In this document: positions 1 through 64,000 of the stretch, piece after piece | Numbering within the stretch: the first letter of the stretch is position 1 | How the letters are laid out: the number at the start of each line of letters is the position of its first letter | DNA from: Modestobacter versicolor | GTDB taxonomy: Bacteria > Actinomycetota > Actinomycetes > Mycobacteriales > Geodermatophilaceae | Length of the DNA: 64,000 bases | Direction: 5' to 3' | NCBI RefSeq assembly: GCF_014195485.1 | Contig: NZ_JACIBU010000001.1 | Coordinates: 2,790,001-2,854,000 of the forward strand | Notes under the pieces: generated by a model | The model's database searches: none | Told to the model about the DNA's origin: nothing | Seen by the model: only the letters and a program-made list of their open reading frames with translations | Program-made: the position numbers and the translations under genes

Positions 1-309
1 CAGGACGTCTTCACCTCGCCCGGCAAGCTCGACGAGACGCTGCTGGCCGTCACGAGCGCCGTCGCGGTCGACGACGGCCTGAGCAACGCCGACCTGCTCT
101 CCCTGGCCTACTCGCTGCGGGGGCTCACCCCGTCGACCGTCCAGTTCTTCACCGCGCCCGTGCTCGGCACCGGCACGGAGGGCACGGCCAGCGTGGTGTA
201 CCTGGACCGGACGACCGGCGAGCGCATGTGGGGCTACCTCAACACCGACTCGCTGAGCCAGAACGCCGACGAGTTCGCCGACGAGGCCCTGCCCGCCGTC
301 ACGAACTGA
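1..309 (+). CDS. LCP (LytR-CpsA-Psr) family protein, C-terminal part
   Basis: The reading frame is open from the first base to a TGA at 307-309, so only the last 102 residues are present and the start lies outside the window. The visible part runs LLSLAYSLRGLTPSTVQFFT, then a T-A-P-V strand and a GTGTEGTASVVYLD stretch, the usual C-terminal end of LytR-CpsA-Psr proteins. Family members are membrane-anchored enzymes facing outward that transfer undecaprenyl-linked glycopolymers to peptidoglycan or other cell-wall acceptors. Its place beside a polysaccharide export and polymerisation locus fits a role in anchoring that polymer (inference). A strong hairpin 12 bases after the stop ends the transcript. 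The catalytic Arg and Asp residues would lie upstream and cannot be checked. Confidence 0.75.
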   Translation, partial: QDVFTSPGKLDETLLAVTSAVAVDDGLSNADLLSLAYSLRGLTPSTVQFFTAPVLGTGTEGTASVVYLDRTTGERMWGYLNTDSLSQNADEFADEALPAVTN

Positions 310-320
310 CCGCTCGGCCT

Positions 321-354
321 GCGGCCCGGCACTGCTCCGGCGGTGCCGGGCCGC
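321..354 (+). terminator. Hairpin terminator after the LCP gene
   Basis: A perfect 12-bp inverted repeat (gcggcccggcac at 321-332 and gtgccgggccgc at 343-354) with a 10-base loop starts 12 bases after the LCP stop codon. No T-run follows, as is usual in GC-rich actinobacteria. The rest of the gap to 715 is very GC-rich and shows no convincing gene. Confidence 0.6.
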
Positions 355-715
355 GCGCACGTCCGCTGCCGTCACGGCCCTGCGGCGCGCACCCGTCGCG
401 CGCCGTCGTCCGGCACGGCCCGGGGGACGACGGCGGGCGGCTGCCCTCCGGGGCACGGCCGGCGATCCGGGCCGCTCCCGGTGCCCGGTCGGCTGCCCCG
501 TGCCCCCGCGGGGGCTCCCCCAGGACGGCGTGGGGACGAGGGCGCCGGCTCCCGGGCGGGCGCGTGCCCGGCCGGAGCGGTCCGGCGCAGGGCGTCCTGG
601 CCCGGGCTCCTGACGCCCGGGACAGCTGCGCACCTCGCTCACCGCCGCCACCCGCGACAGCCGAGGTCACCGTGCGCGGGGAGGGCAGCCGGTGGCTCTC
701 CACCCGCCGGCCACC

Positions 716-761
716 GACAGCAGAGAGCACCGGCGACGGGTCGCCGGTGCTCTCTGCTGTC
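716..761 (-). terminator. Perfect 21-bp hairpin terminator of the Wzc-like gene
   Basis: Arms 716-736 and 741-761 are perfectly complementary over 21 bases around a CGGG loop. It sits 34 bases beyond the stop of the minus-strand gene at 796, so it should end that transcript. It is symmetric and may also block read-through from the left. Confidence 0.75.
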
Positions 762-795
762 TGGCTCGGCCGTCCGAGCGGGGGGGTGCGTCGGG

Positions 796-2799
796 TCAGG
801 ACCGCGCGCTGGCGGGGCTCCGCTCCGCCGGCACCTCGTCCGTGGCGGACTCGTCCGTCTCGGCAGCCGCCTCCGCGTCCGCCGGCTCCTCGGCCTGGGC
901 CGGAGCCTGGGCCTGGGCCTGGGCCTGGGCCGGAGCCTGGGCCGGAGCCTGGGCCGGAGCCTGGGCCGGAGCCTGGGCCGGGGCCGGAGCAGCCGGGGCC
1001 TGCGCCGGAGCTGAGTCCTGGGCAGCCACCGGGACAGCGGTCGCCCCGGCGGGCTCGTCACCCACCGGCTCCGGGTCGGCCGTGGCCTCCGCCGACGGCG
1101 CGGGGTCCGCGTCGTCGGTGTCGGTGGCGTCGTCAGTGGCGGCGTCGTCGGTGGCGGTGTCGTCGGTGGCGGTGTCGTCGGTGGCGGTGTCGGCGTCGTC
1201 GGTGGCGGCGTCGTCAGTGGCGGTCTCATCGACGGCCGCATCCGCAGTGGCCGTGTCGTCGGTGGCTGCGTCAGCACCGGCGGCGTCGTCCGCCACGTCG
1301 GCGGCGGCCACGTCCCTGGCCTCCACCGCGGGCACCGGGACCGGCGTCGGCACCGGCATCGCGACCGGCTCGTCGTCGCGCTCGACGGCGTCCGGACGTG
1401 CCGTGCCGGCCGGCTCCGCGCGGCGCTTGGCCGACCGGCGGCGCTTCGACGACTGCGCACCGGCGGGGGTGCGCCCGTAGGACGACACCAGGTCGGACTT
1501 GGCCGGGACCACGGTGAGCACGACGCCCAGCGTCGTGGCGCCCACCCGGTCGAGCAGGACGCCGGCCTGGTGCAGCTGCTCCTTGCTCGTGGTGCCGTAG
1601 CGCACCACGAGGAGCACCCCGTCGACCAGGACCGCGAGGTCGGTGGCGTCGGCGGAGGCGAGCACCGGCGGCGCGTCGATGATCACGAAGTCGTTGCGGT
1701 CGCGCAGCTCCTGAAGCAGCGTCCCCATCCGGGTGGACTCGAAGAGCTCGGTGTCCCCGCTCGGCACCGGTCCGGCGGGGAGCACCGACAGGTGGTCGCT
1801 GCCCCACGGCTGGAGCGCGGCGGCCAGGGCGACCTGGCCGCTGAGGACCGTGCTGAGACCGTCCTGCTCGCCCAGGCCCAGCTGGCCGGCCAGCCGCGGG
1901 CGGCCGAGGTCGGCCTCCACCACGGTGACCCGGCGACCGGCCTCGGCCAGCGCGCGACCGAGCTCGACGGCGACGCTGCTCGCGCCCTGCGCGGGGACCG
2001 GGCTGGCGACCATGAGCACGGTGGTCGGCCCGGTGCTCGGCAGCGACTGCACGATCGAGCGCAGCTGCCGGTAGCCCTCGGGCACCCGGCCGGGGGCCTG
2101 CTCGAGCACGTGGTCGGCGTCGCCGGCCGGCAGCCGCGGGATCACGCCGAGGACGGGAGCCCCGGTCAGCGCCGTGGCGACGTCCGCGTCGCTGACCGAC
2201 CGGTCCCAGCTGGCCCGGGCGAGCGTCACGGCCAGCCCGAGCACCAGCCCGAGCAGGCCACCGAGGACGACGTTGCGGCTGGTCTGCGGCGAGCTGGGCG
2301 CGGTGGGCAGCTGGGGCGACTGCACGACGGTCACCTGGATCGGTGAGCCGGTGTCCTCGTCGTCGGCCTCCAGCTCGGCCACCATCTGGGGGAACTGGAC
2401 GCCCAGCCCGTTGGCGATCTGCTGCGCCCGGGCGGGCGAGGGGTCGGTGACGGAGACGTCGATCAGGACGGTGTCGGTGACCGCGGTCGCCGTCACCTCC
2501 GCGGCCAGCTCGCCCGGCGTCATGTCCAGGTCCAGCTGGTCGATCACCCGCCCGGCGACCTCCTCACCGGTGAGGAGCTGGGTGTAGGAGCTCACCCGCT
2601 GCTGGGACAGCTGGCTGCCCTGCAGGGCGTCGGTGGCCGACTCCGACCCGGTGGTCGAGACGAACAGCTGCGACGTCGCGGTGTAGACGGGGGTGGTGGC
2701 CAGGCTCAGCCCCAGCGCCGCCATGGCGCCGAGCACGAGGCCGATGACGACGAGCCACCAGCCTGATCGCACTGCGGCCACGGCACTTCTGAGCTCCAA
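796..2799 (-). CDS. Wzc-like polysaccharide co-polymerase / BY-kinase homologue with degenerate Walker A and low-complexity tail
   Basis: 667 residues. The order is: N-terminal membrane helix (about 14-34), extracytoplasmic Wzz-type chain-length domain, second helix (about 177-195), then a cytoplasmic P-loop domain. This is the layout of actinobacterial co-polymerase/bacterial tyrosine kinase fusions that control capsule length and export. Walker A' (VVEADLGRP, about 293-301) and Walker B (FVIIDAPP, 371-378) are present. The Walker A site reads ASPVPAQGASS (about 265-275), where the family has G-x-G-K-S/T; the lysine is replaced by alanine, so ATP hydrolysis or kinase activity is doubtful. 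No tyrosine cluster ends the protein. Instead residues after about 475 are Thr-Asp-Asp and Ala-Gln-Pro repeats. The start is TTG at 2799 with GGAGG six bases upstream. It is transcribed away from the polymerase gene at 2976. Confidence 0.8.
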   Translation of the reverse strand: MELRSAVAAVRSGWWLVVIGLVLGAMAALGLSLATTPVYTATSQLFVSTTGSESATDALQGSQLSQQRVSSYTQLLTGEEVAGRVIDQLDLDMTPGELAAEVTATAVTDTVLIDVSVTDPSPARAQQIANGLGVQFPQMVAELEADDEDTGSPIQVTVVQSPQLPTAPSSPQTSRNVVLGGLLGLVLGLAVTLARASWDRSVSDADVATALTGAPVLGVIPRLPAGDADHVLEQAPGRVPEGYRQLRSIVQSLPSTGPTTVLMVASPVPAQGASSVAVELGRALAEAGRRVTVVEADLGRPRLAGQLGLGEQDGLSTVLSGQVALAAALQPWGSDHLSVLPAGPVPSGDTELFESTRMGTLLQELRDRNDFVIIDAPPVLASADATDLAVLVDGVLLVVRYGTTSKEQLHQAGVLLDRVGATTLGVVLTVVPAKSDLVSSYGRTPAGAQSSKRRRSAKRRAEPAGTARPDAVERDDEPVAMPVPTPVPVPAVEARDVAAADVADDAAGADAATDDTATADAAVDETATDDAATDDADTATDDTATDDTATDDAATDDATDTDDADPAPSAEATADPEPVGDEPAGATAVPVAAQDSAPAQAPAAPAPAQAPAQAPAQAPAQAPAQAQAQAQAPAQAEEPADAEAAAETDESATDEVPAERSPASARS
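891..989 (-). repeat. In-frame Ala-Gln-Pro coding minisatellite
   Basis: Tandem 6- and 12-base units built from gcctgg and gccgga repeat here. On the minus strand they encode alternating Ala-Gln and Pro-Ala-Gln near the C-terminus of the Wzc-like protein. The pattern is periodic in codons and stays in frame, so it is a coding repeat prone to slippage. Confidence 0.8.
1122..1262 (-). repeat. In-frame Thr-Asp-Asp-Ala coding repeat
   Basis: Units resembling gtcgtcggtggcggt recur about a dozen times with small changes and encode an acidic Ala-Thr-Asp-Asp segment of the Wzc-like protein. It separates the P-loop domain from the Ala-Gln-Pro tail. Confidence 0.75.
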
Positions 2800-2926
2800 C
2801 GTCGTCCTCCACCGGTTCTGCGGTCACGTTCGGTCACACGCGACGCGCGATGCAGATGACCATAGGAGCGGCCGACGGGGAATGGGACGGCCCCAACCCA
2901 AAAGGATGGGACCGGGGCGCCGACAC

Positions 2927-2941
2927 CCACCCGGCGGGTGG
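2927..2941. promoter_or_regulatory. Palindrome in the divergent wzc/wzy intergenic region
   Basis: ccacccg-g-cgggtgg is a perfect 7+1+7 palindrome 34 bases before the listed start of the polymerase gene, in the 176-bp gap between two divergent genes. It could be an operator for either; no regulator is known. The call rests on symmetry and position only. Confidence 0.25.
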
Positions 2942-2975
2942 ACAGTGCTCGTGACGCACCGCTGTCGCGTGCATC

Positions 2976-4580
2976 ATGGCCACCGTCCGCCCTGCTCCGA
3001 GTCCCCGAAGGCGAGGTCCTGCCGCCGTGCCCCGATCGATGGCCCGCGTGGCGGGAGCGCTGAGCGCCTCGCGGGTCGCCCGGACGACGGGTTCCAGGGC
3101 TCCGGCGAGCCGGCACTACGTGATCCTGCCGGGCGCCGTGCTGGCCCTCGCCCTCCCGTGGCTGTGGATGTTCGACAGCCTGCTGCAGGCGACGATCCTG
3201 ACCGCGCAGCTGCTGCTGTGCGCCTGCGGGATCGTGAGCAGCTACGTGACCGGGCTGCGCCCGATGCGCATGGTGTTCTTCGTCTTCACGCTGTCCTGGC
3301 TGGGTGTCGGCCCGCTCTACCAGATCTCCCACCGCGCGCTCGCGTGGAACGACTCCGGTCTGCTGAACGACACCGACCGGGTCACCGCCGCGCTGGCCCT
3401 CACGCTGCTGGCGACGACGTCGACCGCGCTGGCCATGTGGCTCGGCGGCCGGCGCCGGGCGCGCCGCGCCGACCTCCCGGAGCCGGCCCCGGTCCGCTCC
3501 GTCCGGCCCCGCTCGTGGACGCCGTGGGGCTACCTCGGCCTCCTCGGCGTGCTCACCCCCTACGTCGTGCTCACCAACGGCGGGGTGGGCACCTTCTTCA
3601 GCTCCCGCGCCGACCGGGTGGAGGACCTGACGCAGGCCGGCGTCACGCTGGAGAGCAGCGGCGGGCTGCAGGTCGCGGTCGCCTCGATCCTGCCGGCGGC
3701 CCTGGCCGTGGTGGCCGCGCACCTGTTCATCTGGCGGATCCGCGAGGCGCGCGCCGCCGGTGGCTGGATGCACGCCAGCCTGTCCGACGCCGCCGGGCTG
3801 GTCGTGTCGCTCGGCGCGGTCGTGCTGTACGCCAACCCGATCAGCAACACCCGCTTCCTGAGCCTGGCCGCCTTCGGTTCCATCGCGCTGGCCATGGTGC
3901 GGCCCCGCGGTCGGACCGCCGGCCGCGGGCTCACCCTGGGCCTGCTCGTGGCGACCCTCGGCATCTACCCGCTGAGCAACGCCCTCGCCTCGGACACCGG
4001 CACCCAGCTGGGCGGGAGCGCCTCACCGCTGACGGTGTTCGCCAGCAAGGACTTCGACGGCTTCCAGCAGGTCGTCAACACCTTCATCTACGTCGAGGAC
4101 CACGGCTACAGCCTCGGGTCCTACATCTCGTCGGCGCTGTTCTTCTTCGTCCCCCGGTCGCTCTGGACGACGAAGGCCACGCCTGCCTCGATCGACGTGG
4201 CGGAGAACCGCGACTACTGGTTCACCAACCTCTCCCTGCCGGTGCACGCCGAGTTCTACCTCGAGTTCGGCATCATCGGCATGCTGCTGCTGACCTTCGC
4301 CATGGGCCTGCTGTGGTCGCGCATCGACGAGGCGTGGCTGCGCCACCCCGGCAGCATGGGCGCCTGGCTCGCCCCGTTCCTCTGCCTGGCCCAGCTCGGC
4401 CTCATCCGCGGCCCGCTCGGCTCGCTGTCACCCATCTGGCTGACGGTCACCGTGCTGCTGCTGGTCGGGGTGACCCGCCAGGCCGCCTCGGTCACCGGCA
4501 ATCGACCCGATGTGATGACGCAGCGTGATGGGTCCCCCGGGCTTGCGTCACCCGTTCCGGTGAACAGCTCCGCCACCTGA
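2976..4580 (+). CDS. Wzy-like O-antigen/exopolysaccharide polymerase
   Basis: 534 residues with about ten to twelve hydrophobic segments between residues 45 and 505 and a larger polar loop (about 335-420) containing FDGFQQVVNTF and FFFVPRSLW, features of oligosaccharide repeat-unit polymerases of the Wzy type. Such enzymes join lipid-linked repeat units on the outer face of the membrane. Next to a Wzc-like protein, a flippase and glycosyltransferases, this is the expected polymerase of the locus. The start is uncertain: ATG 2976 has no clear Shine-Dalgarno sequence, while an in-frame GTG at 3027 is preceded by AAGGCGAGG about 10 bases upstream and ATG 3039 is also possible. The family is defined more by topology than by motif, so confidence is moderate. 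Confidence 0.75.
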   Translation: MATVRPAPSPRRRGPAAVPRSMARVAGALSASRVARTTGSRAPASRHYVILPGAVLALALPWLWMFDSLLQATILTAQLLLCACGIVSSYVTGLRPMRMVFFVFTLSWLGVGPLYQISHRALAWNDSGLLNDTDRVTAALALTLLATTSTALAMWLGGRRRARRADLPEPAPVRSVRPRSWTPWGYLGLLGVLTPYVVLTNGGVGTFFSSRADRVEDLTQAGVTLESSGGLQVAVASILPAALAVVAAHLFIWRIREARAAGGWMHASLSDAAGLVVSLGAVVLYANPISNTRFLSLAAFGSIALAMVRPRGRTAGRGLTLGLLVATLGIYPLSNALASDTGTQLGGSASPLTVFASKDFDGFQQVVNTFIYVEDHGYSLGSYISSALFFFVPRSLWTTKATPASIDVAENRDYWFTNLSLPVHAEFYLEFGIIGMLLLTFAMGLLWSRIDEAWLRHPGSMGAWLAPFLCLAQLGLIRGPLGSLSPIWLTVTVLLLVGVTRQAASVTGNRPDVMTQRDGSPGLASPVPVNSSAT

Positions 4581-4725
4581 CCGCACGGCGCGCCGAAAGT
4601 CCCCCGGAGGGGTGTCGCCGGTCGCCAAAGCGGTCCGCTTTCCGGTCCGGCGCCGTTACGCTCCGGTCTCGCCGATCTCCGGGACGGCTGAAAGCGCAGG
4701 TCCCGGCCCTGTTCCGAGGAGAGCT

Positions 4726-5808
4726 GTGCCCGCCAGCGAGTTGCATGTCCTGCACCTCCTGCCGCACGTCCAGGAGATCGGGAACGGCATCGTCGACGTC
4801 ACCGTCGACCTGGCCATCGCCCAGGCCGCCGCAGGCTGCACGGTCACCGTGGCCTCGGCCGGCGGCGAGTACGTCGACCTGCTCACCCAACACAGCGTCA
4901 CCTGCGTCCCGCTCACCCTGCGCCCGGGGAGCGTGCCGGCGGCCCGTCGCCTCGTCCGGCAGCTGCGCCCGTCGGTGGTGCACACCCACACCTTGAAGGG
5001 CCTGGCCGTGGCCCGGCTCGCGCGCCCGGGCGTGCCGGTGCTGAACAGCGCCCACCGCGACCTGGGGCGCTGGTCGCCCGGCCTGCGGATGGCCGACCGG
5101 GTGATCGCCGTCAGCGAGGGCATCGCCGGCATCCTCAGCTCGTCGGTCGACCCCCGCCGGATCGGCGTGGTCCGCAACGGCGTGCTCGGCGGTCCCCGCC
5201 GGCGCCCGCTGCTCGACCTGCCGCCGGCCGACCTCGCGCACCCGGCCGTCGTCTACGTCGGTGGCATGTACGAGCACAAGGGCGTGGCGGTGCTGCTGCG
5301 CGCCTTCGCCCGGCTCGTCAGCGAGCACCCCGAGCTCCCCGCGACCCTCCACCTGGTCGGCGACGGCCCCGACCGGCCGGCCCTCGAGGGCCTCGCCGCC
5401 GAGCTCGGCCTGGCCGGGCGGGCGGAGTGGGCCGGGTTCCGGCGCGACGCCTACGCGTACATGCGCAGCGCCGACGTCTTCGTCCTGCCGTCCCTGTCGG
5501 AGACCTTCGGCCTGGTGCTCGCCGAGGCCCGCGAGGCCGGGGCGGCCATCGTCGGCGCAGCCACCGGGGGCATCCCCGAGGTGCTCGAGGGCGGCGCCGC
5601 CGGCGTGCTGGTGCCGCCCGGGGACGACGCCGAGCTGGCGGCGGCCCTGCACCGCGTGCTCACCACCCCCGGCGAGCAGGCCCGGCTGCGGGCCGCTGCC
5701 GCGAGCGGCCTGGACTGGCTGACGGTGGAGCGGATGAGCGCCGACGTGCTCGGGGAGTACGACGCCCTGCTCTCCGCCGGTGCCCGGTCCGGTCGGGCCG
5801 CCCGATGA
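4726..5808 (+). CDS. GT4-family glycosyltransferase
   Basis: 360 residues from the GTG at 4726, which has GAGGAG five bases upstream; the frame is open back to 4612 but that extension lacks a ribosome site and conserved sequence. The N-terminal Rossmann half begins ELHVLHLLPHVQEIGNG. The C-terminal half holds VVYVGGMYEHKG, LVGDGPDR and the E-x7-E signature SETFGLVLAEA that binds the nucleotide-sugar phosphates in retaining GT-B enzymes. It would add one sugar to the lipid-linked repeat unit on the cytoplasmic membrane face; donor and linkage cannot be read from sequence. The stop overlaps the next ATG by four bases (ATGA), so it is translationally coupled to the flippase. Confidence 0.88.
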   Translation: MPASELHVLHLLPHVQEIGNGIVDVTVDLAIAQAAAGCTVTVASAGGEYVDLLTQHSVTCVPLTLRPGSVPAARRLVRQLRPSVVHTHTLKGLAVARLARPGVPVLNSAHRDLGRWSPGLRMADRVIAVSEGIAGILSSSVDPRRIGVVRNGVLGGPRRRPLLDLPPADLAHPAVVYVGGMYEHKGVAVLLRAFARLVSEHPELPATLHLVGDGPDRPALEGLAAELGLAGRAEWAGFRRDAYAYMRSADVFVLPSLSETFGLVLAEAREAGAAIVGAATGGIPEVLEGGAAGVLVPPGDDAELAAALHRVLTTPGEQARLRAAAASGLDWLTVERMSADVLGEYDALLSAGARSGRAAR

Positions 5809-7106
5809 CCCGCTGGCTGCAGCGCATCCCGGTGCCGCTCCGGCGGATGAGCGCCTTCGCCCTGCTGCCGGTGCTCTCGACGCTGTCCAACCTCGTCCTG
5901 CTCCCCACCGTCAGCAGCCTCTTCGGCCAGCCCGGGTGGACCAGCGTCGTGCTGGGGCAGGGCATCGGCGCCGCGGCGTCGGTCGTCTGCTCGCTGCAGT
6001 GGCCGACCGAGGGCCCGGCGCTGGTCGCGACCTCCCCGGCCGACCGGCGCCCGGCGATCCTGCGGGCGAGCATGCGCAGCCGGGGCGTCGTGGTGGCCGC
6101 CTGCCTCCCGCTCACCGCGCTGGTGGTCTGGCTGGTCCAGCCCGCCGACCCGCTCGTCTGCGTGCTCAGCGCCTTCTCGGTCACCGCGATCGGCCTCTCC
6201 CCCGCCTGGTACTTCATCGGCATCGGCCGCCCGGGTGCGCTCGTCTGGCTGGAGGGCGTGCCCCGGCTGGTCGGCAACGCCGTCTCCCTGGGCCTGCTGC
6301 TGCTCCTCGACGCGCCGCTGTGGACCTTCCCGCTGGTCATGCTGGTCGTCTCCTGCGGGACGGCGCTGGTGAGCTGGTCGGTGGTCGCGGGGCGCACGCG
6401 GCGCGGCCCGCACGTCTGGCGCAACCCGCAGGGCCGCCGCTCGCTGGGCTTCGCCACCTTCGCCCGCACGCTGGACGCCGGGTACAGCTTCATCGCCGGC
6501 CCGGTCGTCGCGCTGCTCGCCCCGGCGGCCTACCCGCTGTTCGGTGCCTGCGACCGGCTGGCCAAGGTGGTGCTCGGCGGCCTGGCCATCGTCCCGCAGG
6601 GCGCCGCGGGCTGGGTGTCCGAGCCGCCCACCGACCGCGAGCGCGCCCAGCGCGCCCGGCGGGCCAGCGTGCTGGTGCTGCCCCTCGCGCTGCTGGTCGC
6701 GGCCTTCCTGGCCGTCGCCACCCCCACGCTCGTCCGGCTGCTGTTCGCCGGCACCGTCTCGGTGGGACACCTCACCAGCGCCCTCGCCGGCGCGGTGGTG
6801 GCCCTCGCCTTCCTCGGCCACGCCCTCTTCCTCACCGGCCTGGCGCCGATCGGCTCGGCGTCCCAGGGCTACCGCTACCTGATCGCCGCCTTCACCGTCG
6901 GGCTGCCCGCGCTGGTGGTCGGCGCCCTGGTCGAAGGTGCCAACGGGGCGCTGATCGGCTCGATCTGCTCCGGCCTGGTGCTGACCACGCTCTCGCTCCG
7001 GCGCATCTGGTCGGTCACCGCGGCGACCGTGGCCGCAGCACCGGCACCCGCCCCCGTGCTCTGCACCACCGCTGTCCCCGGGCAGTCGGACAGGAAGGCC
7101 AGCTGA
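5805..7106 (+). CDS. Wzx-like polysaccharide flippase (MOP superfamily)
   Basis: 433 residues, almost wholly hydrophobic, with about twelve predicted membrane helices and small basic loops. The opening RRMSAFALLPVLSTLSNLVL and the repeated helix pairs resemble oligosaccharide flippases of the MATE/MOP group, which move undecaprenyl-linked repeat units to the outer membrane face. The ATG at 5805 overlaps the preceding stop (ATGA), which fixes the start despite an open frame reaching back to 5427. The stop shares one base with the next start (TGATG). Position between glycosyltransferase genes supports the role; sequence motifs in this family are weak. Confidence 0.8.
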   Translation: MTRWLQRIPVPLRRMSAFALLPVLSTLSNLVLLPTVSSLFGQPGWTSVVLGQGIGAAASVVCSLQWPTEGPALVATSPADRRPAILRASMRSRGVVVAACLPLTALVVWLVQPADPLVCVLSAFSVTAIGLSPAWYFIGIGRPGALVWLEGVPRLVGNAVSLGLLLLLDAPLWTFPLVMLVVSCGTALVSWSVVAGRTRRGPHVWRNPQGRRSLGFATFARTLDAGYSFIAGPVVALLAPAAYPLFGACDRLAKVVLGGLAIVPQGAAGWVSEPPTDRERAQRARRASVLVLPLALLVAAFLAVATPTLVRLLFAGTVSVGHLTSALAGAVVALAFLGHALFLTGLAPIGSASQGYRYLIAAFTVGLPALVVGALVEGANGALIGSICSGLVLTTLSLRRIWSVTAATVAAAPAPAPVLCTTAVPGQSDRKAS

Positions 7107-8296
7107 TGCCCACCGTCATGTTCCTCGGACACTCCGCGGCCGCCTCCGGCGGGGAGATCGCCCTGCTCCGGCTCATCCCCGCGCTGCAGCCCGCCGTGCA
7201 CCCGGTCGTCGTGCTCGGCGAGGACGGCGCGCTGGTCGAGCGGCTCACCGCGCTGGGCGTCGACGTCCGGGTGATGCCGCTGCCGGGCAGCACCAAGGAC
7301 CTGCGGAAGGACACCCTGCGCAACCCGCTCGTCGCGCTCGGCCGGATCACCTCGGTCCTCCGCTACGCCGTGCAGCTGCGGCGGGTCATCCGCGAGCTGG
7401 ACGTCGACCTGGTGCACACCAACTCGCTCAAGGCCGGCTTCTACGGCACCCTCGCCGCCCGGCTGGCCGGCGTGCCCAGCGTCTGGCACGTCCGCGACCG
7501 GATCGCCCCCGACTACCTGCCGGGAGCCGCCGTCGCCGCGACGCGCCTGGCCACCGCCGTGCTGCCCAGCCGGGTCATCAGCAACAGCCGCGCGACGGCG
7601 GGCACCCTGTCCCCCCGCCTCGCGGCGCTGCTGGGCCGCCGGGCCGCGCTGTCCCCCGCCCCGATCGGCGACCCGATCGACACCGCGCTGGTCCAGCGCG
7701 CGTCCCCGCGGACCGGCGACGGCCCGCTGCGGATCGGCATGGTCGGCCGGTTCTCGCCGTGGAAGGGCCAGCTGGTCGCGATCCGCGCCTTCGCGCAGGC
7801 CCACCTCGGCGACGACGCCCGCCTGGTGCTCATCGGCGCGGCGATGTTCGGCGAGCAGGACTACGAGCGCCAGGTGCACGAGGAGATCGACCGGCTGGGC
7901 CTGCGCGACCGGGTCGAGCTCACCGGCTTCGTGACGGACGTCTTCGGCGTGCTGTCCGGCCTCGACGTCCTGGTGCACGCCTCGACCATCCCCGAGCCCT
8001 TCGGCCAGGTCGTCCTCGAGGGCCTGGCCGCCGGCGTGCCCGTCGTCGCCACCCGCGAGGGCGGTCCCGGCGAGATCCTCACCGACCACGTCGACGGGCT
8101 CCTGCACGACGCCGGCGACGTCGACCAGCTGGCGGCGGCCCTGCGCGAGCTGCAGGCCGACCCGGCACTCCGAGCACGACTCACCCAGGCCGGCCTCGCA
8201 CGCGTCCTCGACTTCTCTCCGCAGTCGATCGGCGCGCAGGTGCTCGCGGTCTACGCGGAGCTCATCAGCACGACCCGAGAGGTGCAGACGGCATGA
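7106..8296 (+). CDS. GT4-family glycosyltransferase
   Basis: 396 residues. GT-B fold: the N-terminal half starts TVMFLGHSAAASGGEIALL, with the GGE loop typical of GT4 acceptor domains, and continues through DLVHTNSLKAGFYG. The C-terminal half has MVGRFSPWKGQ, LTGFVTDV and the donor-site motif EPFGQVVLEGLAAG with paired glutamates. Probable role: a further sugar transfer in repeat-unit assembly, substrate unknown. ATG 7106 follows AGGAAGG by seven bases and overlaps the flippase stop by one base. The gene overlaps the next one by four bases, so the cluster is read as one operon. Confidence 0.88.
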   Translation: MPTVMFLGHSAAASGGEIALLRLIPALQPAVHPVVVLGEDGALVERLTALGVDVRVMPLPGSTKDLRKDTLRNPLVALGRITSVLRYAVQLRRVIRELDVDLVHTNSLKAGFYGTLAARLAGVPSVWHVRDRIAPDYLPGAAVAATRLATAVLPSRVISNSRATAGTLSPRLAALLGRRAALSPAPIGDPIDTALVQRASPRTGDGPLRIGMVGRFSPWKGQLVAIRAFAQAHLGDDARLVLIGAAMFGEQDYERQVHEEIDRLGLRDRVELTGFVTDVFGVLSGLDVLVHASTIPEPFGQVVLEGLAAGVPVVATREGGPGEILTDHVDGLLHDAGDVDQLAAALRELQADPALRARLTQAGLARVLDFSPQSIGAQVLAVYAELISTTREVQTA

Positions 8297-9387
8297 AGAC
8301 CACGATCGTCCACGACTACCTGACCCAGCGGGGCGGCGCCGAGCGCGTCGTGCTGGAGATGGCCCGCGCGTACTCCTCGGACGTCGTCCTCACGTCGGTG
8401 TACGACCCGGAGCGGACCTACCCCCAGTTCTCCGACATGCAGGTGTCCACCCTGCCGCTGAACCGGGTGCCGCTGCTCCGCCAGGACCCGCGGCTGGCCC
8501 TGCCGTTCCTGAGCGACTCCTTCAGCCACCACCGGATCACCGATGCCGACCTGGTGCTGGTCTCGTCGTCGGGCTTCGCCCACCAGGTCACGGCCGACGC
8601 GCCGAAGATCGTCTACTGCCACAACCCCCCGCGGTGGCTGCACCAGACGGCGGACTACCTCAAGGGCTCCGGGCCGCTGGTCAAGCTGGCGATCGCCATG
8701 CTGCGCCCGCACCTCACCACGCTGGACCGCCGCGGGGCGCTCTCCGCCGACGGCTACATCGCCAACTCGCGCAACGTGGCCAACCGGATCCGCCGCGTCT
8801 ACGGGATCGAGGCCCAGGTCGTGCACCCGCCGCGCGGGCTGGAGCCGTTCGGCCCGGAGGAGCCGGTGCCCGGTCTGGACGCCGGCTTCCTGGTCACCGT
8901 CGGCCGGGCCCGCGGGTACAAGCGCACCGACCTGCTCATGTCGGCCGTCGCCGGGATGCCCGACCAGCGGCTGGTCGTCGTCGGCGGGCGGTCCGACGAG
9001 CCGTGGCCGGACAACATCGTGCAGCTCACCAACGTCTCCGACGCCCAGCTCCGGTGGCTCTACAAGAACGCCGCCGGGCTGCTGGCCTGCTCGTGGGAGG
9101 ACTTCGGCCTGACCCCGGTCGAGGCCTTCGGCTTCGGCACGCCGGTCGGCGCCATCCAGGAGGGCGGCTACCTGGAGACCTGCGTCGACGGGCTGACCGG
9201 CACCTGGCTGGACGCCACCACAGACGACTCGCTGCGCGCGTCGATCCGCCGGCTGCTGTCCGGCACCTGGGACCGTGCCGCCATCCGCAGGCACGGCGCC
9301 CAGTGGTCGCCCGCGGCCTTCCACCGCCAGCTCATCGGGACCGTCGACGACGTTCTCGGCCACCGTTCCGCGACCAAGGCAGCGTGA
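8293..9387 (+). CDS. WbaZ-like GT4 glycosyltransferase
   Basis: 364 residues. KTTIVHDYLTQRGGAERVVL at the N-terminus, YCHNPPRWLH at about 112 and the LVTVGRARGYKRTDLL donor region resemble mannosyl-type GT4 enzymes of the WbaZ group. The E-x7-E acid pair is in SWEDFGLTPVEAFGFG. It probably transfers a hexose to the growing lipid-linked oligosaccharide. The ATG at 8293 overlaps the previous stop (ATGA). The third glycosyltransferase here implies a repeat unit of at least three or four sugars, counting the primer added by an enzyme not in the window (inference). Confidence 0.88.
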   Translation: MKTTIVHDYLTQRGGAERVVLEMARAYSSDVVLTSVYDPERTYPQFSDMQVSTLPLNRVPLLRQDPRLALPFLSDSFSHHRITDADLVLVSSSGFAHQVTADAPKIVYCHNPPRWLHQTADYLKGSGPLVKLAIAMLRPHLTTLDRRGALSADGYIANSRNVANRIRRVYGIEAQVVHPPRGLEPFGPEEPVPGLDAGFLVTVGRARGYKRTDLLMSAVAGMPDQRLVVVGGRSDEPWPDNIVQLTNVSDAQLRWLYKNAAGLLACSWEDFGLTPVEAFGFGTPVGAIQEGGYLETCVDGLTGTWLDATTDDSLRASIRRLLSGTWDRAAIRRHGAQWSPAAFHRQLIGTVDDVLGHRSATKAA

Positions 9388-12101
9388 TGACCCGGATGAC
9401 CACCACCGACGCCGAGACGACGACCGCCTCGGCCCTCCCTGACATCCCGGCGCTCGTCGTCCCCGGGCCGCACACCTCCGTGGGCGAGCGGCTGACCGAG
9501 CTGGCCCGCGCCGTCCCGGACCACCCGGCGCTGGTCGCCGCCGACGGCCGGGTCACCTACGCCGAGCTGGCCGACCGCGCCTGGGCCCTCGCGGCCGTGC
9601 TGCGGGAGACCGCCGCCCAGCTGCCGGACGCCGACGCCGAGCACCCGTGCCCGATCGGGGTGTTCGCCGAGCAGGGCGTCGACAGCGTGGTGGCGATGGT
9701 CGCCGTCATGGTCGCCGGCCACCCCTGCGTGGTGCTGGACGTGCAGCTGCCGGAGGCCCGGATCGCGCTGATCGCCGAGCGCGCCGGCATCCGCGTGGTC
9801 CTGGCCGACGCCGAGCGCCACCCGCTGGCCCTCGACGTCCCCGGGGTGACCGCCGTGCTCGGCGTGCACCAGGACCCCGCCGCCCCCGGGCCCGTCGAGC
9901 CGTGGCCGGCCCCCACGCTGGACACCCCCGCGTCGCTGATCTTCACCTCGGGCACGACGGGGCAGCCGAAGGGCGTCGTCTACACCCACCGCACGGTCCT
10001 GGCCTCGGGGTACACGACCGGCCGCTCGATGCGCTTCACGGCGGCCGACCGGGTCACCCTGGTCCTGCCCCAGGCATTCGCGGCGGGGCAGATCATCATC
10101 TTCGGCGCGCTGTTCAACGGCTCGACGCTGCACGTCCGCGACCCGCGGCAGCACGGCATGGCCGACCTGGTGCGCTGGCTGGACGAGGTGCAGGCGACCA
10201 CGCTGCACCTCACGCCGTCGCTGCTGCGCGCCATCAAGGCGGCCCTGCCGTCCGGGGCGGTCCTCTCCTCCGTGCGCGTGGTCACCACCGCCGGGGAGAA
10301 GGTGTACGGCCGCGACGTGCACGACATCCGGCCGCACCTCGGCGCGCACGCCTCGTTCGTGAACTGGCTGGGCTCCTCGGAGACCGAGGCCATCTCGGCC
10401 TACGAGATCACCGCGACCGACCCCGTCCCCGAGGGGATCATCCCGGCCGGGCGCCCGGTGGAGCTGCGCGAGGTGTCCGTGCGCGACGACGAGGGCAGCG
10501 AGGTGCCGCGCGGCGAGGTCGGCGTCATGCACGTCATCTCGGCGTACATGTCGGCGGGCTACTGGCGCGACCCCGCCGAGACCGCCCGGGTGTTCACCGC
10601 GCTGCCCGACGGGCGCACGCTCTTCCGGAGCGGCGACCGGGCGCGCTTCGACGAGGCCGGCGACCTGCACGTGCTGGGCCGGACCGACGACGCGGTCAAG
10701 ATCCGCGGCTACCTCGTCGCCCCCGAGGAGGTGGAGACGGCGCTGCGCCGGTACCCGGAGATCGCCGACGCCGCCGTCCGGGCCATCCCGGGCGCCGACG
10801 GGGAGCTGCGGCTCGTCGCCTGGGTCACCCCGGACCCCCAGCACCGGACGCCCTCGGCGGCCAGCGTGCGCACCGCGCTCACCCGCGTGCTGCCGGCCTG
10901 GATGGTGCCCAGCGACGTCGTGGTGCTGGGCCGCATCCCGCGCAACGAGCGCGGCAAGGTGGCGGCAGCCGAGCTCCCGGCTCCTCCGCCGCGCCCCGAG
11001 CCGGTGCCCCCGGCGACCGACGGGGAGGCCTCGATCGAGGCCATCTGGGCCCGGATCCTGCGGCTGGACCACGTCAGCCGGGACGAGAGCTTCACCGCGC
11101 TGGGCGGTGACTCGTTGGCGGTCGAGGAGATGCTGACCACCGTCGGCACCTCCTGCGGGGTGCAGGTCAGCACCGCGGACCTGGCCGAGCACCCGACGCT
11201 CGCCGAGTTCGCCGAGCTGGTCGGCGAGGCGCAGCGCGGGACGGCCGTGCGGCGCACCGGACCGCTGGTGCGGCTGCACCCGGGCGGCACCCGGCCGCCG
11301 GTGTTCTGCTTCGCCGGCGCGGGCGGCCATGCGGCGTTCTTCGAGCCCCTGGCCACGGCCCTCGGTGCCGACCAGCCGGTCTACGCCTTCCAGGTCAACG
11401 GCTTCGAGAACCCGGGCGTGCCGGACTGGACGGTCGGGCAGGCCGCCCGCCGGTACGTGCGGATGATCGAGGAGATCGCCCCGACCGGTCCCGTGGTCCT
11501 CGCCGGGCACTCCCTCGGGGGCCTGTTCGCCCTGCGGGTGGCCCAGCTGCTGGGTGCAGCCGGCCGGCAGGTGCCGCTGGTGACGCTGCTGGACACGGTG
11601 CTGCCGCCGGCCGCACGGGTCTCCGAGCAGGAGGGGTCGCCGCTGGCAGCGCTGCGCCGGTCGCGGGTCCGGATCGCCGCCTCGGTGCTGCTGGACTTCC
11701 TGACCCCGACGAGCGTCCGCCGCCGGCGACGCGAGCCCGGTGTCGAGACCGACCAAGCCGCTCGCCCGGAACGGGCGTACCTGCGCACGCGGCTGCGCAT
11801 CCTGACCGCGGGCCTGGGCACGACCACCGACCTGGCCGCGCGCAAGGACATCTTCAACCTGCACGGCATCGGCATCGCCCAGGTGCACCGTCCCCGCCCG
11901 TGGCACGGCCGCACCATCGTGGTGCTCACCGACGAGAACCAGGACGACGCCCGCTGGTGGGGCCCGCTGCTGCGCGGCGAGCACGAGATCGTGCAGGTGC
12001 ACTGCACGCACACGGCCGTGCTCCGGTGGCCGTACGTGACCGACATCGCGGCGCGGATGTCCGCGGTGATCGACGGTCTGCCGGGGCAGCAGCGAGACTG
12101 A
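9387..12101 (+). CDS. NRPS-like A-T-TE synthetase inside the polysaccharide operon
   Basis: 904 residues with three domains and no condensation domain. The adenylation domain (about 30-545) has the A3 loop IFTSGTTGQPKG (about 185-196), GRTDDAVKIRGYLV (A8) and a C-terminal NERGKVAA lysine loop. A carrier domain follows with LGGDSL, whose Ser576 is the phosphopantetheine site. A thioesterase (about 630-900) carries GHSLGG with nucleophile Ser709. It should activate an amino or carboxylic acid, load it on the carrier and release or transfer it. The start overlaps the preceding glycosyltransferase stop (TGATG); GTG 9384 is an in-frame alternative. Being locked in the glycosyltransferase operon, it may supply a non-sugar decoration; the substrate is unknown. 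Confidence 0.85.
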   Translation: MTRMTTTDAETTTASALPDIPALVVPGPHTSVGERLTELARAVPDHPALVAADGRVTYAELADRAWALAAVLRETAAQLPDADAEHPCPIGVFAEQGVDSVVAMVAVMVAGHPCVVLDVQLPEARIALIAERAGIRVVLADAERHPLALDVPGVTAVLGVHQDPAAPGPVEPWPAPTLDTPASLIFTSGTTGQPKGVVYTHRTVLASGYTTGRSMRFTAADRVTLVLPQAFAAGQIIIFGALFNGSTLHVRDPRQHGMADLVRWLDEVQATTLHLTPSLLRAIKAALPSGAVLSSVRVVTTAGEKVYGRDVHDIRPHLGAHASFVNWLGSSETEAISAYEITATDPVPEGIIPAGRPVELREVSVRDDEGSEVPRGEVGVMHVISAYMSAGYWRDPAETARVFTALPDGRTLFRSGDRARFDEAGDLHVLGRTDDAVKIRGYLVAPEEVETALRRYPEIADAAVRAIPGADGELRLVAWVTPDPQHRTPSAASVRTALTRVLPAWMVPSDVVVLGRIPRNERGKVAAAELPAPPPRPEPVPPATDGEASIEAIWARILRLDHVSRDESFTALGGDSLAVEEMLTTVGTSCGVQVSTADLAEHPTLAEFAELVGEAQRGTAVRRTGPLVRLHPGGTRPPVFCFAGAGGHAAFFEPLATALGADQPVYAFQVNGFENPGVPDWTVGQAARRYVRMIEEIAPTGPVVLAGHSLGGLFALRVAQLLGAAGRQVPLVTLLDTVLPPAARVSEQEGSPLAALRRSRVRIAASVLLDFLTPTSVRRRRREPGVETDQAARPERAYLRTRLRILTAGLGTTTDLAARKDIFNLHGIGIAQVHRPRPWHGRTIVVLTDENQDDARWWGPLLRGEHEIVQVHCTHTAVLRWPYVTDIAARMSAVIDGLPGQQRD

Positions 12102-12108
12102 GCCCACC

Positions 12109-13629
12109 ATGCCGACCACCCGCCCCCGCCGCGGGGACCGACACCGGCCGCCCCGCCGGCTGCTCGTCCTCGCGGCGGCGGTGGTCGCCGTGCTGGTGGC
12201 CGTCGTGATCGTGGTCGTCGCGGGGGGCGACGACCGCGTCGAGCGCCCCGGGGACCACCCGCTGGCCTTCGACCTGCCGTCGGCCGGGGAGCTGGCCGGC
12301 TCGCCCCGCAAGGTCTTCGCGCACTACTTCCCGCCGTACCCGATCTCGCTGGACGACGAGCCGGCCGCCACCGACTACTACACCCGCGAGTACCTGGACC
12401 CCGACGGCGAGGGCGGGGTGCACGCCGCCTACGGCGGGTTCTTCCGCGACCGGCCGCTGCCCCGCGACCCCCACCGGTCGGGCGACTGGGAGCTGGCCGA
12501 CATGGCCACCGACGTCCGCAACGCCTCGGCGGCCGGCATCGACGGGTTCACCGTCGACCTGCTGGGCCTGGCCGGCAGCGACTACTGGCCGACCGTGCTC
12601 CTGCTGCTGCAGGCGGCCGAGCAGGCCGACCCGGACTTCACCATCGTGCTCATGCCCGACGCCACCTCGCCGGCGGTCGACGACGTCGACGCCCTCGCCG
12701 ACGCCGTGGCCGGGCTGGCCGCCGAGTTCACGTCGCTGTACCGCCTCGACGACGGCCGGCTGGTCGTCTCCCCGTTCTTCGCGGAGCGGGTCGGTGCGCC
12801 GTGGTGGACGCGGTGGCTGGAGGTGATGTCCACCGAGCACGACCTGGACGTCGCCCTGGTGCCCTGCTTCCTCACCTACGACGCCGGGACGGCGGACGCG
12901 TTCGCCCCGATCAGCCACGGGTTCTCCAACTGGGGCGACCGCAGCCCCGGCGCGCAGGGCGACCTGGTCGTGGCCGCCGCCGAGGCGCACGCCCGCGGGA
13001 AGATCTGGATGCAGCCGGTCTCGATGCAGGACCAGCGCCCCGCCCAGGGCCTCTACGACGAGGCGCTGAACACCGAGAACCTGCGGCTGACCTGGCAGGC
13101 GGCGGTCGACGCGGCCGACTGGGTGCAGCTGACGACGTGGAACGACTACTCGGAGGGCACCGAGTTCGCGCCGTCCACCAACATCGGCTGGGGCCCGCTG
13201 GACATCGGCGCCTGGTACCTGGCGCAGTTCAAGACCGGAGCGGAGCCCGACCTCGTCCGCGACGTCGTGTACGTGTCCCACCGCGTGCAGTTCGCCGGCG
13301 CCGTGCCGTCGGGGCAGACGCAGCTGATGCAGCTGCGGGAGGGCAGCAGCCCGCCGCGCGACGCGGTCGAGGTGCTGTCCTTCCTCACCGCGCCGGCGAC
13401 CGTGCGGGTGGAGGTCGGCGACGAGGTGCACCGCTACGAGGCACCGGCCGGCGTGCACGCCGAGCTGCTGCCGCTCGCCGTCGGCCGGGTGGCCGCCGAG
13501 GTGGAGCGGGACGGCGACGTCGTCACCGAGGTCGCGTCACCGTTCGAGGTGCAGGCCGACCCGGTGGTCCAGGACGTGCAGTACCGCGTGGTGAGCAGCG
13601 GCCGCGGGACCGCCGATCAGCTCCCGTAG
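12109..13629 (+). CDS. GH71-like (alpha-1,3-glucanase) membrane-anchored glycoside hydrolase
   Basis: 506 residues. A basic N-terminus is followed by one hydrophobic segment (about 18-39) with no cleavage box, so it is probably signal-anchored with the enzyme outside. KVFAHYFPPYP at the start of the domain, then DMATDVRNASAAGIDGF and near the end QLTTWNDYSEGTEFAPS, match the pattern of GH71 enzymes, which cut alpha-1,3-glucans. The gene lies seven bases after the A-T-TE stop, so it is the last gene of the plus-strand run. Its TAG stop lies inside the 3' end of the opposing deacetylase gene; the two overlap by 13 bases. An alpha-1,3-linked polymer as substrate is inference from the family. Confidence 0.7.
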   Translation: MPTTRPRRGDRHRPPRRLLVLAAAVVAVLVAVVIVVVAGGDDRVERPGDHPLAFDLPSAGELAGSPRKVFAHYFPPYPISLDDEPAATDYYTREYLDPDGEGGVHAAYGGFFRDRPLPRDPHRSGDWELADMATDVRNASAAGIDGFTVDLLGLAGSDYWPTVLLLLQAAEQADPDFTIVLMPDATSPAVDDVDALADAVAGLAAEFTSLYRLDDGRLVVSPFFAERVGAPWWTRWLEVMSTEHDLDVALVPCFLTYDAGTADAFAPISHGFSNWGDRSPGAQGDLVVAAAEAHARGKIWMQPVSMQDQRPAQGLYDEALNTENLRLTWQAAVDAADWVQLTTWNDYSEGTEFAPSTNIGWGPLDIGAWYLAQFKTGAEPDLVRDVVYVSHRVQFAGAVPSGQTQLMQLREGSSPPRDAVEVLSFLTAPATVRVEVGDEVHRYEAPAGVHAELLPLAVGRVAAEVERDGDVVTEVASPFEVQADPVVQDVQYRVVSSGRGTADQLP

Positions 13630-16193
13630 GCCAGCAGCTCGGCCAGCCCGACGCTCTCGGTGGTGCCGCTCACCGAGGTGATGGTGACCCGCAGCGTGCT
13701 GGTGGACCGGGCCGGGAAGGTCACCGTGACCGCTCCCCCGGCGTTGTCCAGCACCGGCACGGTGACCGAGGTGCCGTCGGAGAAGGTGATCGTGGCCCCG
13801 GTGACCTGGTCGTTGGGGTTCGGCCGGTCGTGCAGCACGACCCGGCCGACCCGCACCGGGGACGCCCAGCCGAGCTGCAGCCAGCTCCCGGCGCCGATGC
13901 CCTGGGTGGCCCACTCCGCGGTGTGCACGCCGGGGTACCCGTCCACGACACCGTCGACCGCCTTGCTGGCGAGCTGACCGGTCGCGGAGTTCTGCGAGGA
14001 GGCCGTCACCGTCGCCGACCGGGCCACGTTGGTGGTCGCGGGCACCGAGGTGGTGGGCGCCGTCGTGGTGGGCGGTGTCGTGGTGGTGGGCGCCGTCGTC
14101 GTGGGAGGCGTCGTGGTCGGCGGTGCGCTGGTCGTGGGCGCGGTGGTCGTCGGCGGTGCCGAGGTGGTGGGCGCCGTCGTCGTGGGAGCCGTGGTGGTCG
14201 GCGGTGCGCTGGTCGTCGGCGCGGTGGTCGTGGGTGCGCTGGTCGTCGGCGTACCGGCCACCGTCCACGCCTGCAGCTCGGCCAGGCCCACGTTCGACGT
14301 GGTCGTGCTGACCGCGGTGACGTCCAGGCGCAGCGACGTGGTGGAGCGTGCTGCGAAGGTGACGGTCAGGGCGGTGCCGTTGTCGGGCAGCGAGGGCACC
14401 GCGACGGTCGACCCGTCGGAGAAGGTCAGTCTGCCCCCGGTGATCCGGTCACTGGTGTTCGGCCGGTCGTGGAGCACGACGCGGTCCAGCGACCGGGGCT
14501 GCGCCCAGGCGAGCTGGAGCCAGCTCCCGGAGCCACCACCCTGGGTCGCCCACTCGGCGGTGTAGGTGCCGGGCCACCCGTCGACCACCCCGTCGACGGC
14601 CTTGCTCGCCAGCTGGCCGGTCTCGGTGTTCTGCGACGAGGCCGTCACCGTCGCCGCGCCGGCCACGTTGGCGGACGGGGTCGAGGTCGGCGGGGTCGTT
14701 GTCGGCGGGGTCGTGGTGGGCGGCGTGGTGGTGGGAGGCGTCGTGGTGGGGGGCGTGGTCGTCGGGGGCGGGGTCGTCGACCCGCCGCCGGTCCAGGCCT
14801 GGATCTCGGCGAGCCCCACGTTGGACGTGGTCGAGCTGACCGAGGTGATCGTCAACCGCACCGACGTCGTCGTGCGGGGCGTGAAGGTGACGGTGACCGC
14901 GGAGCCGTCGTCGGCCAGCGCGGGCACGGCGACGGTCGACCCGTCGGAGAAGGTGAGCGTGCCGCCGGTGATCCGGTCGCTGGTGTTCGGCCGGTCGAAG
15001 AGGGTGACGTGGTCGAGACCGATGCCCTCGCCCCAGTTCAGCTCCAGCCAGCTGCCCGCGCCGCCGCCCTGGGTCGCCCACTCGGCGGTGTGGTCACCCG
15101 GCCAGCCGTCGACGGTGCCGTCGACGGCCTTGGCCGCCAGCTGCCCGGTCTCGGTGTTCTGCGAGGACGCCGTCACCCGCGCCGCCGCGGCCGCGTTGCC
15201 GTCCTCGGTGCCCGGGTCGGGGGTGGTGTCGCTGCCGCCGTCGGTCAGGTAGCTGCGCAGCAGCCAGAGCGCGTCCGGCCGGCCGGCGGCCCGGCACTCC
15301 TCGAGGGTGGGGCACATCGCCGAGTCGTAGGGCGCGTACGCCTCGAAGGCGCTGAGCTTGGCCGCCCGGTCGGTGCCGGTGACGTTCTCCGGGAGGTAGC
15401 CACCGGGGTAGCCGAGGTAGCCGTTGAACCGGACGGAGGGCAGGTACTGCGCGCGGGCCTCCGCGGTGAGCCGGGCCACCGTGTAGTGGTCGCTGTGGTC
15501 GCCGTCGCCGTAGTCGTGGACGTCGTCCATGGTCCGGATCGCGGTGGGCGAGGCGGCGGTGAGCGCCGCGCCGAGCGTGGCCACCAGCGCCGACCGGGTG
15601 TAGGTCTGCTGCGGGGCGTCGATCGTCGACAGGCTGCTGACCTGGTTGCGGTACAGCTTCTCCAGGCTGCCGTAGCCGGCGCTGGCGAAGCCGCTGCCGT
15701 CGATGTTGCCGTCGGGCAGCCGGAGGTAGACCAGCTGCACGGTCGGCCGCGCGGTCAGGGTCATGACCGTGACGGCCTTGCCGGCGAAGGTCGGACGCGC
15801 CGCCGTCCAGGAGTTCGCGACGCCGGCCATGTCGGCGTAGGCCGCCTGCAGGCCCAGCTCGCGGCCCTGGGAGTACCCCGCACGGTCGCCACCGTCGCCC
15901 GAGGTGGCGAAGACGGTGGTGCTGCACCGGCCGGCGGTGACGTCCCGCGCGATCGCCGGGTTGATGAAGAAGAGGTCGTCGTCGGGGTGGGCCACGACGT
16001 TGACCGTGCTGCCGAGCGGGCAGTCCGCGGCCGAGGCAGCGGGTGCCAGCGCCAGCGCACCGGTGCCGAGCAGCACCGCCGACACGACCGCGACGGAGAC
16101 GCGCCTGGCCGCCCGGCCGGGCACCGCCGACGACGACTGCAGGAGCCGCTGCGCGAGGCGCTGGCGGCGGGACGACGGAGAGGGGGCGCGCAC
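13617..16193 (-). CDS. Secreted PIG-L deacetylase with three galactose-binding-like repeats
   Basis: 858 residues, GTG start at 16193. A signal peptide ends near ASAAD (about 56). The PIG-L domain (about 60-330) has the zinc motif AHPDDD (68-73) and the distal HSDH (about 230), as in GlcNAc de-N-acetylases. Three repeats of about 130 residues follow, each beginning with A-x-VTASSQN and containing AEWATQG, LDRPNTSD-type and LTFSDGST segments; they look like discoidin or galactose-binding-like modules. The repeats are joined by Thr-Pro-rich linkers. Likely role: an exported enzyme that binds surface glycan and removes N-acetyl groups. It is a paralogue of the next gene upstream (16454-19489). 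The 3' end overlaps the opposing GH71-like gene. Confidence 0.82.
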   Translation of the reverse strand: MRAPSPSSRRQRLAQRLLQSSSAVPGRAARRVSVAVVSAVLLGTGALALAPAASAADCPLGSTVNVVAHPDDDLFFINPAIARDVTAGRCSTTVFATSGDGGDRAGYSQGRELGLQAAYADMAGVANSWTAARPTFAGKAVTVMTLTARPTVQLVYLRLPDGNIDGSGFASAGYGSLEKLYRNQVSSLSTIDAPQQTYTRSALVATLGAALTAASPTAIRTMDDVHDYGDGDHSDHYTVARLTAEARAQYLPSVRFNGYLGYPGGYLPENVTGTDRAAKLSAFEAYAPYDSAMCPTLEECRAAGRPDALWLLRSYLTDGGSDTTPDPGTEDGNAAAAARVTASSQNTETGQLAAKAVDGTVDGWPGDHTAEWATQGGGAGSWLELNWGEGIGLDHVTLFDRPNTSDRITGGTLTFSDGSTVAVPALADDGSAVTVTFTPRTTTSVRLTITSVSSTTSNVGLAEIQAWTGGGSTTPPPTTTPPTTTPPTTTPPTTTPPTTTPPTSTPSANVAGAATVTASSQNTETGQLASKAVDGVVDGWPGTYTAEWATQGGGSGSWLQLAWAQPRSLDRVVLHDRPNTSDRITGGRLTFSDGSTVAVPSLPDNGTALTVTFAARSTTSLRLDVTAVSTTTSNVGLAELQAWTVAGTPTTSAPTTTAPTTSAPPTTTAPTTTAPTTSAPPTTTAPTTSAPPTTTPPTTTAPTTTTPPTTTAPTTSVPATTNVARSATVTASSQNSATGQLASKAVDGVVDGYPGVHTAEWATQGIGAGSWLQLGWASPVRVGRVVLHDRPNPNDQVTGATITFSDGTSVTVPVLDNAGGAVTVTFPARSTSTLRVTITSVSGTTESVGLAELLAYGS
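14029..14262 (-). repeat. Coding repeat for a Thr-Pro/Thr-Ala-Pro linker
   Basis: Units close to gtcgtggtgggcggtg recur across the segment and encode the TAPTT/TPPTT linker between the second and third binding modules of the deacetylase. A shorter copy encodes the linker at about 14683-14776. Codon periodicity shows it is coding, not an array. Confidence 0.75.
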
Positions 16194-16394
16194 GGTCGCA
16201 CCGTAACCGCCCGACCCCCTCCCTGGCTACTCCCTGTGATGGCCAGATCGGTTGCCCTCGGCACCGACCGGTCCTGGACCTGCGGTTCCACCAGCACGGT
16301 CGCTCGACCGCCGCGGAGGTTCACCCGGGTGGGTGACCACCGGACAGTCCAGTTCCGATCACTGGCGGTGACATACCGGCGACGGGCCACGGAC

Positions 16395-16436
16395 GACGCC
16401 GTCCCGGCCCACCGCGTGGTGGACCGGGACGGCGTC
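16395..16436 (-). terminator. Hairpin terminator of the second deacetylase gene
   Basis: A 13-bp perfect outer stem (16395-16407 with 16424-16436) continues inward through one mismatch into a 5-bp stem (16409-16413 with 16418-16422). It lies 18 bases past the stop at 16454, in the 260-bp gap between the two deacetylase genes, so the two are probably transcribed separately. Confidence 0.7.
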
Positions 16437-16453
16437 GCCGAGGACCGAGCGGG

Positions 16454-19400
16454 TCAGCCGGCGTAGACCTTCAGCGACGCGGTCGCGTAGTTGCGCAGCG
16501 TCCCGTCGACCCCGGTCACCGTGACCCGCAGCGAGGTCGTCGCCCGCGGGGCGAACACGAGGCTCGCCGTGCCGGCGGCGTCCACGGTCACCGTGCCGTC
16601 GATCGTCGTCCCGTCGGAGAGGGTCACCACGGCGCCGGTGATCCCGAGGCCCGCCCGGGAGCCGTCCACGAGGACGACCCGCCCGACCTGGACGCTCTTC
16701 GCCCAGCCGAGCTGGATCCAGGACCCGACGCCGTTGGCCTGCGGACCGACCGCCCCGGTGACCGTGGCGCCGGGCGCCAGGTCGGGGCCGACCGGGGTGC
16801 TCGGCACCGTGGTGGCGGGGGTGGTCGGCGACGACGGCGTCGTCGGCGTCGTCGTCGTCGTCGGGGCGGCCGGCGGCGTCGTCGTCGGGGCGGCCGGCGG
16901 CGTCGTCGTCGGGGCGGCCGGCGGCGTCGTCGGGGTCGCCGGGGTCGACGGCGTCGTCGGGGTGCTCGGCGTCGTCGGGGTGCTCGGCGTCGTCGGGGTG
17001 GACGGCGTCGTCGGGGTGGACGGCGTCGTCGGGGTGGACGGCGTCGTCGGGGTGGACGGCGTCGTCGGCGTCGGCGTCGCCGAGGTGCCCGTGGACGGTG
17101 TCCACGCCTCGATCTCGGCCAGCCCCACGTTGCCGGTCGTCGAGCTCACGCCGGTCACGGTCAGCCGCACGCTGCCGGTCACCCGGCTGCTGAAGTCGAC
17201 CCGGGTGGCGCTGCCGTCGTTGGCCAGCGCGCCCACCGGGACGGTCGAGCCGTCGGAGAACGTCAGCGTGCCGGAGGTGATCTGGTCCGAGCCGTTGGGC
17301 CGGTCGTGCAGCACGACGTGGTCCAGGGTCACCCGCTCGGCCCAGGTCAGCTGCAGCCACGTGCCGGCTCCCCCGCCCGGCGCGGCCCACTCGGCCGTGT
17401 GGTTGCCGGGGTAGCCGTCGACGGTGCCGTCGACGGTCTTGACCGCGGTCTGCCCGTCCGCGGGGTTCTCCGCGGAGGCGGTGACCGTCGCGGTGGCGGC
17501 GACGTCGGTGGCGACGGCCGGGACCGGGGCCACCGGGACCGCGGTCCAGGCCTGCAGCTCGGCCAGGCCGACGTTGCCGGTGTCCGGGCCCACGCCGGTG
17601 ACCGTGAAGCGCAGGCTGGTGGTGGCGCGGGCCGTGAAGGGCACCGCCACCGCCCCGCCGGCGTTCGCGAGTGCCGGGACCGCCACGGTGGAACCGTCGG
17701 AGAAGGTCAGCGTGCCACCGGTCACCCAGTCGCTGCCGTTGGGCCGGTCGTGCAGGACGACGTGGTCCAGCGTGGTCGGGGTGGTCCAGTCCAGCTGCAC
17801 CCAGGTGCCCGTGCCGCCGGCGGCGGCCCACTCGGCGGTGTGGTTGCCGGGGTAGCCGTCGACCACGCCGTCCACCACCTTGCCGGCGGTCTGCCCGTCG
17901 GCGCGGTTCTCGGCGGAGGCGGTCACCGAGGCGGCGACGGCCACGTTGCCCGTGGTCACGGTCGGGTCGACCGGCGTGGTCGGCGTCGTGCCCGTCGGGG
18001 CGGTCGGCGTCGTCGGCGTCGTCGGCGTCGGCGTCGTCGGCGTGGTGGGGGTCGTCGGCGTCGTCGGGGTGGCCGGCGTGGTGGTCACCGGGGCGTCGGG
18101 GGTGGTCGGGACGGAGCCCGACGTCCACACCTGCATCTCGGCCAGGCCGACGCTCGTGGTGGCCGGGCCGACGGCGGTCACGGTGAACCGCACGCTGGTG
18201 ACGGCCCGGGCGGGGAAGGTGACGACGGTGGCCGGGCCACCGTTGTCCAGCGCCGGCACCGCGACGGTCGACCCGTCGGAGAAGGTCAGCGTGCCGCCGG
18301 ACACCCAGTCGTTGGCGTTGGGCCGGTCGTACAGGGTGACCGTGTCGATCTGGACCGGCTCGAGCCAGTTCAGCTGCAGCCAGCTGCCGGCCCCCTTGCC
18401 GTCGGTCGCCCACTCGGCGCTCGAGTCACCGGGGAAGCCGTCGATGACGCCGTCGACGGCGTTGTCGTCCTCCTGCCCGAGGAACCAGGCGTTCGACGAC
18501 GAGGTCACGGCGGCCATCCGCGCGACGTTGCCCGGCACGATGGGCTTCTCGGTGTGCACCTCGGTCGCCAGGTGCTGGCGGGCCAGCCACGCGCTGTCGC
18601 CGCGGGCGGCGCAGGCGGCCAGCGTCTTGCACATCGAGGCGTCGAACGGGGCGTAGGCGAGGAAGGCGTTCTGCTTCGCGGTCAGGTCCTTGCCGGTGAC
18701 GTTCGCGCTCAGCGCGGTGCCCGGGTAGCCGAGGTAGCCCACCAGGGTGGCCTTCGGCGCGTAGGTGGCGCGGGCGATCGAGGTGAAGCGGGCGACGCTG
18801 ATGTGGTCGCTGTGGTCGCCCTGGTCGTAGTCGCCCAGGTGGTCCAGGGTGCGCACGGTGGCCGCGTTCGCCGAGCTCATGAGCGCGCCCAGGGTCGCGA
18901 CCAGGCTCGAGGCGGTGTACGTCTGGCGGGGGGTGTCGACCGTGGTGAGCGACGTGACCTCGCCGGTGTAGAGCTTCTGCAGGCTGGTGCCGCCCGAGGT
19001 CGTCGTGCCGGCGCCGTCCGGATTGCCGTCCGGCAGCCGCAGGAACGTGAGGGTGATCTTCGACAGGAAGAGGCTGGACCGGGTCACGCTCTTGCCGTTC
19101 ACCGTGGTGGTCGTCGTCACCCACAAGTTGGGGAGGCCGGCCATCGTGGCGTAGGCGGCCCGGACGCCCTTCTCCCGGTCGCGGGAGTAGGTGGTGCCCA
19201 TGCCGGCGTCGCCGGAGGTGACGTACACGGTGCTGACGCACTTCCCGGCCTTGATGTCGGCGAGGATGGCGGGGTTCTGGAAGAACAGGTCGTCGTCCGG
19301 GTGCGCGACGACGACGACGGTGCACGCGGGGGCGGTGGCGGCCGCGGCCGGCGTCGCGCTGAGGCCGAAGCCGGCGAGCACGGCGACGACGGCGAGCACG

Positions 19401-19489
19401 CACACGGCGGCGGCGCTGCGCAGCGCACGGGGCGCGCGTCCGATGCCACGGGGCTCGGTCGGCGGCGGGGTCAAGGCCAGCTGGGTCAC
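16454..19489 (-). CDS. Secreted PIG-L deacetylase with three to four galactose-binding-like repeats
   Basis: 1011 residues from the GTG at 19489, which has GGAGG five bases upstream; ATGs at 19501, 19525 and 19594 are in frame but lack a ribosome site. A signal peptide ends near SATPAAAATA. AHPDDDLFF and DHSDH give the PIG-L zinc site. Three binding modules follow, each with AEWA, DRPN and LTFSDGST segments, separated by long Thr-Pro-Ser linkers. A fourth C-terminal module keeps SWIQLGWAKSVQVGRVVL and LSDGTT but has lost the AEWA and DRPN segments. Paralogue of the 13617 gene, with which it probably shares a surface polymer as substrate. GlcNAc-type deacetylation is family knowledge; the real substrate is unknown. 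Confidence 0.82.
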   Translation of the reverse strand: MTQLALTPPPTEPRGIGRAPRALRSAAAVCVLAVVAVLAGFGLSATPAAAATAPACTVVVVAHPDDDLFFQNPAILADIKAGKCVSTVYVTSGDAGMGTTYSRDREKGVRAAYATMAGLPNLWVTTTTTVNGKSVTRSSLFLSKITLTFLRLPDGNPDGAGTTTSGGTSLQKLYTGEVTSLTTVDTPRQTYTASSLVATLGALMSSANAATVRTLDHLGDYDQGDHSDHISVARFTSIARATYAPKATLVGYLGYPGTALSANVTGKDLTAKQNAFLAYAPFDASMCKTLAACAARGDSAWLARQHLATEVHTEKPIVPGNVARMAAVTSSSNAWFLGQEDDNAVDGVIDGFPGDSSAEWATDGKGAGSWLQLNWLEPVQIDTVTLYDRPNANDWVSGGTLTFSDGSTVAVPALDNGGPATVVTFPARAVTSVRFTVTAVGPATTSVGLAEMQVWTSGSVPTTPDAPVTTTPATPTTPTTPTTPTTPTPTTPTTPTAPTGTTPTTPVDPTVTTGNVAVAASVTASAENRADGQTAGKVVDGVVDGYPGNHTAEWAAAGGTGTWVQLDWTTPTTLDHVVLHDRPNGSDWVTGGTLTFSDGSTVAVPALANAGGAVAVPFTARATTSLRFTVTGVGPDTGNVGLAELQAWTAVPVAPVPAVATDVAATATVTASAENPADGQTAVKTVDGTVDGYPGNHTAEWAAPGGGAGTWLQLTWAERVTLDHVVLHDRPNGSDQITSGTLTFSDGSTVPVGALANDGSATRVDFSSRVTGSVRLTVTGVSSTTGNVGLAEIEAWTPSTGTSATPTPTTPSTPTTPSTPTTPSTPTTPSTPTTPSTPTTPSTPTTPSTPATPTTPPAAPTTTPPAAPTTTPPAAPTTTTTPTTPSSPTTPATTVPSTPVGPDLAPGATVTGAVGPQANGVGSWIQLGWAKSVQVGRVVLVDGSRAGLGITGAVVTLSDGTTIDGTVTVDAAGTASLVFAPRATTSLRVTVTGVDGTLRNYATASLKVYAG
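16829..17070 (-). repeat. Coding repeat for a Thr-Pro-rich linker
   Basis: Two unit types alternate: about four copies of a unit with gtcggggcggccggcggc and about ten copies of a 15- to 18-base unit with ggcgtcgtcggggtg. They encode PPAAPTT and TPSTPTT stretches of the larger deacetylase. Near-identity of adjacent units suggests recent expansion by slippage. Confidence 0.8.
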
Positions 19490-19720
19490 ACGGTCCTCCA
19501 TCTGCGAGACCGGACGTCCGGTCATCACTGACGGTAAGGAAGTTGGCCGCCGGTCGACAGCTCCTCCACCTGATGTGGTGAACGCCCAGGTCACCCGTCC
19601 GAGGACCCAGTGGAGCGAACCCCCCGGCGATCACCCTCCGTAGGGTGAGGCGGGGTCCGGAGTGGCGCCCACGGGTGCCCGAGAGCGGGGTCGAACCGGC
19701 CCGGGACCCCCGGACGCGCA

Positions 19721-19756
19721 GCGGGGCCGGGGGTCGTCTCCGACCACCGGCCCCGC
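19721..19756 (-). terminator. Hairpin terminator of the acyltransferase gene
   Basis: A 10-bp outer stem (gcggggccgg 19721-19730 with ccggccccgc 19747-19756) and a 5-bp inner stem (19732-19736 with 19741-19745) around TCTC. It sits 12 bases beyond the stop at 19769. The remaining sequence up to the deacetylase start at 19489 holds no recognisable gene. Confidence 0.7.
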
Positions 19757-19768
19757 CCTACGGACGCG

Positions 19769-21913
19769 TCAGCCCAGCAGCGCCGTGGCCAGCTGGGGCG
19801 CCAGCTTCGTCGAGTACTGCCGGGTCAGGTGCACGCCCTCGCTGAACACCGGGGTGCTGCCCACCACGGCCGGGCACCGGTTTCGGTAGCAGAACCACGG
19901 CGTGGGGTCGACGTAGGTCGCCCCGGCAGCGGTGGTCGCCGCCTCCTCCACCCGCATGCGGTCCTTCCACTCGTCCGACGGCGGCCCGGTGCAGTCGCTG
20001 GGGTCGCTGAGCGCGGTGACGCACTCCTGCAGGCTCTCGCCGCTCGGCGGCATGCCCAGGACGGCGGCCGCGGCCCCGGTGGCGGTGACCTGCCCGATGA
20101 CCTGCTCGAGGCCGTCCCGCCACGCGGTGTCCACGTCGGCGTCCTCGTCCAGCAGCTGGGCGCCGTAGGAGTTGCTGAGGATCACCAGGTCGGGGCCGAG
20201 CTCGGCGATCCGCTCCAGGGCCCAGCTGCGGTGGTCGGTGCACTCGGGGTAGGCCGAGCTGCTCGTGCCGTGCCGCACCTCGGCGGTGATGTTCGGGCAC
20301 TCCTCGTAGGTGAGCGACTGGATGGACCAGCCCAGCGGCGCCATGGCCGCGCGGAGCCCGGGCAGCCAGCTGATCGCCACCGAGTCGCCGAGCAGCACGG
20401 CGGTGCTCGCCGCCTCCTCGTCGCCGTACAGGCAGGACTCCTCGTTGTCGGGGGTGACGTTGAGGCACTGGTCCTCGACCCACTCGGGCGCGCGGGCCTG
20501 GTCGAGCTGGTCGAGCGCCGGGTCGAGGGCCGGCCAGATGTCGGCGCCGATCGACCGGCGGATCTCGGTGGTCAGCGGGTCCTCGGCCGGTGCGTCGGTC
20601 GTGGCGCCCACGGGCGCGACCTCCGCGGCCAGCTCGGCCGCGGCGATCTGCTCGGGGCTCAGCCGGCCCGGGGGGTTCAGCACGCCGAGGGTGATCGCCG
20701 GCACGCTGACCGCCAGCAGCGACCCGAAGGCCACCACCCGGGCCCGCCGGAACACCTGCTGCGACCCCCGGATCGGCTTCGCGCGCTCGGGGCCGGCCAG
20801 CAACCAGCGAGAGTGCAGCACCGGCTGCTCGATGACGTGGTGGGAGACGCTCGCCAGGAAGAGGGCGCCACCGATCGCCGCCAGGTGGTAGGCGGCCGTC
20901 GAGTCGTCCATGAGGTCGCGGAGCACGACCGACAGCGGCCAGTGCCACAGGTACAGCGAGTAGGAGATGCGGCCGAGGTAGCGCATGACGCCGCTGCCCA
21001 GAGCCCATCGGGTACCGGGACCCTGCCGCACGTGGCCGAAGGCGATGACGAGCGCGGTGGCCAGCACCGGGAGCCCGGCGGCCGAGCCCGGGAAGGGTGT
21101 GCTCTCGTCGATGACGAAGGCGGAAGCGACGACCCCGGCCAGGCCGACCCAGGCGCCGACCACCTGCGCCGCCCGCGGCAGCCGGTGCAGCCGGGTCGCA
21201 GCCAGGGCCACGGCGGCCCCGACCGCCAGCTCCCAGGCGCGGGCGAAGGTGGAGAAGTAGGCCGTGGTGGCCGAGACGTCGGTGGCGTGGACCGACCAGG
21301 CGAAGGAGACCGCGGCCGCGACGAGCACCACGCCACCGAGCAGCCGGGTGGCCGAGCGCCGGCGGCGGTCGGCGACCGCGAAGACGGCCAGGATCAGCAG
21401 CGGCCAGACGAGGTAGAACTGCTCCTCGACGGCCAGCGACCAGAAGTGCTGCACCGGCGACGGCGGCGACGTCGTCTGGAAGTAGTCGGTCCCCGCCTGC
21501 GCGAAGCGGATGTTGGCACCGAACAGCAGCGCCCAGATCGAGTCCTCGGTGACCTGGGCGGCGCGGAAGTGCAGGAACAGCGCCCACATCGTCAGGTTCG
21601 TGACGACCAGGGTCGCCACGGCGGCCGGCATCAGGCGGCGGGCGCGGCGTCGGTAGAAGTCGCGGAAGGAGATGCCGCCGGTGCGGCGGCGCTCGCGCAC
21701 GAGCAGACCGGTGATCAGGAAGCCGGAGATGACGAAGAAGACGTCGACCCCGATGAAGCCGCCGGTCGGCCAGCCCAGCACGTGGTCGAGGACCACCAGG
21801 CCGACCGCCACGGCACGCAGGCCCTCGATGTCACCGCGGAAGTGGCTCGGTCGCCGTGCCGCGGGGGCATCCGGGGCGCGGCCCTGCGACTCGGCGACAG
21901 ACGTGGTCCTCAC
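19769..21913 (-). CDS. OafA-type acyltransferase fused to an SGNH domain
   Basis: 714 residues. Residues about 28-385 form an acyltransferase-3 domain with about ten membrane helices. Visible motifs are RGDIEGLRAVAV, GVDVFFVISGFLI, RRARRLMPA, HFWSLAVEEQFYLVWPL and ISYSLYLWHWP. After one more helix (about 400-420) comes an extracytoplasmic SGNH domain (about 470-714) with LLGDSVAISW and FSEGVHLT. The usual Asp-x-x-His pair reads Glu-Gly-Val-His. Such fusions move acetyl or other acyl groups across the membrane onto exported glycans. Next to two deacetylases, this suggests the polymer is edited both ways (inference). ATG start at 21913. Confidence 0.88.
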   Translation of the reverse strand: MRTTSVAESQGRAPDAPAARRPSHFRGDIEGLRAVAVGLVVLDHVLGWPTGGFIGVDVFFVISGFLITGLLVRERRRTGGISFRDFYRRRARRLMPAAVATLVVTNLTMWALFLHFRAAQVTEDSIWALLFGANIRFAQAGTDYFQTTSPPSPVQHFWSLAVEEQFYLVWPLLILAVFAVADRRRRSATRLLGGVVLVAAAVSFAWSVHATDVSATTAYFSTFARAWELAVGAAVALAATRLHRLPRAAQVVGAWVGLAGVVASAFVIDESTPFPGSAAGLPVLATALVIAFGHVRQGPGTRWALGSGVMRYLGRISYSLYLWHWPLSVVLRDLMDDSTAAYHLAAIGGALFLASVSHHVIEQPVLHSRWLLAGPERAKPIRGSQQVFRRARVVAFGSLLAVSVPAITLGVLNPPGRLSPEQIAAAELAAEVAPVGATTDAPAEDPLTTEIRRSIGADIWPALDPALDQLDQARAPEWVEDQCLNVTPDNEESCLYGDEEAASTAVLLGDSVAISWLPGLRAAMAPLGWSIQSLTYEECPNITAEVRHGTSSSAYPECTDHRSWALERIAELGPDLVILSNSYGAQLLDEDADVDTAWRDGLEQVIGQVTATGAAAAVLGMPPSGESLQECVTALSDPSDCTGPPSDEWKDRMRVEEAATTAAGATYVDPTPWFCYRNRCPAVVGSTPVFSEGVHLTRQYSTKLAPQLATALLG

Positions 21914-22229
21914 GCGGCTCCTCCGTAGGTCCTCCTGCCCGCCCGGCCGTCGGGGCGCGTCGAGCAGCGCGGCGACGCGGCGACCGACGGCGGCCAGGGC
22001 CGCCGGATCGTCGCTCGCGTCGTGCTCGGAGGAGTCTCCGGTCGGTCGGCGCGCTTGTCGTCACCCGGAAGAGTTGGCAGGCCACCCCACGTCGCGGCCC
22101 CGGCCGGGCTCGGCCGGCGCCCGGGACGACGTCGACCCGGTGCAGGTCAGCCCGGCGGATCCGGACGAGCGGGCCGCCCGGTTCCGGTCGAACGCCGGTC
22201 CGAGGGGCGTGCAGGCGCGCGGGGTGCCG
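21914..22229. other. Intergenic gap between the acyltransferase and formate dehydrogenase operons
   Basis: 316 bases with no credible gene. It should carry the promoter of the acyltransferase (minus strand, start 21913) and the end of the formate dehydrogenase transcript. Apart from the hairpin at 21988-22005 I see no clear element. Confidence 0.5.
21988..22005 (-). terminator. Possible terminator hairpin downstream of the formate dehydrogenase operon
   Basis: cggcggc-cagg-gccgccg forms a perfect 7-bp stem. It lies 225 bases past the operon's last stop, which is far, and upstream of the acyltransferase start, so its role is uncertain. Confidence 0.3.
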
Positions 22230-23399
22230 TCAGCGGACGACGGACCTGGCCACGTGCGGGTCGCCCTCGGCCGCCGCGGCCGCCGCCTGGCGGGCCTCCA
22301 GCCGCTCGCGCTGCGGGACGACGGTGTACTTCGGGTCCTTGGCGCTCTGCATGCCCGCCTCGAAGACGCCCATCCGGGTCAGCAGCGACCCGGCGGCCAG
22401 CAGCACGCCGCCGGCCACGGCACCGGCCCGGGTGCGGCCGGCCAGCGCGGTGAGCCCGGCGCCGGTGACGGTCGCCGTCTTGGCCGCCCGCAGCAGCTTC
22501 CCGGCCTTGCCCAGGTGGTAGGGCTCGCTGACGATCCCGTGCCCGTTCTCCACCCGGTGCATCGCCGCCAGCTCGACGGCCACGCCGGTCAGCGCGACCT
22601 TGCGGGACGGCCCGGCCTCGTCGACCGGCGTCAGCGCCATGGTGATCCCGCCGCCGGCGGCCATCGCCGAACCCGCGAAGACGAACGGCAGCTCGTCGTG
22701 CGGTGCGTGCCACGAGGGGACGGCGGTGTTGGCGATCAGCACCGCGGTGTAGGTGGCCATCGGCCCGCCGAAGGCAGCGGCGCCCACGGCCGACGTCCGG
22801 CGCAGCGCCGGGAACGCCCCGGCCATCCGCGGCAGGAAGGGCAGCACCCTGCTCGCCAGGCCGAGCACCGGCTTCAGCTCGAGCAGGCGCACCGCGGCGG
22901 CCGCCGAGGCGAGCGCGCTGAACGGCGACAGGATGTAGGAGCCGACCGACAGCGGCGAGGTCACCTTGAACACCCGCAGCATGTGCAGGAAGCGCTCCGG
23001 GCGCCCGAGGTCGTCGATCAGCAGCACGACCGAGGCGAGCGCGCCGACGCCGGCGGCGTACTCGGCGTTGCGGGCGAGCTTCGGCCGGCCGGTGAACTCG
23101 GCCAGCGCGGCGATGACCGACGAGGTGCCGGCCGCCCCGCCCATGAAGAAGTAGATCGGGACCTCGGGGTTCTTCCAGGTCGGCGACTTGATGATCTGCC
23201 GGCCGTAGTAGGAGCTGAACTCCGCCTCCGGCACCATCGCGGCCTCGCGGTTGCCGCTCCCCCAGCCACCGCCGCCACCGCGCCGGCGCTTGCGCCGGGG
23301 CTTGGTGAGGTCGGCTCCCCCGGCCCGGTGCCAGCCGGCGCCGGGGACGACGGGGGCCTCGCCCGCGGGCTGGTCGGTGCCGGTACCCGCCTCGGTCAC
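22230..23399 (-). CDS. nrfD: NrfD-type membrane subunit of formate dehydrogenase
   Basis: 389 residues from GTG 23399, which has GAGGAGG six bases upstream and overlaps the stop of the iron-sulfur gene by four bases (GTGA). After a polar N-terminus with a basic patch (KPRRKRRR), SSYYGRQIIKSPTWKNPEVP leads into eight or so hydrophobic segments containing FFMGGAAGTSSV and LLIDDLGRPERFLHMLRVFK. These are typical of NrfD/PsrC proteins, the quinone-reactive membrane anchors of molybdopterin oxidoreductases. It would pass electrons from the iron-sulfur subunit to the menaquinone pool. A haem-b FdnI-type subunit is absent; NrfD takes that place. The last gene of the operon. Confidence 0.87.
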   Translation of the reverse strand: MTEAGTGTDQPAGEAPVVPGAGWHRAGGADLTKPRRKRRRGGGGGWGSGNREAAMVPEAEFSSYYGRQIIKSPTWKNPEVPIYFFMGGAAGTSSVIAALAEFTGRPKLARNAEYAAGVGALASVVLLIDDLGRPERFLHMLRVFKVTSPLSVGSYILSPFSALASAAAAVRLLELKPVLGLASRVLPFLPRMAGAFPALRRTSAVGAAAFGGPMATYTAVLIANTAVPSWHAPHDELPFVFAGSAMAAGGGITMALTPVDEAGPSRKVALTGVAVELAAMHRVENGHGIVSEPYHLGKAGKLLRAAKTATVTGAGLTALAGRTRAGAVAGGVLLAAGSLLTRMGVFEAGMQSAKDPKYTVVPQRERLEARQAAAAAAEGDPHVARSVVR

Positions 23400-24463
23400 G
23401 AGCGCCTCCTCCCCGCGAACGCCGACGCCACGACGCCCACGATCAGCGCCGCACCCGTGGCGGCCGCCTTCCACATCGAGGGCAGGTCGCGGGTGGTGAC
23501 GATCGGGTCCGGCGGCAGGCCGTAGACCTCCGGCTCGTCGAGCAGCAGGAAGAAGGCGCCGTTGCCGCCCACGCCGTCGTCCTCGTCGCGGCCGTAGAGC
23601 CGGGCCGTCTCCACGCCCTGCGACTTCAGCGTCGCCAGCCGGGCGTCGGCCCGGGCCTGCAGCTCGTCGAGGTCACCGAACTGGATGGACTGCGTCGGGC
23701 AGGCGGTCGCGCACGCCGGCTGCAGCCCGTCGGTGAGCCGGTCGTAGCACATCGTGCACTTGAAGACCCGGCCGTCGTCCTCGCGCTTGTCGATGACGCC
23801 GTAGGGGCAGGCGGGCACGCAGTAGCCGCAGCCGTTGCAGATGTCCTGCTGCACCACGACGGTGCCGAACTCGGTGCGGAACAGCGCGCCGGTCGGGCAG
23901 ACGTCCAGGCAGCCGGCGTGCGTGCAGTGCTTGCAGACGTCGGAGGACATCAGCCAGCGGATCTGCTTGTCCGCGCCGCTCTGACCGGTCTGCGGGTCGA
24001 ACTCGCTGAGCGCCTCGGCGTTGAGCACGCTGGTCTGCGCGTTCAGCGAGCTGTCGGCCTGCGGGCTGATCGGGTTGACCGGCAGCCCGGAGTCCCGGCG
24101 GTCGTCGCCGGGGCGCCCGAAGGAGGGCATCGGCAGGTCGACGGCGCGGCTCTGCTCGATGAACGCCACGTGCCGCCACGAGTTGGCGCCGAGCATCCCG
24201 GTGTTGTCGTAGGACATGCCGGACAGGCCCAGGGCGTCGCGCTTGCCGTTCGAGTCGTCCATCGGGAGCGTGTTCCACTCCTTGCAGGCCACCTCGCACG
24301 CCTTGCAGCCGATGCAGACCGAGGTGTCGGTGAAGAAGCCCACCCGCGCCGGGTGGTCCTCCTCGTAGCCGGCCTCGCCCTGCACGTCGGGCAGCGGCCC
24401 GTAGAGCCGGTTCTTGGCCCCCGGCCCGTCCAGCCCCGGGCTCGCCGAGCTGACGGTGGTCAT
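23396..24463 (-). CDS. Formate dehydrogenase iron-sulfur (electron-transfer) subunit
   Basis: 355 residues. Four ferredoxin-like cysteine groups are visible: CIGCKACEVAC (50-60), CKHCTHAGCLDVCP (about 177-190), CNGCGYCVPACP (about 209-220) and CTMC with a following CATACP (about 237-262). Together they should hold four [4Fe-4S] clusters and carry electrons from the catalytic subunit to the NrfD subunit. FFTDTSVCIGCKACE and HVAFIEQ are typical of FdnH/HybA-like subunits. A hydrophobic stretch near the C-terminus (about 332-350) may anchor it. ATG 24463 has GGAG upstream. No Tat motif is visible at the N-terminus. The gene is 22 bases from the catalytic gene and overlaps the next by four bases. 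Confidence 0.92.
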   Translation of the reverse strand: MTTVSSASPGLDGPGAKNRLYGPLPDVQGEAGYEEDHPARVGFFTDTSVCIGCKACEVACKEWNTLPMDDSNGKRDALGLSGMSYDNTGMLGANSWRHVAFIEQSRAVDLPMPSFGRPGDDRRDSGLPVNPISPQADSSLNAQTSVLNAEALSEFDPQTGQSGADKQIRWLMSSDVCKHCTHAGCLDVCPTGALFRTEFGTVVVQQDICNGCGYCVPACPYGVIDKREDDGRVFKCTMCYDRLTDGLQPACATACPTQSIQFGDLDELQARADARLATLKSQGVETARLYGRDEDDGVGGNGAFFLLLDEPEVYGLPPDPIVTTRDLPSMWKAAATGAALIVGVVASAFAGRRRS

Positions 24464-24485
24464 CGCGTTCTCCGCTCCGAGTGGG

Positions 24486-27400
24486 TCACGCGCCGCTCGC
24501 CTCCATCTTGCTGGGGTCCTCGTCCGGTGCCCGGCCGTTCACGCCGACCCGGCCGGACTCGACGCCTGCACGCATCCGGTAGGACTCGACGAACTCCAGC
24601 AGCTCCGGGCCGCGCGGACGGCGCCCGGGCCGGATGTCTGCGGTGCTGACCTTGTCCTCCTGGATGTGCGTGTTCGCGTCGAGCACGATGCCCAGCAGGT
24701 CGTTGGCCGAGTCGCCGGTGGACAGGCCCGCGTAGGACCAGTGGTAGGGCATGCCGATCTGGTGGACGACCTGCCCGTCGCGCAGCTTGATCGGGCGCAC
24801 CCGCTCGGTCACCAGCACCTTGGCCTCGATCGCCGACCGGGCGCTGACCAGCGTGGCGAACTCGCCGTTGACCAGGCCGCGGAGCTCGGCGAGCTCCGGG
24901 CTCACCTCGACGAAGAACTCCGGCTGCAGCTCGGCGAGGTAGGGCAGCGTGCGGCTCATCCCGCCGGCGGTGTGGTGCTCGGTCAGCCGGTAGGTCGTCA
25001 CCTGGAACGGGAAGACCTCGCTCAGCGATGGGTTCTCCCGGTTCCACGGCCCGGCGATCCGCTCGATCGTCGGGCTGGACTGCTGGTCGTAGAGGAAGTT
25101 CTCCACGACCGACTCGGACGGCTCGTAGTGCGTCGGCAGCGGGCCGTCGACCAGCCCGGCCGGCGCGTACAGCCAGGCCTTGCCGTCGCCCTGCATGACG
25201 AACGGGTCAGCGCCGCCGATGGCGTCCTGCGCCCGCGCGCCCTCCGGCGGCACGTAGTCCGGCCGCTTGGTGCCCTCGAAGTCCGGGACGTCGTTGCCGG
25301 TCCACCTCCCGGCCTCCTCGTCCCACCACACGTAGGCCTTGCGCTCGCTCCACGGCCTGCCCTCGGGGTCGGCCGAGGCGCGGTTGTAGAGCATCCGCCG
25401 GTTGAGCGGCCAGGCCCAGCCCCACTCGAGGGCCACCGGGCCCTGCTCGCGGCCGGGCTTGCGCCGGTCGGCCTGGTTGACCTCGTCGGCGAAGACGCCG
25501 CAGTAGATCCAGCAGCCACCGCTGGTCGAGCCGTCGTCCTTCATCTCCATGTAGGACGACAGCGCCCGGCCGTCGGGGCCCACGCCGTTGATCTCGCGCA
25601 GCACCGCCTCGGCGTCCGGGTCGGCGGTCTCGCCGATCGTCGGGTAGTCCCAGGTCATGTGCAGCAGCGCCTGGTCGCGGGGGTCGGTCGACCCGGCCAG
25701 CCGCTGCCGGAGGATCCGGCCCAGGTGGAAGTAGAACCACAGGTCGCTGCGGGCGTCGACCGGCGGCTCGACCGCCTTGTGCCGCCACTGCAGCAGCCGC
25801 TGCGTCTGGGTGAAGGTGCCTTCCTTCTCCGTGTGCGTGGCGGCCGGCATGAAGAAGACCTCGGTGCCGATCGTCTCCGGCGCCATCTCGCCGGACTCGA
25901 TCTCCGGCCCTTCCTTCCAGAAGGTCGCCGACTCGATCATCTGCAGGTCGCGGACGACCAGCCAGTCGAGGTTGGCCAGCCCGAACCGGTTCATCTTCCC
26001 GTTGGGGTGCCCGACCGAGGGGTTCTCGCCGACCAGGAAGTAGCCGTGCACCTTGCCGGCGATCATGTCGGCGATCGTCCGGTAGGAGCTGTGGTCGCCG
26101 TTGATCTTCGGGATCCAGTCGAAGCGGAAGTCGTTCTCCGGCTGGGCGGCGTCGCCGAACCACGCCTTGAGCAGGCTGACGGTGTAGGCGCGCTTGTTCC
26201 CCCAGAAGCCGGCCTTGCCCGCGGCGTCGGCGACGTAGTCGTCCAGGGTCTGGTGCTGTGCCGCGTGCGGCATCGGCAGGTAGCCCGGGAGCAGGTTGTA
26301 CAGCGTCGGGACGTCGGTCGAGCCCTGGATGCTGGCGTGCCCGCGCAGCGCCATGATCCCGCCGCCGGGCCGGCCGATGTTGCCCAGCAGCGTCTGCAGG
26401 ATCGACGCGCTGCGGATGTACTGCGCGCCGACGCTGTGCTGCGTCCAGCCCACCGAGTACACCCACGCCGTCGTCCGGTCGCGACCGCTGTTGGCGGTGA
26501 CCCACTTCGCGACCTGCTCGAACACCTCGGGCTCGATGCCGCAGACGTCGGCGACCATCTGCGGGGTGTAGCGGGCGAAGTGCCGCTTGAGCACCTGGAA
26601 CACCGAGCGCGGGTGCTGCAGCGTCTCGTCGCGCAGCGGCTTCGCCGGGATCGGCGGGCCGCCGCTGCCCAGGGACTGCCCCTTGTCGACGGCCTTGATC
26701 TCGTGGTGGTCGTCGACGGCGTCCTGCGCGGCGGCCCCCGCGGGGTCGTCGGCGCCGGAGTGCGGCGCCTCCTCGAACTCGTACTTCCAGGTGTCGGTGT
26801 CGTACTGGCCGTGCTCCGGGTCGAACCCGGAGAACAGGCCGTCGAGCTCCTCGGTGTCGACGAAGTCCTCACCGACCAGCGCCGCCGCGTTGGTGTAGGC
26901 GACGACGTACTCCTTGAAGTACAGCTCGTTGTCCAGGACGTACTTGATCAGCCCACCGAGGAACGCGATGTCGGTGCCGATGCGCAGCGGGACGTGCAGG
27001 TCGGCGATCGCACTCGTCCGCGTGAACCGCGGGTCGATGTGGATGATCTTGGCGCCCTTGGCCTTCGCCTCGGACACCCACTGGAACCCGACCGGGTGGC
27101 ACTCGGCCATGTTCGAACCCTCGATGACGATGCAGTCGGAGTTCGCCAGGTCTTCCAGGAAGTTGGTCGCGCCACCACGGCCGAACGAGGCTCCCAGACC
27201 GGGAACCGTCGAAGAGTGCTATATGCGGGCCTGGTTCTCGATCTGCACAGCGCCCAGCGCGCTGTACAGCTTCTTCATCAGGTAGTTCTCTTCGTTGTCC
27301 AGCGTCGCCCCGCCGAGGCTGGCCAGCCCCATCGTGCGGTTGACCCGCTTGCCGCCGTCGGACTCCTGCCAGCCCTTCTCGCGGGCCTCCAGGACGCGGT

Positions 27401-27779
27401 CGGCGATCATCTCCATCGCCGTGTCGAGGTCGAGGTCCTCCCAGTCCGTGGCGTACGGACGGCGGTACTTGACCGTCGTCACCCGGCTCGGGCTGGTGAC
27501 CAGCGACTTGCTGGCGCTGCCCTTGGGGCAGAGCCGGCCGCGGCTGATCGGCGAGTCGGGGTCGCCCTCGATCTGGACGATCTTCTCGTCCTTGACGAAC
27601 ACCCGCTGGCCGCAGCCGACGGCGCAGTACGGGCACACCGACTTCACGACCTTGTCGGCCGTGGCGGTGCGGCTGACCGTCTGCTCCGTCGCCTTGCTGC
27701 GCGCGGCATGGCCGCGGCCGAGCGGATCGGAGCCAGTGAGCTGCCGGAACACCGGCCACGCGTCGAGCCACGTCTTCAC
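24486..27779 (-). CDS. Selenocysteine-containing formate dehydrogenase catalytic subunit, Sec encoded by UAG
   Basis: One continuous frame of 1097 residues if the in-frame TAG at 27221-27219 (codon 187) is read as selenocysteine. Before it: an [4Fe-4S] site CPYCAVGCGQ...LCPKG and NQARI. After it: HSSTVPGLGASFGRGGATNF. This is exactly the Sec context of FdnG-type enzymes (NQAR-V-Sec-H-x-P-T-V). The rest matches formate dehydrogenase throughout, including GSNMAECHPVGFQWV, IDPRFTRTSA, GWTQHSVGAQYIRSASILQ, GCWIYCG and RLTEHHTAGGM. The enzyme oxidises formate to CO2 at a Mo/W bis-MGD centre. GTG 27779 is the only reasonable start; its ribosome site is weak and no Tat motif is seen. An annotation program would split it into two pieces (27779-27219 and 27110-24486). 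Confidence 0.93.
27189..27207 (-). promoter_or_regulatory. SECIS-like hairpin
   Basis: On the minus strand the RNA GGUUCCCGGUCUGGGAGCC folds as a 7-bp stem (one G-U pair) around the loop GGUCU. It starts 11 nucleotides after the UAG. The E. coli fdhF SECIS apical hairpin has the same GGUCU loop and the same 11-nucleotide distance from its UGA. It should bind the SelB elongation factor and direct selenocysteine insertion. Confidence 0.8.
27219..27221 (-). other. UAG codon read as selenocysteine (residue 187)
   Basis: CTA on the plus strand, TAG in the gene, in the place where formate dehydrogenases carry Sec or Cys. The canonical Sec codon is UGA. UAG-directed Sec was shown for Geodermatophilus and Blastococcus by Mukai and colleagues (2016, Facile Recoding of Selenocysteine in Nature). 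The window itself contains no tRNA-Sec, selA, selB or selD. Confidence 0.88.
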
Positions 27780-28274
27780 ATCCGGAACTCTGCCACCCGA
27801 TTGCGCACCACGCGCGTCCAGCCCGCCGGCGGGTCGCCTTCCGCGCCTTGTCCGTGCCCGTGTCAGGGCACGCCCCAGGGACACTGGGCGCGTCGCTGCC
27901 GACCTGACTGGCTCCGGTCGGGGGCGCCAGCCGATGCGCGAGGACTGACGAACAGTCACGGCACCGGTCAACTGTCTCCACAGGGCCGCTTCATCACGGC
28001 CTTCACCACCGCCAGCACTGCGCAGCGGGCATCGATGGTCACATGGCAGCAGCCGATCGCGAGTAACCGACCACCGCTCCGGCGGGCGATGGCGGCTTGG
28101 GCATGTGAGGCCTCAGGCAAAGCTGGGCCGGACATGGCCGGACTCCAGCACTGCGAACGACCGGTAGGCGGTGTCGAGCGTCGCCCCCGACCTGCCGCAC
28201 CACGAGCACCAGGCAGCAGAGCAAGCCGACGACCAGCACCTCAGCGAGGCCACCGGTGGAGCCAGCTCCGCGGC
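27780..28274. other. Intergenic region upstream of the formate dehydrogenase operon
   Basis: 495 bases with no supported gene. It should hold the formate dehydrogenase promoter (minus strand). I see a hairpin cgtgccc-6-gggcacg at 27853-27872, another (cgccc/gggcg) at 27871-27890, and a short palindrome gactg-acgaa-cagtc at 27943-27957. TTGACC on the minus strand just upstream of that palindrome could be a -35 element. No tRNA-Sec-like fold was found by eye. Confidence 0.4.
27943..27957. promoter_or_regulatory. Possible operator palindrome in the formate dehydrogenase promoter region
   Basis: gactg-acgaa-cagtc is a 5+5+5 inverted repeat about 165 bases upstream of the formate dehydrogenase start and just downstream (minus strand) of a TTGACC hexamer. 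Position next to a putative -35 box is suggestive only. Confidence 0.2.
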
Positions 28275-29021
28275 TCAACCGGCCGACGTCACCCCGAGCT
28301 CGTCGAGCACCTTCTCCGCGATCGCGGCGTGACCGGCGTCGTTGGGGTGGAACTCGTCGGTGACCCACCCGTCGGACCTCGTCACGCCGGCCGGGCCGTG
28401 CAGCGAGAGGTCCCGGTACAGCGCAGAGAGTGCTGTGAAGGAACCGTCCCGCTCGGCGCACTCCTGCGCCATGATCGCGTCCAGCTGCGCTGTGATGGCC
28501 GTGTCGTTCCAGTCTCCCAGGCACACCAGGACAGCGGACGGCGACTGGGCCCGGACCGCGTTGAGGAAGGCGGGGAAGTCGACGGCGAACTGGGCAGCGG
28601 TGCTCCGCAGCTCGTCGTTGGTGCCCACCTCCACCACGACGACGTCGGCCGGGCCCGCACCCGGCACCTCGGGCATCACCTGGGCGGCGGTCAGGCCAGG
28701 ACCGCCGATGATGGTCGAGTCCACCGGGCCGTCCTGCTCGAGGCGCTCCGTGATCAGCGCGGGGAACGCGCCGGTGCCGGGCTCGATCGCGAACGCACCG
28801 TCGGTGATCGAGTCCCCGGCGAACAGCACCCTCAGCGGACGGCCGGCCGGCCGGGTCAGGGGCGGGTCCGCCGCGGTGAGGGAGGCCGGCGTTTCGCCCG
28901 CCGAGGCGCCGCCGGAGGAGCCGGGACCGCCCGACGACGTCACCACCAGGACCACCACGAGGACAAGACCGGCCACCACCGCGGCCGCCCACACCAGCGG
29001 ATGGGACAGACGCCCAGACAT
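28275..29021 (-). CDS. Secreted or membrane-anchored SGNH hydrolase
   Basis: 248 residues. A single hydrophobic segment (about 9-28) is followed by a Gly/Ser-rich spacer. SGNH/GDSL blocks are clear: LFAGDSITDG (about 66-75, nucleophile Ser), the Gly loop GGPGL, VGTNDE (block III Asn) and DEFHPNDAGH (Asp/His pair). It should be an extracytoplasmic esterase or acyl-transfer partner acting on a carbohydrate or lipid ester. It lies 20 bases after the acyltransferase gene (29042-30295) in the same direction. The pair therefore has the same two functions that are fused in one protein at 19769-21913. Confidence 0.85.
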   Translation of the reverse strand: MSGRLSHPLVWAAAVVAGLVLVVVLVVTSSGGPGSSGGASAGETPASLTAADPPLTRPAGRPLRVLFAGDSITDGAFAIEPGTGAFPALITERLEQDGPVDSTIIGGPGLTAAQVMPEVPGAGPADVVVVEVGTNDELRSTAAQFAVDFPAFLNAVRAQSPSAVLVCLGDWNDTAITAQLDAIMAQECAERDGSFTALSALYRDLSLHGPAGVTRSDGWVTDEFHPNDAGHAAIAEKVLDELGVTSAG

Positions 29022-29041
29022 GGCTGCCGACGATACCGGCG

Positions 29042-30295
29042 TCAGGACCGGGCCTCGGTCGGGACCCGCTGGACCACGGGCACCGGCACCTGGGGCAGCG
29101 GGCGCTCGGCGCGGCGGATGACCACGGTCGCGGGCTCGCGCACCGTCGGACGACGTGCCTCCGCGTGCCGAGGCCGCTCGATGCCGGCAGCAGCGGTGGA
29201 CGAGCTACTCAGCCTGGCCGCGAGCTGCAGTGCGGGCCGCTCAACCCAGGCGTGGGTCAGCGGCACGAGCACTGACAGAGCCACGACCTGGACCGACAGC
29301 CAGACGAGCCGGTCACCCGGGAACAGCGCGGTGGCGAGGTAGAGGACGACGTAGTGCCAGAGGTACATGCCGTAGGAGTACCGCCTGCCGAAGGTGCTCA
29401 CCGGCCGCCAGGCCAGCAGCCGGGCGGCCACCGACGTCCGATCCAGCGTCAGGCAGGCCAGCACGACCGCCGAGAGCAGGCTGATCGCGAGGAAGCCGCC
29501 GGTGTAGTACCAGCGGGACGTCCAGTGGTCTGCCCGCCCCATGGGGAGCCCGACAGCAATCAGCGCCAGAGCGGCGACAGCCGGCCAGAGCAGCGGCCGG
29601 GCGAAGCGCAGCACCGCTGCGGCCGGCACCCGGTTGAGCAGCAGGGCCAGCGCGGCGCCGATCAGCAACTCGTCGTACCGGGTCCACGGGGTGTTGTAGA
29701 TCTGGAACGCCTCGGACGGCGCCCACTGCCGCACCCGGAGCACGGTCGGGAGGAGCAGGATCGCGGCGAACAGCGGCCACGCGATCCGGGGGCGCAACGA
29801 CAGAGCGATCAGCAGCAGCGGCCAGAGCAGGTAGAACTGCTCTTCCATGCCCAGAGACCAGGCATGCCCCATGACGTCGAGCGAGCCCGGCGCCGCCCAG
29901 TCGTAGCTGCGGGCGAGGTTCATCGTGTAGCTGACCGCGGCGAGCGCGCCCGGTCCCTGCCCGACGAACAGGCCACGGGGCGTCAGGAGGGACAGCACGA
30001 GCACGGTGCCGCCGACCAACGCTAGGGCGGGCATCAGGCGCCACCACCGGCGGGCGTAGAAGGCCCTCAGCCGGATCCGCCCGGTCGCCGCCCGTTCCTG
30101 CAGGAGCGTCGTGGTGATGACCAGACCGCTGATCACGAAGAAGACGTCGACACCGACGGCACCGCCGACGAGCCGCTGCGGGAACATGTGGAACACCACG
30201 ACCAGCGCGACGGCGACCGTGCGCAGCCCGTCGATCGCCGGGGAACGTTCATGCCCGGCCGCCGGAGCCGCGACGCCCCGCCCCGGTGTGCTCAT
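29042..30295 (-). CDS. Membrane acyltransferase (acyltransferase-3 family)
   Basis: 417 residues from ATG 30295; the frame is open to 30346 but homology begins with RSPAIDGLRTVAVALVVVFH. About ten membrane helices carry the family motifs: GVDVFFVISGLVI, RRWWRLMPAL, GHAWSLGMEEQFYLLWPLL and YSYGMYLWHYVVL. The C-terminal 70 residues are polar and Arg/Pro-rich and have no SGNH domain. It would acylate an exported glycan or lipid using a cytoplasmic acyl donor. The SGNH gene follows 20 bases downstream, so the two are probably co-transcribed and act together. Confidence 0.87.
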   Translation of the reverse strand: MSTPGRGVAAPAAGHERSPAIDGLRTVAVALVVVFHMFPQRLVGGAVGVDVFFVISGLVITTTLLQERAATGRIRLRAFYARRWWRLMPALALVGGTVLVLSLLTPRGLFVGQGPGALAAVSYTMNLARSYDWAAPGSLDVMGHAWSLGMEEQFYLLWPLLLIALSLRPRIAWPLFAAILLLPTVLRVRQWAPSEAFQIYNTPWTRYDELLIGAALALLLNRVPAAAVLRFARPLLWPAVAALALIAVGLPMGRADHWTSRWYYTGGFLAISLLSAVVLACLTLDRTSVAARLLAWRPVSTFGRRYSYGMYLWHYVVLYLATALFPGDRLVWLSVQVVALSVLVPLTHAWVERPALQLAARLSSSSTAAAGIERPRHAEARRPTVREPATVVIRRAERPLPQVPVPVVQRVPTEARS

Positions 30296-30460
30296 CCTCG
30301 CGAGTATGTCCAGCGGGGTCCGACCGCGCGTGACGCCTGTGACCACGGGTGCCTCAGATCCCCCAGAGCACAGAAGAGGCGTGCCGGCCGAACCGTCCCC
30401 GCTGACCTGGAGCGGCGACCCGGGTCAGCCGGCGTCAGGGAACAGCCGGCGTGCGGGAGG

Positions 30461-30967
30461 TCAGCGGGTGGCGAGGACCCCGCGGACGAACTGCGCGGAC
30501 CGCTCGCGCAGGCCCGTCGTCCGCTCGGCGACGAGCTGGTCGGCGATCGCCTCGGCGCCGGTGCCGGCCTCCGAGCTCGTCGGCGGCCGGCGCACGTGCT
30601 GGGAGCAGGTGAAGTCCTGGCAGATCAGCGTGCCCACGGTGTTGCCCGCGCGCCCGGAGGCGCCGGCGCGCCGCGCGACGTACAGGCTGGCCTCCACCGA
30701 GGAGAGGTCACGGCACCAGGAGCACAGCGCCTTGCGGTGCCGCCCGCTCGCGGCGGGCGTGCCGGCGCGCAGCAGGACGCCGGTGGGCTCGCCGTCCAGC
30801 TCGAGCACCACGTAGGCGGCCAACGGGGCCCGCCGGTCGCGCCAGCCCAGGTAGTCCAGGCGGTCCCACGGCACGTCGGTGAGGTCGGGCAGGGTCGCCG
30901 AGGCGACCTCGCGGCGGGTGGCGTTCACGAAGGACGCGCGGATCTGCTTCTCGGTCAGGGGGTTCAC
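30461..30967 (-). CDS. FBP-domain (FusB-type zinc finger) protein
   Basis: 168 residues, GTG start. The N-terminus reads MNPLTEKQIRASFVNATRRE, then WDRLDYLGWRD, and a treble-clef zinc site is formed by CSWC (about 82-85) and CQDFTC (about 116-121). This arrangement matches the FBP_C family, related to the zinc-binding half of FusB-like elongation factor G-binding proteins. A role in translation or ribosome rescue is possible by homology but unproven in actinobacteria. It stands alone, with no overlapping neighbours. Confidence 0.75.
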   Translation of the reverse strand: MNPLTEKQIRASFVNATRREVASATLPDLTDVPWDRLDYLGWRDRRAPLAAYVVLELDGEPTGVLLRAGTPAASGRHRKALCSWCRDLSSVEASLYVARRAGASGRAGNTVGTLICQDFTCSQHVRRPPTSSEAGTGAEAIADQLVAERTTGLRERSAQFVRGVLATR

Positions 30968-31104
30968 GAGGGGCTCTGCTTCCGGTCAGGGGAGGAGCCA
31001 CCCGCCGGTGCGCGGGCCCGGGCAGGGCACGGCGCGTCACCTCGAGGGCGGGCAGCGGGGTCGGGACGTGCTGCGTCCACCCGCCACCCACCCGTGCCGG
31101 CGCG

Positions 31105-31129
31105 CACGCTCCCGCCGAGGCGGGGCGTG
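31105..31129. terminator. Possible terminator hairpin
   Basis: cacgc and cccgcc pair with ggcggg and gcgtg around a short loop, with one bulged T. Stem strength fits a terminator for transcripts coming from the small gene at 31302-31433. Confidence 0.35.
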
Positions 31130-31152
31130 TGCTCAGTGCGGAGAGGTCAGGG

Positions 31153-31174
31153 GCGCCGGACGCGGGTCCGGCGC
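31153..31174. terminator. Possible terminator hairpin
   Basis: gcgccggac (31153-31161) and gtccggcgc (31166-31174) form a perfect 9-bp stem around GCGG, 128 bases past the stop of the small cysteine-rich gene. Confidence 0.4.
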
Positions 31175-31301
31175 ACGGTGATGCAGGCCTGCACGGCCAC
31201 CTCGCATCCCGCGGCGGTGCTGCGCACCTGCCCGCTCCTCGTCACCCGTCGTCCGACCTCGCCGATGCTACGACGCCCTGTCCCCGCGGCGCCGACGACC
31301 G

Positions 31302-31433
31302 CTACCGCGTGCCGCGCTCGCGCAGCCGCACCCGCAGCTCGACCAGCCTCCGCCGGGCGTCCCAGAGCACCCGCCGGCGCAGCGTCCAGCACCGGCACTC
31401 GTCCTGCGGCTGCAGGCACCTCTCACACCACAT
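31302..31433 (-). CDS. Small cysteine-rich, arginine-rich protein (43 residues)
   Basis: ATG 31433 to TAG 31302 encodes 43 residues. The first half has four cysteines in a C-x2-C-x7-C-x-C spacing (MWCERCLQPQDECRCW), which could bind one zinc; the second half is a basic amphipathic helix rich in Arg and Leu. A G-run five bases upstream may act as a weak ribosome site. I do not recognise the family. It faces the zinc-ribbon gene at 31605 divergently, with 171 bases between them. The cysteine spacing argues for a real product, but a chance ORF cannot be excluded. Confidence 0.45.
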   Translation of the reverse strand: MWCERCLQPQDECRCWTLRRRVLWDARRRLVELRVRLRERGTR

Positions 31434-31592
31434 CGAACCCCCCGTGAAGTGCGGAGATCATGAGCCGGTGCCCTGGGGTGCGCAAGGAATCGCCGCCCCG
31501 ACCGGCGAGTCCACGGAAAACCGGTAGGTCACGATTGCGTCCGGTGACGGTCGGGGGCTGGTGCTGCTGAGTAGCGTCATGGGCAACACCCC

Positions 31593-31598
31593 AGGAGG
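31593..31598 (+). promoter_or_regulatory. Perfect Shine-Dalgarno AGGAGG preceding an AUC start
   Basis: AGGAGG is followed after six bases by ATC at 31605. No ATG, GTG, TTG or CTG lies in that frame between the upstream in-frame TAG (31572) and the start of the conserved cysteine region. Confidence 0.6.
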
Positions 31599-31604
31599 CG
31601 CGCC

Positions 31605-31835
31605 ATCGCGACTGACACCGCACGCTGCACCGAGTCCCACCTCGGCTGCCCCTGCGCCGGCGACCCCGCCGCGCACGCCGCCCGCGCCCAGCTGGTCGAG
31701 AGCACCCAGGCCGAGGCCACCGTCGACTGCCCGGAGTGCGGTGAGCCCAGCAGCCCGCTGCGCATCGTGACCTGGGGCCACTGCCGCGCCTGCCGCACCG
31801 CCGACTCCCGCGCGAAGAGCCCGCTGCGCTGGTGA
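31605..31835 (+). CDS. Small zinc-ribbon protein, apparent AUC start
   Basis: 76 residues if started at the ATC at 31605, placed six bases after a perfect AGGAGG. The protein has an N-terminal CTESHLGCPC cluster and a later CPECGEP with HCRAC, together a likely zinc ribbon, and ends AKSPLRW. The frame is closed by TAG at 31572 and has no canonical start before the first cysteines. Either AUC is used for initiation, as is known for infC-type AUU starts, or the third base is a sequencing or real mutation from ATG. The family is not recognised. TGA stop is 75 bases before the cyclic-di-GMP operon. Confidence 0.6.
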   Translation: MATDTARCTESHLGCPCAGDPAAHAARAQLVESTQAEATVDCPECGEPSSPLRIVTWGHCRACRTADSRAKSPLRW

Positions 31836-31910
31836 GCCGACCCCTCCCCATGGGGTGAGGGCCGCACCGCACAGGTGCAGCGCGGACGGCGACGTCCCGA
31901 CAACTGAGGC

Positions 31911-34610
31911 GTGACCTCCGGAACCCCCGCCGCACGGGCGCGGGCCGTGACCGCCCCAGCACCGGGCGGAACGGCCGTCCCTGCCCTGCGCCGCCCCCTG
32001 CTGCTGGCGGTCCTCGCCACCCTGGTCACCCTCGCCGTCGGGCTGCTGCCCGGCTCGGTCGCCGTCGGCACCATCGTCACGGTCAACTTCCTCGCGGTCG
32101 GCGCCGTCCTCGTCCTGCTGGCCCGCAGTGGCCGGAGCAGCGCGCACCCGAGCGGCTGGCGCTGGTACACGCTCTCCGTCGCCGTCGGTGCCGTCGGTGC
32201 CCTGGTCGCCGGCGCCGTGCTGCCCTGGGGGCAGACCGCGCTGGGCAGCGTGCCGGGTCAGCTGCTGGTCGTCGTCGCGATCGGCCGGATGATCGACCCG
32301 GCGCGGCTGCGTGCCGCCCGCGCCCAGGTGGCGACCATGTTCACGTTGTTCGTCGTCGCCGACCTGCTCACCGTGCACACCATCTACCGGCTGACCATCG
32401 GCGACGACGGCCTGCTGACCACCACCCAGACGGTCGCGCTCTTCGCCCTGCTGCTCAGCATCGCGCTGGGCACCGGTCTCTCCCTCGTCTTCATCGCCGT
32501 CGCCGGCGTGCACCAGCGCGCGGTCGGCTGGCTGCTCTTCGCCGCCCAGGTCGCCACCGCGCTGGCGGCCGCGTTCTCCTCCATCGCGACCGGGCCCGGT
32601 CCGGTCCAGTACCTGGCGTGCGCAGCCAGCGTGCTCGGCGTCGCCCTGCTCGCCGTCGCCTGCCGGCACGACCGCCCCGGCACCCGCACCGCGGCCACCG
32701 GCGATGACCAGCAGGGCTCGAACCTCGGCGCGATGCTGCCGCACGCCGTCGCGTTCGTCGGCGGTTCCCTGCTGCTGCTCAGCGTCCCGATCACCGGGCA
32801 CCTGACCATCTTCGGGACGGCGCTCGGCGTGCTCGGCCTCGGCGCGCTGGTGGCCCACCAGTCGGCGTCCTGGAGCACCCAGCTGCAGCTCACCCGCGAC
32901 CTGCAGCGCAGCGAGGCCTACTTCCGCACCCTGGTGCGCGGCAGCGCCGACCCGGTGCTGATCCTCGACGACCAGCTGCGCGTGGGGTGGGTCTCCCCGG
33001 CCATCACCGAGCTGCTCGGCCTGGACCCGCAGCGGATCATCGGCCTGCCCATCGCCGCCGCCGTCCACCCCGACGACGCCCCCGGCCTGGTGGCCGCGCT
33101 CAGCGCACCGCACGACGACGAGACCAAGACCCGGACCGCCCGGGTACGCCACCTCGACGGCCGCTGGCGGCTCATCCAGTCCCAGGTGCGCGACCTGCGC
33201 AGCGACCCCGACGTCGGCGCCCTGGTGCTCTACTGCCGCGACGTCACCGCCGCGGCGCCGCAGCCCGCCGGGCCCGAGGACCTCACCTTCAGCACCACCG
33301 ACCCGGCCACCGGCCTGCCCAACCGCTCCGCGCTCACCCAGCGGCTGGCCGCCACCCTGCGCGGCCCGGCCGCGCACACCAGCTCGCTGGTCGTGCTGGG
33401 GGTCGACGGCCTGTCCGACGGCGACGACGCCGCGGTGCTCCGCGAGCTGACCACCCGCTTCAGCCGGGCGCTGCGCGGCGACGACTGGCTGGCCCGGGCC
33501 GGGGTGTGCGAGTTCGCCGTGGTCGTCGACGGCACGATCGCCGACGCCGAGGTGGTCGCCGCCCGGCTGGTCGCCGCGGTCGAGCCGGTCGCCACCGGCG
33601 CCGGCGCCACGTTCCGGCTCACCGCCGCGGCCGGCGTCACCGTGCTCGACCACGACGTCGACGCCGGGGAGGCGCTGCGCTGGGGCGACCTCGCGCTGCG
33701 CAGCGCCCGCGCCGCCGGTCCGGGCCGGGTGCGCCGGCACTCCGACGCGCTGCGGATCACCCAGGACCGCGAGGAGGCGCTGCGCGCCGACCTCGCCGAG
33801 GCCCTGCGCGCCGACCAGCTGCACCTGGTCTACCAGCCGGTCGTCGACCTGGCCCTGCACCGCACCGTCTCGGTCGAGGCCCTGCTGCGCTGGCAGCACC
33901 CGGTCTACGGCGCCGTCTCCCCGGTGGAGTTCATCCCGCTGGCCGAGGAGTCCTCGCTGATCACCGAGATCGGCCGCTGGGTGCTGGTGCACGCCACCGC
34001 GACCGTCGTGGCGCTGCCGCACCCCGACCTCGGTGTCGCGGTCAACGTCTCCGCCCGCCACGTGCGCAGCGGCGAGCTCGTCGACGACGTGCTGTCGGCG
34101 CTGGAGGCCAGCGGGCTGCCCGCCTCCCGGCTGGTCCTGGAGATCACCGAGTCGGTCCTGCTCGACGACGAGCACGTGGTCGCCGACCTGGAGCTGCTGC
34201 GCCGGCTGGGCGTGCGGATCGCCGTCGACGACTTCGGCACCGGCTGGTCCTCCCTCGCCTACCTGGTCGGCCTGCCGATCGACGTGCTCAAGATGGACCG
34301 GCAGTTCCTCGCCGACGTCGAGACCGACCCGCAGCGCCGGGCCCTGTGCGCCTCGGTTCTGCACCTGGGCAACAGCCTGGGGCTGGCCGTCGTCGTCGAG
34401 GGCGTCGAGACCCAGGCCGAGCTGCACCTGCTTCGCGACATGGGCCACCGGTTCATCCAGGGCTACCTGCTGGCCCGGCCGCTGGACGCCGCGGTGCTGA
34501 GCCGCCGGCTGCCCGGCATCGGCGAGGACGGCGTGCCGACCACCGCCGCCGGGCTCCCCTCCCCGCGGCTGGGCGACGCGGACGGCGACGTGCGCGAGGT
34601 CCCGGCATGA
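31911..34610 (+). CDS. Membrane PAS-GGDEF-EAL protein with dead GGDEF and intact EAL (cyclic-di-GMP phosphodiesterase)
   Basis: 899 residues, GTG start with CTGAGG just upstream. Residues about 25-315 form about eight membrane helices. A PAS domain (about 335-445) precedes a GGDEF-type domain whose signature is AGVCEF instead of GGDEF and whose metal site is disrupted. The C-terminal EAL domain (about 620-865) looks complete: VEALLRWQHP, NVSARHV, EITESVLL, DDFGTGWSSLAYL, KMDRQF, VEGVETQAE and QGYLLARPL. It should hydrolyse cyclic-di-GMP and may use the dead GGDEF as a sensor. It overlaps the next gene by four bases (ATGA), and that partner has the opposite defect. Confidence 0.9.
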   Translation: MTSGTPAARARAVTAPAPGGTAVPALRRPLLLAVLATLVTLAVGLLPGSVAVGTIVTVNFLAVGAVLVLLARSGRSSAHPSGWRWYTLSVAVGAVGALVAGAVLPWGQTALGSVPGQLLVVVAIGRMIDPARLRAARAQVATMFTLFVVADLLTVHTIYRLTIGDDGLLTTTQTVALFALLLSIALGTGLSLVFIAVAGVHQRAVGWLLFAAQVATALAAAFSSIATGPGPVQYLACAASVLGVALLAVACRHDRPGTRTAATGDDQQGSNLGAMLPHAVAFVGGSLLLLSVPITGHLTIFGTALGVLGLGALVAHQSASWSTQLQLTRDLQRSEAYFRTLVRGSADPVLILDDQLRVGWVSPAITELLGLDPQRIIGLPIAAAVHPDDAPGLVAALSAPHDDETKTRTARVRHLDGRWRLIQSQVRDLRSDPDVGALVLYCRDVTAAAPQPAGPEDLTFSTTDPATGLPNRSALTQRLAATLRGPAAHTSSLVVLGVDGLSDGDDAAVLRELTTRFSRALRGDDWLARAGVCEFAVVVDGTIADAEVVAARLVAAVEPVATGAGATFRLTAAAGVTVLDHDVDAGEALRWGDLALRSARAAGPGRVRRHSDALRITQDREEALRADLAEALRADQLHLVYQPVVDLALHRTVSVEALLRWQHPVYGAVSPVEFIPLAEESSLITEIGRWVLVHATATVVALPHPDLGVAVNVSARHVRSGELVDDVLSALEASGLPASRLVLEITESVLLDDEHVVADLELLRRLGVRIAVDDFGTGWSSLAYLVGLPIDVLKMDRQFLADVETDPQRRALCASVLHLGNSLGLAVVVEGVETQAELHLLRDMGHRFIQGYLLARPLDAAVLSRRLPGIGEDGVPTTAAGLPSPRLGDADGDVREVPA

Positions 34611-37222
34611 CCGGCCCCGGGCGACGCCCGCTGCTGGTGCTCGTGCTGGCCGGGCTCGCCGGGCTGGCCGTCACCGTGCCGCTCAGCCCCGAGGGCACCT
34701 TCCCGCAGTGGGACAACCTGGTGCTCGCCGCCGTGGCGCTGACCTGCTCCTGGCGGGTCAGCCGCCGGGTGCGCCTGCTGGCTCCCGGCGACCGCCGTCC
34801 CTGGCAGGTGCTGGGCACCAGCGGCCTGGTGTTCGCCCTCGCCAGCCTGCTCACCGGCACCGGCCTCGGCGGCTCCTTCGGCGACCTCTCCCTCGGCGAC
34901 GCGCTGCTGGTCGTCTCGGTGCTCGGCCCGACCGTCTCCTGCGCCCTGCTCGCCGGCCGGTCGCACGGCACCCGCTGGCCGGTGCTGGCCCTCGACGGCC
35001 TGGCGGTGACCGTCGCGCTGGTGGTCATCACCGACGTCCTGGTGCTCCACCGGGCGGTGGCCAGCGGCGCCGTCTCCGGGCCCCGCCAGCCCCTCGTGCT
35101 GGCCTACGGCCTGTACCCCGCGGTTGCCGTCGGTCTCGCCGGCGCGCTGTGCACCGTCTCCACCGTCGCGCTGCGCCGGTCGGCGAGCGCCATGCTGGTG
35201 ATGACGACGCTGCTCGGGTCCGCCTCCGCGCTGCTCGCCGTCCTGATGGTCGTGCCCGACCCGCGGTGGGAGGCGGCGGCCGACGTCGCCACCGTGCTCG
35301 CGATGGTCGCCGGCGCCCTCGCCGTCGAGCTCGCCCCGACCCGCGACCGGCCCGGCCGGACGGAGACCGCCCCGGCGATCAACGCCGCCGGGCTGGCCAT
35401 CACCCTCGGCGCCGTGTTCGGCGTGCCGGTCACCCTGGTCGTGGCCCTGCTGCTGGACGTGCGCGTGCCCGACGGCGCCATCGCCCTGTGCGCCCTGCTC
35501 CTGGTGCTGCTGCTGCTCCGCATGCTCGACCGGATCAAGGTCAGCGGCCGGATCCGGGAGGACCTGCTGCGCAGCGAGGAGGACTTCCGCGGCCTGGTCG
35601 AGGCCAGCTCCGACGGCGTCGCGATCGTGGACGCCGCCCTGCGGCTGGAGTTCACCTCCCCCGCGGCCCGCAGCCTGCTCGGCGTCCTGGACAGCCACCC
35701 CCACCCGGTGCTGCTGGACCTGTTGCACGAGGAGGACCGCCCCCGGGTGCGCCTGGAGCTCACCGGTGCCGTCGGCGAGGTCACCCCGGCCCTGCACCTG
35801 CGGGTGCCGAGCGCCGAGGGCGGCGACCCGCGCGAGCTGGAGGTCACCCACCACGAGCGGCCCGGCAGCGGCCGGCGGGTGCTGCACCTGCGCGACGTCA
35901 CCACCCGCCGCCGCCGCGAGCGCGAGCTCGAGCGGATGGCCTTCACCGACCACCTGACCCGGTTGCCCAACCGGGCCATGCTCTTCCAGGAGATGGCCGC
36001 GCTCACCGCCGCCACCGGCGACCGCTGCCTGCTGGTGCTCGACCTCGACGGGTTCAAGGCGGTCAACGACTCCGCCGGGCACGAGGCCGGCGACCTGCTG
36101 CTGGTCGAGGTCGCCCGCCGGCTGCAGGGCCTGCTGCGCACCGACGACCTGGTCGCCCGCCTCGGCGGCGACGAGTTCGCCGTGCTGATGGCCGGCGACG
36201 AGGAGTCCGCGGTCGAGGCCGCGCAGCGCGTCGTCGAGGTGCTCGCCCAGCCCTACCGGGTCGGCGACCGCACGTTCTCCGTCGGCGCCAGCGTCGGCCT
36301 GTGCCGGGTGCACCCCGGCGGTGGCCAGCTCGCCTTCCGGCAGGCCGACGCCGCCCTCGGCTCGGCCAAGCAGGCCGGCAAGGGCTGCTGGCGGGTGCAC
36401 ACCGACGACCGGGTCGCCCAGGCCGCCGCGACCAGCGACGTCGCGGCCGCGATGGCCAGCGGCGAGGTGCAGCTGCGCTTCGACCTCATCGCCAACGGCG
36501 ACACCGGCATCCTGTCCGCGGTGCACGCCGAGCCGGTGTGGGTGCACGGCGACCTGGGGGTGCTCCCGGCCCCCGAGCTCTGGGCCGCCGCCGAGCGCCA
36601 GGGGCAGACCTCCGCGCTGCAGCAGTGGCTGATCACCCAGGCCTGCACCGACGTCGCGGCCATCGACGACCGGCTGCTCGTCGCGGTCGACCTGCCCGCC
36701 GGGCTCGTGCACGCCGACGAGCTGCCCGGTGAGGTGGCCGCCGCGCTGGCCACCGCGGGCCTGGCTCCCCACCGGCTCACCCTCTGCTTCACCGAGGAGG
36801 TGCTGCAGACCTCGTCGGCGGCGCTCATCCCCGCGCTGCAGACGGTGCACGAGGCCGGCATCCGACTGGGCCTGGACGACTACGGCATGGGCTCGACCAT
36901 GTGGTCGGTGCTCGCCCGGCTGCCCCTGGACGTCGTGATGGTCGACGTCCGCAACCTCGCCTCGCGGGGCACCACCGACCGCACCCTGCAGCTGCTGGGT
37001 GCCATCGCCCGCAGCGCGCGCACCTTCGACGTCGACACGGTGGCCAAGCAGGTGTCCAGCCAGGAGGTGCTCACCGAGCTGCGCACCCAGGGGCTGGTCG
37101 CCGTCTCCGGCCCGGTGCTTCCCACCGGGCTCGTCGCACCGCAGGTCGCCGCGCTGCTCCGGCACCCCTCCTCGGCCGTCGTGGCCCCGATCACGGTGCC
37201 ACGCCCGCGCGCCGGAGTGTGA
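34607..37222 (+). CDS. Membrane PAS-GGDEF-EAL protein with intact GGDEF and dead EAL (diguanylate cyclase)
   Basis: 871 residues. About eight membrane helices (about 8-310), a PAS domain (about 325-435), then a GGDEF domain with RLGGDEFAVLM and an inhibitory I-site RTDD exactly five residues before GGDEF. The EAL-like domain has lost its catalytic residues: AEPVW replaces EALLRW, CFTEE replaces EITES, VMVD replaces LKMD, and AKQVS replaces EGVET. It should make cyclic-di-GMP with product feedback but not degrade it. Same architecture as the preceding gene, so the two look like an old duplication with reciprocal loss of activity. Start ATG 34607 is coupled to the upstream stop. Confidence 0.9.
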   Translation: MTGPGRRPLLVLVLAGLAGLAVTVPLSPEGTFPQWDNLVLAAVALTCSWRVSRRVRLLAPGDRRPWQVLGTSGLVFALASLLTGTGLGGSFGDLSLGDALLVVSVLGPTVSCALLAGRSHGTRWPVLALDGLAVTVALVVITDVLVLHRAVASGAVSGPRQPLVLAYGLYPAVAVGLAGALCTVSTVALRRSASAMLVMTTLLGSASALLAVLMVVPDPRWEAAADVATVLAMVAGALAVELAPTRDRPGRTETAPAINAAGLAITLGAVFGVPVTLVVALLLDVRVPDGAIALCALLLVLLLLRMLDRIKVSGRIREDLLRSEEDFRGLVEASSDGVAIVDAALRLEFTSPAARSLLGVLDSHPHPVLLDLLHEEDRPRVRLELTGAVGEVTPALHLRVPSAEGGDPRELEVTHHERPGSGRRVLHLRDVTTRRRRERELERMAFTDHLTRLPNRAMLFQEMAALTAATGDRCLLVLDLDGFKAVNDSAGHEAGDLLLVEVARRLQGLLRTDDLVARLGGDEFAVLMAGDEESAVEAAQRVVEVLAQPYRVGDRTFSVGASVGLCRVHPGGGQLAFRQADAALGSAKQAGKGCWRVHTDDRVAQAAATSDVAAAMASGEVQLRFDLIANGDTGILSAVHAEPVWVHGDLGVLPAPELWAAAERQGQTSALQQWLITQACTDVAAIDDRLLVAVDLPAGLVHADELPGEVAAALATAGLAPHRLTLCFTEEVLQTSSAALIPALQTVHEAGIRLGLDDYGMGSTMWSVLARLPLDVVMVDVRNLASRGTTDRTLQLLGAIARSARTFDVDTVAKQVSSQEVLTELRTQGLVAVSGPVLPTGLVAPQVAALLRHPSSAVVAPITVPRPRAGV

Positions 37223-38073
37223 TGACCGGGGCGGTGATCGGCACCGATACTGGGGCGGTGAGCTCCCCGTCCCTCCAGTTCCTCGGTCACTCGACGGTCC
37301 GGTTGGAACTGGCCGGGCGGACGGTGCTCACCGACCCGCTGCTCACCCCCCGGCTCGGCCCGCTCCGGCGGGTGGTCGCCCCGCTGGCGCCGGCCAGCTG
37401 GGCGGGGGTGGACCTGGTGGTCGTCTCGCACCTGCACAACGACCACCTGCACCTGCGCTCGCTGCGGCTGCTCGGCCGCAGCACGCCGATCGTCGTCCCG
37501 CGCGGGGCCGGCCGGTGGCTCACCCGGCAGGGCTTCAGCGCCGTCGAGGAGCTGGCCCCCGGGGACAGCCTCACCGACGGCGGGCTCACCGTCACCGCCA
37601 CGCACGCCGACCACGCCGCGCACCGCTGGGGCCCGCGCCTCACCCACGGCCCGCACGCCCCCGCCGTCGGCCACCTGCTCTCCGGCGGGGGGACGACGGT
37701 CTACGCCGCCGGCGACACCGACCTGTTCCCCGGCATGGCCGACCTGGGCGCCGACGGCATCGACGTCGCGCTGGTGCCGGTGTGGGGCTGGGGCCCGTCG
37801 CTCGGCCCCGGGCACCTGGACCCGGACGGCGCCGCCGCCGCGGTGCAGCAGCTGCGGCCCTCGGTCGCCGTCCCGGTGCACTGGGGCACCTACGCCGTCG
37901 CCGGGCTCACCTCGCTGCCCAGCCCGTGGCGGGCCCGGATGCGCGCGCTGCTGAGCGAGCCACCGCGCCGGTTCGCCGAGGCCGTCGCGGCAGCCGGCTC
38001 GGGCACCCGCGTCGCCCTCACCGCCCCCGGCGCCCCCGTGGTGCTCCCGGTCGAGGTGGAGGAGCCGCCGTGA
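37222..38073 (+). CDS. Metallo-beta-lactamase fold hydrolase (UlaG/NAPE-PLD-like)
   Basis: 283 residues from ATG 37222. The metal site SHLHNDH (about 70-76) is the family H-x-H-x-D-H; further ligands are in THADHAAH, AGDTDLF and PVHWGTY. FLGHSTVRLEL at the N-terminus is typical of UlaG and NAPE-PLD-like members, which act on phosphodiesters or lactones. Substrate unknown. The ATG overlaps the diguanylate cyclase stop by one base. A GTG at 37258, six bases after a GATACT hexamer, could be a leaderless internal start giving 271 residues and beginning at the conserved region. Confidence 0.82.
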   Translation: MTGAVIGTDTGAVSSPSLQFLGHSTVRLELAGRTVLTDPLLTPRLGPLRRVVAPLAPASWAGVDLVVVSHLHNDHLHLRSLRLLGRSTPIVVPRGAGRWLTRQGFSAVEELAPGDSLTDGGLTVTATHADHAAHRWGPRLTHGPHAPAVGHLLSGGGTTVYAAGDTDLFPGMADLGADGIDVALVPVWGWGPSLGPGHLDPDGAAAAVQQLRPSVAVPVHWGTYAVAGLTSLPSPWRARMRALLSEPPRRFAEAVAAAGSGTRVALTAPGAPVVLPVEVEEPP

Positions 38074-38804
38074 GCGCCGCGGTCGACGTGCTGGCCACCA
38101 GCTGGACCGACGGCAGCTCGCTGGGCTACCCGGTGCTGTTCGGCGGGGTGCTGCTGGGCTCCGTCGTCCCGGTCGTGCCCACCGGCGCGGTCGTCGGCGC
38201 CGCCGCGGCCGTCGCGCTCACCACCGACCACCTCGAGCTGCCGCTGGTGGTGCTGCTGGCCACCCTGGGCGCGTTCCTCGGCGACGTCGTCACCTTCACC
38301 CTCTGCCGGTTCGGCGGCCCCGCCGCGGTGCGCTGGGTCGCCCGCGGGCAGCACGCCGACCGCATCGACGAGGTGCGCGAGCAGTTCCGGGCGCACGGCT
38401 GGCAGATCGTCGTCATCGGCCGGCTGCTGCCCGCCGGCCGCATCCCGGTGCTGCTCGCCGCCGGCGCGCTGGCCTACCCGTGGCGCCGGCTGCTGCCCGC
38501 GTCGTTCGCCGCCGCGCTGGTCTGGGCGGTCGCGTACGCGCTGCTCGGCGTGGTCAGCGGCGGCGTCTTCGACTCCCCGCTGATCGCCACCCTCATCGCG
38601 ACCCTGCTGGTGCTGCTGGTCGGGATCGTGCTGAACCTGGTCTCCTCGCACCGCCGCAAGCGCCAAGGCGCGTCGGCGCCGGACCCGGTCCAGCACTCGG
38701 CGCCGAGAGCCGGAGATGGCGATCCACTTCCCGCGCCGAGGGCCAAGGGCGAGGGCTCCCTCTCGGCGCCGAAGGTGAGCCCGGCGCCGTGCGAGCGGCC
38801 GTGA
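38070..38804 (+). CDS. DedA-family membrane protein with repeat-derived tail
   Basis: 244 residues. Residues about 18-200 form the DedA/SNARE-associated domain: GVLLGSVVPVVPTGAVVG, LGAFLGDVVTFTLCRFGG, and the conserved VIGRLLPAGRIPVLLAAG. DedA proteins are thought to transport or flip polyprenyl or phospholipid carriers. GTG 38070 has GGAGGAG upstream and overlaps the previous stop (GTGA). The last 40 residues are polar and Pro/Ala-rich and are encoded by a palindromic sequence (38697-38771) that resembles an intergenic repeat; this tail may have been acquired by insertion of that element. Confidence 0.85.
   Translation: MSAAVDVLATSWTDGSSLGYPVLFGGVLLGSVVPVVPTGAVVGAAAAVALTTDHLELPLVVLLATLGAFLGDVVTFTLCRFGGPAAVRWVARGQHADRIDEVREQFRAHGWQIVVIGRLLPAGRIPVLLAAGALAYPWRRLLPASFAAALVWAVAYALLGVVSGGVFDSPLIATLIATLLVLLVGIVLNLVSSHRRKRQGASAPDPVQHSAPRAGDGDPLPAPRAKGEGSLSAPKVSPAPCERP
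38697..38771. repeat. REP-like palindromic element inside the DedA 3' end
   Basis: Two copies of a self-complementary tcggcgccga core (at 38698-38707 and near 38762-38771) flank ccggagatggcgatc (38710-38724) and a ggctccctc/gagggc segment. The ccggagatggc-atc core recurs in the hairpin at 46750-46789. This looks like a dispersed palindromic repeat, here translated as part of DedA. Confidence 0.5.
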
Positions 38805-40945
38805 GCGAGGGCCACTCCCCCGGCCGGGTGCTGCGCACCGGGCGCACGCTGGCCCGGCTGCTGCTGGTCTGGGCGTTCGTCACCGGCGCGCTGATCGTGC
38901 TCGACGGCTGGCTGTCCGGGTTCGCCATGCGCTCGTGGTGGCAGCCGCCGGTCGCCGCCCTGCTGCTCGGCGTGCTCGCCGCGGTGGGCTGGCCGCTGGT
39001 CATGCGGATCGCGCTGCCGATCGCCTTCTTCACCTTCGGCCTGGGCAGCTTCCTGCTGATGGGCGCCGGGGTGCTCGCCGTCTTCTACGCGATCCCCGGG
39101 GTCGAGGTCACCTCGTTCCGCACCAGCGTCGTCGTCGCGGTCGCGATGTCCGGCATAGCGGCGGTGATCAGCAGCGTCCTGGCCATCAACGAGGACGAGG
39201 TGTTCTTCCGCCGCGTCCGCCGCCGCAGCGGGGGCGGGGACGCCGGTGACCGCCCGCCCGGGGTGCTGTTCCTGCAGATCGACGGGCTGGGGCACGCGGT
39301 CGCCCGGCGCGCCGTCCGCGACGGCTCGATGCCGACCCTGGCCGCCTGGCTCCGCTCGGGCAGCCACGTGCTGCGCTCCTGGCACACCGACTGGAGCTCG
39401 CAGACCGGCGCCAGCCAGTGCGGCATCCTGCAGGGCTCCAACGACGGCGTCGTCGGCTTCCGCTGGTACGACAAGGAGCGCGACCGGGTCGTCACCGTCT
39501 CCCGCCCCGAGGACGCCGCGGAGGTCGAGCGCCAGCACTCCGACGGGCGCGGCCTGCTGGCCGGCGACGGCGCCGGGCGCGGCAACCTGTTCACCGGGGA
39601 CGCCGCGCACGTGTCGCTGACCATGAGCTCGCTGGCCGTCGTCGTCGCCCGCGGCTCGCGCCGCGAGCGCCGCAGCCGCGACCGGATCGGCGCCGGCTAC
39701 TACGCCTACTTCGCCAACCCGGTGAACGCGCTGCGCACCCTCGCCGTCTCGCTGGTCGACGTGTACCGCGAGCTCACCGCCGCGGCCGCGCAGCGCCGGG
39801 CCGACGTGCGGCCGCGGGTGAAGCGCGGCGGGCTGTACCCGCTCGCGCGGCCGGGGACGACGGTGATCATCCGGGACGTCGTCGTCAACGCCCTGCTCGA
39901 GGACATGCTGGCCGGCCGGCCGGTGGTCTACGCCGACTTCGTGGGCTACGACGAGGTCGCCCACCACTCCGGCATCGAGCGGTTCGACACCCTCGAGGTG
40001 CTGCGCACCATCGACCAGCAGATCGGCCGGCTGTGGCGGGCGGCCCAGCTCGCGCCGCGGCAGTACCACCTGGTGTGCCTCTCCGACCACGGTCAGACCC
40101 AGGGGCAGACCTTCGCCGACCGGTTCGGTGAGACCGTCGAGCAGCTCATCGGCCGGCTCTGCGGCGGCCCGGTCGTCGCCGCGCCGCGCCGCCGGCTGCT
40201 CGGGCTGCTGCCACCGGCCCGGGTCGACGACAGCCGCCGCGCGGCCGAGCCCTGGCAGGTCACCTCCGCGCTGGCCGAGGGCAGCGGGCCCATCGCCCGG
40301 CGGCTGCGCGACCGGGTCGCCCGGGCCGGCGCCGACGAGCACGTGACCCCCGTCGGTGAGGCCGGGGCGGTCACCCGGGTCGCCCCCGGCGTCGTCGTCT
40401 CGGTGTCCGGGCACATGGCGCACGTGTCCTTCCCCGACGTGCCCGGCCGGGCGCCGCTGGAGACGATCGAGCGCCGCTGGCCGGACCTGCTGCCCTCGCT
40501 GGTCGACCACGGCGGCGTCGGGTTCCTGCTGGTGCACTCCGAGGAGTTCGGCCCGGTGGTGCTCGGCCGCGACGGGCTGCACCGGCTGCGCACCGGCCTG
40601 GTGATCGGCACCGACCCGCTCGTGCCCTACGGCCCGCACGCGGCGGCGCTGGTGGCCCGGGTGTCGGCGTTCCCCAACTGCCCGGACGTCGTGGTCAACA
40701 GCCGCTACGACCCGGAGACCGACGAGGCCTCCCCCTTCGAGCCGCACGTCGGGTCGCACGGCGGGCTGGGCGGACCCCAGCAGCACGGGTTCCTGGTGCA
40801 CCCCCGGGGCTTCGGCGACCCGGGCGAGGTCGTCGGCGCCGAGCAGCTGCACCGGGTGTTCCGCGGCTGGCTGACCGACCTGGGCCACCCCGAGCCGACC
40901 GGCGAGCAGCCCACCACGGCCACGGTGCTCACCGCGCAGGCCTGA
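38801..40945 (+). CDS. Membrane protein with holin-like helices and an alkaline-phosphatase-superfamily domain
   Basis: 714 residues. Four N-terminal membrane helices (about 15-130) are followed by a large type I phosphodiesterase/sulfatase-like domain: LFLQIDGLGHAVARRAV (first metal Asp), SSQTGASQCGILQG (Thr nucleophile region), ADFVGYDEVAHHSG and CLSDHGQTQGQTF (metal Asp/His), and a late GSHGGLGGPQQHGF. It probably hydrolyses a phosphodiester or phosphorylated lipid at the membrane. The start is GTG 38801, overlapping the DedA stop; an in-frame GTG at 38789 is possible. Last gene of the operon that begins with the cyclic-di-GMP proteins. Confidence 0.82.
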   Translation: MSEGHSPGRVLRTGRTLARLLLVWAFVTGALIVLDGWLSGFAMRSWWQPPVAALLLGVLAAVGWPLVMRIALPIAFFTFGLGSFLLMGAGVLAVFYAIPGVEVTSFRTSVVVAVAMSGIAAVISSVLAINEDEVFFRRVRRRSGGGDAGDRPPGVLFLQIDGLGHAVARRAVRDGSMPTLAAWLRSGSHVLRSWHTDWSSQTGASQCGILQGSNDGVVGFRWYDKERDRVVTVSRPEDAAEVERQHSDGRGLLAGDGAGRGNLFTGDAAHVSLTMSSLAVVVARGSRRERRSRDRIGAGYYAYFANPVNALRTLAVSLVDVYRELTAAAAQRRADVRPRVKRGGLYPLARPGTTVIIRDVVVNALLEDMLAGRPVVYADFVGYDEVAHHSGIERFDTLEVLRTIDQQIGRLWRAAQLAPRQYHLVCLSDHGQTQGQTFADRFGETVEQLIGRLCGGPVVAAPRRRLLGLLPPARVDDSRRAAEPWQVTSALAEGSGPIARRLRDRVARAGADEHVTPVGEAGAVTRVAPGVVVSVSGHMAHVSFPDVPGRAPLETIERRWPDLLPSLVDHGGVGFLLVHSEEFGPVVLGRDGLHRLRTGLVIGTDPLVPYGPHAAALVARVSAFPNCPDVVVNSRYDPETDEASPFEPHVGSHGGLGGPQQHGFLVHPRGFGDPGEVVGAEQLHRVFRGWLTDLGHPEPTGEQPTTATVLTAQA

Positions 40946-41016
40946 CCAGGCAGCATGCGGCCGATCGGCCGTCCGACCGGACGGATCGTTGCCCGGTGCA
41001 CCCTCGGGCTGACTTC

Positions 41017-41038
41017 CTCCGGCGGTTGCCTGCCGGAG
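41017..41038 (+). terminator. Hairpin terminator after the cyclic-di-GMP operon
   Basis: ctccggc (41017-41023) and gccggag (41032-41038) form a perfect 7-bp stem with an 8-base loop, 72 bases past the operon's last stop. A perfect 14-base palindrome cggccgatcggccg (40958-40971) lies closer to the stop and may contribute. Confidence 0.45.
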
Positions 41039-41099
41039 CCGCAGACGTCACCCTGGCCCCGGGGGAACGTGAAGTTCATGTGAACGACGCCCCGCCGAC

Positions 41100-42125
41100 G
41101 TGCAGGGGGTGGCTGGTGTGCTCGACAGTGGGCGGATGCGACCTGACGCCCGCGCCTGGTTCGAGCACCGCACCACGTCGGCCACCTCGCTGGCCGAGAT
41201 CGACGTCGACGCCCTCCTGACGGCCAAGCGCCGCGGCGGGCACCGGATCAGCGTCGTCCTGCCCGCCCGGGACGAGGAGGCCACCGTCGGCATCCTGGTC
41301 CGGGACCTCGTCGACCGCTGGGTCGAGGGCGTCCCGCTCGTCGACGAGCTGGTCGTCATCGACTCCAACTCCAGCGACCGCACCGCCGAGGTGGCCCGCG
41401 CCGCCGGCGCCGAGGTCGTCGCCGCCGCCGACGTGCTGCCCACCCACGGTGACCGCCCCGGCAAGGGCGAGGCGCTGTGGAAGTCGCTGGCCGCCACCAC
41501 CGGCGACCTGGTCGTGTTCATGGACTCCGACCTGCTCGGCGACGTGAGCCACTACGTACCGGGCCTGCTGACCCCGCTGCTGACCGACCCGCGGGTCGAC
41601 TACGTCAAGGGCTGCTACACCCGCCCGCTCACCGTCGACGGCGTGCACCGCCCCGCCGGCGGTGGCCGGGTCACCGAGCTGACCGCCCGGCCGCTGCTCA
41701 ACGCGCTGTGGCCCGAGCTCGCCGGGTTCGTCCAGCCGCTGGGCGGGGAGTACGCCGGCCGCCGCTCCGCGCTGGAGCAGGTGCCGTTCGTCTCCTCCTA
41801 CGGCGTGGAGGTCGGGCTGCTCATCGACCTGCTGCAGGTCTGCGGGCTGCAGGGCCTCGCACAGGTCGACCTGGGCACCCGCACGCACTCCCACCAGACC
41901 GACGAGGCGCTGGGCAAGATGGCCGGCCAGATCGTGAACACCCTGCTGGCGCGTGCCGAGCGCGGCCGGCACGGCCGGCGGCTGGAGCCGGGTGGGCTGC
42001 TCACCCAGTTCAGCCACGACGGCGCCCGGTTCGTACCGACCAGCCACACGGTCGCGGTCGACCAGCGCCCGCCGATGGCGACGGTGGCGGAGTACGCCTC
42101 GCTCCGGGCCGGCGTCGTCGGCTGA
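41100..42125 (+). CDS. gpgS: Glucosyl-3-phosphoglycerate synthase
   Basis: 341 residues from GTG 41100; ATG 41136 is a possible later start. GT81-type GT-A fold: VVLPARDEEATVGILV, VVIDSNSSDRTAEVAR, GKGEALWKSL, the metal-binding DSD in VVFMDSDL, and the acceptor-site PLGGEYAGRR. It joins glucose from UDP-glucose (or GDP-glucose) to 3-phosphoglycerate, the first step toward glucosylglycerate and, in mycobacteria, methylglucose lipopolysaccharides. The dephosphorylating partner gpgP is not next to it. It converges with the A-T-TE gene downstream and is separated from it by a strong bidirectional hairpin. Confidence 0.92.
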   Translation: MQGVAGVLDSGRMRPDARAWFEHRTTSATSLAEIDVDALLTAKRRGGHRISVVLPARDEEATVGILVRDLVDRWVEGVPLVDELVVIDSNSSDRTAEVARAAGAEVVAAADVLPTHGDRPGKGEALWKSLAATTGDLVVFMDSDLLGDVSHYVPGLLTPLLTDPRVDYVKGCYTRPLTVDGVHRPAGGGRVTELTARPLLNALWPELAGFVQPLGGEYAGRRSALEQVPFVSSYGVEVGLLIDLLQVCGLQGLAQVDLGTRTHSHQTDEALGKMAGQIVNTLLARAERGRHGRRLEPGGLLTQFSHDGARFVPTSHTVAVDQRPPMATVAEYASLRAGVVG

Positions 42126-42183
42126 CGCCGCCGTTCACCTGGCCGGGTGGACCACGCGCCGTCGACTCCGGTGCGGTCGCCGC

Positions 42184-42226
42184 CCTGCTGGCGCCCCAGC
42201 CCGCCCGAGCCGGGGCGCCGGGCAGG
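42184..42226. terminator. Bidirectional hairpin between gpgS and the A-T-TE gene
   Basis: ggcgcccc (42190-42197) pairs with ggggcgcc (42212-42219), and outer arms cctgc (42184-42188) and gcagg (42222-42226) extend the stem. It lies between convergent stops at 42125 and 42230 and can serve both. Confidence 0.65.
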
Positions 42227-42229
42227 CGC

Positions 42230-45193
42230 TCAGCCCGCGGGCAGCTCCACCCGGCGCAGGGCCTCGGAGAGCTGGGCGGCCAGCGTGACGGCGTGCTCGC
42301 GGCTGAGCATGTCGTGGTGCGCACCGGGGCTGTCCACGACGGTCAGGTCCGGGGCGACCCGCCGCCACGCGTACATGAAGTGCTCGAACACCGGGATGCG
42401 CTTGGCGACCCGGTAGAAGGTGACCGGCCCGGCGTACGGACCCCACCGGTACTGCTCGTAGCTGCCGGCCGCGGCCGCCTCCTCCGCCGCCTCGGCCGAG
42501 CGCGGCGTGTGCCGGAACAGGTCGGCGATGGCCTGCGCCGGGGTGCGCACCCGCAGGCCCGGGGTCAGCGTCGCGGCGACCGCCGCCAGCCGCTTGACCC
42601 GCTGCTCGGCCCGGGTCAGGCCGGGCGTGGGCGGCCGGACGTCCAGCAGGCCCAGGAACGCCACCTGCCGGCCCATCGCCGTGAGCTGGCGCGCCATCTC
42701 GTAGGCGACCAGCCCACCGAAGGAGAAGCCGGCCAGGCTCACCGGACCCGTCGGGTGGGCGGCCACGATCTCGGCGACGTGGTCGGCGGCGACCTCGGTG
42801 ACCGGCCGCCGGGAGCCGTCCGGCGCGGCCAGCGACCCGCTCACCCCGTACACCCGGCAGCTCACGTCCAGGTGCTCGACGAGGTACTGGAAGCTGTCGA
42901 CGTCGCCGAACGCGCCGTGCACGAGGTGCAGCGGCGGCTGGTCGGCGCGCCCCGGGCGCAGCGTGGTGATCGCCTGCTGCGGGGCGGCCGGCCGGGACAG
43001 GGCGACGAGCACCCCGGAGACGGTCGGGTCGGCCAGGAAGTCCTCCATCGGCAGCGGACGGCCCAGCTCCAGCCGCAGCCGGCGGAGCAGCGTCATCGAC
43101 TGCCGGGAGGTGCCGCCGGCGTCGAAGAAGTGCTGGGAGTCGGAGACGGCGCTGCCGAGCACCTCCGCGAACACCCGGCGCACGACGTCCGCCGGCTCGT
43201 CGGAGCCGGCCGGCCGCGCCGCAGCGGTGGCCCGCTGCTGGGCCGCGGCCGCGATGGCCGCCAGCGAGCCCGGGTTGCGGAGGGCCGCGAGGTTCCGCGG
43301 GGCCACCCCGTTCAGGGCGTCGCGGGCGGCCCGCTCGGAGAACTTGCCGTTGTGGGTGGTCGGCAGCTCGTCGACGGCCAGGACGACGGACGGGACGTGC
43401 GCCGCCGAGCCCTCCCGCCGCAGCTCCGACCGGATCCGCTGCGCCAGGGCGTCGTCCATCACCGCACCGGGCTGCAGCACGACGAGCAGCACCAGGCGCG
43501 TGGAGCCCCGGTCGGCCGGGTCCTGCTGCTCTACCGCGAGGGCGCCCTGGACCTCGGGCAGCCGCCGCACGATCGTGTAGATCTCCGAGGGCCCGATCCG
43601 CACGCCGTCGATGTTCAGCACGCCGTCCGAGCGGCCCATCAGCCGCGCGGACCCGTCGTCGTCGATCTCGATCATGTCCCCGTGCGTCCAGACGCCGGGG
43701 TGCTGGCTGAAGTACGCCTCGCCGAACCGGGCGCCGTCCTCGTCGTCGAGGAAGCCGAGCGGGCGGGACGGGAAGGGGCGGCGGCACACCAGCTCACCGG
43801 GCTCGCCGAGGACGGCCGCGCCGTCCTCGTCCAGAGCCGCCACGTCGAGCCCCAGCCCCAGGGACTGCGAGCGACCGCGGCGGACGGGCTGCTCGGGGTG
43901 CCCGAGCACGAAGCAGCCGATGATGTCGGTGCCGCCGGAGATCGACTGGACGGGCAGCGGCCCCACCGCGTCGGCGAGCCAGTCGAACTGCCAGTCGTGC
44001 AGCACCGCCCCGGTGGACAGCACCGACCGCAGCGCCGGCAGCGCCACCGCGTCGCGGGGGCGGTAGCCCTCGTCCTGGCACAGCTGGAGGTAGGCGGGGC
44101 TGGTGCCGAAGACCGTCACGCCGTGCTCGGCGACCAGCTCCCACAGCGTCTCCGGCCCGGCCACCGGGCCGTCGTAGACGACGACGTGCGCTCCGACGGC
44201 GAGCGCCGAGAGCTGCCAGTTCCACATCATCCAGGCGGTCGTGGTGTGGAAGTACAGGACGTCGCCGGCGTGCAGGTCGCCGTGCAGGCGGTGCTCCTTC
44301 ACGTGCTCCAACAGCGCGCCACCGGCGCCGTGCACGATGGCCTTCGGCGGACCGGTCGTGCCCGACGAGAACATCGTCCACAGCGGGTGGTCGAACGCCA
44401 GCCGCGGCCACTCCGGCACCTCGACCGGCTCGGCGAGGGCCGCCAGCAGCTCGGCCAGCCGGACGGCGGTGACGCCGGGGAACGCGGGGAGGGCGTCGCC
44501 GTCCAGCACGACCAGCAGCTCGACCTGCGGCAGCCCGGCCACCAGGGTGCGCAGGGCCTCCTCGGCTGGCACCCCGTCGCGGGCCATGCCGACGCGGTCG
44601 ACGAGCAGCACCCGCGGCCGCACCTGGCCGAAGCGGCCGAGCAGCGCCGTGGGGCCCATGTCCGGGGTCGCGGTGGACAGGGTGGCGCCCAGCGCGGCGA
44701 CCGCGAGGGCGGCGACCGCCACGCCGGCGTGGTTCGGCGCGATGGCGACGACCCGGTCGCCGACGCGCACGCCCAGCCCGTGCAGCACCGCGCTCGTGCG
44801 CTCGACGGCCGCCCGCAGCTCCCCGCGGGTGTACCGGTCCGCCGTCCCGTCGGCGTGGACGGAGGTCAGCGCGGCGGCGCAGTCGCCCGCGTCCGGGAGG
44901 GGGCGCAGCAGGTTCTCGGCGTAGTTCAGCCGCACCTCGGGGAAGAAGCGCGCGGTGCGGACGTCGTCGTCGGTGCAGACCGGGTTCGACCGGCCCGTCC
45001 ACGCCAGCCCGGACCAGTCCAGGAAGGCACCCCAGAAGTCGCGGTACCGCTCGACGGAGAACGCGTGCAGCGCCGTCGCCGTCGGCAGCGGGTGCCCGGC
45101 GACGGCCTCGCACCGCTCGCGGAACGCCGCCAGCTGGTGGCCCGGGCCGCCGGCGCGGGCCTCCGGCAGGAGCAGGGCGGGGTCGGCGGTCAT
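42230..45193 (-). CDS. Acetoacetyl-CoA-synthetase-like adenylation-carrier-thioesterase protein
   Basis: 987 residues. The first 640 resemble acetoacetyl-CoA synthetase: RYRDFWGAFLDWSGL, RLNYAENLL, MFSSGTTGPPKAIVHG, TTTAWMMWNWQLSAL, SGGTDIIGCF and HNGKFSE near the end. A carrier domain follows with DAGGTSRQSM, phosphopantetheine site Ser696. A thioesterase (about 745-985) has AGFSFGGLVAYEM with nucleophile Ser824. It would activate a short beta-keto or similar acid as an adenylate, load it on its own carrier and release or cyclise it. GGAGG lies six bases before ATG 45193, which overlaps the stop of the phosphopantetheinyl transferase (ATGA). Product unknown; it differs from the amino-acid-type A domain at 9387. 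Confidence 0.85.
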   Translation of the reverse strand: MTADPALLLPEARAGGPGHQLAAFRERCEAVAGHPLPTATALHAFSVERYRDFWGAFLDWSGLAWTGRSNPVCTDDDVRTARFFPEVRLNYAENLLRPLPDAGDCAAALTSVHADGTADRYTRGELRAAVERTSAVLHGLGVRVGDRVVAIAPNHAGVAVAALAVAALGATLSTATPDMGPTALLGRFGQVRPRVLLVDRVGMARDGVPAEEALRTLVAGLPQVELLVVLDGDALPAFPGVTAVRLAELLAALAEPVEVPEWPRLAFDHPLWTMFSSGTTGPPKAIVHGAGGALLEHVKEHRLHGDLHAGDVLYFHTTTAWMMWNWQLSALAVGAHVVVYDGPVAGPETLWELVAEHGVTVFGTSPAYLQLCQDEGYRPRDAVALPALRSVLSTGAVLHDWQFDWLADAVGPLPVQSISGGTDIIGCFVLGHPEQPVRRGRSQSLGLGLDVAALDEDGAAVLGEPGELVCRRPFPSRPLGFLDDEDGARFGEAYFSQHPGVWTHGDMIEIDDDGSARLMGRSDGVLNIDGVRIGPSEIYTIVRRLPEVQGALAVEQQDPADRGSTRLVLLVVLQPGAVMDDALAQRIRSELRREGSAAHVPSVVLAVDELPTTHNGKFSERAARDALNGVAPRNLAALRNPGSLAAIAAAAQQRATAAARPAGSDEPADVVRRVFAEVLGSAVSDSQHFFDAGGTSRQSMTLLRRLRLELGRPLPMEDFLADPTVSGVLVALSRPAAPQQAITTLRPGRADQPPLHLVHGAFGDVDSFQYLVEHLDVSCRVYGVSGSLAAPDGSRRPVTEVAADHVAEIVAAHPTGPVSLAGFSFGGLVAYEMARQLTAMGRQVAFLGLLDVRPPTPGLTRAEQRVKRLAAVAATLTPGLRVRTPAQAIADLFRHTPRSAEAAEEAAAAGSYEQYRWGPYAGPVTFYRVAKRIPVFEHFMYAWRRVAPDLTVVDSPGAHHDMLSREHAVTLAAQLSEALRRVELPAG

Positions 45194-45906
45194 CGGGAAC
45201 CTCCGGGGGTGAGCTGCAGGACGGGCAGGTCGGTGAGGGGGGTGGCCGACTCGACCGCGAGGGTGGCGGCGTAGCCGGCGGGGACGGGGACGGGTGCCAG
45301 CCACCAGGCGCCGGAGCGCCCGGTGGGGGTGCCCGGGACGACGACCGTGTCGGGGGCGACGTGCAGACCCACGCCCCGCCCCTTGAGCACGGCCTCCTTC
45401 TGGGTCCAGGACCGGGTGACGGCGGGCAGCCGGTCGGCCACCGGCAGCCGGGCGAGCGCCCGCTGCTCGGCGGCGGCCAGCCACCCCTCGTCCCAGGCCT
45501 GCCGGGCTTCGTCGTCCCGGTGGCGCTGCACGTCGACGCCGATGCGGAGGTCGGCCGCTGCGGCGATCAGACCGACGCCGTCGCTGGCCGAGCAGGAGAT
45601 GCCCAGCGACCGGTCGGTGCCGGTCAGCACGTGCGGCCGCCCCGCGTCGGTCCGGATGGGCGCGGCCTCGGGCGGCACGCCCAGGATCCCGCCGACGACG
45701 GCGCGCAGCCCGGCCCGCAACAGGAGTCGCCGCCGGCGCACCGCGGGCACCGCGGACGCTGCGTGCGCCAGCTCAGGGGCGGTCAGGCAGCCGGCGGCCG
45801 CGGCGAGGTCCCAGCCGGGGTCGGTGAGGTCCAGGACCCACACGGCGGGGCCGGCCTGCCCCAGACGCGCCAGCAGACCCGTCGAGGACGCGGAGGTGAC
45901 CGGCAC
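45190..45906 (-). CDS. Sfp-type 4'-phosphopantetheinyl transferase
   Basis: 238 residues from GTG 45906. The diagnostic motifs are IGVDVQRH (usually G-x-D-x-E; here Gln replaces the Glu) and SWTQKEAVLKGRGVGL (W-x-x-K-E-A-x-x-K). Sfp enzymes move phosphopantetheine from CoA to the serine of carrier domains. The gene overlaps the A-T-TE gene by four bases, so it surely activates that carrier (Ser696) and could also serve the carrier at 9387-12101. The Gln at a magnesium-ligand position is seen in some family members and need not abolish activity. Confidence 0.87.
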   Translation of the reverse strand: MPVTSASSTGLLARLGQAGPAVWVLDLTDPGWDLAAAAGCLTAPELAHAASAVPAVRRRRLLLRAGLRAVVGGILGVPPEAAPIRTDAGRPHVLTGTDRSLGISCSASDGVGLIAAAADLRIGVDVQRHRDDEARQAWDEGWLAAAEQRALARLPVADRLPAVTRSWTQKEAVLKGRGVGLHVAPDTVVVPGTPTGRSGAWWLAPVPVPAGYAATLAVESATPLTDLPVLQLTPGGSR

Positions 45907-46030
45907 GACAGCACCATAGGGACGCCGGGGGCCCTCGCCGGGGTGTCGCCTCGCCGGTGTCACCCGAAGGTGCTGTGCCCCGGCGGGGCGACCACAGCGC
46001 GCCGCCGGGCACCGGTGCGCGCGGGCGGGC

Positions 46031-46696
46031 TCAGGCGAGCGGGGTCTCGTCCAGCGCCGCCGCCAGGTCACCCGGGGTGTCGTGGATGCCGATCGCGCCG
46101 GCGTCCCGGAGCTCGTCGTCCCCGAACCCGCCCGACCGGACGCAGATGGCCGGCATCCCGGCGTTCTTCGCCGCCTCGACGTCCCACACCGAGTCGCCGA
46201 CCATCACGCTGGACGTACCCGGGGCGGCCCCGAGCTTCGCCAGCGCCACCTGCAGCAGGTCCGGCGCCGGCTTGGTCTGCTCGGCGTCCTCGCTGGAGGT
46301 GATCGCGTCCGCGATGTCCCGGGCGTCGAGCAGGTCGACGGCGATGTCGACGTGCCGCGGCTGCCCGGAGCTGGCCAGCACCAGCCGGTGACCGCGCTCC
46401 TTGACCGCCAGCAGCAGGTCGCGGGCACCGGGCAGCGGGGCGACCTCGCCGATCAGCGCGTCGACCTCCTCGCCCTGCCGCTTGCGGGCCTCCTCGCCGA
46501 CCCGGTCCTCCAGCTCCTGCCCGCCGAGGGAGAGCACCAGCTGGTCGCCGCCCATCCCGATCAGCCGGTGCAGCCGCCAGACCGGGAACGTCTCGCCCAT
46601 CGAGCGCAGGGCCCGGTACCAGGCCAGGGCGTGCTGGTAGTTCGAGTCGATCAGGGTGCCGTCGACGTCCAGGACGGCGATCGTGGGTTCGGGCAT
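46031..46696 (-). CDS. HAD-superfamily hydrolase (phosphatase)
   Basis: 221 residues. Motif I is VLDVDGTLIDSN (catalytic Asp), motif II VLASSGQP, the lysine is in TKPAPD, and motif IV is VGDSVWDVEAA. A helical cap (about 20-90) follows motif I, as in phosphoglycolate-phosphatase-like or beta-phosphoglucomutase-like HAD proteins. Substrate is not predictable. It stands alone, transcribed in the same direction as the adjacent alcohol dehydrogenase gene but behind that gene's terminator. Confidence 0.88.
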   Translation of the reverse strand: MPEPTIAVLDVDGTLIDSNYQHALAWYRALRSMGETFPVWRLHRLIGMGGDQLVLSLGGQELEDRVGEEARKRQGEEVDALIGEVAPLPGARDLLLAVKERGHRLVLASSGQPRHVDIAVDLLDARDIADAITSSEDAEQTKPAPDLLQVALAKLGAAPGTSSVMVGDSVWDVEAAKNAGMPAICVRSGGFGDDELRDAGAIGIHDTPGDLAAALDETPLA

Positions 46697-46749
46697 GCGC
46701 AGGGCACTGCCCCGCAGCGCACCCGCTCACCCCTCCCGCCCCGAAGATC

Positions 46750-46786
46750 GGCCATCTCCGGGGTGCTCCCGGCCCCGGAGATGGCC
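46750..46786 (-). terminator. 14-bp hairpin terminator of the alcohol dehydrogenase gene
   Basis: ggccatctccgggg (46750-46763) and ccccggagatggcc (46773-46786) are perfectly complementary around a 9-base loop, 20 bases past the stop at 46807. The right arm contains the ccggagatggcc core shared with the repeat inside DedA. Confidence 0.7.
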
Positions 46787-46806
46787 ATCGCCGGGGTCGG
46801 GGGCGG

Positions 46807-47913
46807 TCAGTGCTGGTGCTCGAGGACCCCGCGGATGATCGTGCCGTCGCGCTGGTCCTGGTAGCCCTCGTTGACCTGCTCCAGCGAGTACCGCTTGGTG
46901 ATCAGCGAGTCGAGCTCGAGCTTGCCGTCCTCGTACAGGCGCAGCAGCCGCGGGACGTCGCGGTGGGCGTTGCACATGCCGTAGAGCGCGCCCTGCACCC
47001 GCTGCTCGTAGACCGTGGTGATGTTGCCCGGCAGCGCCACCGTGGTCTCCATCGTGTGGTCGCTCAGCCCGGTGAGCACCAGCGTGCCGCCCTTGCCCAG
47101 GCAGCTGTACGCGCCACCGGTGATCTCCGGGCTGGTGACGCCGGTGGTCAGGATGACGACGTCGGCCCCGGTGCCGCGGGACAGCTCCCGGGCCAGGCCC
47201 TGCGCCTCCGCGGCGGTCGCCACCGCGTGGGTGGCCCCGACCGTGCGGGCGAACTCGCGGCGGAACTCGACCGGGTCGACGGCGACCACGTGCCCGGCGC
47301 CGGCCATCGCCGCGCCCTGGACGGCGTTGCAGCCCACCCCGCCGGTGCCGACGACGACCACGACGTCCCCCTGGCGCACGGGGCCGGCGTTGACCGCCGA
47401 GCCCCAGCCGGTGGGGACGCTGCAGGCCATCAGCGCGGCCACCTCGAGCGGGTGGTGGGCGTCGATCTTCACGCACGAGTACCGGGAGACCAGCGTGGTC
47501 TGCGCGAACGCCCCGACGATGCAGAACCCGCCCAGCGGCTCGCCGTCGAGGGTGAAGGGGAACTGGCCGCCGGGCAGCAGCCCGCTGGTGATCGTGGCGC
47601 CGAGGTCGCAGAGGTTGGAGCGCCCGGAGGCGCACCAGCGGCAGTGCCCGCAGGCCGGCAGGAAGGTGGTGACGACGTGGTCGCCGGGGGCCAGGTCGCT
47701 GACGCCCTCCCCCACCGCCCGGACGACGCCCGCACCCTCGTGACCGCCGACGATCGGGTACCGCGCGCTCTCCACCCGCAGGTGCTCGTCGGAGTGGCAG
47801 AGCCCGGCGAAGGCCATGTCGACCAGCACCTCGCCCGGGCCGGGGTCGCGGACGTCGAGCTCCACGACCTCCCAGTCGCCAGGACCTCGCAGCACAGCAC
47901 CGTGCGTCTTCAT
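46807..47913 (-). CDS. NDMA-dependent zinc alcohol dehydrogenase (mycofactocin-associated type)
   Basis: 368 residues from ATG 47913 with GGAGG six bases upstream. It is a medium-chain dehydrogenase: catalytic zinc region AGLCHSDEH and GGHEGAGVV, structural zinc cysteines CGHCRWCASGRSNLC, and the nucleotide fold VVGTGGVGCNAVQGA. VDPVEFRREFA, CSVPTGWGSAVNAG and NEGYQDQRDG are typical of the NDMA-dependent group whose tightly bound NAD is recycled through mycofactocin. No mycofactocin genes are in the window. It is divergent from the DUF5946 gene, with 134 bases between. Confidence 0.88.
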   Translation of the reverse strand: MKTHGAVLRGPGDWEVVELDVRDPGPGEVLVDMAFAGLCHSDEHLRVESARYPIVGGHEGAGVVRAVGEGVSDLAPGDHVVTTFLPACGHCRWCASGRSNLCDLGATITSGLLPGGQFPFTLDGEPLGGFCIVGAFAQTTLVSRYSCVKIDAHHPLEVAALMACSVPTGWGSAVNAGPVRQGDVVVVVGTGGVGCNAVQGAAMAGAGHVVAVDPVEFRREFARTVGATHAVATAAEAQGLARELSRGTGADVVILTTGVTSPEITGGAYSCLGKGGTLVLTGLSDHTMETTVALPGNITTVYEQRVQGALYGMCNAHRDVPRLLRLYEDGKLELDSLITKRYSLEQVNEGYQDQRDGTIIRGVLEHQH

Positions 47914-48047
47914 CGACAGCCTCCAGTCCAAGGGGTGACGCAGCACACGCTAGGTGGTCCCGCGCCGCGGGTGGCACCCGGTGCCAGCGGCCGGGACGGC
48001 GGCCCCCGCCCGGCACCCGACGGGCCCGTGCGGCACGATCGGCGTCC

Positions 48048-48566
48048 GTGGGACCCGTCGACGCCGCCCTGGAACCGGTCCCCGAGACCACCGTCTGCCC
48101 CGGCTGCGGCGCCGTGCTCGTCGTCGTCCCCGGGCTGGCGAGCACCCACCCCGGCGCCTCACCCAGCTGCGCGGGGCTGTTCGCGGTCACCGTGCGCGGG
48201 CTCCGCGAGGACGCCGACCAGGACGCGCGGACGGCGTCGCTGCTGCAGCTGGCATCCGACGCCTACGACGCCCAGCACCTGCGGGACGGCGACCAGGCCG
48301 GCGCCGCCGTCCGGCTGTGCCTGTGGCTGGAGCGAGACGTCGACCCGTCCCGGGCGGCCGGGCTGGCCGACCGGGTGGACGCCGCGGCGCCCCGGCTGAC
48401 GACCCGACCGCACCGCTGGACGACGACCGTCGCCGACCTGGCCGCGGACCTGGACGTCGTCGACCTGCCCGCGCTGGTGCGCTCCTGGGCCGACGCGGTG
48501 TGGACCGACTGGGCCCCGGCCCACCCGGCGCTGCGCTCCGCCGCCGGTACCGCGCTGACCAGCTGA
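48048..48566 (+). CDS. DUF5946-like protein
   Basis: 172 residues, GTG start. TTVCPGCGAVL (zinc-type C-x2-C), THPGASPSCAGLFAV and LASDAYDAQH match the pattern of DUF5946 proteins, whose function is unknown. The C-terminal half (RPHRWTTTVADLAADLD...) is helical. It precedes the TetR gene in the same direction with a 36-base gap. Confidence 0.65.
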   Translation: MGPVDAALEPVPETTVCPGCGAVLVVVPGLASTHPGASPSCAGLFAVTVRGLREDADQDARTASLLQLASDAYDAQHLRDGDQAGAAVRLCLWLERDVDPSRAAGLADRVDAAAPRLTTRPHRWTTTVADLAADLDVVDLPALVRSWADAVWTDWAPAHPALRSAAGTALTS

Positions 48567-48589
48567 GCCGCAGCCCACGGGTGCGCCAC

Positions 48590-48595
48590 TAGATT
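48590..48595 (+). promoter_or_regulatory. Candidate -10 box for leaderless TetR transcript
   Basis: TAGATT lies seven bases before GTG 48603, the spacing at which transcription would begin on the start codon. There is no Shine-Dalgarno sequence for that GTG. The same layout recurs at 58725 and 59533. Confidence 0.45.
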
Positions 48596-48602
48596 GACCA
48601 CC

Positions 48603-49292
48603 GTGAGCGAGGCCACGGCGGGCCGGCGGGAGCTGCGCAAGGCGCGGACGAGAGCCGAGGTACGGGAGACCGCGCAGCGGCTGTTCGCCGAGCGCGGGTT
48701 CGACGCGGTCACCATCGCCGACGTCGCGGCCGCCGCCGACGTCGCCGTCCAGACGGTGTTCAACCACTTCGAGACCAAGGAGGCGCTGTTCTTCGACGGG
48801 CGCACCCCCTGGGTCGAGGGAGCGGCCGCCTCCGTCACCGAGCGCGCCTCCGGCAGCGACCCGGTGGCCGCGCTGCGCCGCTACCTGGAGGCCGACCTCA
48901 CCCAGCTGCTGGTCGCGGAGTCCCGGCCGGAGAACCGCAGCTACCTGGAGGCACTGCACCGGACGACCGCCCTGCAGTCCCGCGAGCGGATGCTGGTCGA
49001 GCAGGCCGGGGAGAAGGTCGCCGCGGTGCTCGGCGTGGCCATCGCCGACGGCGCGTGGCCGGCCGCACCGGCGGCGGACCTGGCCACCGCGCAGCTGCTC
49101 AGCCGGATGATCGCCGACCTGTTCCTGGTCGCCGGCCGCGTGCTGGTGCTGGAGAACCGGCGGCTGGTCCTCGCCCCCGAGCCGGACGAGCGACGCCGGC
49201 TGTCGGTGCAGGCGACGACGGCGGCGACGCTGTCGGAGCTGGAGCAGTGCATGCGCGGGTTGGCCGCGCAGCTGCTCGGCCAGCCCGGCTGA
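48603..49292 (+). CDS. TetR-family transcriptional regulator
   Basis: 229 residues from GTG 48603; TTG 48594 is an in-frame alternative. The N-terminal helix-turn-helix is clear: AQRLFAERGFDAVTIADVAA, then DVAVQTVFNHFETKEALFF. The ligand domain (about 65-225) is diverse and predicts nothing. The likely leaderless start suggests an own promoter. Its stop is followed after one base by the stop of the convergent second TetR gene (the shared segment is TGACTCA). Target genes are unknown; the DUF5946 gene is directly upstream. Confidence 0.9.
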   Translation: MSEATAGRRELRKARTRAEVRETAQRLFAERGFDAVTIADVAAAADVAVQTVFNHFETKEALFFDGRTPWVEGAAASVTERASGSDPVAALRRYLEADLTQLLVAESRPENRSYLEALHRTTALQSRERMLVEQAGEKVAAVLGVAIADGAWPAAPAADLATAQLLSRMIADLFLVAGRVLVLENRRLVLAPEPDERRRLSVQATTAATLSELEQCMRGLAAQLLGQPG

Positions 49293-49293
49293 C

Positions 49294-49923
49294 TCAGCGA
49301 CCGGGGCGCACGCCCCCCGGGTCGATGATGGGCAGCAGCACGTCGGAGACCAGCTGCTCGACCTGCGGGGTCGTCATCGGCGCGGTCGCGAAGGACGTGT
49401 ACCGCTGCCACCACAGCGCCTGCAGCACCTGGCCGAGCAGGGCGACCCGCTCGTGCGGCAGCTCCCGGCCCCGGCCGGCCTCGCGGGCGGCGAGCTCGCG
49501 CACGGCGCCGGCCAGCGGGCGCACCAGCGACTCCTCCAGCCCGGCGCGCAGCTCCTCGTCGTGCCGAGCGGCGCCGACCAGGCTGGCGGCCGCGCGCTCG
49601 GCTCGGTCCAGCGGACGGGTCCAGGGCAGCAGCAGGGCGCAGAGGTCGGTGCTCAGCGAGCCCTGGTCCTCGGGCACCTGGACCAGGGTGGTGGTGCTGA
49701 GCGCGTGCCGGGCGAGCGCGGCCATGGTGGGCCACCGGCGGTAGATGCCCGCCTTGCCGGCCCGGGCCCGGGCGGCCACCCGGTCACTGTTGAGCCGGCC
49801 CCAGCCCTCGTCGGCCAGGATGTCCATCGCCACCGCCACCAGTTGCCCGGAGAGCTCGGTGGAGAGCGGCCGGCCAGGGGGGCGGGCACCGGCAGGGCGC
49901 GGCGGCAGATCCGTGGTGGTCAC
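49294..49923 (-). CDS. TetR-family transcriptional regulator
   Basis: 209 residues from GTG 49923. Helix-turn-helix: AMDILADEGWGRLNSDRVAA followed by GKAGIYRRWPTMAALA, the typical TetR recognition helix with a Tyr-Arg-Arg-Trp variant. The C-terminal part, with a long LVGAARHDEELRAGLEESL helix, resembles TetR_C domains of multidrug-type repressors. No adjacent transporter is present to suggest a target. It converges with the other TetR gene and has a 102-bp gap upstream. Confidence 0.9.
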   Translation of the reverse strand: MTTTDLPPRPAGARPPGRPLSTELSGQLVAVAMDILADEGWGRLNSDRVAARARAGKAGIYRRWPTMAALARHALSTTTLVQVPEDQGSLSTDLCALLLPWTRPLDRAERAAASLVGAARHDEELRAGLEESLVRPLAGAVRELAAREAGRGRELPHERVALLGQVLQALWWQRYTSFATAPMTTPQVEQLVSDVLLPIIDPGGVRPGR

Positions 49924-50025
49924 CGTGCAATCGTTCCCTAGAAAGTGGAGTGACCACAACAACCTGACGCATCCACAGTGCTTTCACATCACTCCGGTAC
50001 CGCTTCCACGGCGTTTCGGAACAGA

Positions 50026-50358
50026 TCAGGCAGATGCAGCGGGCTCCACGTGTACGTGGAGTGACGCCCCGTCGTCCGCGGTCCACCCGTCGGCCTCCGC
50101 CTGGGTGATCATCGCGTCGAACCGCTCCGCCCAGTCAGCGGCCGTGGCACGCGGCTCGGCGGCGGCCCGCAGCGCCGCGACGTCGACCAGCCCGGTGTCC
50201 GCGTCGAGCAGCCGGCCCATCCCGGCCTGGCGCAGCGCACCGTCGACGTCCTCGTCGGTCAGCGCCCCGACGGCCAGGTGCAGCCTCGTCAGGTCGTCGA
50301 CGCCCTCGACCCGGACCTCCGGCACCTCGTCGGCGCCACCCACCACCTCGACGATCAC
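50026..50358 (-). CDS. Hypothetical protein (110 residues)
   Basis: GTG 50358 is preceded by GAAGGGGG at six bases, which sets the start. The protein begins MIVEVVGGADEVPEVRVEGV, has an acidic middle (DEDVDGALRQAGMGRLLDAD) and ends HVHVEPAASA. No cysteines, signal peptide or membrane helix are seen. Residues about 60-95 look helical (RATAADWAERFDAMITQAEA). I do not recognise the family. It lies between the second TetR gene and menB, all on the minus strand. Confidence 0.65.
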   Translation of the reverse strand: MIVEVVGGADEVPEVRVEGVDDLTRLHLAVGALTDEDVDGALRQAGMGRLLDADTGLVDVAALRAAAEPRATAADWAERFDAMITQAEADGWTADDGASLHVHVEPAASA

Positions 50359-50451
50359 GAAGGACCCCCTTCTCCCCAGCACTCGCAAGCTCGCGCCGGG
50401 GCCCTGAAGGGGGCCGCGACGTCGGTGCGGGCTGCTCGAACGCGCCGGTCG

Positions 50452-51342
50452 TCAAACATGCCAGGGGAAGCGGGAGAAGTCGGCGGGGCGCTTCTCCAGG
50501 AAGGAGTCGCGCCCCTCGACGGCCTCCTCGGCCATGTACGCCAACCGGGTCGTCTCCCCGGCGAAGAGCTGCTGGCCCACCAGGCCGTCGTCGATCAGGT
50601 TGAACGAGTACTTCAGCATCCGCTGGGCGGTGGGGCTCTTGGCCACGATCCGGCGCCCCCAGTCCAGCGCGGTCGCCTCCAGCTCGGCGTGCGGCACCAC
50701 CCGGTTGACCATGCCCATCCGGTGCGCGTCCTCGGCGGAGTACTCCTCACCCAGGAAGAAGATCTCCCGGGCGAACTTCTGGCCGACCTGGCGGGCGAGG
50801 TAGGCCGACCCGAACCCGCCGTCGAAGCTGCCCACGTCGGCGTCGGTCTGCTTGAACCGGGCGTGCTCGGCGCTGGCCAGGGTGAGGTCGGCGACGACGT
50901 GCAGGCTGTGCCCGCCACCGGCCGCCCAGCCGGGGACGACGCAGACGACGACCTTCGGCATGAACCGGATGAGCCGCTGCACCTCCAGGATGTGCAGGCG
51001 CCCCTTGACCCCGTCGCCGGCCTCGTACCCGTACTTCCCGCGCACCCGCTGGTCGCCGCCGGAGCAGAAGGCCCAGCCGCCGTCCTTCTCGCTGGGCCCG
51101 TTGCCGGTGAGCAGCACGCAGCCGACGTCGGTGGACAGCCGCGCGTGCTCGAACACCGCGAGCAGCTGGTCGACCGTCTGCGGCCGGAAGGCGTTGCGCA
51201 CCTCGGGCCGGTCCAGCGCGATCCGCACCACCCCGGCGTCCACGGCCCGGTGGTAGGTGACGTCGGTGAGCTGCTCGAAGCCCTCGACCGGCTCCCAGGC
51301 AGCGGGGTCGAAGATCTCCGAGACGTCGGCGCGCGCACTCAC
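50452..51342 (-). CDS. menB: 1,4-dihydroxy-2-naphthoyl-CoA synthase
   Basis: 296 residues from GTG 51342. It is a crotonase-fold enzyme with the MenB signatures GWAFCSGGDQRVRG (oxyanion and nitrate/bicarbonate-binding region), PGWAAGGGHSLHVVADLT and DADVGSFDGGFGSAYLARQV. MenB closes the second ring of menaquinone by converting O-succinylbenzoyl-CoA to 1,4-dihydroxy-2-naphthoyl-CoA. Menaquinone would be the acceptor for the formate dehydrogenase in this window. Other men genes are not visible. The 73-base gap to the divergent EEP gene holds a perfect palindrome. Confidence 0.95.
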   Translation of the reverse strand: MSARADVSEIFDPAAWEPVEGFEQLTDVTYHRAVDAGVVRIALDRPEVRNAFRPQTVDQLLAVFEHARLSTDVGCVLLTGNGPSEKDGGWAFCSGGDQRVRGKYGYEAGDGVKGRLHILEVQRLIRFMPKVVVCVVPGWAAGGGHSLHVVADLTLASAEHARFKQTDADVGSFDGGFGSAYLARQVGQKFAREIFFLGEEYSAEDAHRMGMVNRVVPHAELEATALDWGRRIVAKSPTAQRMLKYSFNLIDDGLVGQQLFAGETTRLAYMAEEAVEGRDSFLEKRPADFSRFPWHV

Positions 51343-51355
51343 GTCCCCGAACCTA

Positions 51356-51386
51356 GTGCTCTGCTGCCCACCGGGCAGCAGAGCAC
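51356..51386. promoter_or_regulatory. Perfect 14-bp inverted repeat between menB and the EEP gene
   Basis: gtgctctgctgccc (51356-51369) and gggcagcagagcac (51373-51386) are perfectly complementary around ACC. The repeat lies between two divergent start codons (51342 and 51416), so it is more likely an operator or a 5' UTR hairpin than a terminator. Confidence 0.5.
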
Positions 51387-51415
51387 GAGTGCCGGCGGAC
51401 TGGTCTGATGGCGAC

Positions 51416-52204
51416 GTGGAGCTCCGGGTCGGCACGCTGAACCTCGCCTCCGGCCGGGACGGCGGTGGTCGCTCGGTCGACGCCGCCGGGTTGCGCGCCG
51501 CCCTGGCCGACGTGGACGCCGACGTCCTCGCCGTCCAGGAGGTCGACGTGGGGCAGCCGCGGTCGCACGGGGTCGACCAGCCGGCCGAGGTGGCGGCCGC
51601 GCTGGGTGCGAGCGACTGGCGCTTCGCCGCCGCGGTCACCGGCACCCCCGACCCGTTCCGCAGCTGGACGCCGGTCGACCCGCCGGTGCTGCGCGCGTCC
51701 TGGGAGACGCTGACCGGTCCGCACTACGGGATCGCGCTGGTCAGCCGGCTGCCGGTGCGGCGCTGGTCGGTGCTCCCGCTGGGCGCCGGGCGGGCGAAGC
51801 TGCCCCTGCAGGCGCCGGACCCGCGGACCGGGGAGACCCGCTGGTGGTGGTTCCCCGACGAGCCGCGGCTGGCGATCGCCGCCGAGCTGGAGCACGCCAC
51901 CGTGGTCTCCACCCACCTCTCCTTCGCCCCGCACACCGCGCTGCGCCAGCTGACCCGGCTGCGCCGCTGGTGCGCGCGGTTGCCCGGCCCGGTCGTGCTG
52001 GCCGGCGACCTGAACCTGGTCGGCCCGGTGCCGGCCCGGGTGTTCGGCGCCCCGCGGCTGGTCAGCGAGCCGAGCTACCCGGCACCCGGGCCGCGGGTGC
52101 AGTTCGACCACCTGCTCGGCCGGGTCGCCGCCAGCCGCCCGGAGGTGCGCCGGCTGACGATCGGCGACCACCGGCTGGTCACCGTGTCGGTGCACCCCGG
52201 GTGA
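51416..52204 (+). CDS. Endonuclease/exonuclease/phosphatase (EEP) family hydrolase
   Basis: 262 residues from GTG 51416. EEP-fold motifs appear in order: TLNLASG (Asn), LAVQEVD (metal Glu), STHLSF (His), LAGDLNL (Asp/Asn), FDHLLG and IGDHRLV (catalytic Asp/His). Such enzymes cut phosphodiesters in nucleic acids, sphingolipids or inositol phosphates; this cytosolic, short version without a signal peptide cannot be assigned a substrate. TCTGAT six bases before the GTG could be a leaderless -10 box. Confidence 0.85.
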   Translation: MELRVGTLNLASGRDGGGRSVDAAGLRAALADVDADVLAVQEVDVGQPRSHGVDQPAEVAAALGASDWRFAAAVTGTPDPFRSWTPVDPPVLRASWETLTGPHYGIALVSRLPVRRWSVLPLGAGRAKLPLQAPDPRTGETRWWWFPDEPRLAIAAELEHATVVSTHLSFAPHTALRQLTRLRRWCARLPGPVVLAGDLNLVGPVPARVFGAPRLVSEPSYPAPGPRVQFDHLLGRVAASRPEVRRLTIGDHRLVTVSVHPG

Positions 52205-52244
52205 CCGGCGCCCGGGCAGGTGGCAGTGGACCCCGGCCCAGAGG

Positions 52245-52706
52245 TCACGCCAGCAGCGGGCGGAGCACCGGCAGCGAGGCCGCGAAGCCGGGGTGCAGGT
52301 CGGGGAGCCCGTCGAGGGGGAACCAGCCGACGCCGGTGCTCTCCTCGTTCAACGCCAGGTCGGCCGGCTCCAACGGACCGGCCGGGGTGGCGAGCACGGT
52401 GGTGTAGCTCCAGCCGCCGTGGTCGTCGACGGACTCCTCGCCCAGGACGACGTCGGACCGGGTGAGCCCGAGCTCCTCCCCCGCCTCCCGCAGCGCGCCG
52501 TCGGCCGCGGACTCCGCGGGGTGCAGCGCGCCGCCGGGCGTGCCCCAGGTGCCGCCGTGGTGCGACCACCCGACCCGCAGCTGCAGCAGCACCTCGACGC
52601 CGGCGGCCCCGGCCCGGTGCAGCAGCAGGCCCGCCGCGCCGGCCAGCCCCCAGTGGCGGTGGCCCAGCGCGCAGGTGGTCCAGCCGTCGGTCGGTGAGCG
52701 GTGCAT
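52245..52706 (-). CDS. NUDIX hydrolase
   Basis: 153 residues from ATG 52706. The Nudix box is complete: GGALHPAESAADGALREAGE followed by ELGL, giving G-x5-E-x7-R-E-A-x-E-E-x-G-L. The protein would hydrolyse a nucleoside diphosphate linked to another group; the specific substrate is not evident. Its start shares one base with the stop of the CoA-binding gene (TGATG), so the two are coupled, and both follow the MetY gene in one operon. Confidence 0.92.
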   Translation of the reverse strand: MHRSPTDGWTTCALGHRHWGLAGAAGLLLHRAGAAGVEVLLQLRVGWSHHGGTWGTPGGALHPAESAADGALREAGEELGLTRSDVVLGEESVDDHGGWSYTTVLATPAGPLEPADLALNEESTGVGWFPLDGLPDLHPGFAASLPVLRPLLA

Positions 52707-53200
52707 CAGGCGGTGGGCAGACCGCGGGTGCGGCGGGAGGTGATCACCCCGGTGTCGAAGCCGGCCCAGTGCAGGCCGCCGGCGAACCGGGCGTGCTCGA
52801 TCTTCAGGCAGCGGTCCATGACCACCTCGAGCCCGGCGTCCTGCGCGCGGCGGGCGACGTCCTCGTCCCACAGCCCGAGCTGCAGCCAGAGCGTCCGCGC
52901 GCCGGCGGCCAGCGTCTCGTCGAGCACCTCGGGGAGGTCGCTGGGCCGGCGGAAGACGTCGACGACGTCCGGGGTGCCCGGGACGTCGGCCAGCGACGGG
53001 TAGACCGGCCGGCCGAGGATCTCCGTGGCCCGCGGGTTGACGAACCACAGCTCGTACGGCGACGTCGACAGCAGGTAGGTGGCGACGAAGTAGCTGGCCC
53101 GGGACGGGTTGTCCGAGGCACCGACGATCGCGACCGTCTTCGTCCGCCGCAGCACCTCCTGCCGCTCACGGGCGCTCGGCCCCTCCCAGGTGCGGGTCAC
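52706..53200 (-). CDS. CoA-binding domain protein
   Basis: 164 residues, GTG start with GGAGG six bases upstream, placed inside the end of the MetY gene. A single Rossmann-like CoA-binding domain: TVAIVGASDNPSRASYFVA, YELWFVNPRATEILG, and VVDVFRRPSDLPEVLDE, as in YccU/YneT-type proteins. Biochemical role is unknown. It sits one base after the metY stop and overlaps the NUDIX gene, which points to joint expression with sulfur amino-acid synthesis. Confidence 0.9.
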   Translation of the reverse strand: MTRTWEGPSARERQEVLRRTKTVAIVGASDNPSRASYFVATYLLSTSPYELWFVNPRATEILGRPVYPSLADVPGTPDVVDVFRRPSDLPEVLDETLAAGARTLWLQLGLWDEDVARRAQDAGLEVVMDRCLKIEHARFAGGLHWAGFDTGVITSRRTRGLPTA

Positions 53201-53201
53201 C

Positions 53202-54494
53202 TCAGGCCTCCTTCACGGCGGCGGCGAGCGCCTGGTCGAGGTCCCAGAGCACGTCCTCGACGTCCTCCAGGCCGACGGAGATGCGGATCAGGTCCGGCGA
53301 GACGCCACCGGTCTCCAGCTGCTCGACCGACAGCTGCCCGTGGGTGGTCGAGCCGGGGTGGATGACCAGGGTGCGGGCGTCGCCGATGTTGGCCAGGTGG
53401 CTGCACAGCTCGACCGACTCGATGAACCGCCGCCCGGCGTCCCGGCCGCCGACCACGCCGAAGCTGAACACCGCCCCGGGCCCCTCCGGCAGGTACCTCT
53501 CGGCCAGCGCGTGGTCGCGGTGGCCGGGCAGACCGGAGTACCGCACCCAGGCGACCCGGTCGTCGGCGTCCAGCCACTCGGCGACCTGCCGGGCGTTGGC
53601 GACGTGCTCGCGCATCCGCTGCGGCAGCGTCTCCACCCCGAGCAGGAGCAGGAAGGCGCTGTGCGGGGAGAGCGTGGCGCCGACGTCGCGCAGCTGCTCG
53701 CTGCGCAGCTTGGTCAGGAAGCCGTACTCGCCGAAGTTGTCCCACCAGCGGATCCCGCCGTAGGACTCGCTGGGCTCGGTCATCCCGGGGAACCGGCCGT
53801 TGCCCCAGTCGAAGGTGCCCGCGTCGACGACCACGCCGCCGACCGTCGTCCCGTGGCCGCCGATGAACTTCGTGGCCGAGTGGATGACGATGTCGGCGCC
53901 GTGCTCGATCGGCCGGCACAGGTACGGCGTCGCGGTGGTCGCGTCGACCACCAGCGGGACGCCGGCCGCGTGCGCCACCTCGGCCAGGCCGGCGATGTCG
54001 GCGACGTCGCTGCCCGGGTTGGCCACCACCTCGGCGAACACCAGCTTGGTGCGGTCGGTGATCGCCGCGGCGAAGTCGGCCGGGTCGTTGCCGCGCACGA
54101 ACGTCGTGGTCACCCCGAACCGGCGCAGGGTGACGTCGAGCTGGGTGATCGTGCCGCCGTAGAGCGAGGCCGCCGCCACGATGTGGTCGCCCTGCCCGGC
54201 CAGGGCGGCGAAGGTGAGGAACTCCGCGGACTGCCCGGACGACGTGGCCACCGCCCCCAGGCCGCCCTCCAGGGAGGCCATCCGCTCCTCGAACGCGGCC
54301 ACCGTCGGGTTGCCGATGCGGCTGTAGACGTTGCCGTACTTCTGCAGCGCGAAGAGGTTCGCCGCGTCGTCGGCGGACTCGAAGACGAAGGACGTCGTCT
54401 GGTAGATCGGCACCGCCCGCGCACCCGTGGTCGGGTCGGGAGCGCCACCGGCGTGCAGCGCTCGGGTGCGGAACCCCCAGGTGCGGTCGGCCAT
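53202..54494 (-). CDS. metY: O-acetylhomoserine sulfhydrylase (PLP enzyme)
   Basis: 430 residues from ATG 54494 with GAGGAGAGG upstream. It is a Cys/Met-metabolism PLP enzyme: VPIYQTTSFVFESADDAA, YSRIGNPTVAAFE, SSGQSAEFLTF, the PLP lysine in SATKFIGGHG, and the long sulfhydrylase-specific FPGMTEPSESYGGIRWWDNF with PQRMREHVANA. It makes homocysteine from O-acetylhomoserine and sulfide. The usual partner metX is not adjacent. First gene of an operon with the CoA-binding and NUDIX genes. Confidence 0.94.
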   Translation of the reverse strand: MADRTWGFRTRALHAGGAPDPTTGARAVPIYQTTSFVFESADDAANLFALQKYGNVYSRIGNPTVAAFEERMASLEGGLGAVATSSGQSAEFLTFAALAGQGDHIVAAASLYGGTITQLDVTLRRFGVTTTFVRGNDPADFAAAITDRTKLVFAEVVANPGSDVADIAGLAEVAHAAGVPLVVDATTATPYLCRPIEHGADIVIHSATKFIGGHGTTVGGVVVDAGTFDWGNGRFPGMTEPSESYGGIRWWDNFGEYGFLTKLRSEQLRDVGATLSPHSAFLLLLGVETLPQRMREHVANARQVAEWLDADDRVAWVRYSGLPGHRDHALAERYLPEGPGAVFSFGVVGGRDAGRRFIESVELCSHLANIGDARTLVIHPGSTTHGQLSVEQLETGGVSPDLIRISVGLEDVEDVLWDLDQALAAAVKEA

Positions 54495-54634
54495 CGTGGT
54501 CCTCTCCTCGGTCGTGCTGCCGGGAGCGAGTGTGCCCTCCTCCGCCCACGGTCGCTCGGCCCGGAACCGCGGTTGCCCGGAGCGGTCGCTGGGCACGGGT
54601 GGTGCACAACCGGATGCGATGGAGGGACGACGAC

Positions 54635-54985
54635 GTGGCGAGTGGCGTGGCGAGTGTGTGGGTGCCGGTCGAGGACATGGACCGGGCCCGGGCGTTCTAC
54701 CGGGACACCCTGGGCCTGACCGAGCAGAAGACCACCGAGGACTGGAGCGAGTTCGACGCGAACGGCCTGATGATCGGGCTGAACGCGCGGGAGAGCGCCC
54801 AGCCCACCGACGGCGGCGCGGTCATCACCTTCCAGCCCGAGGGCGGCATCGAGGCCGAGGTCGAGGAGCTGAAGGGCAAGGGCGTGGAGTTCACCGGCGG
54901 GATCAGCGACCACCCGTGGGGCCGGATCGCGCCGTTCAAGGACTCCGAGGGCAACGACCTGCAGTTCTACGCACCGCCGTCCTGA
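54635..54985 (+). CDS. VOC (glyoxalase/bleomycin-resistance fold) protein
   Basis: 116 residues from GTG 54635, about nine bases after GGAGGG. One VOC module: VWVPVEDMDRARAFYRDTLG, LTEQKTTEDWSEFDANG, and a late FKDSEGNDLQFYAPP strand. Typical VOC proteins bind a divalent metal through His/Glu residues from two modules; a short single-domain form like this one may work as a dimer. No substrate can be assigned. It is divergent from metY. Confidence 0.85.
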   Translation: MASGVASVWVPVEDMDRARAFYRDTLGLTEQKTTEDWSEFDANGLMIGLNARESAQPTDGGAVITFQPEGGIEAEVEELKGKGVEFTGGISDHPWGRIAPFKDSEGNDLQFYAPPS

Positions 54986-55047
54986 CCTCCCTTCCGTCCT
55001 GAGGTCACTGCCGGGTCCGGGGCACCCGGGCCCGGCAGGATGGCCGG

Positions 55048-55344
55048 ATGGAGACCGTGCAGCTGCGCCGCTACGTGCTGGAGCCGGGCCGGATGGCCGA
55101 CTTCACCGCCTGGTTCACCACCCTCGTGCCGCTGCGCGAGCAGTTCGGCTTCCGGGTGCTGTTCGCCCTCGCCGAGCACGAGCACCAGACGTTCACCTGG
55201 GCGGTCGCCCACGACGGTGACGAGGCCGCCTTCCTGGCCGCGGAGAAGGCCTGCAACGACAGCCCCGAGCGGGCGGCGGTGTTCGCGACCTTCCCGGCGG
55301 TCATCACCTCGTTCGAGGTCGGCTTCGCCCAGCCGGCGGTGTGA
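55048..55344 (+). CDS. NIPSNAP-family protein
   Basis: 98 residues. METVQLRRYVLEPGRMADFT, GFRVLFALAEHEHQTFTWAV and the C-terminal SFEVGFAQP fit a ferredoxin-like NIPSNAP or dimeric alpha-beta barrel domain. Function in bacteria is unknown. It is followed immediately by a very strong hairpin. Confidence 0.8.
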   Translation: METVQLRRYVLEPGRMADFTAWFTTLVPLREQFGFRVLFALAEHEHQTFTWAVAHDGDEAAFLAAEKACNDSPERAAVFATFPAVITSFEVGFAQPAV

Positions 55345-55345
55345 C

Positions 55346-55387
55346 ACCCGCTCCTCCCGCCGCCCGGGGGCGGCGGGAGGAGCGGGT
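55346..55387. terminator. Perfect 19-bp bidirectional terminator
   Basis: Arms 55346-55364 and 55369-55387 are perfectly complementary over 19 bases with a CGGG loop. It fills the gap between convergent stops at 55344 and 55392. The loop is identical to that of the hairpin at 716-761. Confidence 0.8.
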
Positions 55388-55391
55388 CAGG

Positions 55392-55958
55392 TCAGTGGCC
55401 GCCGCAGCACAGGTGCGGGAACTCCACCTCGAACGGCTGGAAGACCCCGCCCGCGGCCTGCTCGACCACCAGCCGCAGCCGGCCGCCCTCCCACGTGGGC
55501 CGCAGGAAGCCGCCGGTCTCGATGACGGCGTCACCGGCGACCGGCCCGCCCAGCGCGGCGACCTCGTCGATCGCGGTGCCCGCCACCAGCTCAGCGGCGG
55601 TCACCCGGCCCTGGACGCCGTCCTGACCGGGGAACCGGACGCAGCGGCCGGCCAGCCCGCTGCTGGCCTGGCTCAGTGCGAGCAGCGCCGGCGCCGGGCC
55701 CTCGTCGGAGCCCGCCGTGACCACCGGGCTCCCGAGCGCGCCGGCGAGCGCCGCCCGGGTGGCGGCCGCGTCGGCCGGCTCGGCGGTCAGCCGCAGCGCC
55801 ACGCCGGTGCGCGGTTCCGCGGCGGAGCGGTCCACCGTGGTGCAGACCAGCTCCGCCGCGGCACCGGACCCGGCCAGCGCCGAGTCGACCGCCGCCAGCA
55901 GGTGGGCGTCCGGGGCGAGGTCGGGCCCCGGGACGCCCGCCCACCAGCGGGCCGTCAC
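55392..55958 (-). CDS. Hypothetical protein with a C-terminal CCGGH
   Basis: 188 residues from GTG 55958, which overlaps the stop of the PHP hydrolase gene by four bases (GTGA). The sequence begins VTARWWAGVPGPDLAPDAHL, is rich in Ala and Gly, has no signal peptide or membrane helix, and ends HLCCGGH, which could bind metal. No family is recognised. The overlap suggests it works with, or is expressed in step with, the exported PHP hydrolase. Confidence 0.7.
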   Translation of the reverse strand: MTARWWAGVPGPDLAPDAHLLAAVDSALAGSGAAAELVCTTVDRSAAEPRTGVALRLTAEPADAAATRAALAGALGSPVVTAGSDEGPAPALLALSQASSGLAGRCVRFPGQDGVQGRVTAAELVAGTAIDEVAALGGPVAGDAVIETGGFLRPTWEGGRLRLVVEQAAGGVFQPFEVEFPHLCCGGH

Positions 55959-57643
55959 GCGACGACGTCGACGAAGACCGGGTTGGCGTAGAACCAGAGG
56001 TCCTGCCACGGGTCGGCGTCGGTGACCACGTCGATGAGCGGGTTGCCGGCGGAGTCGAGCTGCTTGCCGTCGCTGCCGCGCACGCGCACGTAGAAGGGCT
56101 GCTGCACGTTCTTGAACGTGTGGGTGAAGGTCGCCAGGTTCCGCGCGTTCCGGCTGACCTCGAAGGTCTTGACGACCTTCGTCTGCGGCGCGGTGAAGGT
56201 GTCCTTGTCGCCCGCGGCACCGGTCACCGGCCCGCTGATCAGGTCGACCTTGGCCACCCGGGGGCGGTCGCCGACCGCGTTCTCGCCACCGGCGAGCTGC
56301 ACGACCATCTGCACCTCGACGTCACCGCCGCGGCGCACCCAGGTGCGACCACCGAGGGTCACGCCGCGGGCGTCGCCGTTCTTGCTCCCGCGCACCCGGA
56401 GGAACAGGCCGTCGATGAGCCGGCCGTGCACCGCGATGACCTTGCCCGACTGCAGGGCCTTCATCAGGTCGACGTAGGTGCGGCCCAGCGACGCGACCAG
56501 GGTGGAGCTGTACTGACCGGGCCAGAAGTCGCCGTAGGTGCTGATCGGTGCGCCGGACTCGACCGCCGGGCCGCGGGTGCCGTTGGTCTCGTAGTCCAGC
56601 GGGCCCTGCACCCGGGTGTCCTGGAACACCTGGTGCGCGTCGGACGTGGCGGTGACCCACCACGGCCGGCCCTCGGCCAGCAGGGAGTCCCAGAGGCCGC
56701 CGACGGTCGCGGTCATCCAGTCGAACCCGCCGTAGGTGCGGTAGGACTCAAGCGGGTAGCCGGGGAAGCTGGCCTCGCCCGGGGCGCGGTCGTAGTAGCC
56801 GCGGGCCCGGCCGGGGCCACCGGAGGCCAGCGGGATGCCGGCGGCCTGGTGGCCCGGGGCGCCCTCCATGCCGACCGCGACGCGGGGGGCGGTGTCGCGC
56901 CAGTTGCGGATCTCGTGCGGGGAGTCGATGCCCTGGCGGCTCGGGTGGTTGGCGAACATCAGCGCGATCTCGGTGCGCTTGTTGCGGACCTGGCCGTCCA
57001 GGTAGCGCAGCGCCTCGATGGCGTAGGGCTCGTAGTCGCCGGTGACGCCGCGGTCGCGGAGCACCGAGCCGTCGTAGCCGGCCTCGAACGCCTTCAGGAT
57101 GTCGACGGTCGACCGGCCCGGGGGCATGAACACCGTGGCGTGCTCGGCGCCCGGGATGTTCCACTCCAGGCCCTGGTAGATCAGCATGTCCTTGTGGGCC
57201 TTGCGGGAGGCCTCGATCTCCGGCGTGATCTTGTCGATCGAGAGCTTCTGGTGCGCGGTGCCGCCGTGGTCGGTGATGACCATCCAGTCCAGGCCGTACT
57301 TCTTGCCGTTGGCGACCTGCGTCTCGACCTCGTACTGCGCGTCGGGCGAGTACTGGGTGTGGATGTGGTGGTCGCCGGCGAGGAAGATCGACCGCCCGTC
57401 GTAGGGGTTGATCGACTCCAGCGGGTTGCCCGCCGCCGCGACGCCCTGGCCCAGGCCGGAGGCCGCGCCGCCGAGGCCGGCCGCGGCACCCGCGACGACG
57501 GCCGCGGTGGCCAGGAACCCGCGCCGGGACACCGACAACGGGTCGTCGGCCTCCGGGTCGGTCCAGCTGCCCTCGACGCCCTCGGGGGCGTGGTGGTGGT
57601 CGTGCCCGTGGCCGTGCCCGTGGTGGTGGTGCTCGTGGCTCAT
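55955..57643 (-). CDS. Tat-exported PHP-domain (CehA/McbA-like) metallohydrolase
   Basis: 562 residues from ATG 57643 with GGAG upstream. The first 20 residues are remarkable for ten histidines (SHEHHHHGHGHGHDHHH). A Tat signal follows, SRRGFLATAAVVAGAAAG (about 39-56). The PHP domain begins at about 88 with GDHHIHTQYSPDA, then ITDHGG, QGLEWNIPG, MFANHPSR, and TSDAHQ late; these histidines and aspartates bind the metals. CehA/McbA-type enzymes hydrolyse carbamates or phosphodiesters outside the cytoplasm. The C-terminal 130 residues form a beta-rich domain. An IclR-type regulator gene lies just upstream in the same direction, behind its own hairpin. Confidence 0.87.
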   Translation of the reverse strand: MSHEHHHHGHGHGHDHHHAPEGVEGSWTDPEADDPLSVSRRGFLATAAVVAGAAAGLGGAASGLGQGVAAAGNPLESINPYDGRSIFLAGDHHIHTQYSPDAQYEVETQVANGKKYGLDWMVITDHGGTAHQKLSIDKITPEIEASRKAHKDMLIYQGLEWNIPGAEHATVFMPPGRSTVDILKAFEAGYDGSVLRDRGVTGDYEPYAIEALRYLDGQVRNKRTEIALMFANHPSRQGIDSPHEIRNWRDTAPRVAVGMEGAPGHQAAGIPLASGGPGRARGYYDRAPGEASFPGYPLESYRTYGGFDWMTATVGGLWDSLLAEGRPWWVTATSDAHQVFQDTRVQGPLDYETNGTRGPAVESGAPISTYGDFWPGQYSSTLVASLGRTYVDLMKALQSGKVIAVHGRLIDGLFLRVRGSKNGDARGVTLGGRTWVRRGGDVEVQMVVQLAGGENAVGDRPRVAKVDLISGPVTGAAGDKDTFTAPQTKVVKTFEVSRNARNLATFTHTFKNVQQPFYVRVRGSDGKQLDSAGNPLIDVVTDADPWQDLWFYANPVFVDVVA

Positions 57644-57754
57644 CGATAGCTCCCACATCGTCCGCGCTGCATCCGTCACAGGGACTCTGCTTCGACGGCG
57701 CCGACGTGCGGGTGACCCGCAGGAGAGCATCGGGCGAACAACGGGCTGACGCAC

Positions 57755-57773
57755 CGGCGGCGCACAGCCGCCG
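57755..57773 (-). terminator. Hairpin terminator of the IclR gene
   Basis: cggcggc-gcaca-gccgccg forms a perfect 7-bp stem directly after the IclR stop codon at 57775. Confidence 0.55.
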
Positions 57774-57774
57774 C

Positions 57775-58575
57775 TCAGCCGGTCAGGTCCTGGCTGATCG
57801 TGCGGGCGGCGGCCAGCACCCCGGGGGCCATCGGCCGGACGGCGGCCGGGGAGTCGCCGGGGACGACGACGGACAGCGCGGCGACGACCGTGCCGGCGGC
57901 GGTGATCGGGGCGGCCAGCGAGACGGCGCCGTCGGTGACCTGCTGGTCGCTGACCGCCAGCCCGCTGCGCCGCACCTCGGCCAGCACCCGGCGCAGCCGC
58001 CCCGGGTCGGTGATCGTGTGGTGCGTGTACCGGTGCAGCGGGGCGGCGAGCACCTGCTCCTGGACCGCGGCCGGGGCGTGCGCGAGCAGCACCAGCCCGA
58101 CGCCGGTGGGCGGCATCGCGAACCGGCCGCCGACCTCGGTGAGCACCGCCACGGCGTCCCGGGAGGACAGCCGTTCGACGAAGACCAGCTCGGCGCCGTC
58201 CCGCACCGCCAGCTGCACGTTCTGGTGGGTGGCCTCGTAGAGGTCCTCCATCGACGGCAGCGCAGCCTCCCGGAGCCCCGGGCCGCGCGGCGCCAGCGCA
58301 CCGAGCTCCCACAACCGCAGCCCGACCCGGTAGCGCCCGTCGGCGTCGCGCTCGAGCCCGCCCCAGGTGCCCAGCTCGGCGATCAGCCGGTGGGCGGTCG
58401 ACAGCGGGACGTCGATCTCGCGGGCGATCTCCGACAGCGTGAGGGCCCGGCGCTCGCGGGTGAAGGCGTCCAGCACCGCGAGCAGCTTGCTGCCCGCCGT
58501 CCGCCTGGCCGGCCTGCTGCGCGCCGCCGTCGGTGCCGGTGGTCGACCGTCCGCTCCAGGGCCCCCGTGTCGCAC
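57775..58575 (-). CDS. IclR-family transcriptional regulator
   Basis: 266 residues from GTG 58575, which has GAGGGGA upstream. The winged helix-turn-helix is SKLLAVLDAFTRERRALTLS with EIAREIDVPLSTAHRLIAEL (about 30-75). The effector domain (about 90-260) includes LYEATHQNVQLAVRDGAELV and GVGLVLLAHAP, and the VSDQQVTDGAVSLAAPI segment typical of IclR sensor domains. It is likely to control the neighbouring PHP hydrolase or itself; the effector is unknown. Divergent from the LOG gene. Confidence 0.92.
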   Translation of the reverse strand: MRHGGPGADGRPPAPTAARSRPARRTAGSKLLAVLDAFTRERRALTLSEIAREIDVPLSTAHRLIAELGTWGGLERDADGRYRVGLRLWELGALAPRGPGLREAALPSMEDLYEATHQNVQLAVRDGAELVFVERLSSRDAVAVLTEVGGRFAMPPTGVGLVLLAHAPAAVQEQVLAAPLHRYTHHTITDPGRLRRVLAEVRRSGLAVSDQQVTDGAVSLAAPITAAGTVVAALSVVVPGDSPAAVRPMAPGVLAAARTISQDLTG

Positions 58576-58724
58576 GCCAGCACTCCCCTCGCCGGACGAG
58601 GAGAGGACGACGGTGCCCGCTCCTCGCCGGCCAGCGTTCCACGTGCAACCTCCCCGACGGGACCCCGCGGGCACCGATTCCGGTGGGCCGGAGGACCGGG
58701 AGCGGCCTGGCCCGGCGGGCTGCC

Positions 58725-58730
58725 TAGGGT
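58725..58730 (+). promoter_or_regulatory. Candidate -10 box for leaderless LOG transcript
   Basis: TAGGGT is seven bases before GTG 58738 and no ribosome site precedes that GTG. Confidence 0.45.
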
Positions 58731-58737
58731 CGGCGGC

Positions 58738-59307
58738 GTGCGCATCGCCGTCTTCACCGGCTCCCAGGCCGGGCCGCCCTCCCACCAGGCCGCCGCCGCC
58801 ACCTTCGCCACCGACCTGGCCCGTGCCGGGGTCGGCATCGTCTACGGCGGCGGCGACGTCGGCCTGATGGGCGTCGTCGCCGACGCGGCGCTGGCCGCCG
58901 GTGGCGAGGTGGTCGGCGTGATCCCGCAGCACCTGGTCGACGACGAGGTGGCGCACCGCGGCCTCCCCCGGCTCGAGGTCGTGCAGACGATGCACGAGCG
59001 CAAGGCGGTGATGGCCGACCTCGCCGACGCCTTCGTCGCCCTGCCCGGCGCCGCCGGCACGCTGGAGGAGCTCTTCGAGGCCTGGACCTGGGGGATGCTC
59101 GGGCTGCACGCCAAGCCGACGGCGTTCCTGGACGTCGAGGGCTTCTGGCAGCCGCAGCTCGACCAGCTGCGCCGGATGGTCGACGACGGCTACCTGGCCG
59201 CCAACCGGCTCGAGGCGCTCGGCGTGGTGCACGACGCCGCGGAGCTGCTCGCCTTCGTCGACGGCTATCAGCACCCGGCCCGGAAGTGGACGCCACCGGC
59301 CGCCTGA
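58738..59307 (+). CDS. LOG-family (TIGR00730-like) nucleotide phosphoribohydrolase
   Basis: 189 residues from GTG 58738. RIAVFTGSQAGPP, IVYGGGDVGLMGVVADAAL and GVIPQHLVDDEVAH are typical of LOG proteins, often misnamed lysine decarboxylases, which release free bases from cytokinin-type nucleoside monophosphates. The active-site loop, normally P-G-G-x-G-T-x-x-E, reads LPGAAGTLEE with alanine in place of the second glycine. The usual TMHERKAVM and FEAWTWGMLG segments are present. Confidence 0.88.
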   Translation: MRIAVFTGSQAGPPSHQAAAATFATDLARAGVGIVYGGGDVGLMGVVADAALAAGGEVVGVIPQHLVDDEVAHRGLPRLEVVQTMHERKAVMADLADAFVALPGAAGTLEELFEAWTWGMLGLHAKPTAFLDVEGFWQPQLDQLRRMVDDGYLAANRLEALGVVHDAAELLAFVDGYQHPARKWTPPAA

Positions 59308-59340
59308 TTGCCGGGCACCAGAGGTGGGCACCGGGTCCGC

Positions 59341-59526
59341 ATGCGACTGAAGACCACCCTCGCCGCTCTCGCCATCGCCGGCACGACCGCGCTCACCGGC
59401 TGCGCCGGCAGCAACACCGACCTGCAGCGCGGCGAGACCAACTGCGACGGCGGCGACACCAACTCGCAGGACCAGAACTGCAGCCAGGACGGCGGCAGCA
59501 GCCCGGACCCGGCCGAGAACACCTGA
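59341..59526 (+). CDS. Small lipoprotein (61 residues)
   Basis: ATG 59341. The signal peptide MRLKTTLAALAIAGTTALTG is followed by Cys, giving a good lipobox (ALTG-C). The mature part is about 40 residues, polar and rich in Asp, Gln, Asn and Gly with two further cysteines (TNCDGG, QNCSQD) that may pair. No family is recognised. Lies 19 bases before the next start. Confidence 0.75.
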   Translation: MRLKTTLAALAIAGTTALTGCAGSNTDLQRGETNCDGGDTNSQDQNCSQDGGSSPDPAENT

Positions 59527-59532
59527 CCCGCC

Positions 59533-59538
59533 TACCGT
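59533..59538 (+). promoter_or_regulatory. Candidate -10 box for leaderless flavoprotein transcript
   Basis: TACCGT is seven bases before GTG 59546, with no Shine-Dalgarno sequence. Confidence 0.4.
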
Positions 59539-59545
59539 TCGCGGC

Positions 59546-60661
59546 GTGGAGCACGCGGACGTCGTCGTGGTGGGTGGTGGCCCGGCGGGTGCCGCCTGCG
59601 CGGCCGCGGTCCGCCGGGCGCGGCCGGACGCCGACGTCCTGGTGCTCGACCGCGCCGGATTCCCGCGCGACAAGGTGTGCGGCGACGGCATCGCCCCCGA
59701 GGCGCTCGACGTCCTGGGCGGCCTGGGGATCGACGTCCCGGCGCTGACCGACGGCTTCCCGGCCGTGCCGCGGCTGCGCCTGCAGGGCCCGCGCGGGACG
59801 ACGGTCGAGCGGACGACCCACCGGCCCTCCGTGGTGGTGCCCCGGGCGGTGCTGGACGGGCGGTTGCTGGCGCAGGTGCTGGCCGGCGGGGTGCGGTTCC
59901 AGCGGCACACCGTGCGCTCGATCGCCGTCCACCCCACGCACGTCGAGGTCGACGGCCGGTTCACGGCGCCGGTGCTGGTGGGTGCGGACGGCGCGGAGTC
60001 CGTCGTCCGGCGCGCGCTGGGCATCGCGCCCAACGCGCCGGACCGGCTGGCCGTCGCGATCCGCGGCTACGCGCCGGTGCCGGCGGGTGCCGAGGGCGTG
60101 CAGGTGGTGACGACGACCGAGCAGCGCTGGCCGGCCTACGCCTGGTCGTTCCCGCTGGGCGACGGCCGGGCCAACGTGGGCTACGGCGAGCTGGTGTCCG
60201 CCGGGGTGACTCGTGCGGAACTGGTCGCCGGGCTGCACCGGCTGCTGCCCGGCGTCGAGCCGGGCGATCTGCGGGCGCACCGGCTGCCGTTGTCGACCGG
60301 GCGGCCGAGGCTGCCCGACGGGCGGGTGCTGCTGGCCGGGGACGCGCAGTCGCTGATCAACCCGCTGACCGGCGAGGGCATCTTCTACGCCGTGCTGTCC
60401 GGCGCGCTGGCCGGTGCCGCGTCGGCGCACGGTGCGCAGGCCGGGCAGGTGCACCGGCGGCTGCTGCGCCGGCGCCTCGGGGCGCACCTGCGGTCGTCGG
60501 GGCTCGCCTCGCAGCTGAGCCGGTGGCCGGTGCTGATGGACGCCGCCGTCCGCGCGGCGACCGAGGACCAGCGGGTCTTCGACGACGTCGTGGCGCTGGG
60601 CCTGGCCGACGGCCGGCTGACCGCCCGCACGCTGGCTGCCACGGTGCGCCGGGTCCGCTAG
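59546..60661 (+). CDS. Geranylgeranyl-reductase-family FAD oxidoreductase
   Basis: 371 residues from GTG 59546. FAD-binding VVVGGGPAGAACAAAV at the N-terminus, FPRDKVCGDGIAPEAL, VGADGAESVVRRALGI and LAGDAQSLINPLTGEGI are the standard motifs of this family. Members reduce isoprenoid double bonds, for example in menaquinone (MenJ-type) or archaeal-type lipids. Menaquinone side-chain reduction is a reasonable guess for an actinobacterium. The TAG stop overlaps that of the opposing GGDEF gene in a CTAG tetramer. Confidence 0.88.
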   Translation: MEHADVVVVGGGPAGAACAAAVRRARPDADVLVLDRAGFPRDKVCGDGIAPEALDVLGGLGIDVPALTDGFPAVPRLRLQGPRGTTVERTTHRPSVVVPRAVLDGRLLAQVLAGGVRFQRHTVRSIAVHPTHVEVDGRFTAPVLVGADGAESVVRRALGIAPNAPDRLAVAIRGYAPVPAGAEGVQVVTTTEQRWPAYAWSFPLGDGRANVGYGELVSAGVTRAELVAGLHRLLPGVEPGDLRAHRLPLSTGRPRLPDGRVLLAGDAQSLINPLTGEGIFYAVLSGALAGAASAHGAQAGQVHRRLLRRRLGAHLRSSGLASQLSRWPVLMDAAVRAATEDQRVFDDVVALGLADGRLTARTLAATVRRVR

Positions 60662-61683
60662 GGCACGCGGGCGACCTCGACGCGGCCCCGGCCGGCGCGC
60701 TTGGCGGTGTAGAGGGCGGCGTCGGCCGCGGCGTACAGCTCCTCCAGGCCGACGGCGTGCGACGGGGCGTGCGCGACCCCGAGGCTGACCGAGATCGCCA
60801 GCAGGCTGCCGTCGGGCAGCACGAGCGGGGAGGACCGGACGGCGTCCAGCACCTCGGTGGCGCGCCGGACGGCGACGTCGGACGGGCAGTCGGGCAGCAG
60901 GACGGCGAGCTCGTCGCCGCCCATCCGGCTGAGCACGGCGTCCCCGGCGCGGACCACGGCGCGCAGCACGCCGGCGATGTGCGCCAGGGCGTCGTCGCCG
61001 ACGGGGTGGCCGTGCTGGTCGTTGATGGCCTTGAAGGAGTCGACGTCCACCAGCACCAGGGCGGTGCCCAGCGGTGCGAGCTGGGTGGTGAGCGCCCGGC
61101 CCATCGCCTCGTCGAGCACCCGGCGGTTGACCAGGCCGGTGAGCGAGTCGGTGGTGGCCTGGGTCTGCAGCAGGACCACGAGGCGGTCGTGGGTCTCGGC
61201 GGAGCGGACCAGCATCACCGCCATGACGGCGAGCACGGCGCCGAAGAAGCTGAGGTCGCTGATCGCGTGGCCCAGGGGCTCGAGGTGGAACAGCACCACG
61301 GCGTCACCGGTGATCGCGACGGCGGTGACCAGCGCGACCGCGGACCGGCGGAGGTTCACCCCGGCCCAGAGCACGGGGAAGGCGAGGAACGCCTGGGCGC
61401 CGGCCGAGGGGTCCTCGGTGATCCAGTTCATCAGGCAGCACAGGAGCGCGCCGATGACGGCGATCAGCACGTAGCCGCCGCGGCGGTCGATCGTCTCCGG
61501 GGTGGACAGCTGGTAGGCCAGCGCGAGGAAGCCGAGCACGACGGCGGTGACCCAGGAGGCGATCGTGCCCGTCGTGGTGACGGCGTTCGGGCCGAACAGC
61601 GAGAAGACCAGCATCGTGACGGCGCAGACCAGCAGCACCAGGACGGCGGTCCTGGCTGCTGCTCGAGGGTCACGCGCCCTCAT
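60658..61683 (-). CDS. Membrane GGDEF-domain protein (probable diguanylate cyclase)
   Basis: 341 residues from ATG 61683 (GTG 61701 is possible). Six or so membrane helices fill the first 165 residues. The GGDEF domain has DSLTGLVNRRVLDEAM, VDVDSFKAINDQHGH, and the signature GGDEL (Leu for Phe). The residue pattern RAGD lies six, not five, residues before GGDEL, so the inhibitory site is probably not functional. The rest (SVSLGVAH, AADAALYTAKRAGRG) is typical. It stands apart from the cyclic-di-GMP pair at 31.9-37.2 kb. Convergent overlap with the flavoprotein gene. Confidence 0.88.
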   Translation of the reverse strand: MRARDPRAAARTAVLVLLVCAVTMLVFSLFGPNAVTTTGTIASWVTAVVLGFLALAYQLSTPETIDRRGGYVLIAVIGALLCCLMNWITEDPSAGAQAFLAFPVLWAGVNLRRSAVALVTAVAITGDAVVLFHLEPLGHAISDLSFFGAVLAVMAVMLVRSAETHDRLVVLLQTQATTDSLTGLVNRRVLDEAMGRALTTQLAPLGTALVLVDVDSFKAINDQHGHPVGDDALAHIAGVLRAVVRAGDAVLSRMGGDELAVLLPDCPSDVAVRRATEVLDAVRSSPLVLPDGSLLAISVSLGVAHAPSHAVGLEELYAAADAALYTAKRAGRGRVEVARVP

Positions 61684-61788
61684 CGACCCGGTGATCTGCA
61701 CCCACTGGTCTTCGGCATCCCCGGGAGATTGCTGGGGCGCAACCGAATCCGGACCGACCCCTACGGGTGAGACCCGGTCGATCGACTG

Positions 61789-61876
61789 CGGAGGGCGTGG
61801 GATTCGAACCCACGAGGAGCTGTGAACCCCTAGCGGTTTTCAAGACCGCCGCCATCGGCCACTAGGCGAGCCCTCC
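61789..61876 (-). tRNA. tRNA-Ser (anticodon UGA)
   Basis: 88 nucleotides. The acceptor arms GGAGGGC (61876-61870) and GCCCTCC (61796-61790) pair perfectly, with discriminator G. The anticodon loop is CTTGAAA between GCGGT and ACCGC. A long variable arm (TAGGGGTTCACAGCTCCTC) marks a class II tRNA, and the T arm is GTGGG-TTCGAAT-CCCAC. CCA is not encoded. It is not tRNA-Sec: its acceptor stem and anticodon are serine-type. Confidence 0.95.
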
Positions 61877-62068
61877 TGGCGCCCGAAAGGCTAGCGCCCC
61901 ACGGGCCACCTGCTCCCCAGGACGGGGCACGAGGCCCAGACCACAGCGCCCCGAGGCCCCACTAGGGCATGATGGGGGCGCTGGCGGTGTTCCAACCGAG
62001 CGATGGTCCGCGCACGCGCGCGTCGACCTCCCACCGCCTGATCCCTCAGCGAAGGACACCCCCTGTCT

Positions 62069-63850
62069 GTGACAGTCCCGCAGCAAGGCCCCGCACGTCG
62101 CCGTGAGCGCAGCGCCGCACGCCAGACCGCCGCCCGCGACGCCGACCGGACCGCCGCCCGCGACGAGAAGCGCGCCCAGCAGATCTGGGTCGACGGCGCC
62201 GCCCCCGAGCTGCCCACCCGGGCGACCCGCCCCGAGAAGGTCTTCTTTCACCTCGGCCCCACCAACTCCGGCAAGACCTACGACTCGCTGCAGGCGCTGG
62301 CCGCCACCGGCTCGGGCGTCTACGCCGCGCCGCTGCGCCAGCTGGCGCACGAGGCCTACGCCAAGCTCTCCGCCCAGCTCCCGGCGGGCACCGTCGGCCT
62401 GTCGACCGGCGAGGAGGAGATCGACCCGTTCGCGCCGATCGTCTGCTGCACCGTCGAGAAGGCCCCCGACCGCGGCGAGCTGCTGGTCCTGGACGAGTCG
62501 CACTGGGTCACCGACCCCGACCGCGGCCACCACTGGGCCCGGCTGCTGCTCACCGGCGAGTACCGCGAGATGCACCTGATCTCGGCGGCCGAGGCCTACC
62601 TGGTGCTCCGGCCGCTGGTCGCCGACGCCGAGCACATCGAGGTCGTCAACCACAAGCGGCTGTCCCGGCTCGACGTCCTCAAGGGCCCGGTCCGGCCCGA
62701 CGGCGTCCGCCCGCAGACCCTGGTCGTCGCGTTCTCCCGCAAGTCGGTCTACGCCGTCGCCGCCGAGCTCGACCAGCACCGCCCCGGCAAGGTCGGCGTC
62801 CTGTACGGCGCCCTGCCGCCGGCCACCCGCCGCGACGTGATCGAGCGGTTCACCACCGGTGAGCTCGACGTGCTGGTCACCACCGACGTCATCGGCCACG
62901 GCATCAACGTGCCGGCCACCACCGTGCTGTTCGCCGACACCACCAAGTTCGACGGCCAGGAGCTGCGGCCGCTGCGCACCTGGGAGGTCGCCCAGATCGC
63001 CGGCCGCGCCGGCCGGTACGGCCTCACCGGGCACGGCCAGGTCGGCATCCTCATCGGCATCAGCGGGATGAAGCCGGTCGGTGCGCTGGTCGGCGCCGGT
63101 GCCGCGGTGGCCCGCGGCGACGAGATGAGCGACCTGCCCAAGCGCGCGCCCCGGCTCCGCCCCGAGCTCGAGGACCTGGGTGCCCACGAGGCGGTCGACC
63201 TGCCCGAGGCGCTCACCCGCTGGATGGCGTGGGCCCGGGCCGCGACCCGCGACCAGGCGATGACCGCCGACGACGTCACCAGCCTCGTGCTGCGGGTGCA
63301 CGCCCTGCTGCCGCTGCTGAAGGGCCCGCTCGGCGCGGCCGGCGACCTGGACACCGTCTGGCGGCTGGTCAACCTGGCCATCGACTACAACCCGCCGCGG
63401 CGCACCCGCTGGCTGGTGCTGGCCAAGGCCGCGCTGCAGCACGCGGTCGGCATCCCGGTGCCGCCGGAGACGGTCCTGCCCGACCTGCCGGTGGGCGGGA
63501 GCGTCGAGGAGTTCGAGCAGACCGCCGCCGCCGCGCGCGACGCGCAGACCCTGCTCCGCCAGTTCCCCGGCGTCGCCGGGCTGACCAGCGACGACGCCGC
63601 CTGGGTCGAGGAGGAGTGCTCCGAGACCATCACCGAGATGTTGCCGGGCGCGATCTCGCTCGGCCGGTCCGGCAAGTGCACCGACTGCGGGACGGCGATC
63701 GCCCCGTGGTTCACCACCTGCCGGCCGTGCAGCACCCGTGGCCCCGGCCGCGGCGCCGCACCGCGGGACGCCGCCGGCCGCGGCTCCCGGCGTCCGGGCT
63801 CCCGCTCCGGCGCCCGCCAGGGGCGCCGCCCCAGCCGCAGCGGTCGCTGA
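62069..63850 (+). CDS. SUV3-like superfamily 2 RNA helicase with C-terminal zinc ribbon
   Basis: 593 residues from GTG 62069. The N-terminus is basic and helical. The helicase core has FFHLGPTNSGKTYDS (Walker A, about 64-78), LDESHWVTD (DExH), AFSRKSVYAVA, VLYGALPPATRR, TTDVIGHGINV and QIAGRAGRYG. GPTNSGKT and the order of motifs resemble the mitochondrial RNA helicase SUV3 rather than typical bacterial DEAD-box proteins. Near the C-terminus CTDCGTAIAPWFTTCRPC is a zinc ribbon, followed by a Gly/Arg-rich tail (RGPGRGAAPRDAAGRG...). It likely unwinds RNA, perhaps in decay or ribosome maturation. Confidence 0.85.
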   Translation: MTVPQQGPARRRERSAARQTAARDADRTAARDEKRAQQIWVDGAAPELPTRATRPEKVFFHLGPTNSGKTYDSLQALAATGSGVYAAPLRQLAHEAYAKLSAQLPAGTVGLSTGEEEIDPFAPIVCCTVEKAPDRGELLVLDESHWVTDPDRGHHWARLLLTGEYREMHLISAAEAYLVLRPLVADAEHIEVVNHKRLSRLDVLKGPVRPDGVRPQTLVVAFSRKSVYAVAAELDQHRPGKVGVLYGALPPATRRDVIERFTTGELDVLVTTDVIGHGINVPATTVLFADTTKFDGQELRPLRTWEVAQIAGRAGRYGLTGHGQVGILIGISGMKPVGALVGAGAAVARGDEMSDLPKRAPRLRPELEDLGAHEAVDLPEALTRWMAWARAATRDQAMTADDVTSLVLRVHALLPLLKGPLGAAGDLDTVWRLVNLAIDYNPPRRTRWLVLAKAALQHAVGIPVPPETVLPDLPVGGSVEEFEQTAAAARDAQTLLRQFPGVAGLTSDDAAWVEEECSETITEMLPGAISLGRSGKCTDCGTAIAPWFTTCRPCSTRGPGRGAAPRDAAGRGSRRPGSRSGARQGRRPSRSGR

Positions 63851-63872
63851 CCGCGCACGCCCCGTCGAACGG

Positions 63873-63893
63873 CCCCGCTGCCCGGCGGCGGGG
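63873..63893. terminator. Bidirectional hairpin between helicase and end gene
   Basis: ccccgctgcc (63873-63882) and ggcggcgggg (63884-63893) pair along ten positions with one G-T pair; the loop opens two inner pairs. It lies between convergent stops at 63850 and 63898. Confidence 0.55.
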
Positions 63894-63897
63894 TCTC

Positions 63898-64000
63898 CTA
63901 CTGGTCGACCGTCACGTCGTTGAACGGCAGCCGCGGCTCGACCCACGGGAAGACGACGAACAGCAGCAGCGCCACGACGGCGAGCACCAGCACGAGGGCC
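63898..64000 (-). CDS. C-terminal end of a membrane protein (partial)
   Basis: The TAG at 63898-63900 (minus strand) ends a frame open to the window edge. The visible 33 residues are one hydrophobic helix (LVLVLAVVALLLFVVFPWVE) and a short tail FNDVTVDQ. The protein continues beyond the window, so its family cannot be told. Confidence 0.6.
   Translation of the reverse strand, partial: ALVLVLAVVALLLFVVFPWVEPRLPFNDVTVDQ

What the first reader, a model, noticed from the sequence alone, without database searches (positions are those of the whole stretch)
27189..27221. Formate dehydrogenase uses UAG, not UGA, as its selenocysteine codon, with a SECIS-like hairpin
The catalytic-subunit frame is interrupted only by TAG at 27221-27219, between NQARI and HSSTVPGLG, the exact Sec context of FdnG-type enzymes. 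Eleven nucleotides after the codon a 19-nucleotide hairpin with loop GGUCU matches the E. coli fdhF SECIS in loop and spacing. The downstream part is fully conserved with no other stop, so decay is unlikely. UAG-programmed Sec has been reported in Geodermatophilus and Blastococcus (Mukai et al. 2016), so the phenomenon is known for the family; this locus is an independent sequence example. It also predicts a UAG-decoding tRNA-Sec (CUA anticodon) and matching SelB, neither of which is in this window.
Basis: partly seen in the sequence, partly recalled or inferred. Interest (0 to 1): 0.92.

Follow-up and report, generated by a model that had tools for sequence, protein, structure and literature searches.

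The report
Selenocysteine written with UAG codon
This bacterium's formate dehydrogenase carries a stop codon, UAG, exactly where selenocysteine belongs, and its genome holds a matching selenocysteine tRNA, so it probably reads UAG instead of the usual UGA as selenocysteine; this code variant is already known from what appears to be the same bacterial family.

Summary
The catalytic-subunit frame of a formate dehydrogenase (FDH; window 24486-27779, minus) has one internal stop, TAG at 27221-27219, aligned with the selenocysteine of E. coli FdnG (1kqf). A 7-bp, 5-nt-loop hairpin starts 11 nt later and shows compensatory changes.

The predictions were tested and met. The same genome has a tRNA-Sec with anticodon CUA followed by selA and selB, selD about 8.5 kb away, and no pylS match. 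Two further in-frame UAG genes with hairpins (UGSC family) lie elsewhere in the genome.

Among 112 genomes of the family, a CUA tRNA-Sec was read in 101 and only a UCA one in 7 (three genera). All 63 FDH loci read at the site in this family have TAG; 68 of 68 listed rows from other families have TGA. This fits the published UAG-Sec code of Geodermatophilaceae, not a new kind.

Additional, and not found in my paper searches: TAG genes sit in five places on an FDH tree, so acquired UGA genes were probably re-coded repeatedly. The codon before the stop is the rare ATA in 63 of 63 TAG loci but ATT in 18 of 20 TGA relatives. Selenocysteine itself is inferred, not measured.

The parts
24486..27779 (-). 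Formate dehydrogenase catalytic (alpha) subunit, GTG start at 27779 (start inferred), internal UAG, terminal TGA
   Evidence: NCBIfam NF041513 formate_DH_Act 1904 bits (cut-off 1400) with TAG read as U; the downstream piece alone scores 1540 and the upstream piece 336; closest solved chain by sequence 1kqf_A
27219..27221 (-). In-frame UAG at the selenocysteine position (residue 186 counted from 27776)
   Evidence: aligned with Sec (X) of 1kqf_A
27222..27224 (-). ATA (Ile) codon directly before UAG; the only ATA among 43 Ile codons of this gene
   Evidence: ATA in 63 of 63 TAG FDH loci read at the site
27189..27207 (-). SECIS-like hairpin GGTTCCC-GGTCT-GGGAGCC, 11 nt after the codon
   Evidence: best hit of covariance model R1 in the genome, E 6.8e-9 (this sequence is in the model)
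23396..24463 (-). Formate dehydrogenase iron-sulfur (beta) subunit
   Evidence: TIGR01582 FDH-beta 177.6 bits, E 2.7e-52, below the curated cut-off of 334.7
22230..23474 (-). Next open frame on the same strand, perhaps the membrane subunit (unconfirmed)
   Evidence: position only; no NCBIfam family at 1e-10

Best explanation
The gene encodes a selenocysteine-containing formate dehydrogenase whose Sec codon is UAG. A tRNA-Sec with a CUA anticodon is charged with serine and converted by SelA with selenophosphate from SelD; SelB carries it and binds the hairpin just after the codon, so that only UAG codons followed by such a hairpin are read as Sec, while other UAG codons still end proteins. The FDH hairpin is of the same form in the UGA-using relatives, so the change appears to lie in anticodon and codon, not in SelB-hairpin recognition. 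Shown here: the sequence parts, their joint presence, co-variation of codon and anticodon across genomes, and conservation of the hairpin. Inferred from established bacterial Sec biology (E. coli SelA/B/C/D): charging, delivery and the identity of the residue.
For: (1) TAG at the Sec site of FdnG-type FDH. (2) tRNA-Sec, RF01852 64.3 bits (gathering 47), loop CUCUAAA, anticodon CUA (ARAGORN calls it tRNA-Pyl), then selA TIGR00474 406 bits and selB TIGR00475 279 bits on the same strand; selD TIGR00476 390 bits. (3) Family survey of 112 genomes: CUA read in 101, UCA only in 7, none read in 4. (4) Codon follows anticodon: 68 of 68 non-family FDH rows listed (hand count; the list is cut) have TGA and none TAG; the site itself was read as TGA in the 20 of these that I fetched, and as TAG in 63 of 63 family loci. 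tRNA-Sec matches listed outside the family in the order sample are UCA, except one contig that I judge a contaminant. (5) Two more genes of this genome have an in-frame TAG followed by a hairpin, at G000:C1:800858 and 91507, in the UGSC family, whose two other members here have no stop. (6) Covarying stem. (7) TAG also ends ordinary genes: 6 of 34 called genes, and rpmE, which stands before a release-factor gene on C2, so it is not globally reassigned. (8) No pylS match. (9) Published for the family: PMC5330540 section 17 (that section read in full).
Against: No protein or selenium data. The UCA genera of the family (g6-g8) gave no FDH match at 1e-100, and the two genomes among them with UGSC matches (G067, G073) have no internal stop there, so the UGA side of the comparison rests on other families. 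In two draft genomes with TAG FDH genes (G098, G099; 72% and 80% complete) no tRNA-Sec was read (G098's one match of 48 bits was not opened). The selB match covers profile positions 2-339 of 581, so the hairpin-binding end was not tested. The two own UGSC hairpins form only 5 of the 7 model pairs, and RNAfold folds the 45 nt from the codon into larger structures that pair the codon itself. G080 has a CUA tRNA-Sec but both FDH copies lack the Sec/hairpin stretch and are out of frame.
Confidence: 0.95

Rival explanations
1. UAG is read as pyrrolysine, as ARAGORN's 'tRNA-Pyl' call suggests.
For: ARAGORN labels the CUA tRNA as tRNA-Pyl. A 2013 screen put Geodermatophilus obscurus in its table of potential Pyl organisms ('Verified by Infernal', footnote 'No UAG-anticodon', no pylS; passages of PMC3639795).
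Against: No pylS match in this genome. The tRNA matches RF01852 end to end and leads a selA-selB run. The site is Sec in homologues.
Confidence: 0.005
2. The tRNA is a general amber suppressor (serine or another residue) and UAG is a sense codon genome-wide.
For: The anticodon is CUA; bacterial tRNA-Sec is charged with Ser first (recalled).
Against: TAG ends 6 of 34 called genes in the window plus L006 and 12 of 116 in other CUA genomes, and the own rpmE gene. The covarying hairpin after the codon would have no role.
Confidence: 0.01
3. Nonsense mutation or sequencing error in a decaying gene.
For: A single stop in an otherwise intact frame; dN/dS is slightly higher after it than before it.
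Against: The same TAG in 63 of 63 FDH loci read at the site in this family; dN/dS downstream 0.22-0.43; frame open to the normal end.
Confidence: 0.005
4. Sec at UAG is right, but the UGA-to-UAG changes in acquired FDH copies came by recombination with the resident TAG gene, so that ATA+TAG is one inherited block and not a repeated adaptation.
For: ATA and TAG are adjacent and together in all 63 family loci read. L231/L166 have stem letters (GTG..GGC) also seen in L240, a TAG gene outside the acquired groups.
Against: In L232 the codons either side (CGT before, GCC ACC GTC CCC after) match one or more of its UGA relatives and not the two resident-type genes compared, which limits a tract to about 12 nt; L165 keeps the AGT codon in its loop, as its UGA relative does.
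Confidence: 0.3

Closest known systems
UAG-programmed selenocysteine in Geodermatophilaceae (Mukai et al. 2016, recalled and seen only as cited, paper not held; PMC5330540, passages and section 17 read)
   Same: CUA tRNA-Sec; UAG at the Sec site of formate dehydrogenase and UGSC-motif proteins
   Different: This species is a further case. Added here are the family-wide count, the scattered position of TAG genes on the FDH tree and the ATA/ATT pattern before the codon
Canonical bacterial UGA-Sec system (E. coli selABCD, fdhF/fdnG)
   Same: selA, selB, selD, tRNA-Sec; hairpin 11 nt after the codon with loop GGUCU (E. coli spacing and loop recalled); Sec position of FdnG
   Different: Codon UAG and anticodon CUA in place of UGA and UCA
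Pyrrolysine system (UAG, tRNA-Pyl CUA)
   Same: UAG codon and CUA anticodon; ARAGORN confuses the two
   Different: No pylS match; hairpin after the codon; tRNA matches RF01852

Membership tests
UAG-Sec system of Geodermatophilaceae | In-frame UAG at the Sec position of a selenoprotein homologue | tested here: met
UAG-Sec system of Geodermatophilaceae | tRNA-Sec with CUA anticodon in the same genome | tested here: met
UAG-Sec system of Geodermatophilaceae | selA, selB, selD | tested here: met
   selB matched over profile positions 2-339 of 581
UAG-Sec system of Geodermatophilaceae | SECIS hairpin directly after the UAG | tested here: met
   for FDH; weaker for the own UGSC genes (5 of 7 model pairs)
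UAG-Sec system of Geodermatophilaceae | Genome belongs to Geodermatophilaceae | tested here: inconclusive
   genome unnamed; the CUA trait, FDH and UGSC genes fit the family as described in PMC5330540; a plasmid search gave no name
UAG-Sec system of Geodermatophilaceae | Selenium or Sec shown in the protein | not testable with these tools
   needs MS or 75Se
Pyrrolysine system | pylS | tested here: not met
   0 matches at E<=0.001
Genome-wide amber reassignment | UAG absent as terminator | tested here: not met
   TAG ends 6 of 34 called genes; rpmE ends in TAG

The most novel reading that the evidence does not exclude
The Sec codon and the codon before it evolve as one unit. In this family, UGA selenoprotein genes that arrive by horizontal transfer are re-coded to UAG, at least four times, and each time the preceding rare codon also changes (ATT to ATA) to one that suits UAG. 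A rare, A/U-ending codon in the P site would then be an unrecognised part of the bacterial Sec-insertion signal, and the altered code a mild barrier that incoming genes have to clear.
Probability: 0.45. Interest if true: 0.62.

Novelty: new member of a known kind. Interest (0 to 1): 0.52.

Why it matters
It supports, from whole genomes, that a bacterial lineage moved selenocysteine from UGA to UAG while keeping the hairpin, and it supplies a natural comparison for how a recoded codon changes: about a hundred UAG species, with UCA-bearing sister genera and UGA-using sister families. The codon before the Sec codon, and acquired FDH genes in a UAG genome, make the role of codon context in Sec insertion directly testable. 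It also shows that such genes and tRNAs are easily mis-annotated (split FDH, 'tRNA-Pyl').

Tried and rejected
Two Sec codons in one gene: one search listed '1 TGA, 1 TAG' for 8 FDH rows and '1 TGA' alone for 2. All 10 were fetched. The 8 (L151-L158) have TAG at residue 186 and no other internal stop up to residue 1087-1089; L159 (starts after the site) and L160 show no internal stop. The TGAs are taken to be terminal stops. Rejected.

CUA tRNA-Sec outside the family: an exact-pattern scan of genome contigs (84,980 species by its description), written to exclude tRNAs with C at the last 5' anticodon-stem position so that the family would not fill the list, gave 13 stretches. None holds a match at the tRNA-Sec gathering score; one (L174, Erysipelotrichaceae MAG) is a tRNA with CUA that matches the general tRNA model, and three others (L167, L175, L179) hold general-tRNA matches. 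The scan misses CUA tRNAs with C at that position and other departures from the pattern, and near relatives of the window's genome may be left out of it. In the order survey (397 genomes; match list cut) the only CUA match listed outside the family is G230:C194, a 4.8-kb contig about 85-87% identical over about 1 kb to family sel loci, inside a draft genome that also has a UCA tRNA-Sec: judged a contaminant. One further listed match (G408) is a chance match by its letters.

More selenoproteins in this genome: SECIS model R1 gave three strong hits (FDH and two UGSC, all in the model) and 28 weak ones (E 0.015-9.2). I looked at the frames of 27 of the 28: nine begin with TAG, five of these with at least 50 codons open on both sides. 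Of the five, L367 is the ordinary TAG end of rpmE before a release-factor gene, L366 lies opposite a DUF349 gene, and L357, L359, L360 have no Pfam domain in the frame and no gene-like G+C pattern. I judge all weak hits chance; a further selenoprotein is not excluded. An AhpC-type protein was not searched for.

Naming the organism by a plasmid match failed.

ATA as a UAG-only signal: rejected. In a phylum-wide pattern sample ATA also precedes TGA (57 of 87 TGA matches by hand count; ATT 13, GTT 7, TTA 1, ATC 8, ATG 1), so the wider rule is an A/U-ending codon; only the local ATT/ATA difference follows UGA/UAG.

Full report
What is there. On the minus strand the frame from 27779 (GTG, inferred start) to 24486 encodes an FdnG-type formate dehydrogenase catalytic subunit (NF041513, 1904 bits with TAG read as U). 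It has one internal stop, TAG at 27221-27219, and ends with TGA. The TAG aligns with the Sec of E. coli FdnG in 1kqf. Eleven nucleotides later stands a 7-bp stem with loop GGUCU (27207-27189). The next genes on the same strand are an FDH-beta-like iron-sulfur protein, below its curated cut-off, and an unassigned frame.

Machinery. In the same genome (4.59 Mb, 2 contigs) a tRNA-Sec lies at C1:1687097-1687188 minus: 64.3 bits against RF01852, anticodon CUA; ARAGORN names it tRNA-Pyl. selA (406 bits) and selB (279 bits, matched over profile positions 2-339 of 581) follow on the same strand, and selD (390 bits) lies at C1:1695691-1696599. pylS gave no match.

Other UAG genes. The UGSC family (NF041046) has four matches in this genome: two without a stop and two with one TAG. 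The TAGs are at C1:800858 (+) and C1:91507 (-), in the motif TAG-Gly-Ser-Cys. A hairpin with loop AGTGT follows, but it forms only 5 of the 7 pairs of the FDH geometry, and RNAfold prefers larger folds for the 45 nt from the codon; UGSC genes of relatives such as L309 have a full 7-bp stem 11 nt after the codon. In the match list every internal stop is TAG, none TGA. A covariance model built from 13 hairpins that I chose, these three included, ranks these three genes first in the genome (E 6.8e-9, 1.6e-8, 1.1e-6), then 28 weak hits that I judge chance.

Hairpin. Over 83 FDH loci read at the site (63 TAG, 20 TGA; L159-L161, which lack the site, were dropped) the stem has the same form in both codes, with loop GGTCT, AGTCT or AGTTT. 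The pair of two third codon positions is standard in 42 of 42 distinct sequences, in five pair types, against a shuffled mean of 25.0 (0 of 5000). The outermost pair is weak: 28 of 42, 386 of 5000 shuffles as high, and only 6 of 16 among TGA sequences. In the mixed FDH+UGSC set all seven pairs show double changes.

Distribution. Of 112 genomes of the family, I read a CUA tRNA-Sec in 101 (nine genera) and only a UCA one in 7 (genera g6, g7, g8). In 4 none was read: G068 and G099 have no match, G072 and G098 have only 48-52-bit matches, of the size that tRNA-Ser gives, which I did not open. G059 has both. In the CUA tRNAs read, the pair next to the anticodon loop is C-G where the seven UCA members of the family have U-A; some UCA tRNAs elsewhere in the order also have C-G. 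Outside the family, in the cut match list of an order sample of 397 genomes, tRNA-Sec matches are UCA, except one 4.8-kb contig judged a contaminant. FDH codons follow: 68 of 68 listed non-family rows have TGA (hand count, cut list; the site was read in 20 of them). Against a neat picture: the nine genomes of the UCA genera and three CUA drafts (G035, G095, G097) gave no FDH match at 1e-100, so no TGA FDH was seen inside the family, and what the UCA genera use Sec for was not found. A scan of 84,980 species for CUA tRNA-Sec, with the limits given under Tried and rejected, found none elsewhere.

Repeated re-coding. On an FDH tree of 83 rows (quick search) TAG needs five changes, all forced by well-supported branches, and one TAG clade is rejected (AU p 8e-13). 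Besides a main clade of 54 there are TAG genes in G001 (next to a gene of family f5), in G105 (next to f2; support 87, below the 95 mark), in G039/G058 (next to f15) and in a long-branched group of five. The non-family genes read are TGA and the CUA tRNA was seen in this family only (the contaminant contig apart), so the simplest reading is acquisition of UGA genes followed by change to UAG. Transfer outward with the reverse change is not excluded, and long branches call for care.

Codon before the stop. All 63 TAG loci read have ATA there; the 20 TGA loci, which I chose from the listed rows, have ATT 18, ATA 1, ATC 1. In called genes of CUA genomes ATA is 0.3-0.8% of Ile codons, and the window gene has one ATA among 43 Ile codons, this one. 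Independent contrasts on the tree: five, all in the same direction (in a few random pairings four, with one not differing); five pairs cannot reach p<0.05. In UGSC genes the codon before TAG is GAT in 15 of 24 loci read (22 relatives and 2 own) against GAC in 8 of 8 loci with Cys, while GAT is 3-4% of Asp codons in CUA genomes. So U before UAG is tolerated in UGSC, and the ATA choice in FDH is not explained by the last base alone. Phylum-wide, 78 of 87 TGA matches have A or T as the last base of that codon (hand count). I read this as a preference for a rare A/U-ending codon in the P site when Sec is inserted, with a local ATT/ATA difference that follows UGA/UAG. The cause is unknown; a slow codon that gives SelB time, or weaker competition from RF1 and RF2, are guesses. 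Two paper searches on the point found none or one paper, whose passages do not treat it; the library lacks most subscription papers.

Stop usage. With a crude gene caller TAG ends 18 of 150 genes in CUA samples and 40 of 138 in UCA samples; TAG against TGA alone is 18:131 and 40:90, Fisher p 1.8e-4. The window and sel region alone (6 of 34) do not differ significantly (p 0.14), and the groups differ in G+C (about 0.75 and 0.68-0.69), so this is only suggestive. The own rpmE gene ends in TAG directly before a gene with PCRF and RF-1 domains on contig C2, so a class-1 release factor gene is present; whether it is RF1 rests on the usual gene order (recalled).

Literature. Mukai et al. 2016 is not held and is known to me through citation. 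PMC5330540 (passages; section 17 read) says that three Geodermatophilaceae genomes have CUA tRNA-Sec with FDH and UGSC selenoproteins and one AhpC. PMC10778597 (passages) says that UAG, UAA and ten sense codons are recoded to Sec in some species; PMC8124441 (passages) names UAG and the Cys codons. PMC4513850 (passages) treats partitioning between Sec and RF2 at UGA in E. coli. PMC3639795 (passages) has Geodermatophilus obscurus in a table of potential Pyl organisms with the footnote 'No UAG-anticodon' and no pylS. A search for Geodermatophilaceae with selenocysteine listed two papers, PMC5330540 and one on tick microbiota (seen as a listing).

Verdict. The locus is a further, well-supported case of a known code variant. 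What I did not find in print, within these searches, is the lineage-wide extent, the repeated appearance of TAG in acquired genes and the codon-pair pattern.

Noticed in passing
L067 1173-1263 (G059:C17, minus): A genome with the CUA system carries a second, divergent tRNA-Sec with UCA (81.8 bits) at a 64% G+C contig end near transposase genes; a local search found no selA, selB or FDH on that 69-kb contig. It might permit two Sec codons in one cell, or be an idle passenger.
   Followed up: partly
L160 and L161 (G080:C12 and C4): Both FDH copies of this CUA genome lack the stretch that holds the Sec codon and hairpin, with the same 3' breakpoint and a changed frame: real loss or assembly error.
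   Followed up: partly
L006 9098-9189 (minus): ARAGORN labels the CUA tRNA-Sec as tRNA-Pyl; automatic annotation may report pyrrolysine in this family (run on the overlapping locus L001).
   Followed up: yes
L230 (G230:C194): A sel-locus contig about 85-87% identical to the family's lies in a draft genome of another family: probable contamination.
   Followed up: partly
FDH residue 151 in the 63 TAG loci among L037-L066, L150-L166, L231-L249: A second rare ATA codon at query residue 151 in 27 of 63 TAG loci, and in 2 of 20 TGA loci.
   Followed up: no
L174 2779-2868 (minus): An Erysipelotrichaceae MAG contig has a tRNA with CUA anticodon that matches the general tRNA model and not tRNA-Sec.
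   Followed up: no
Genera g6-g8 (G067 to G075): A UCA tRNA-Sec was read in seven of these nine genomes, but none gave an FDH match at 1e-100 and no UGSC match with a stop was seen; their selenoproteins are unidentified.
   Followed up: no
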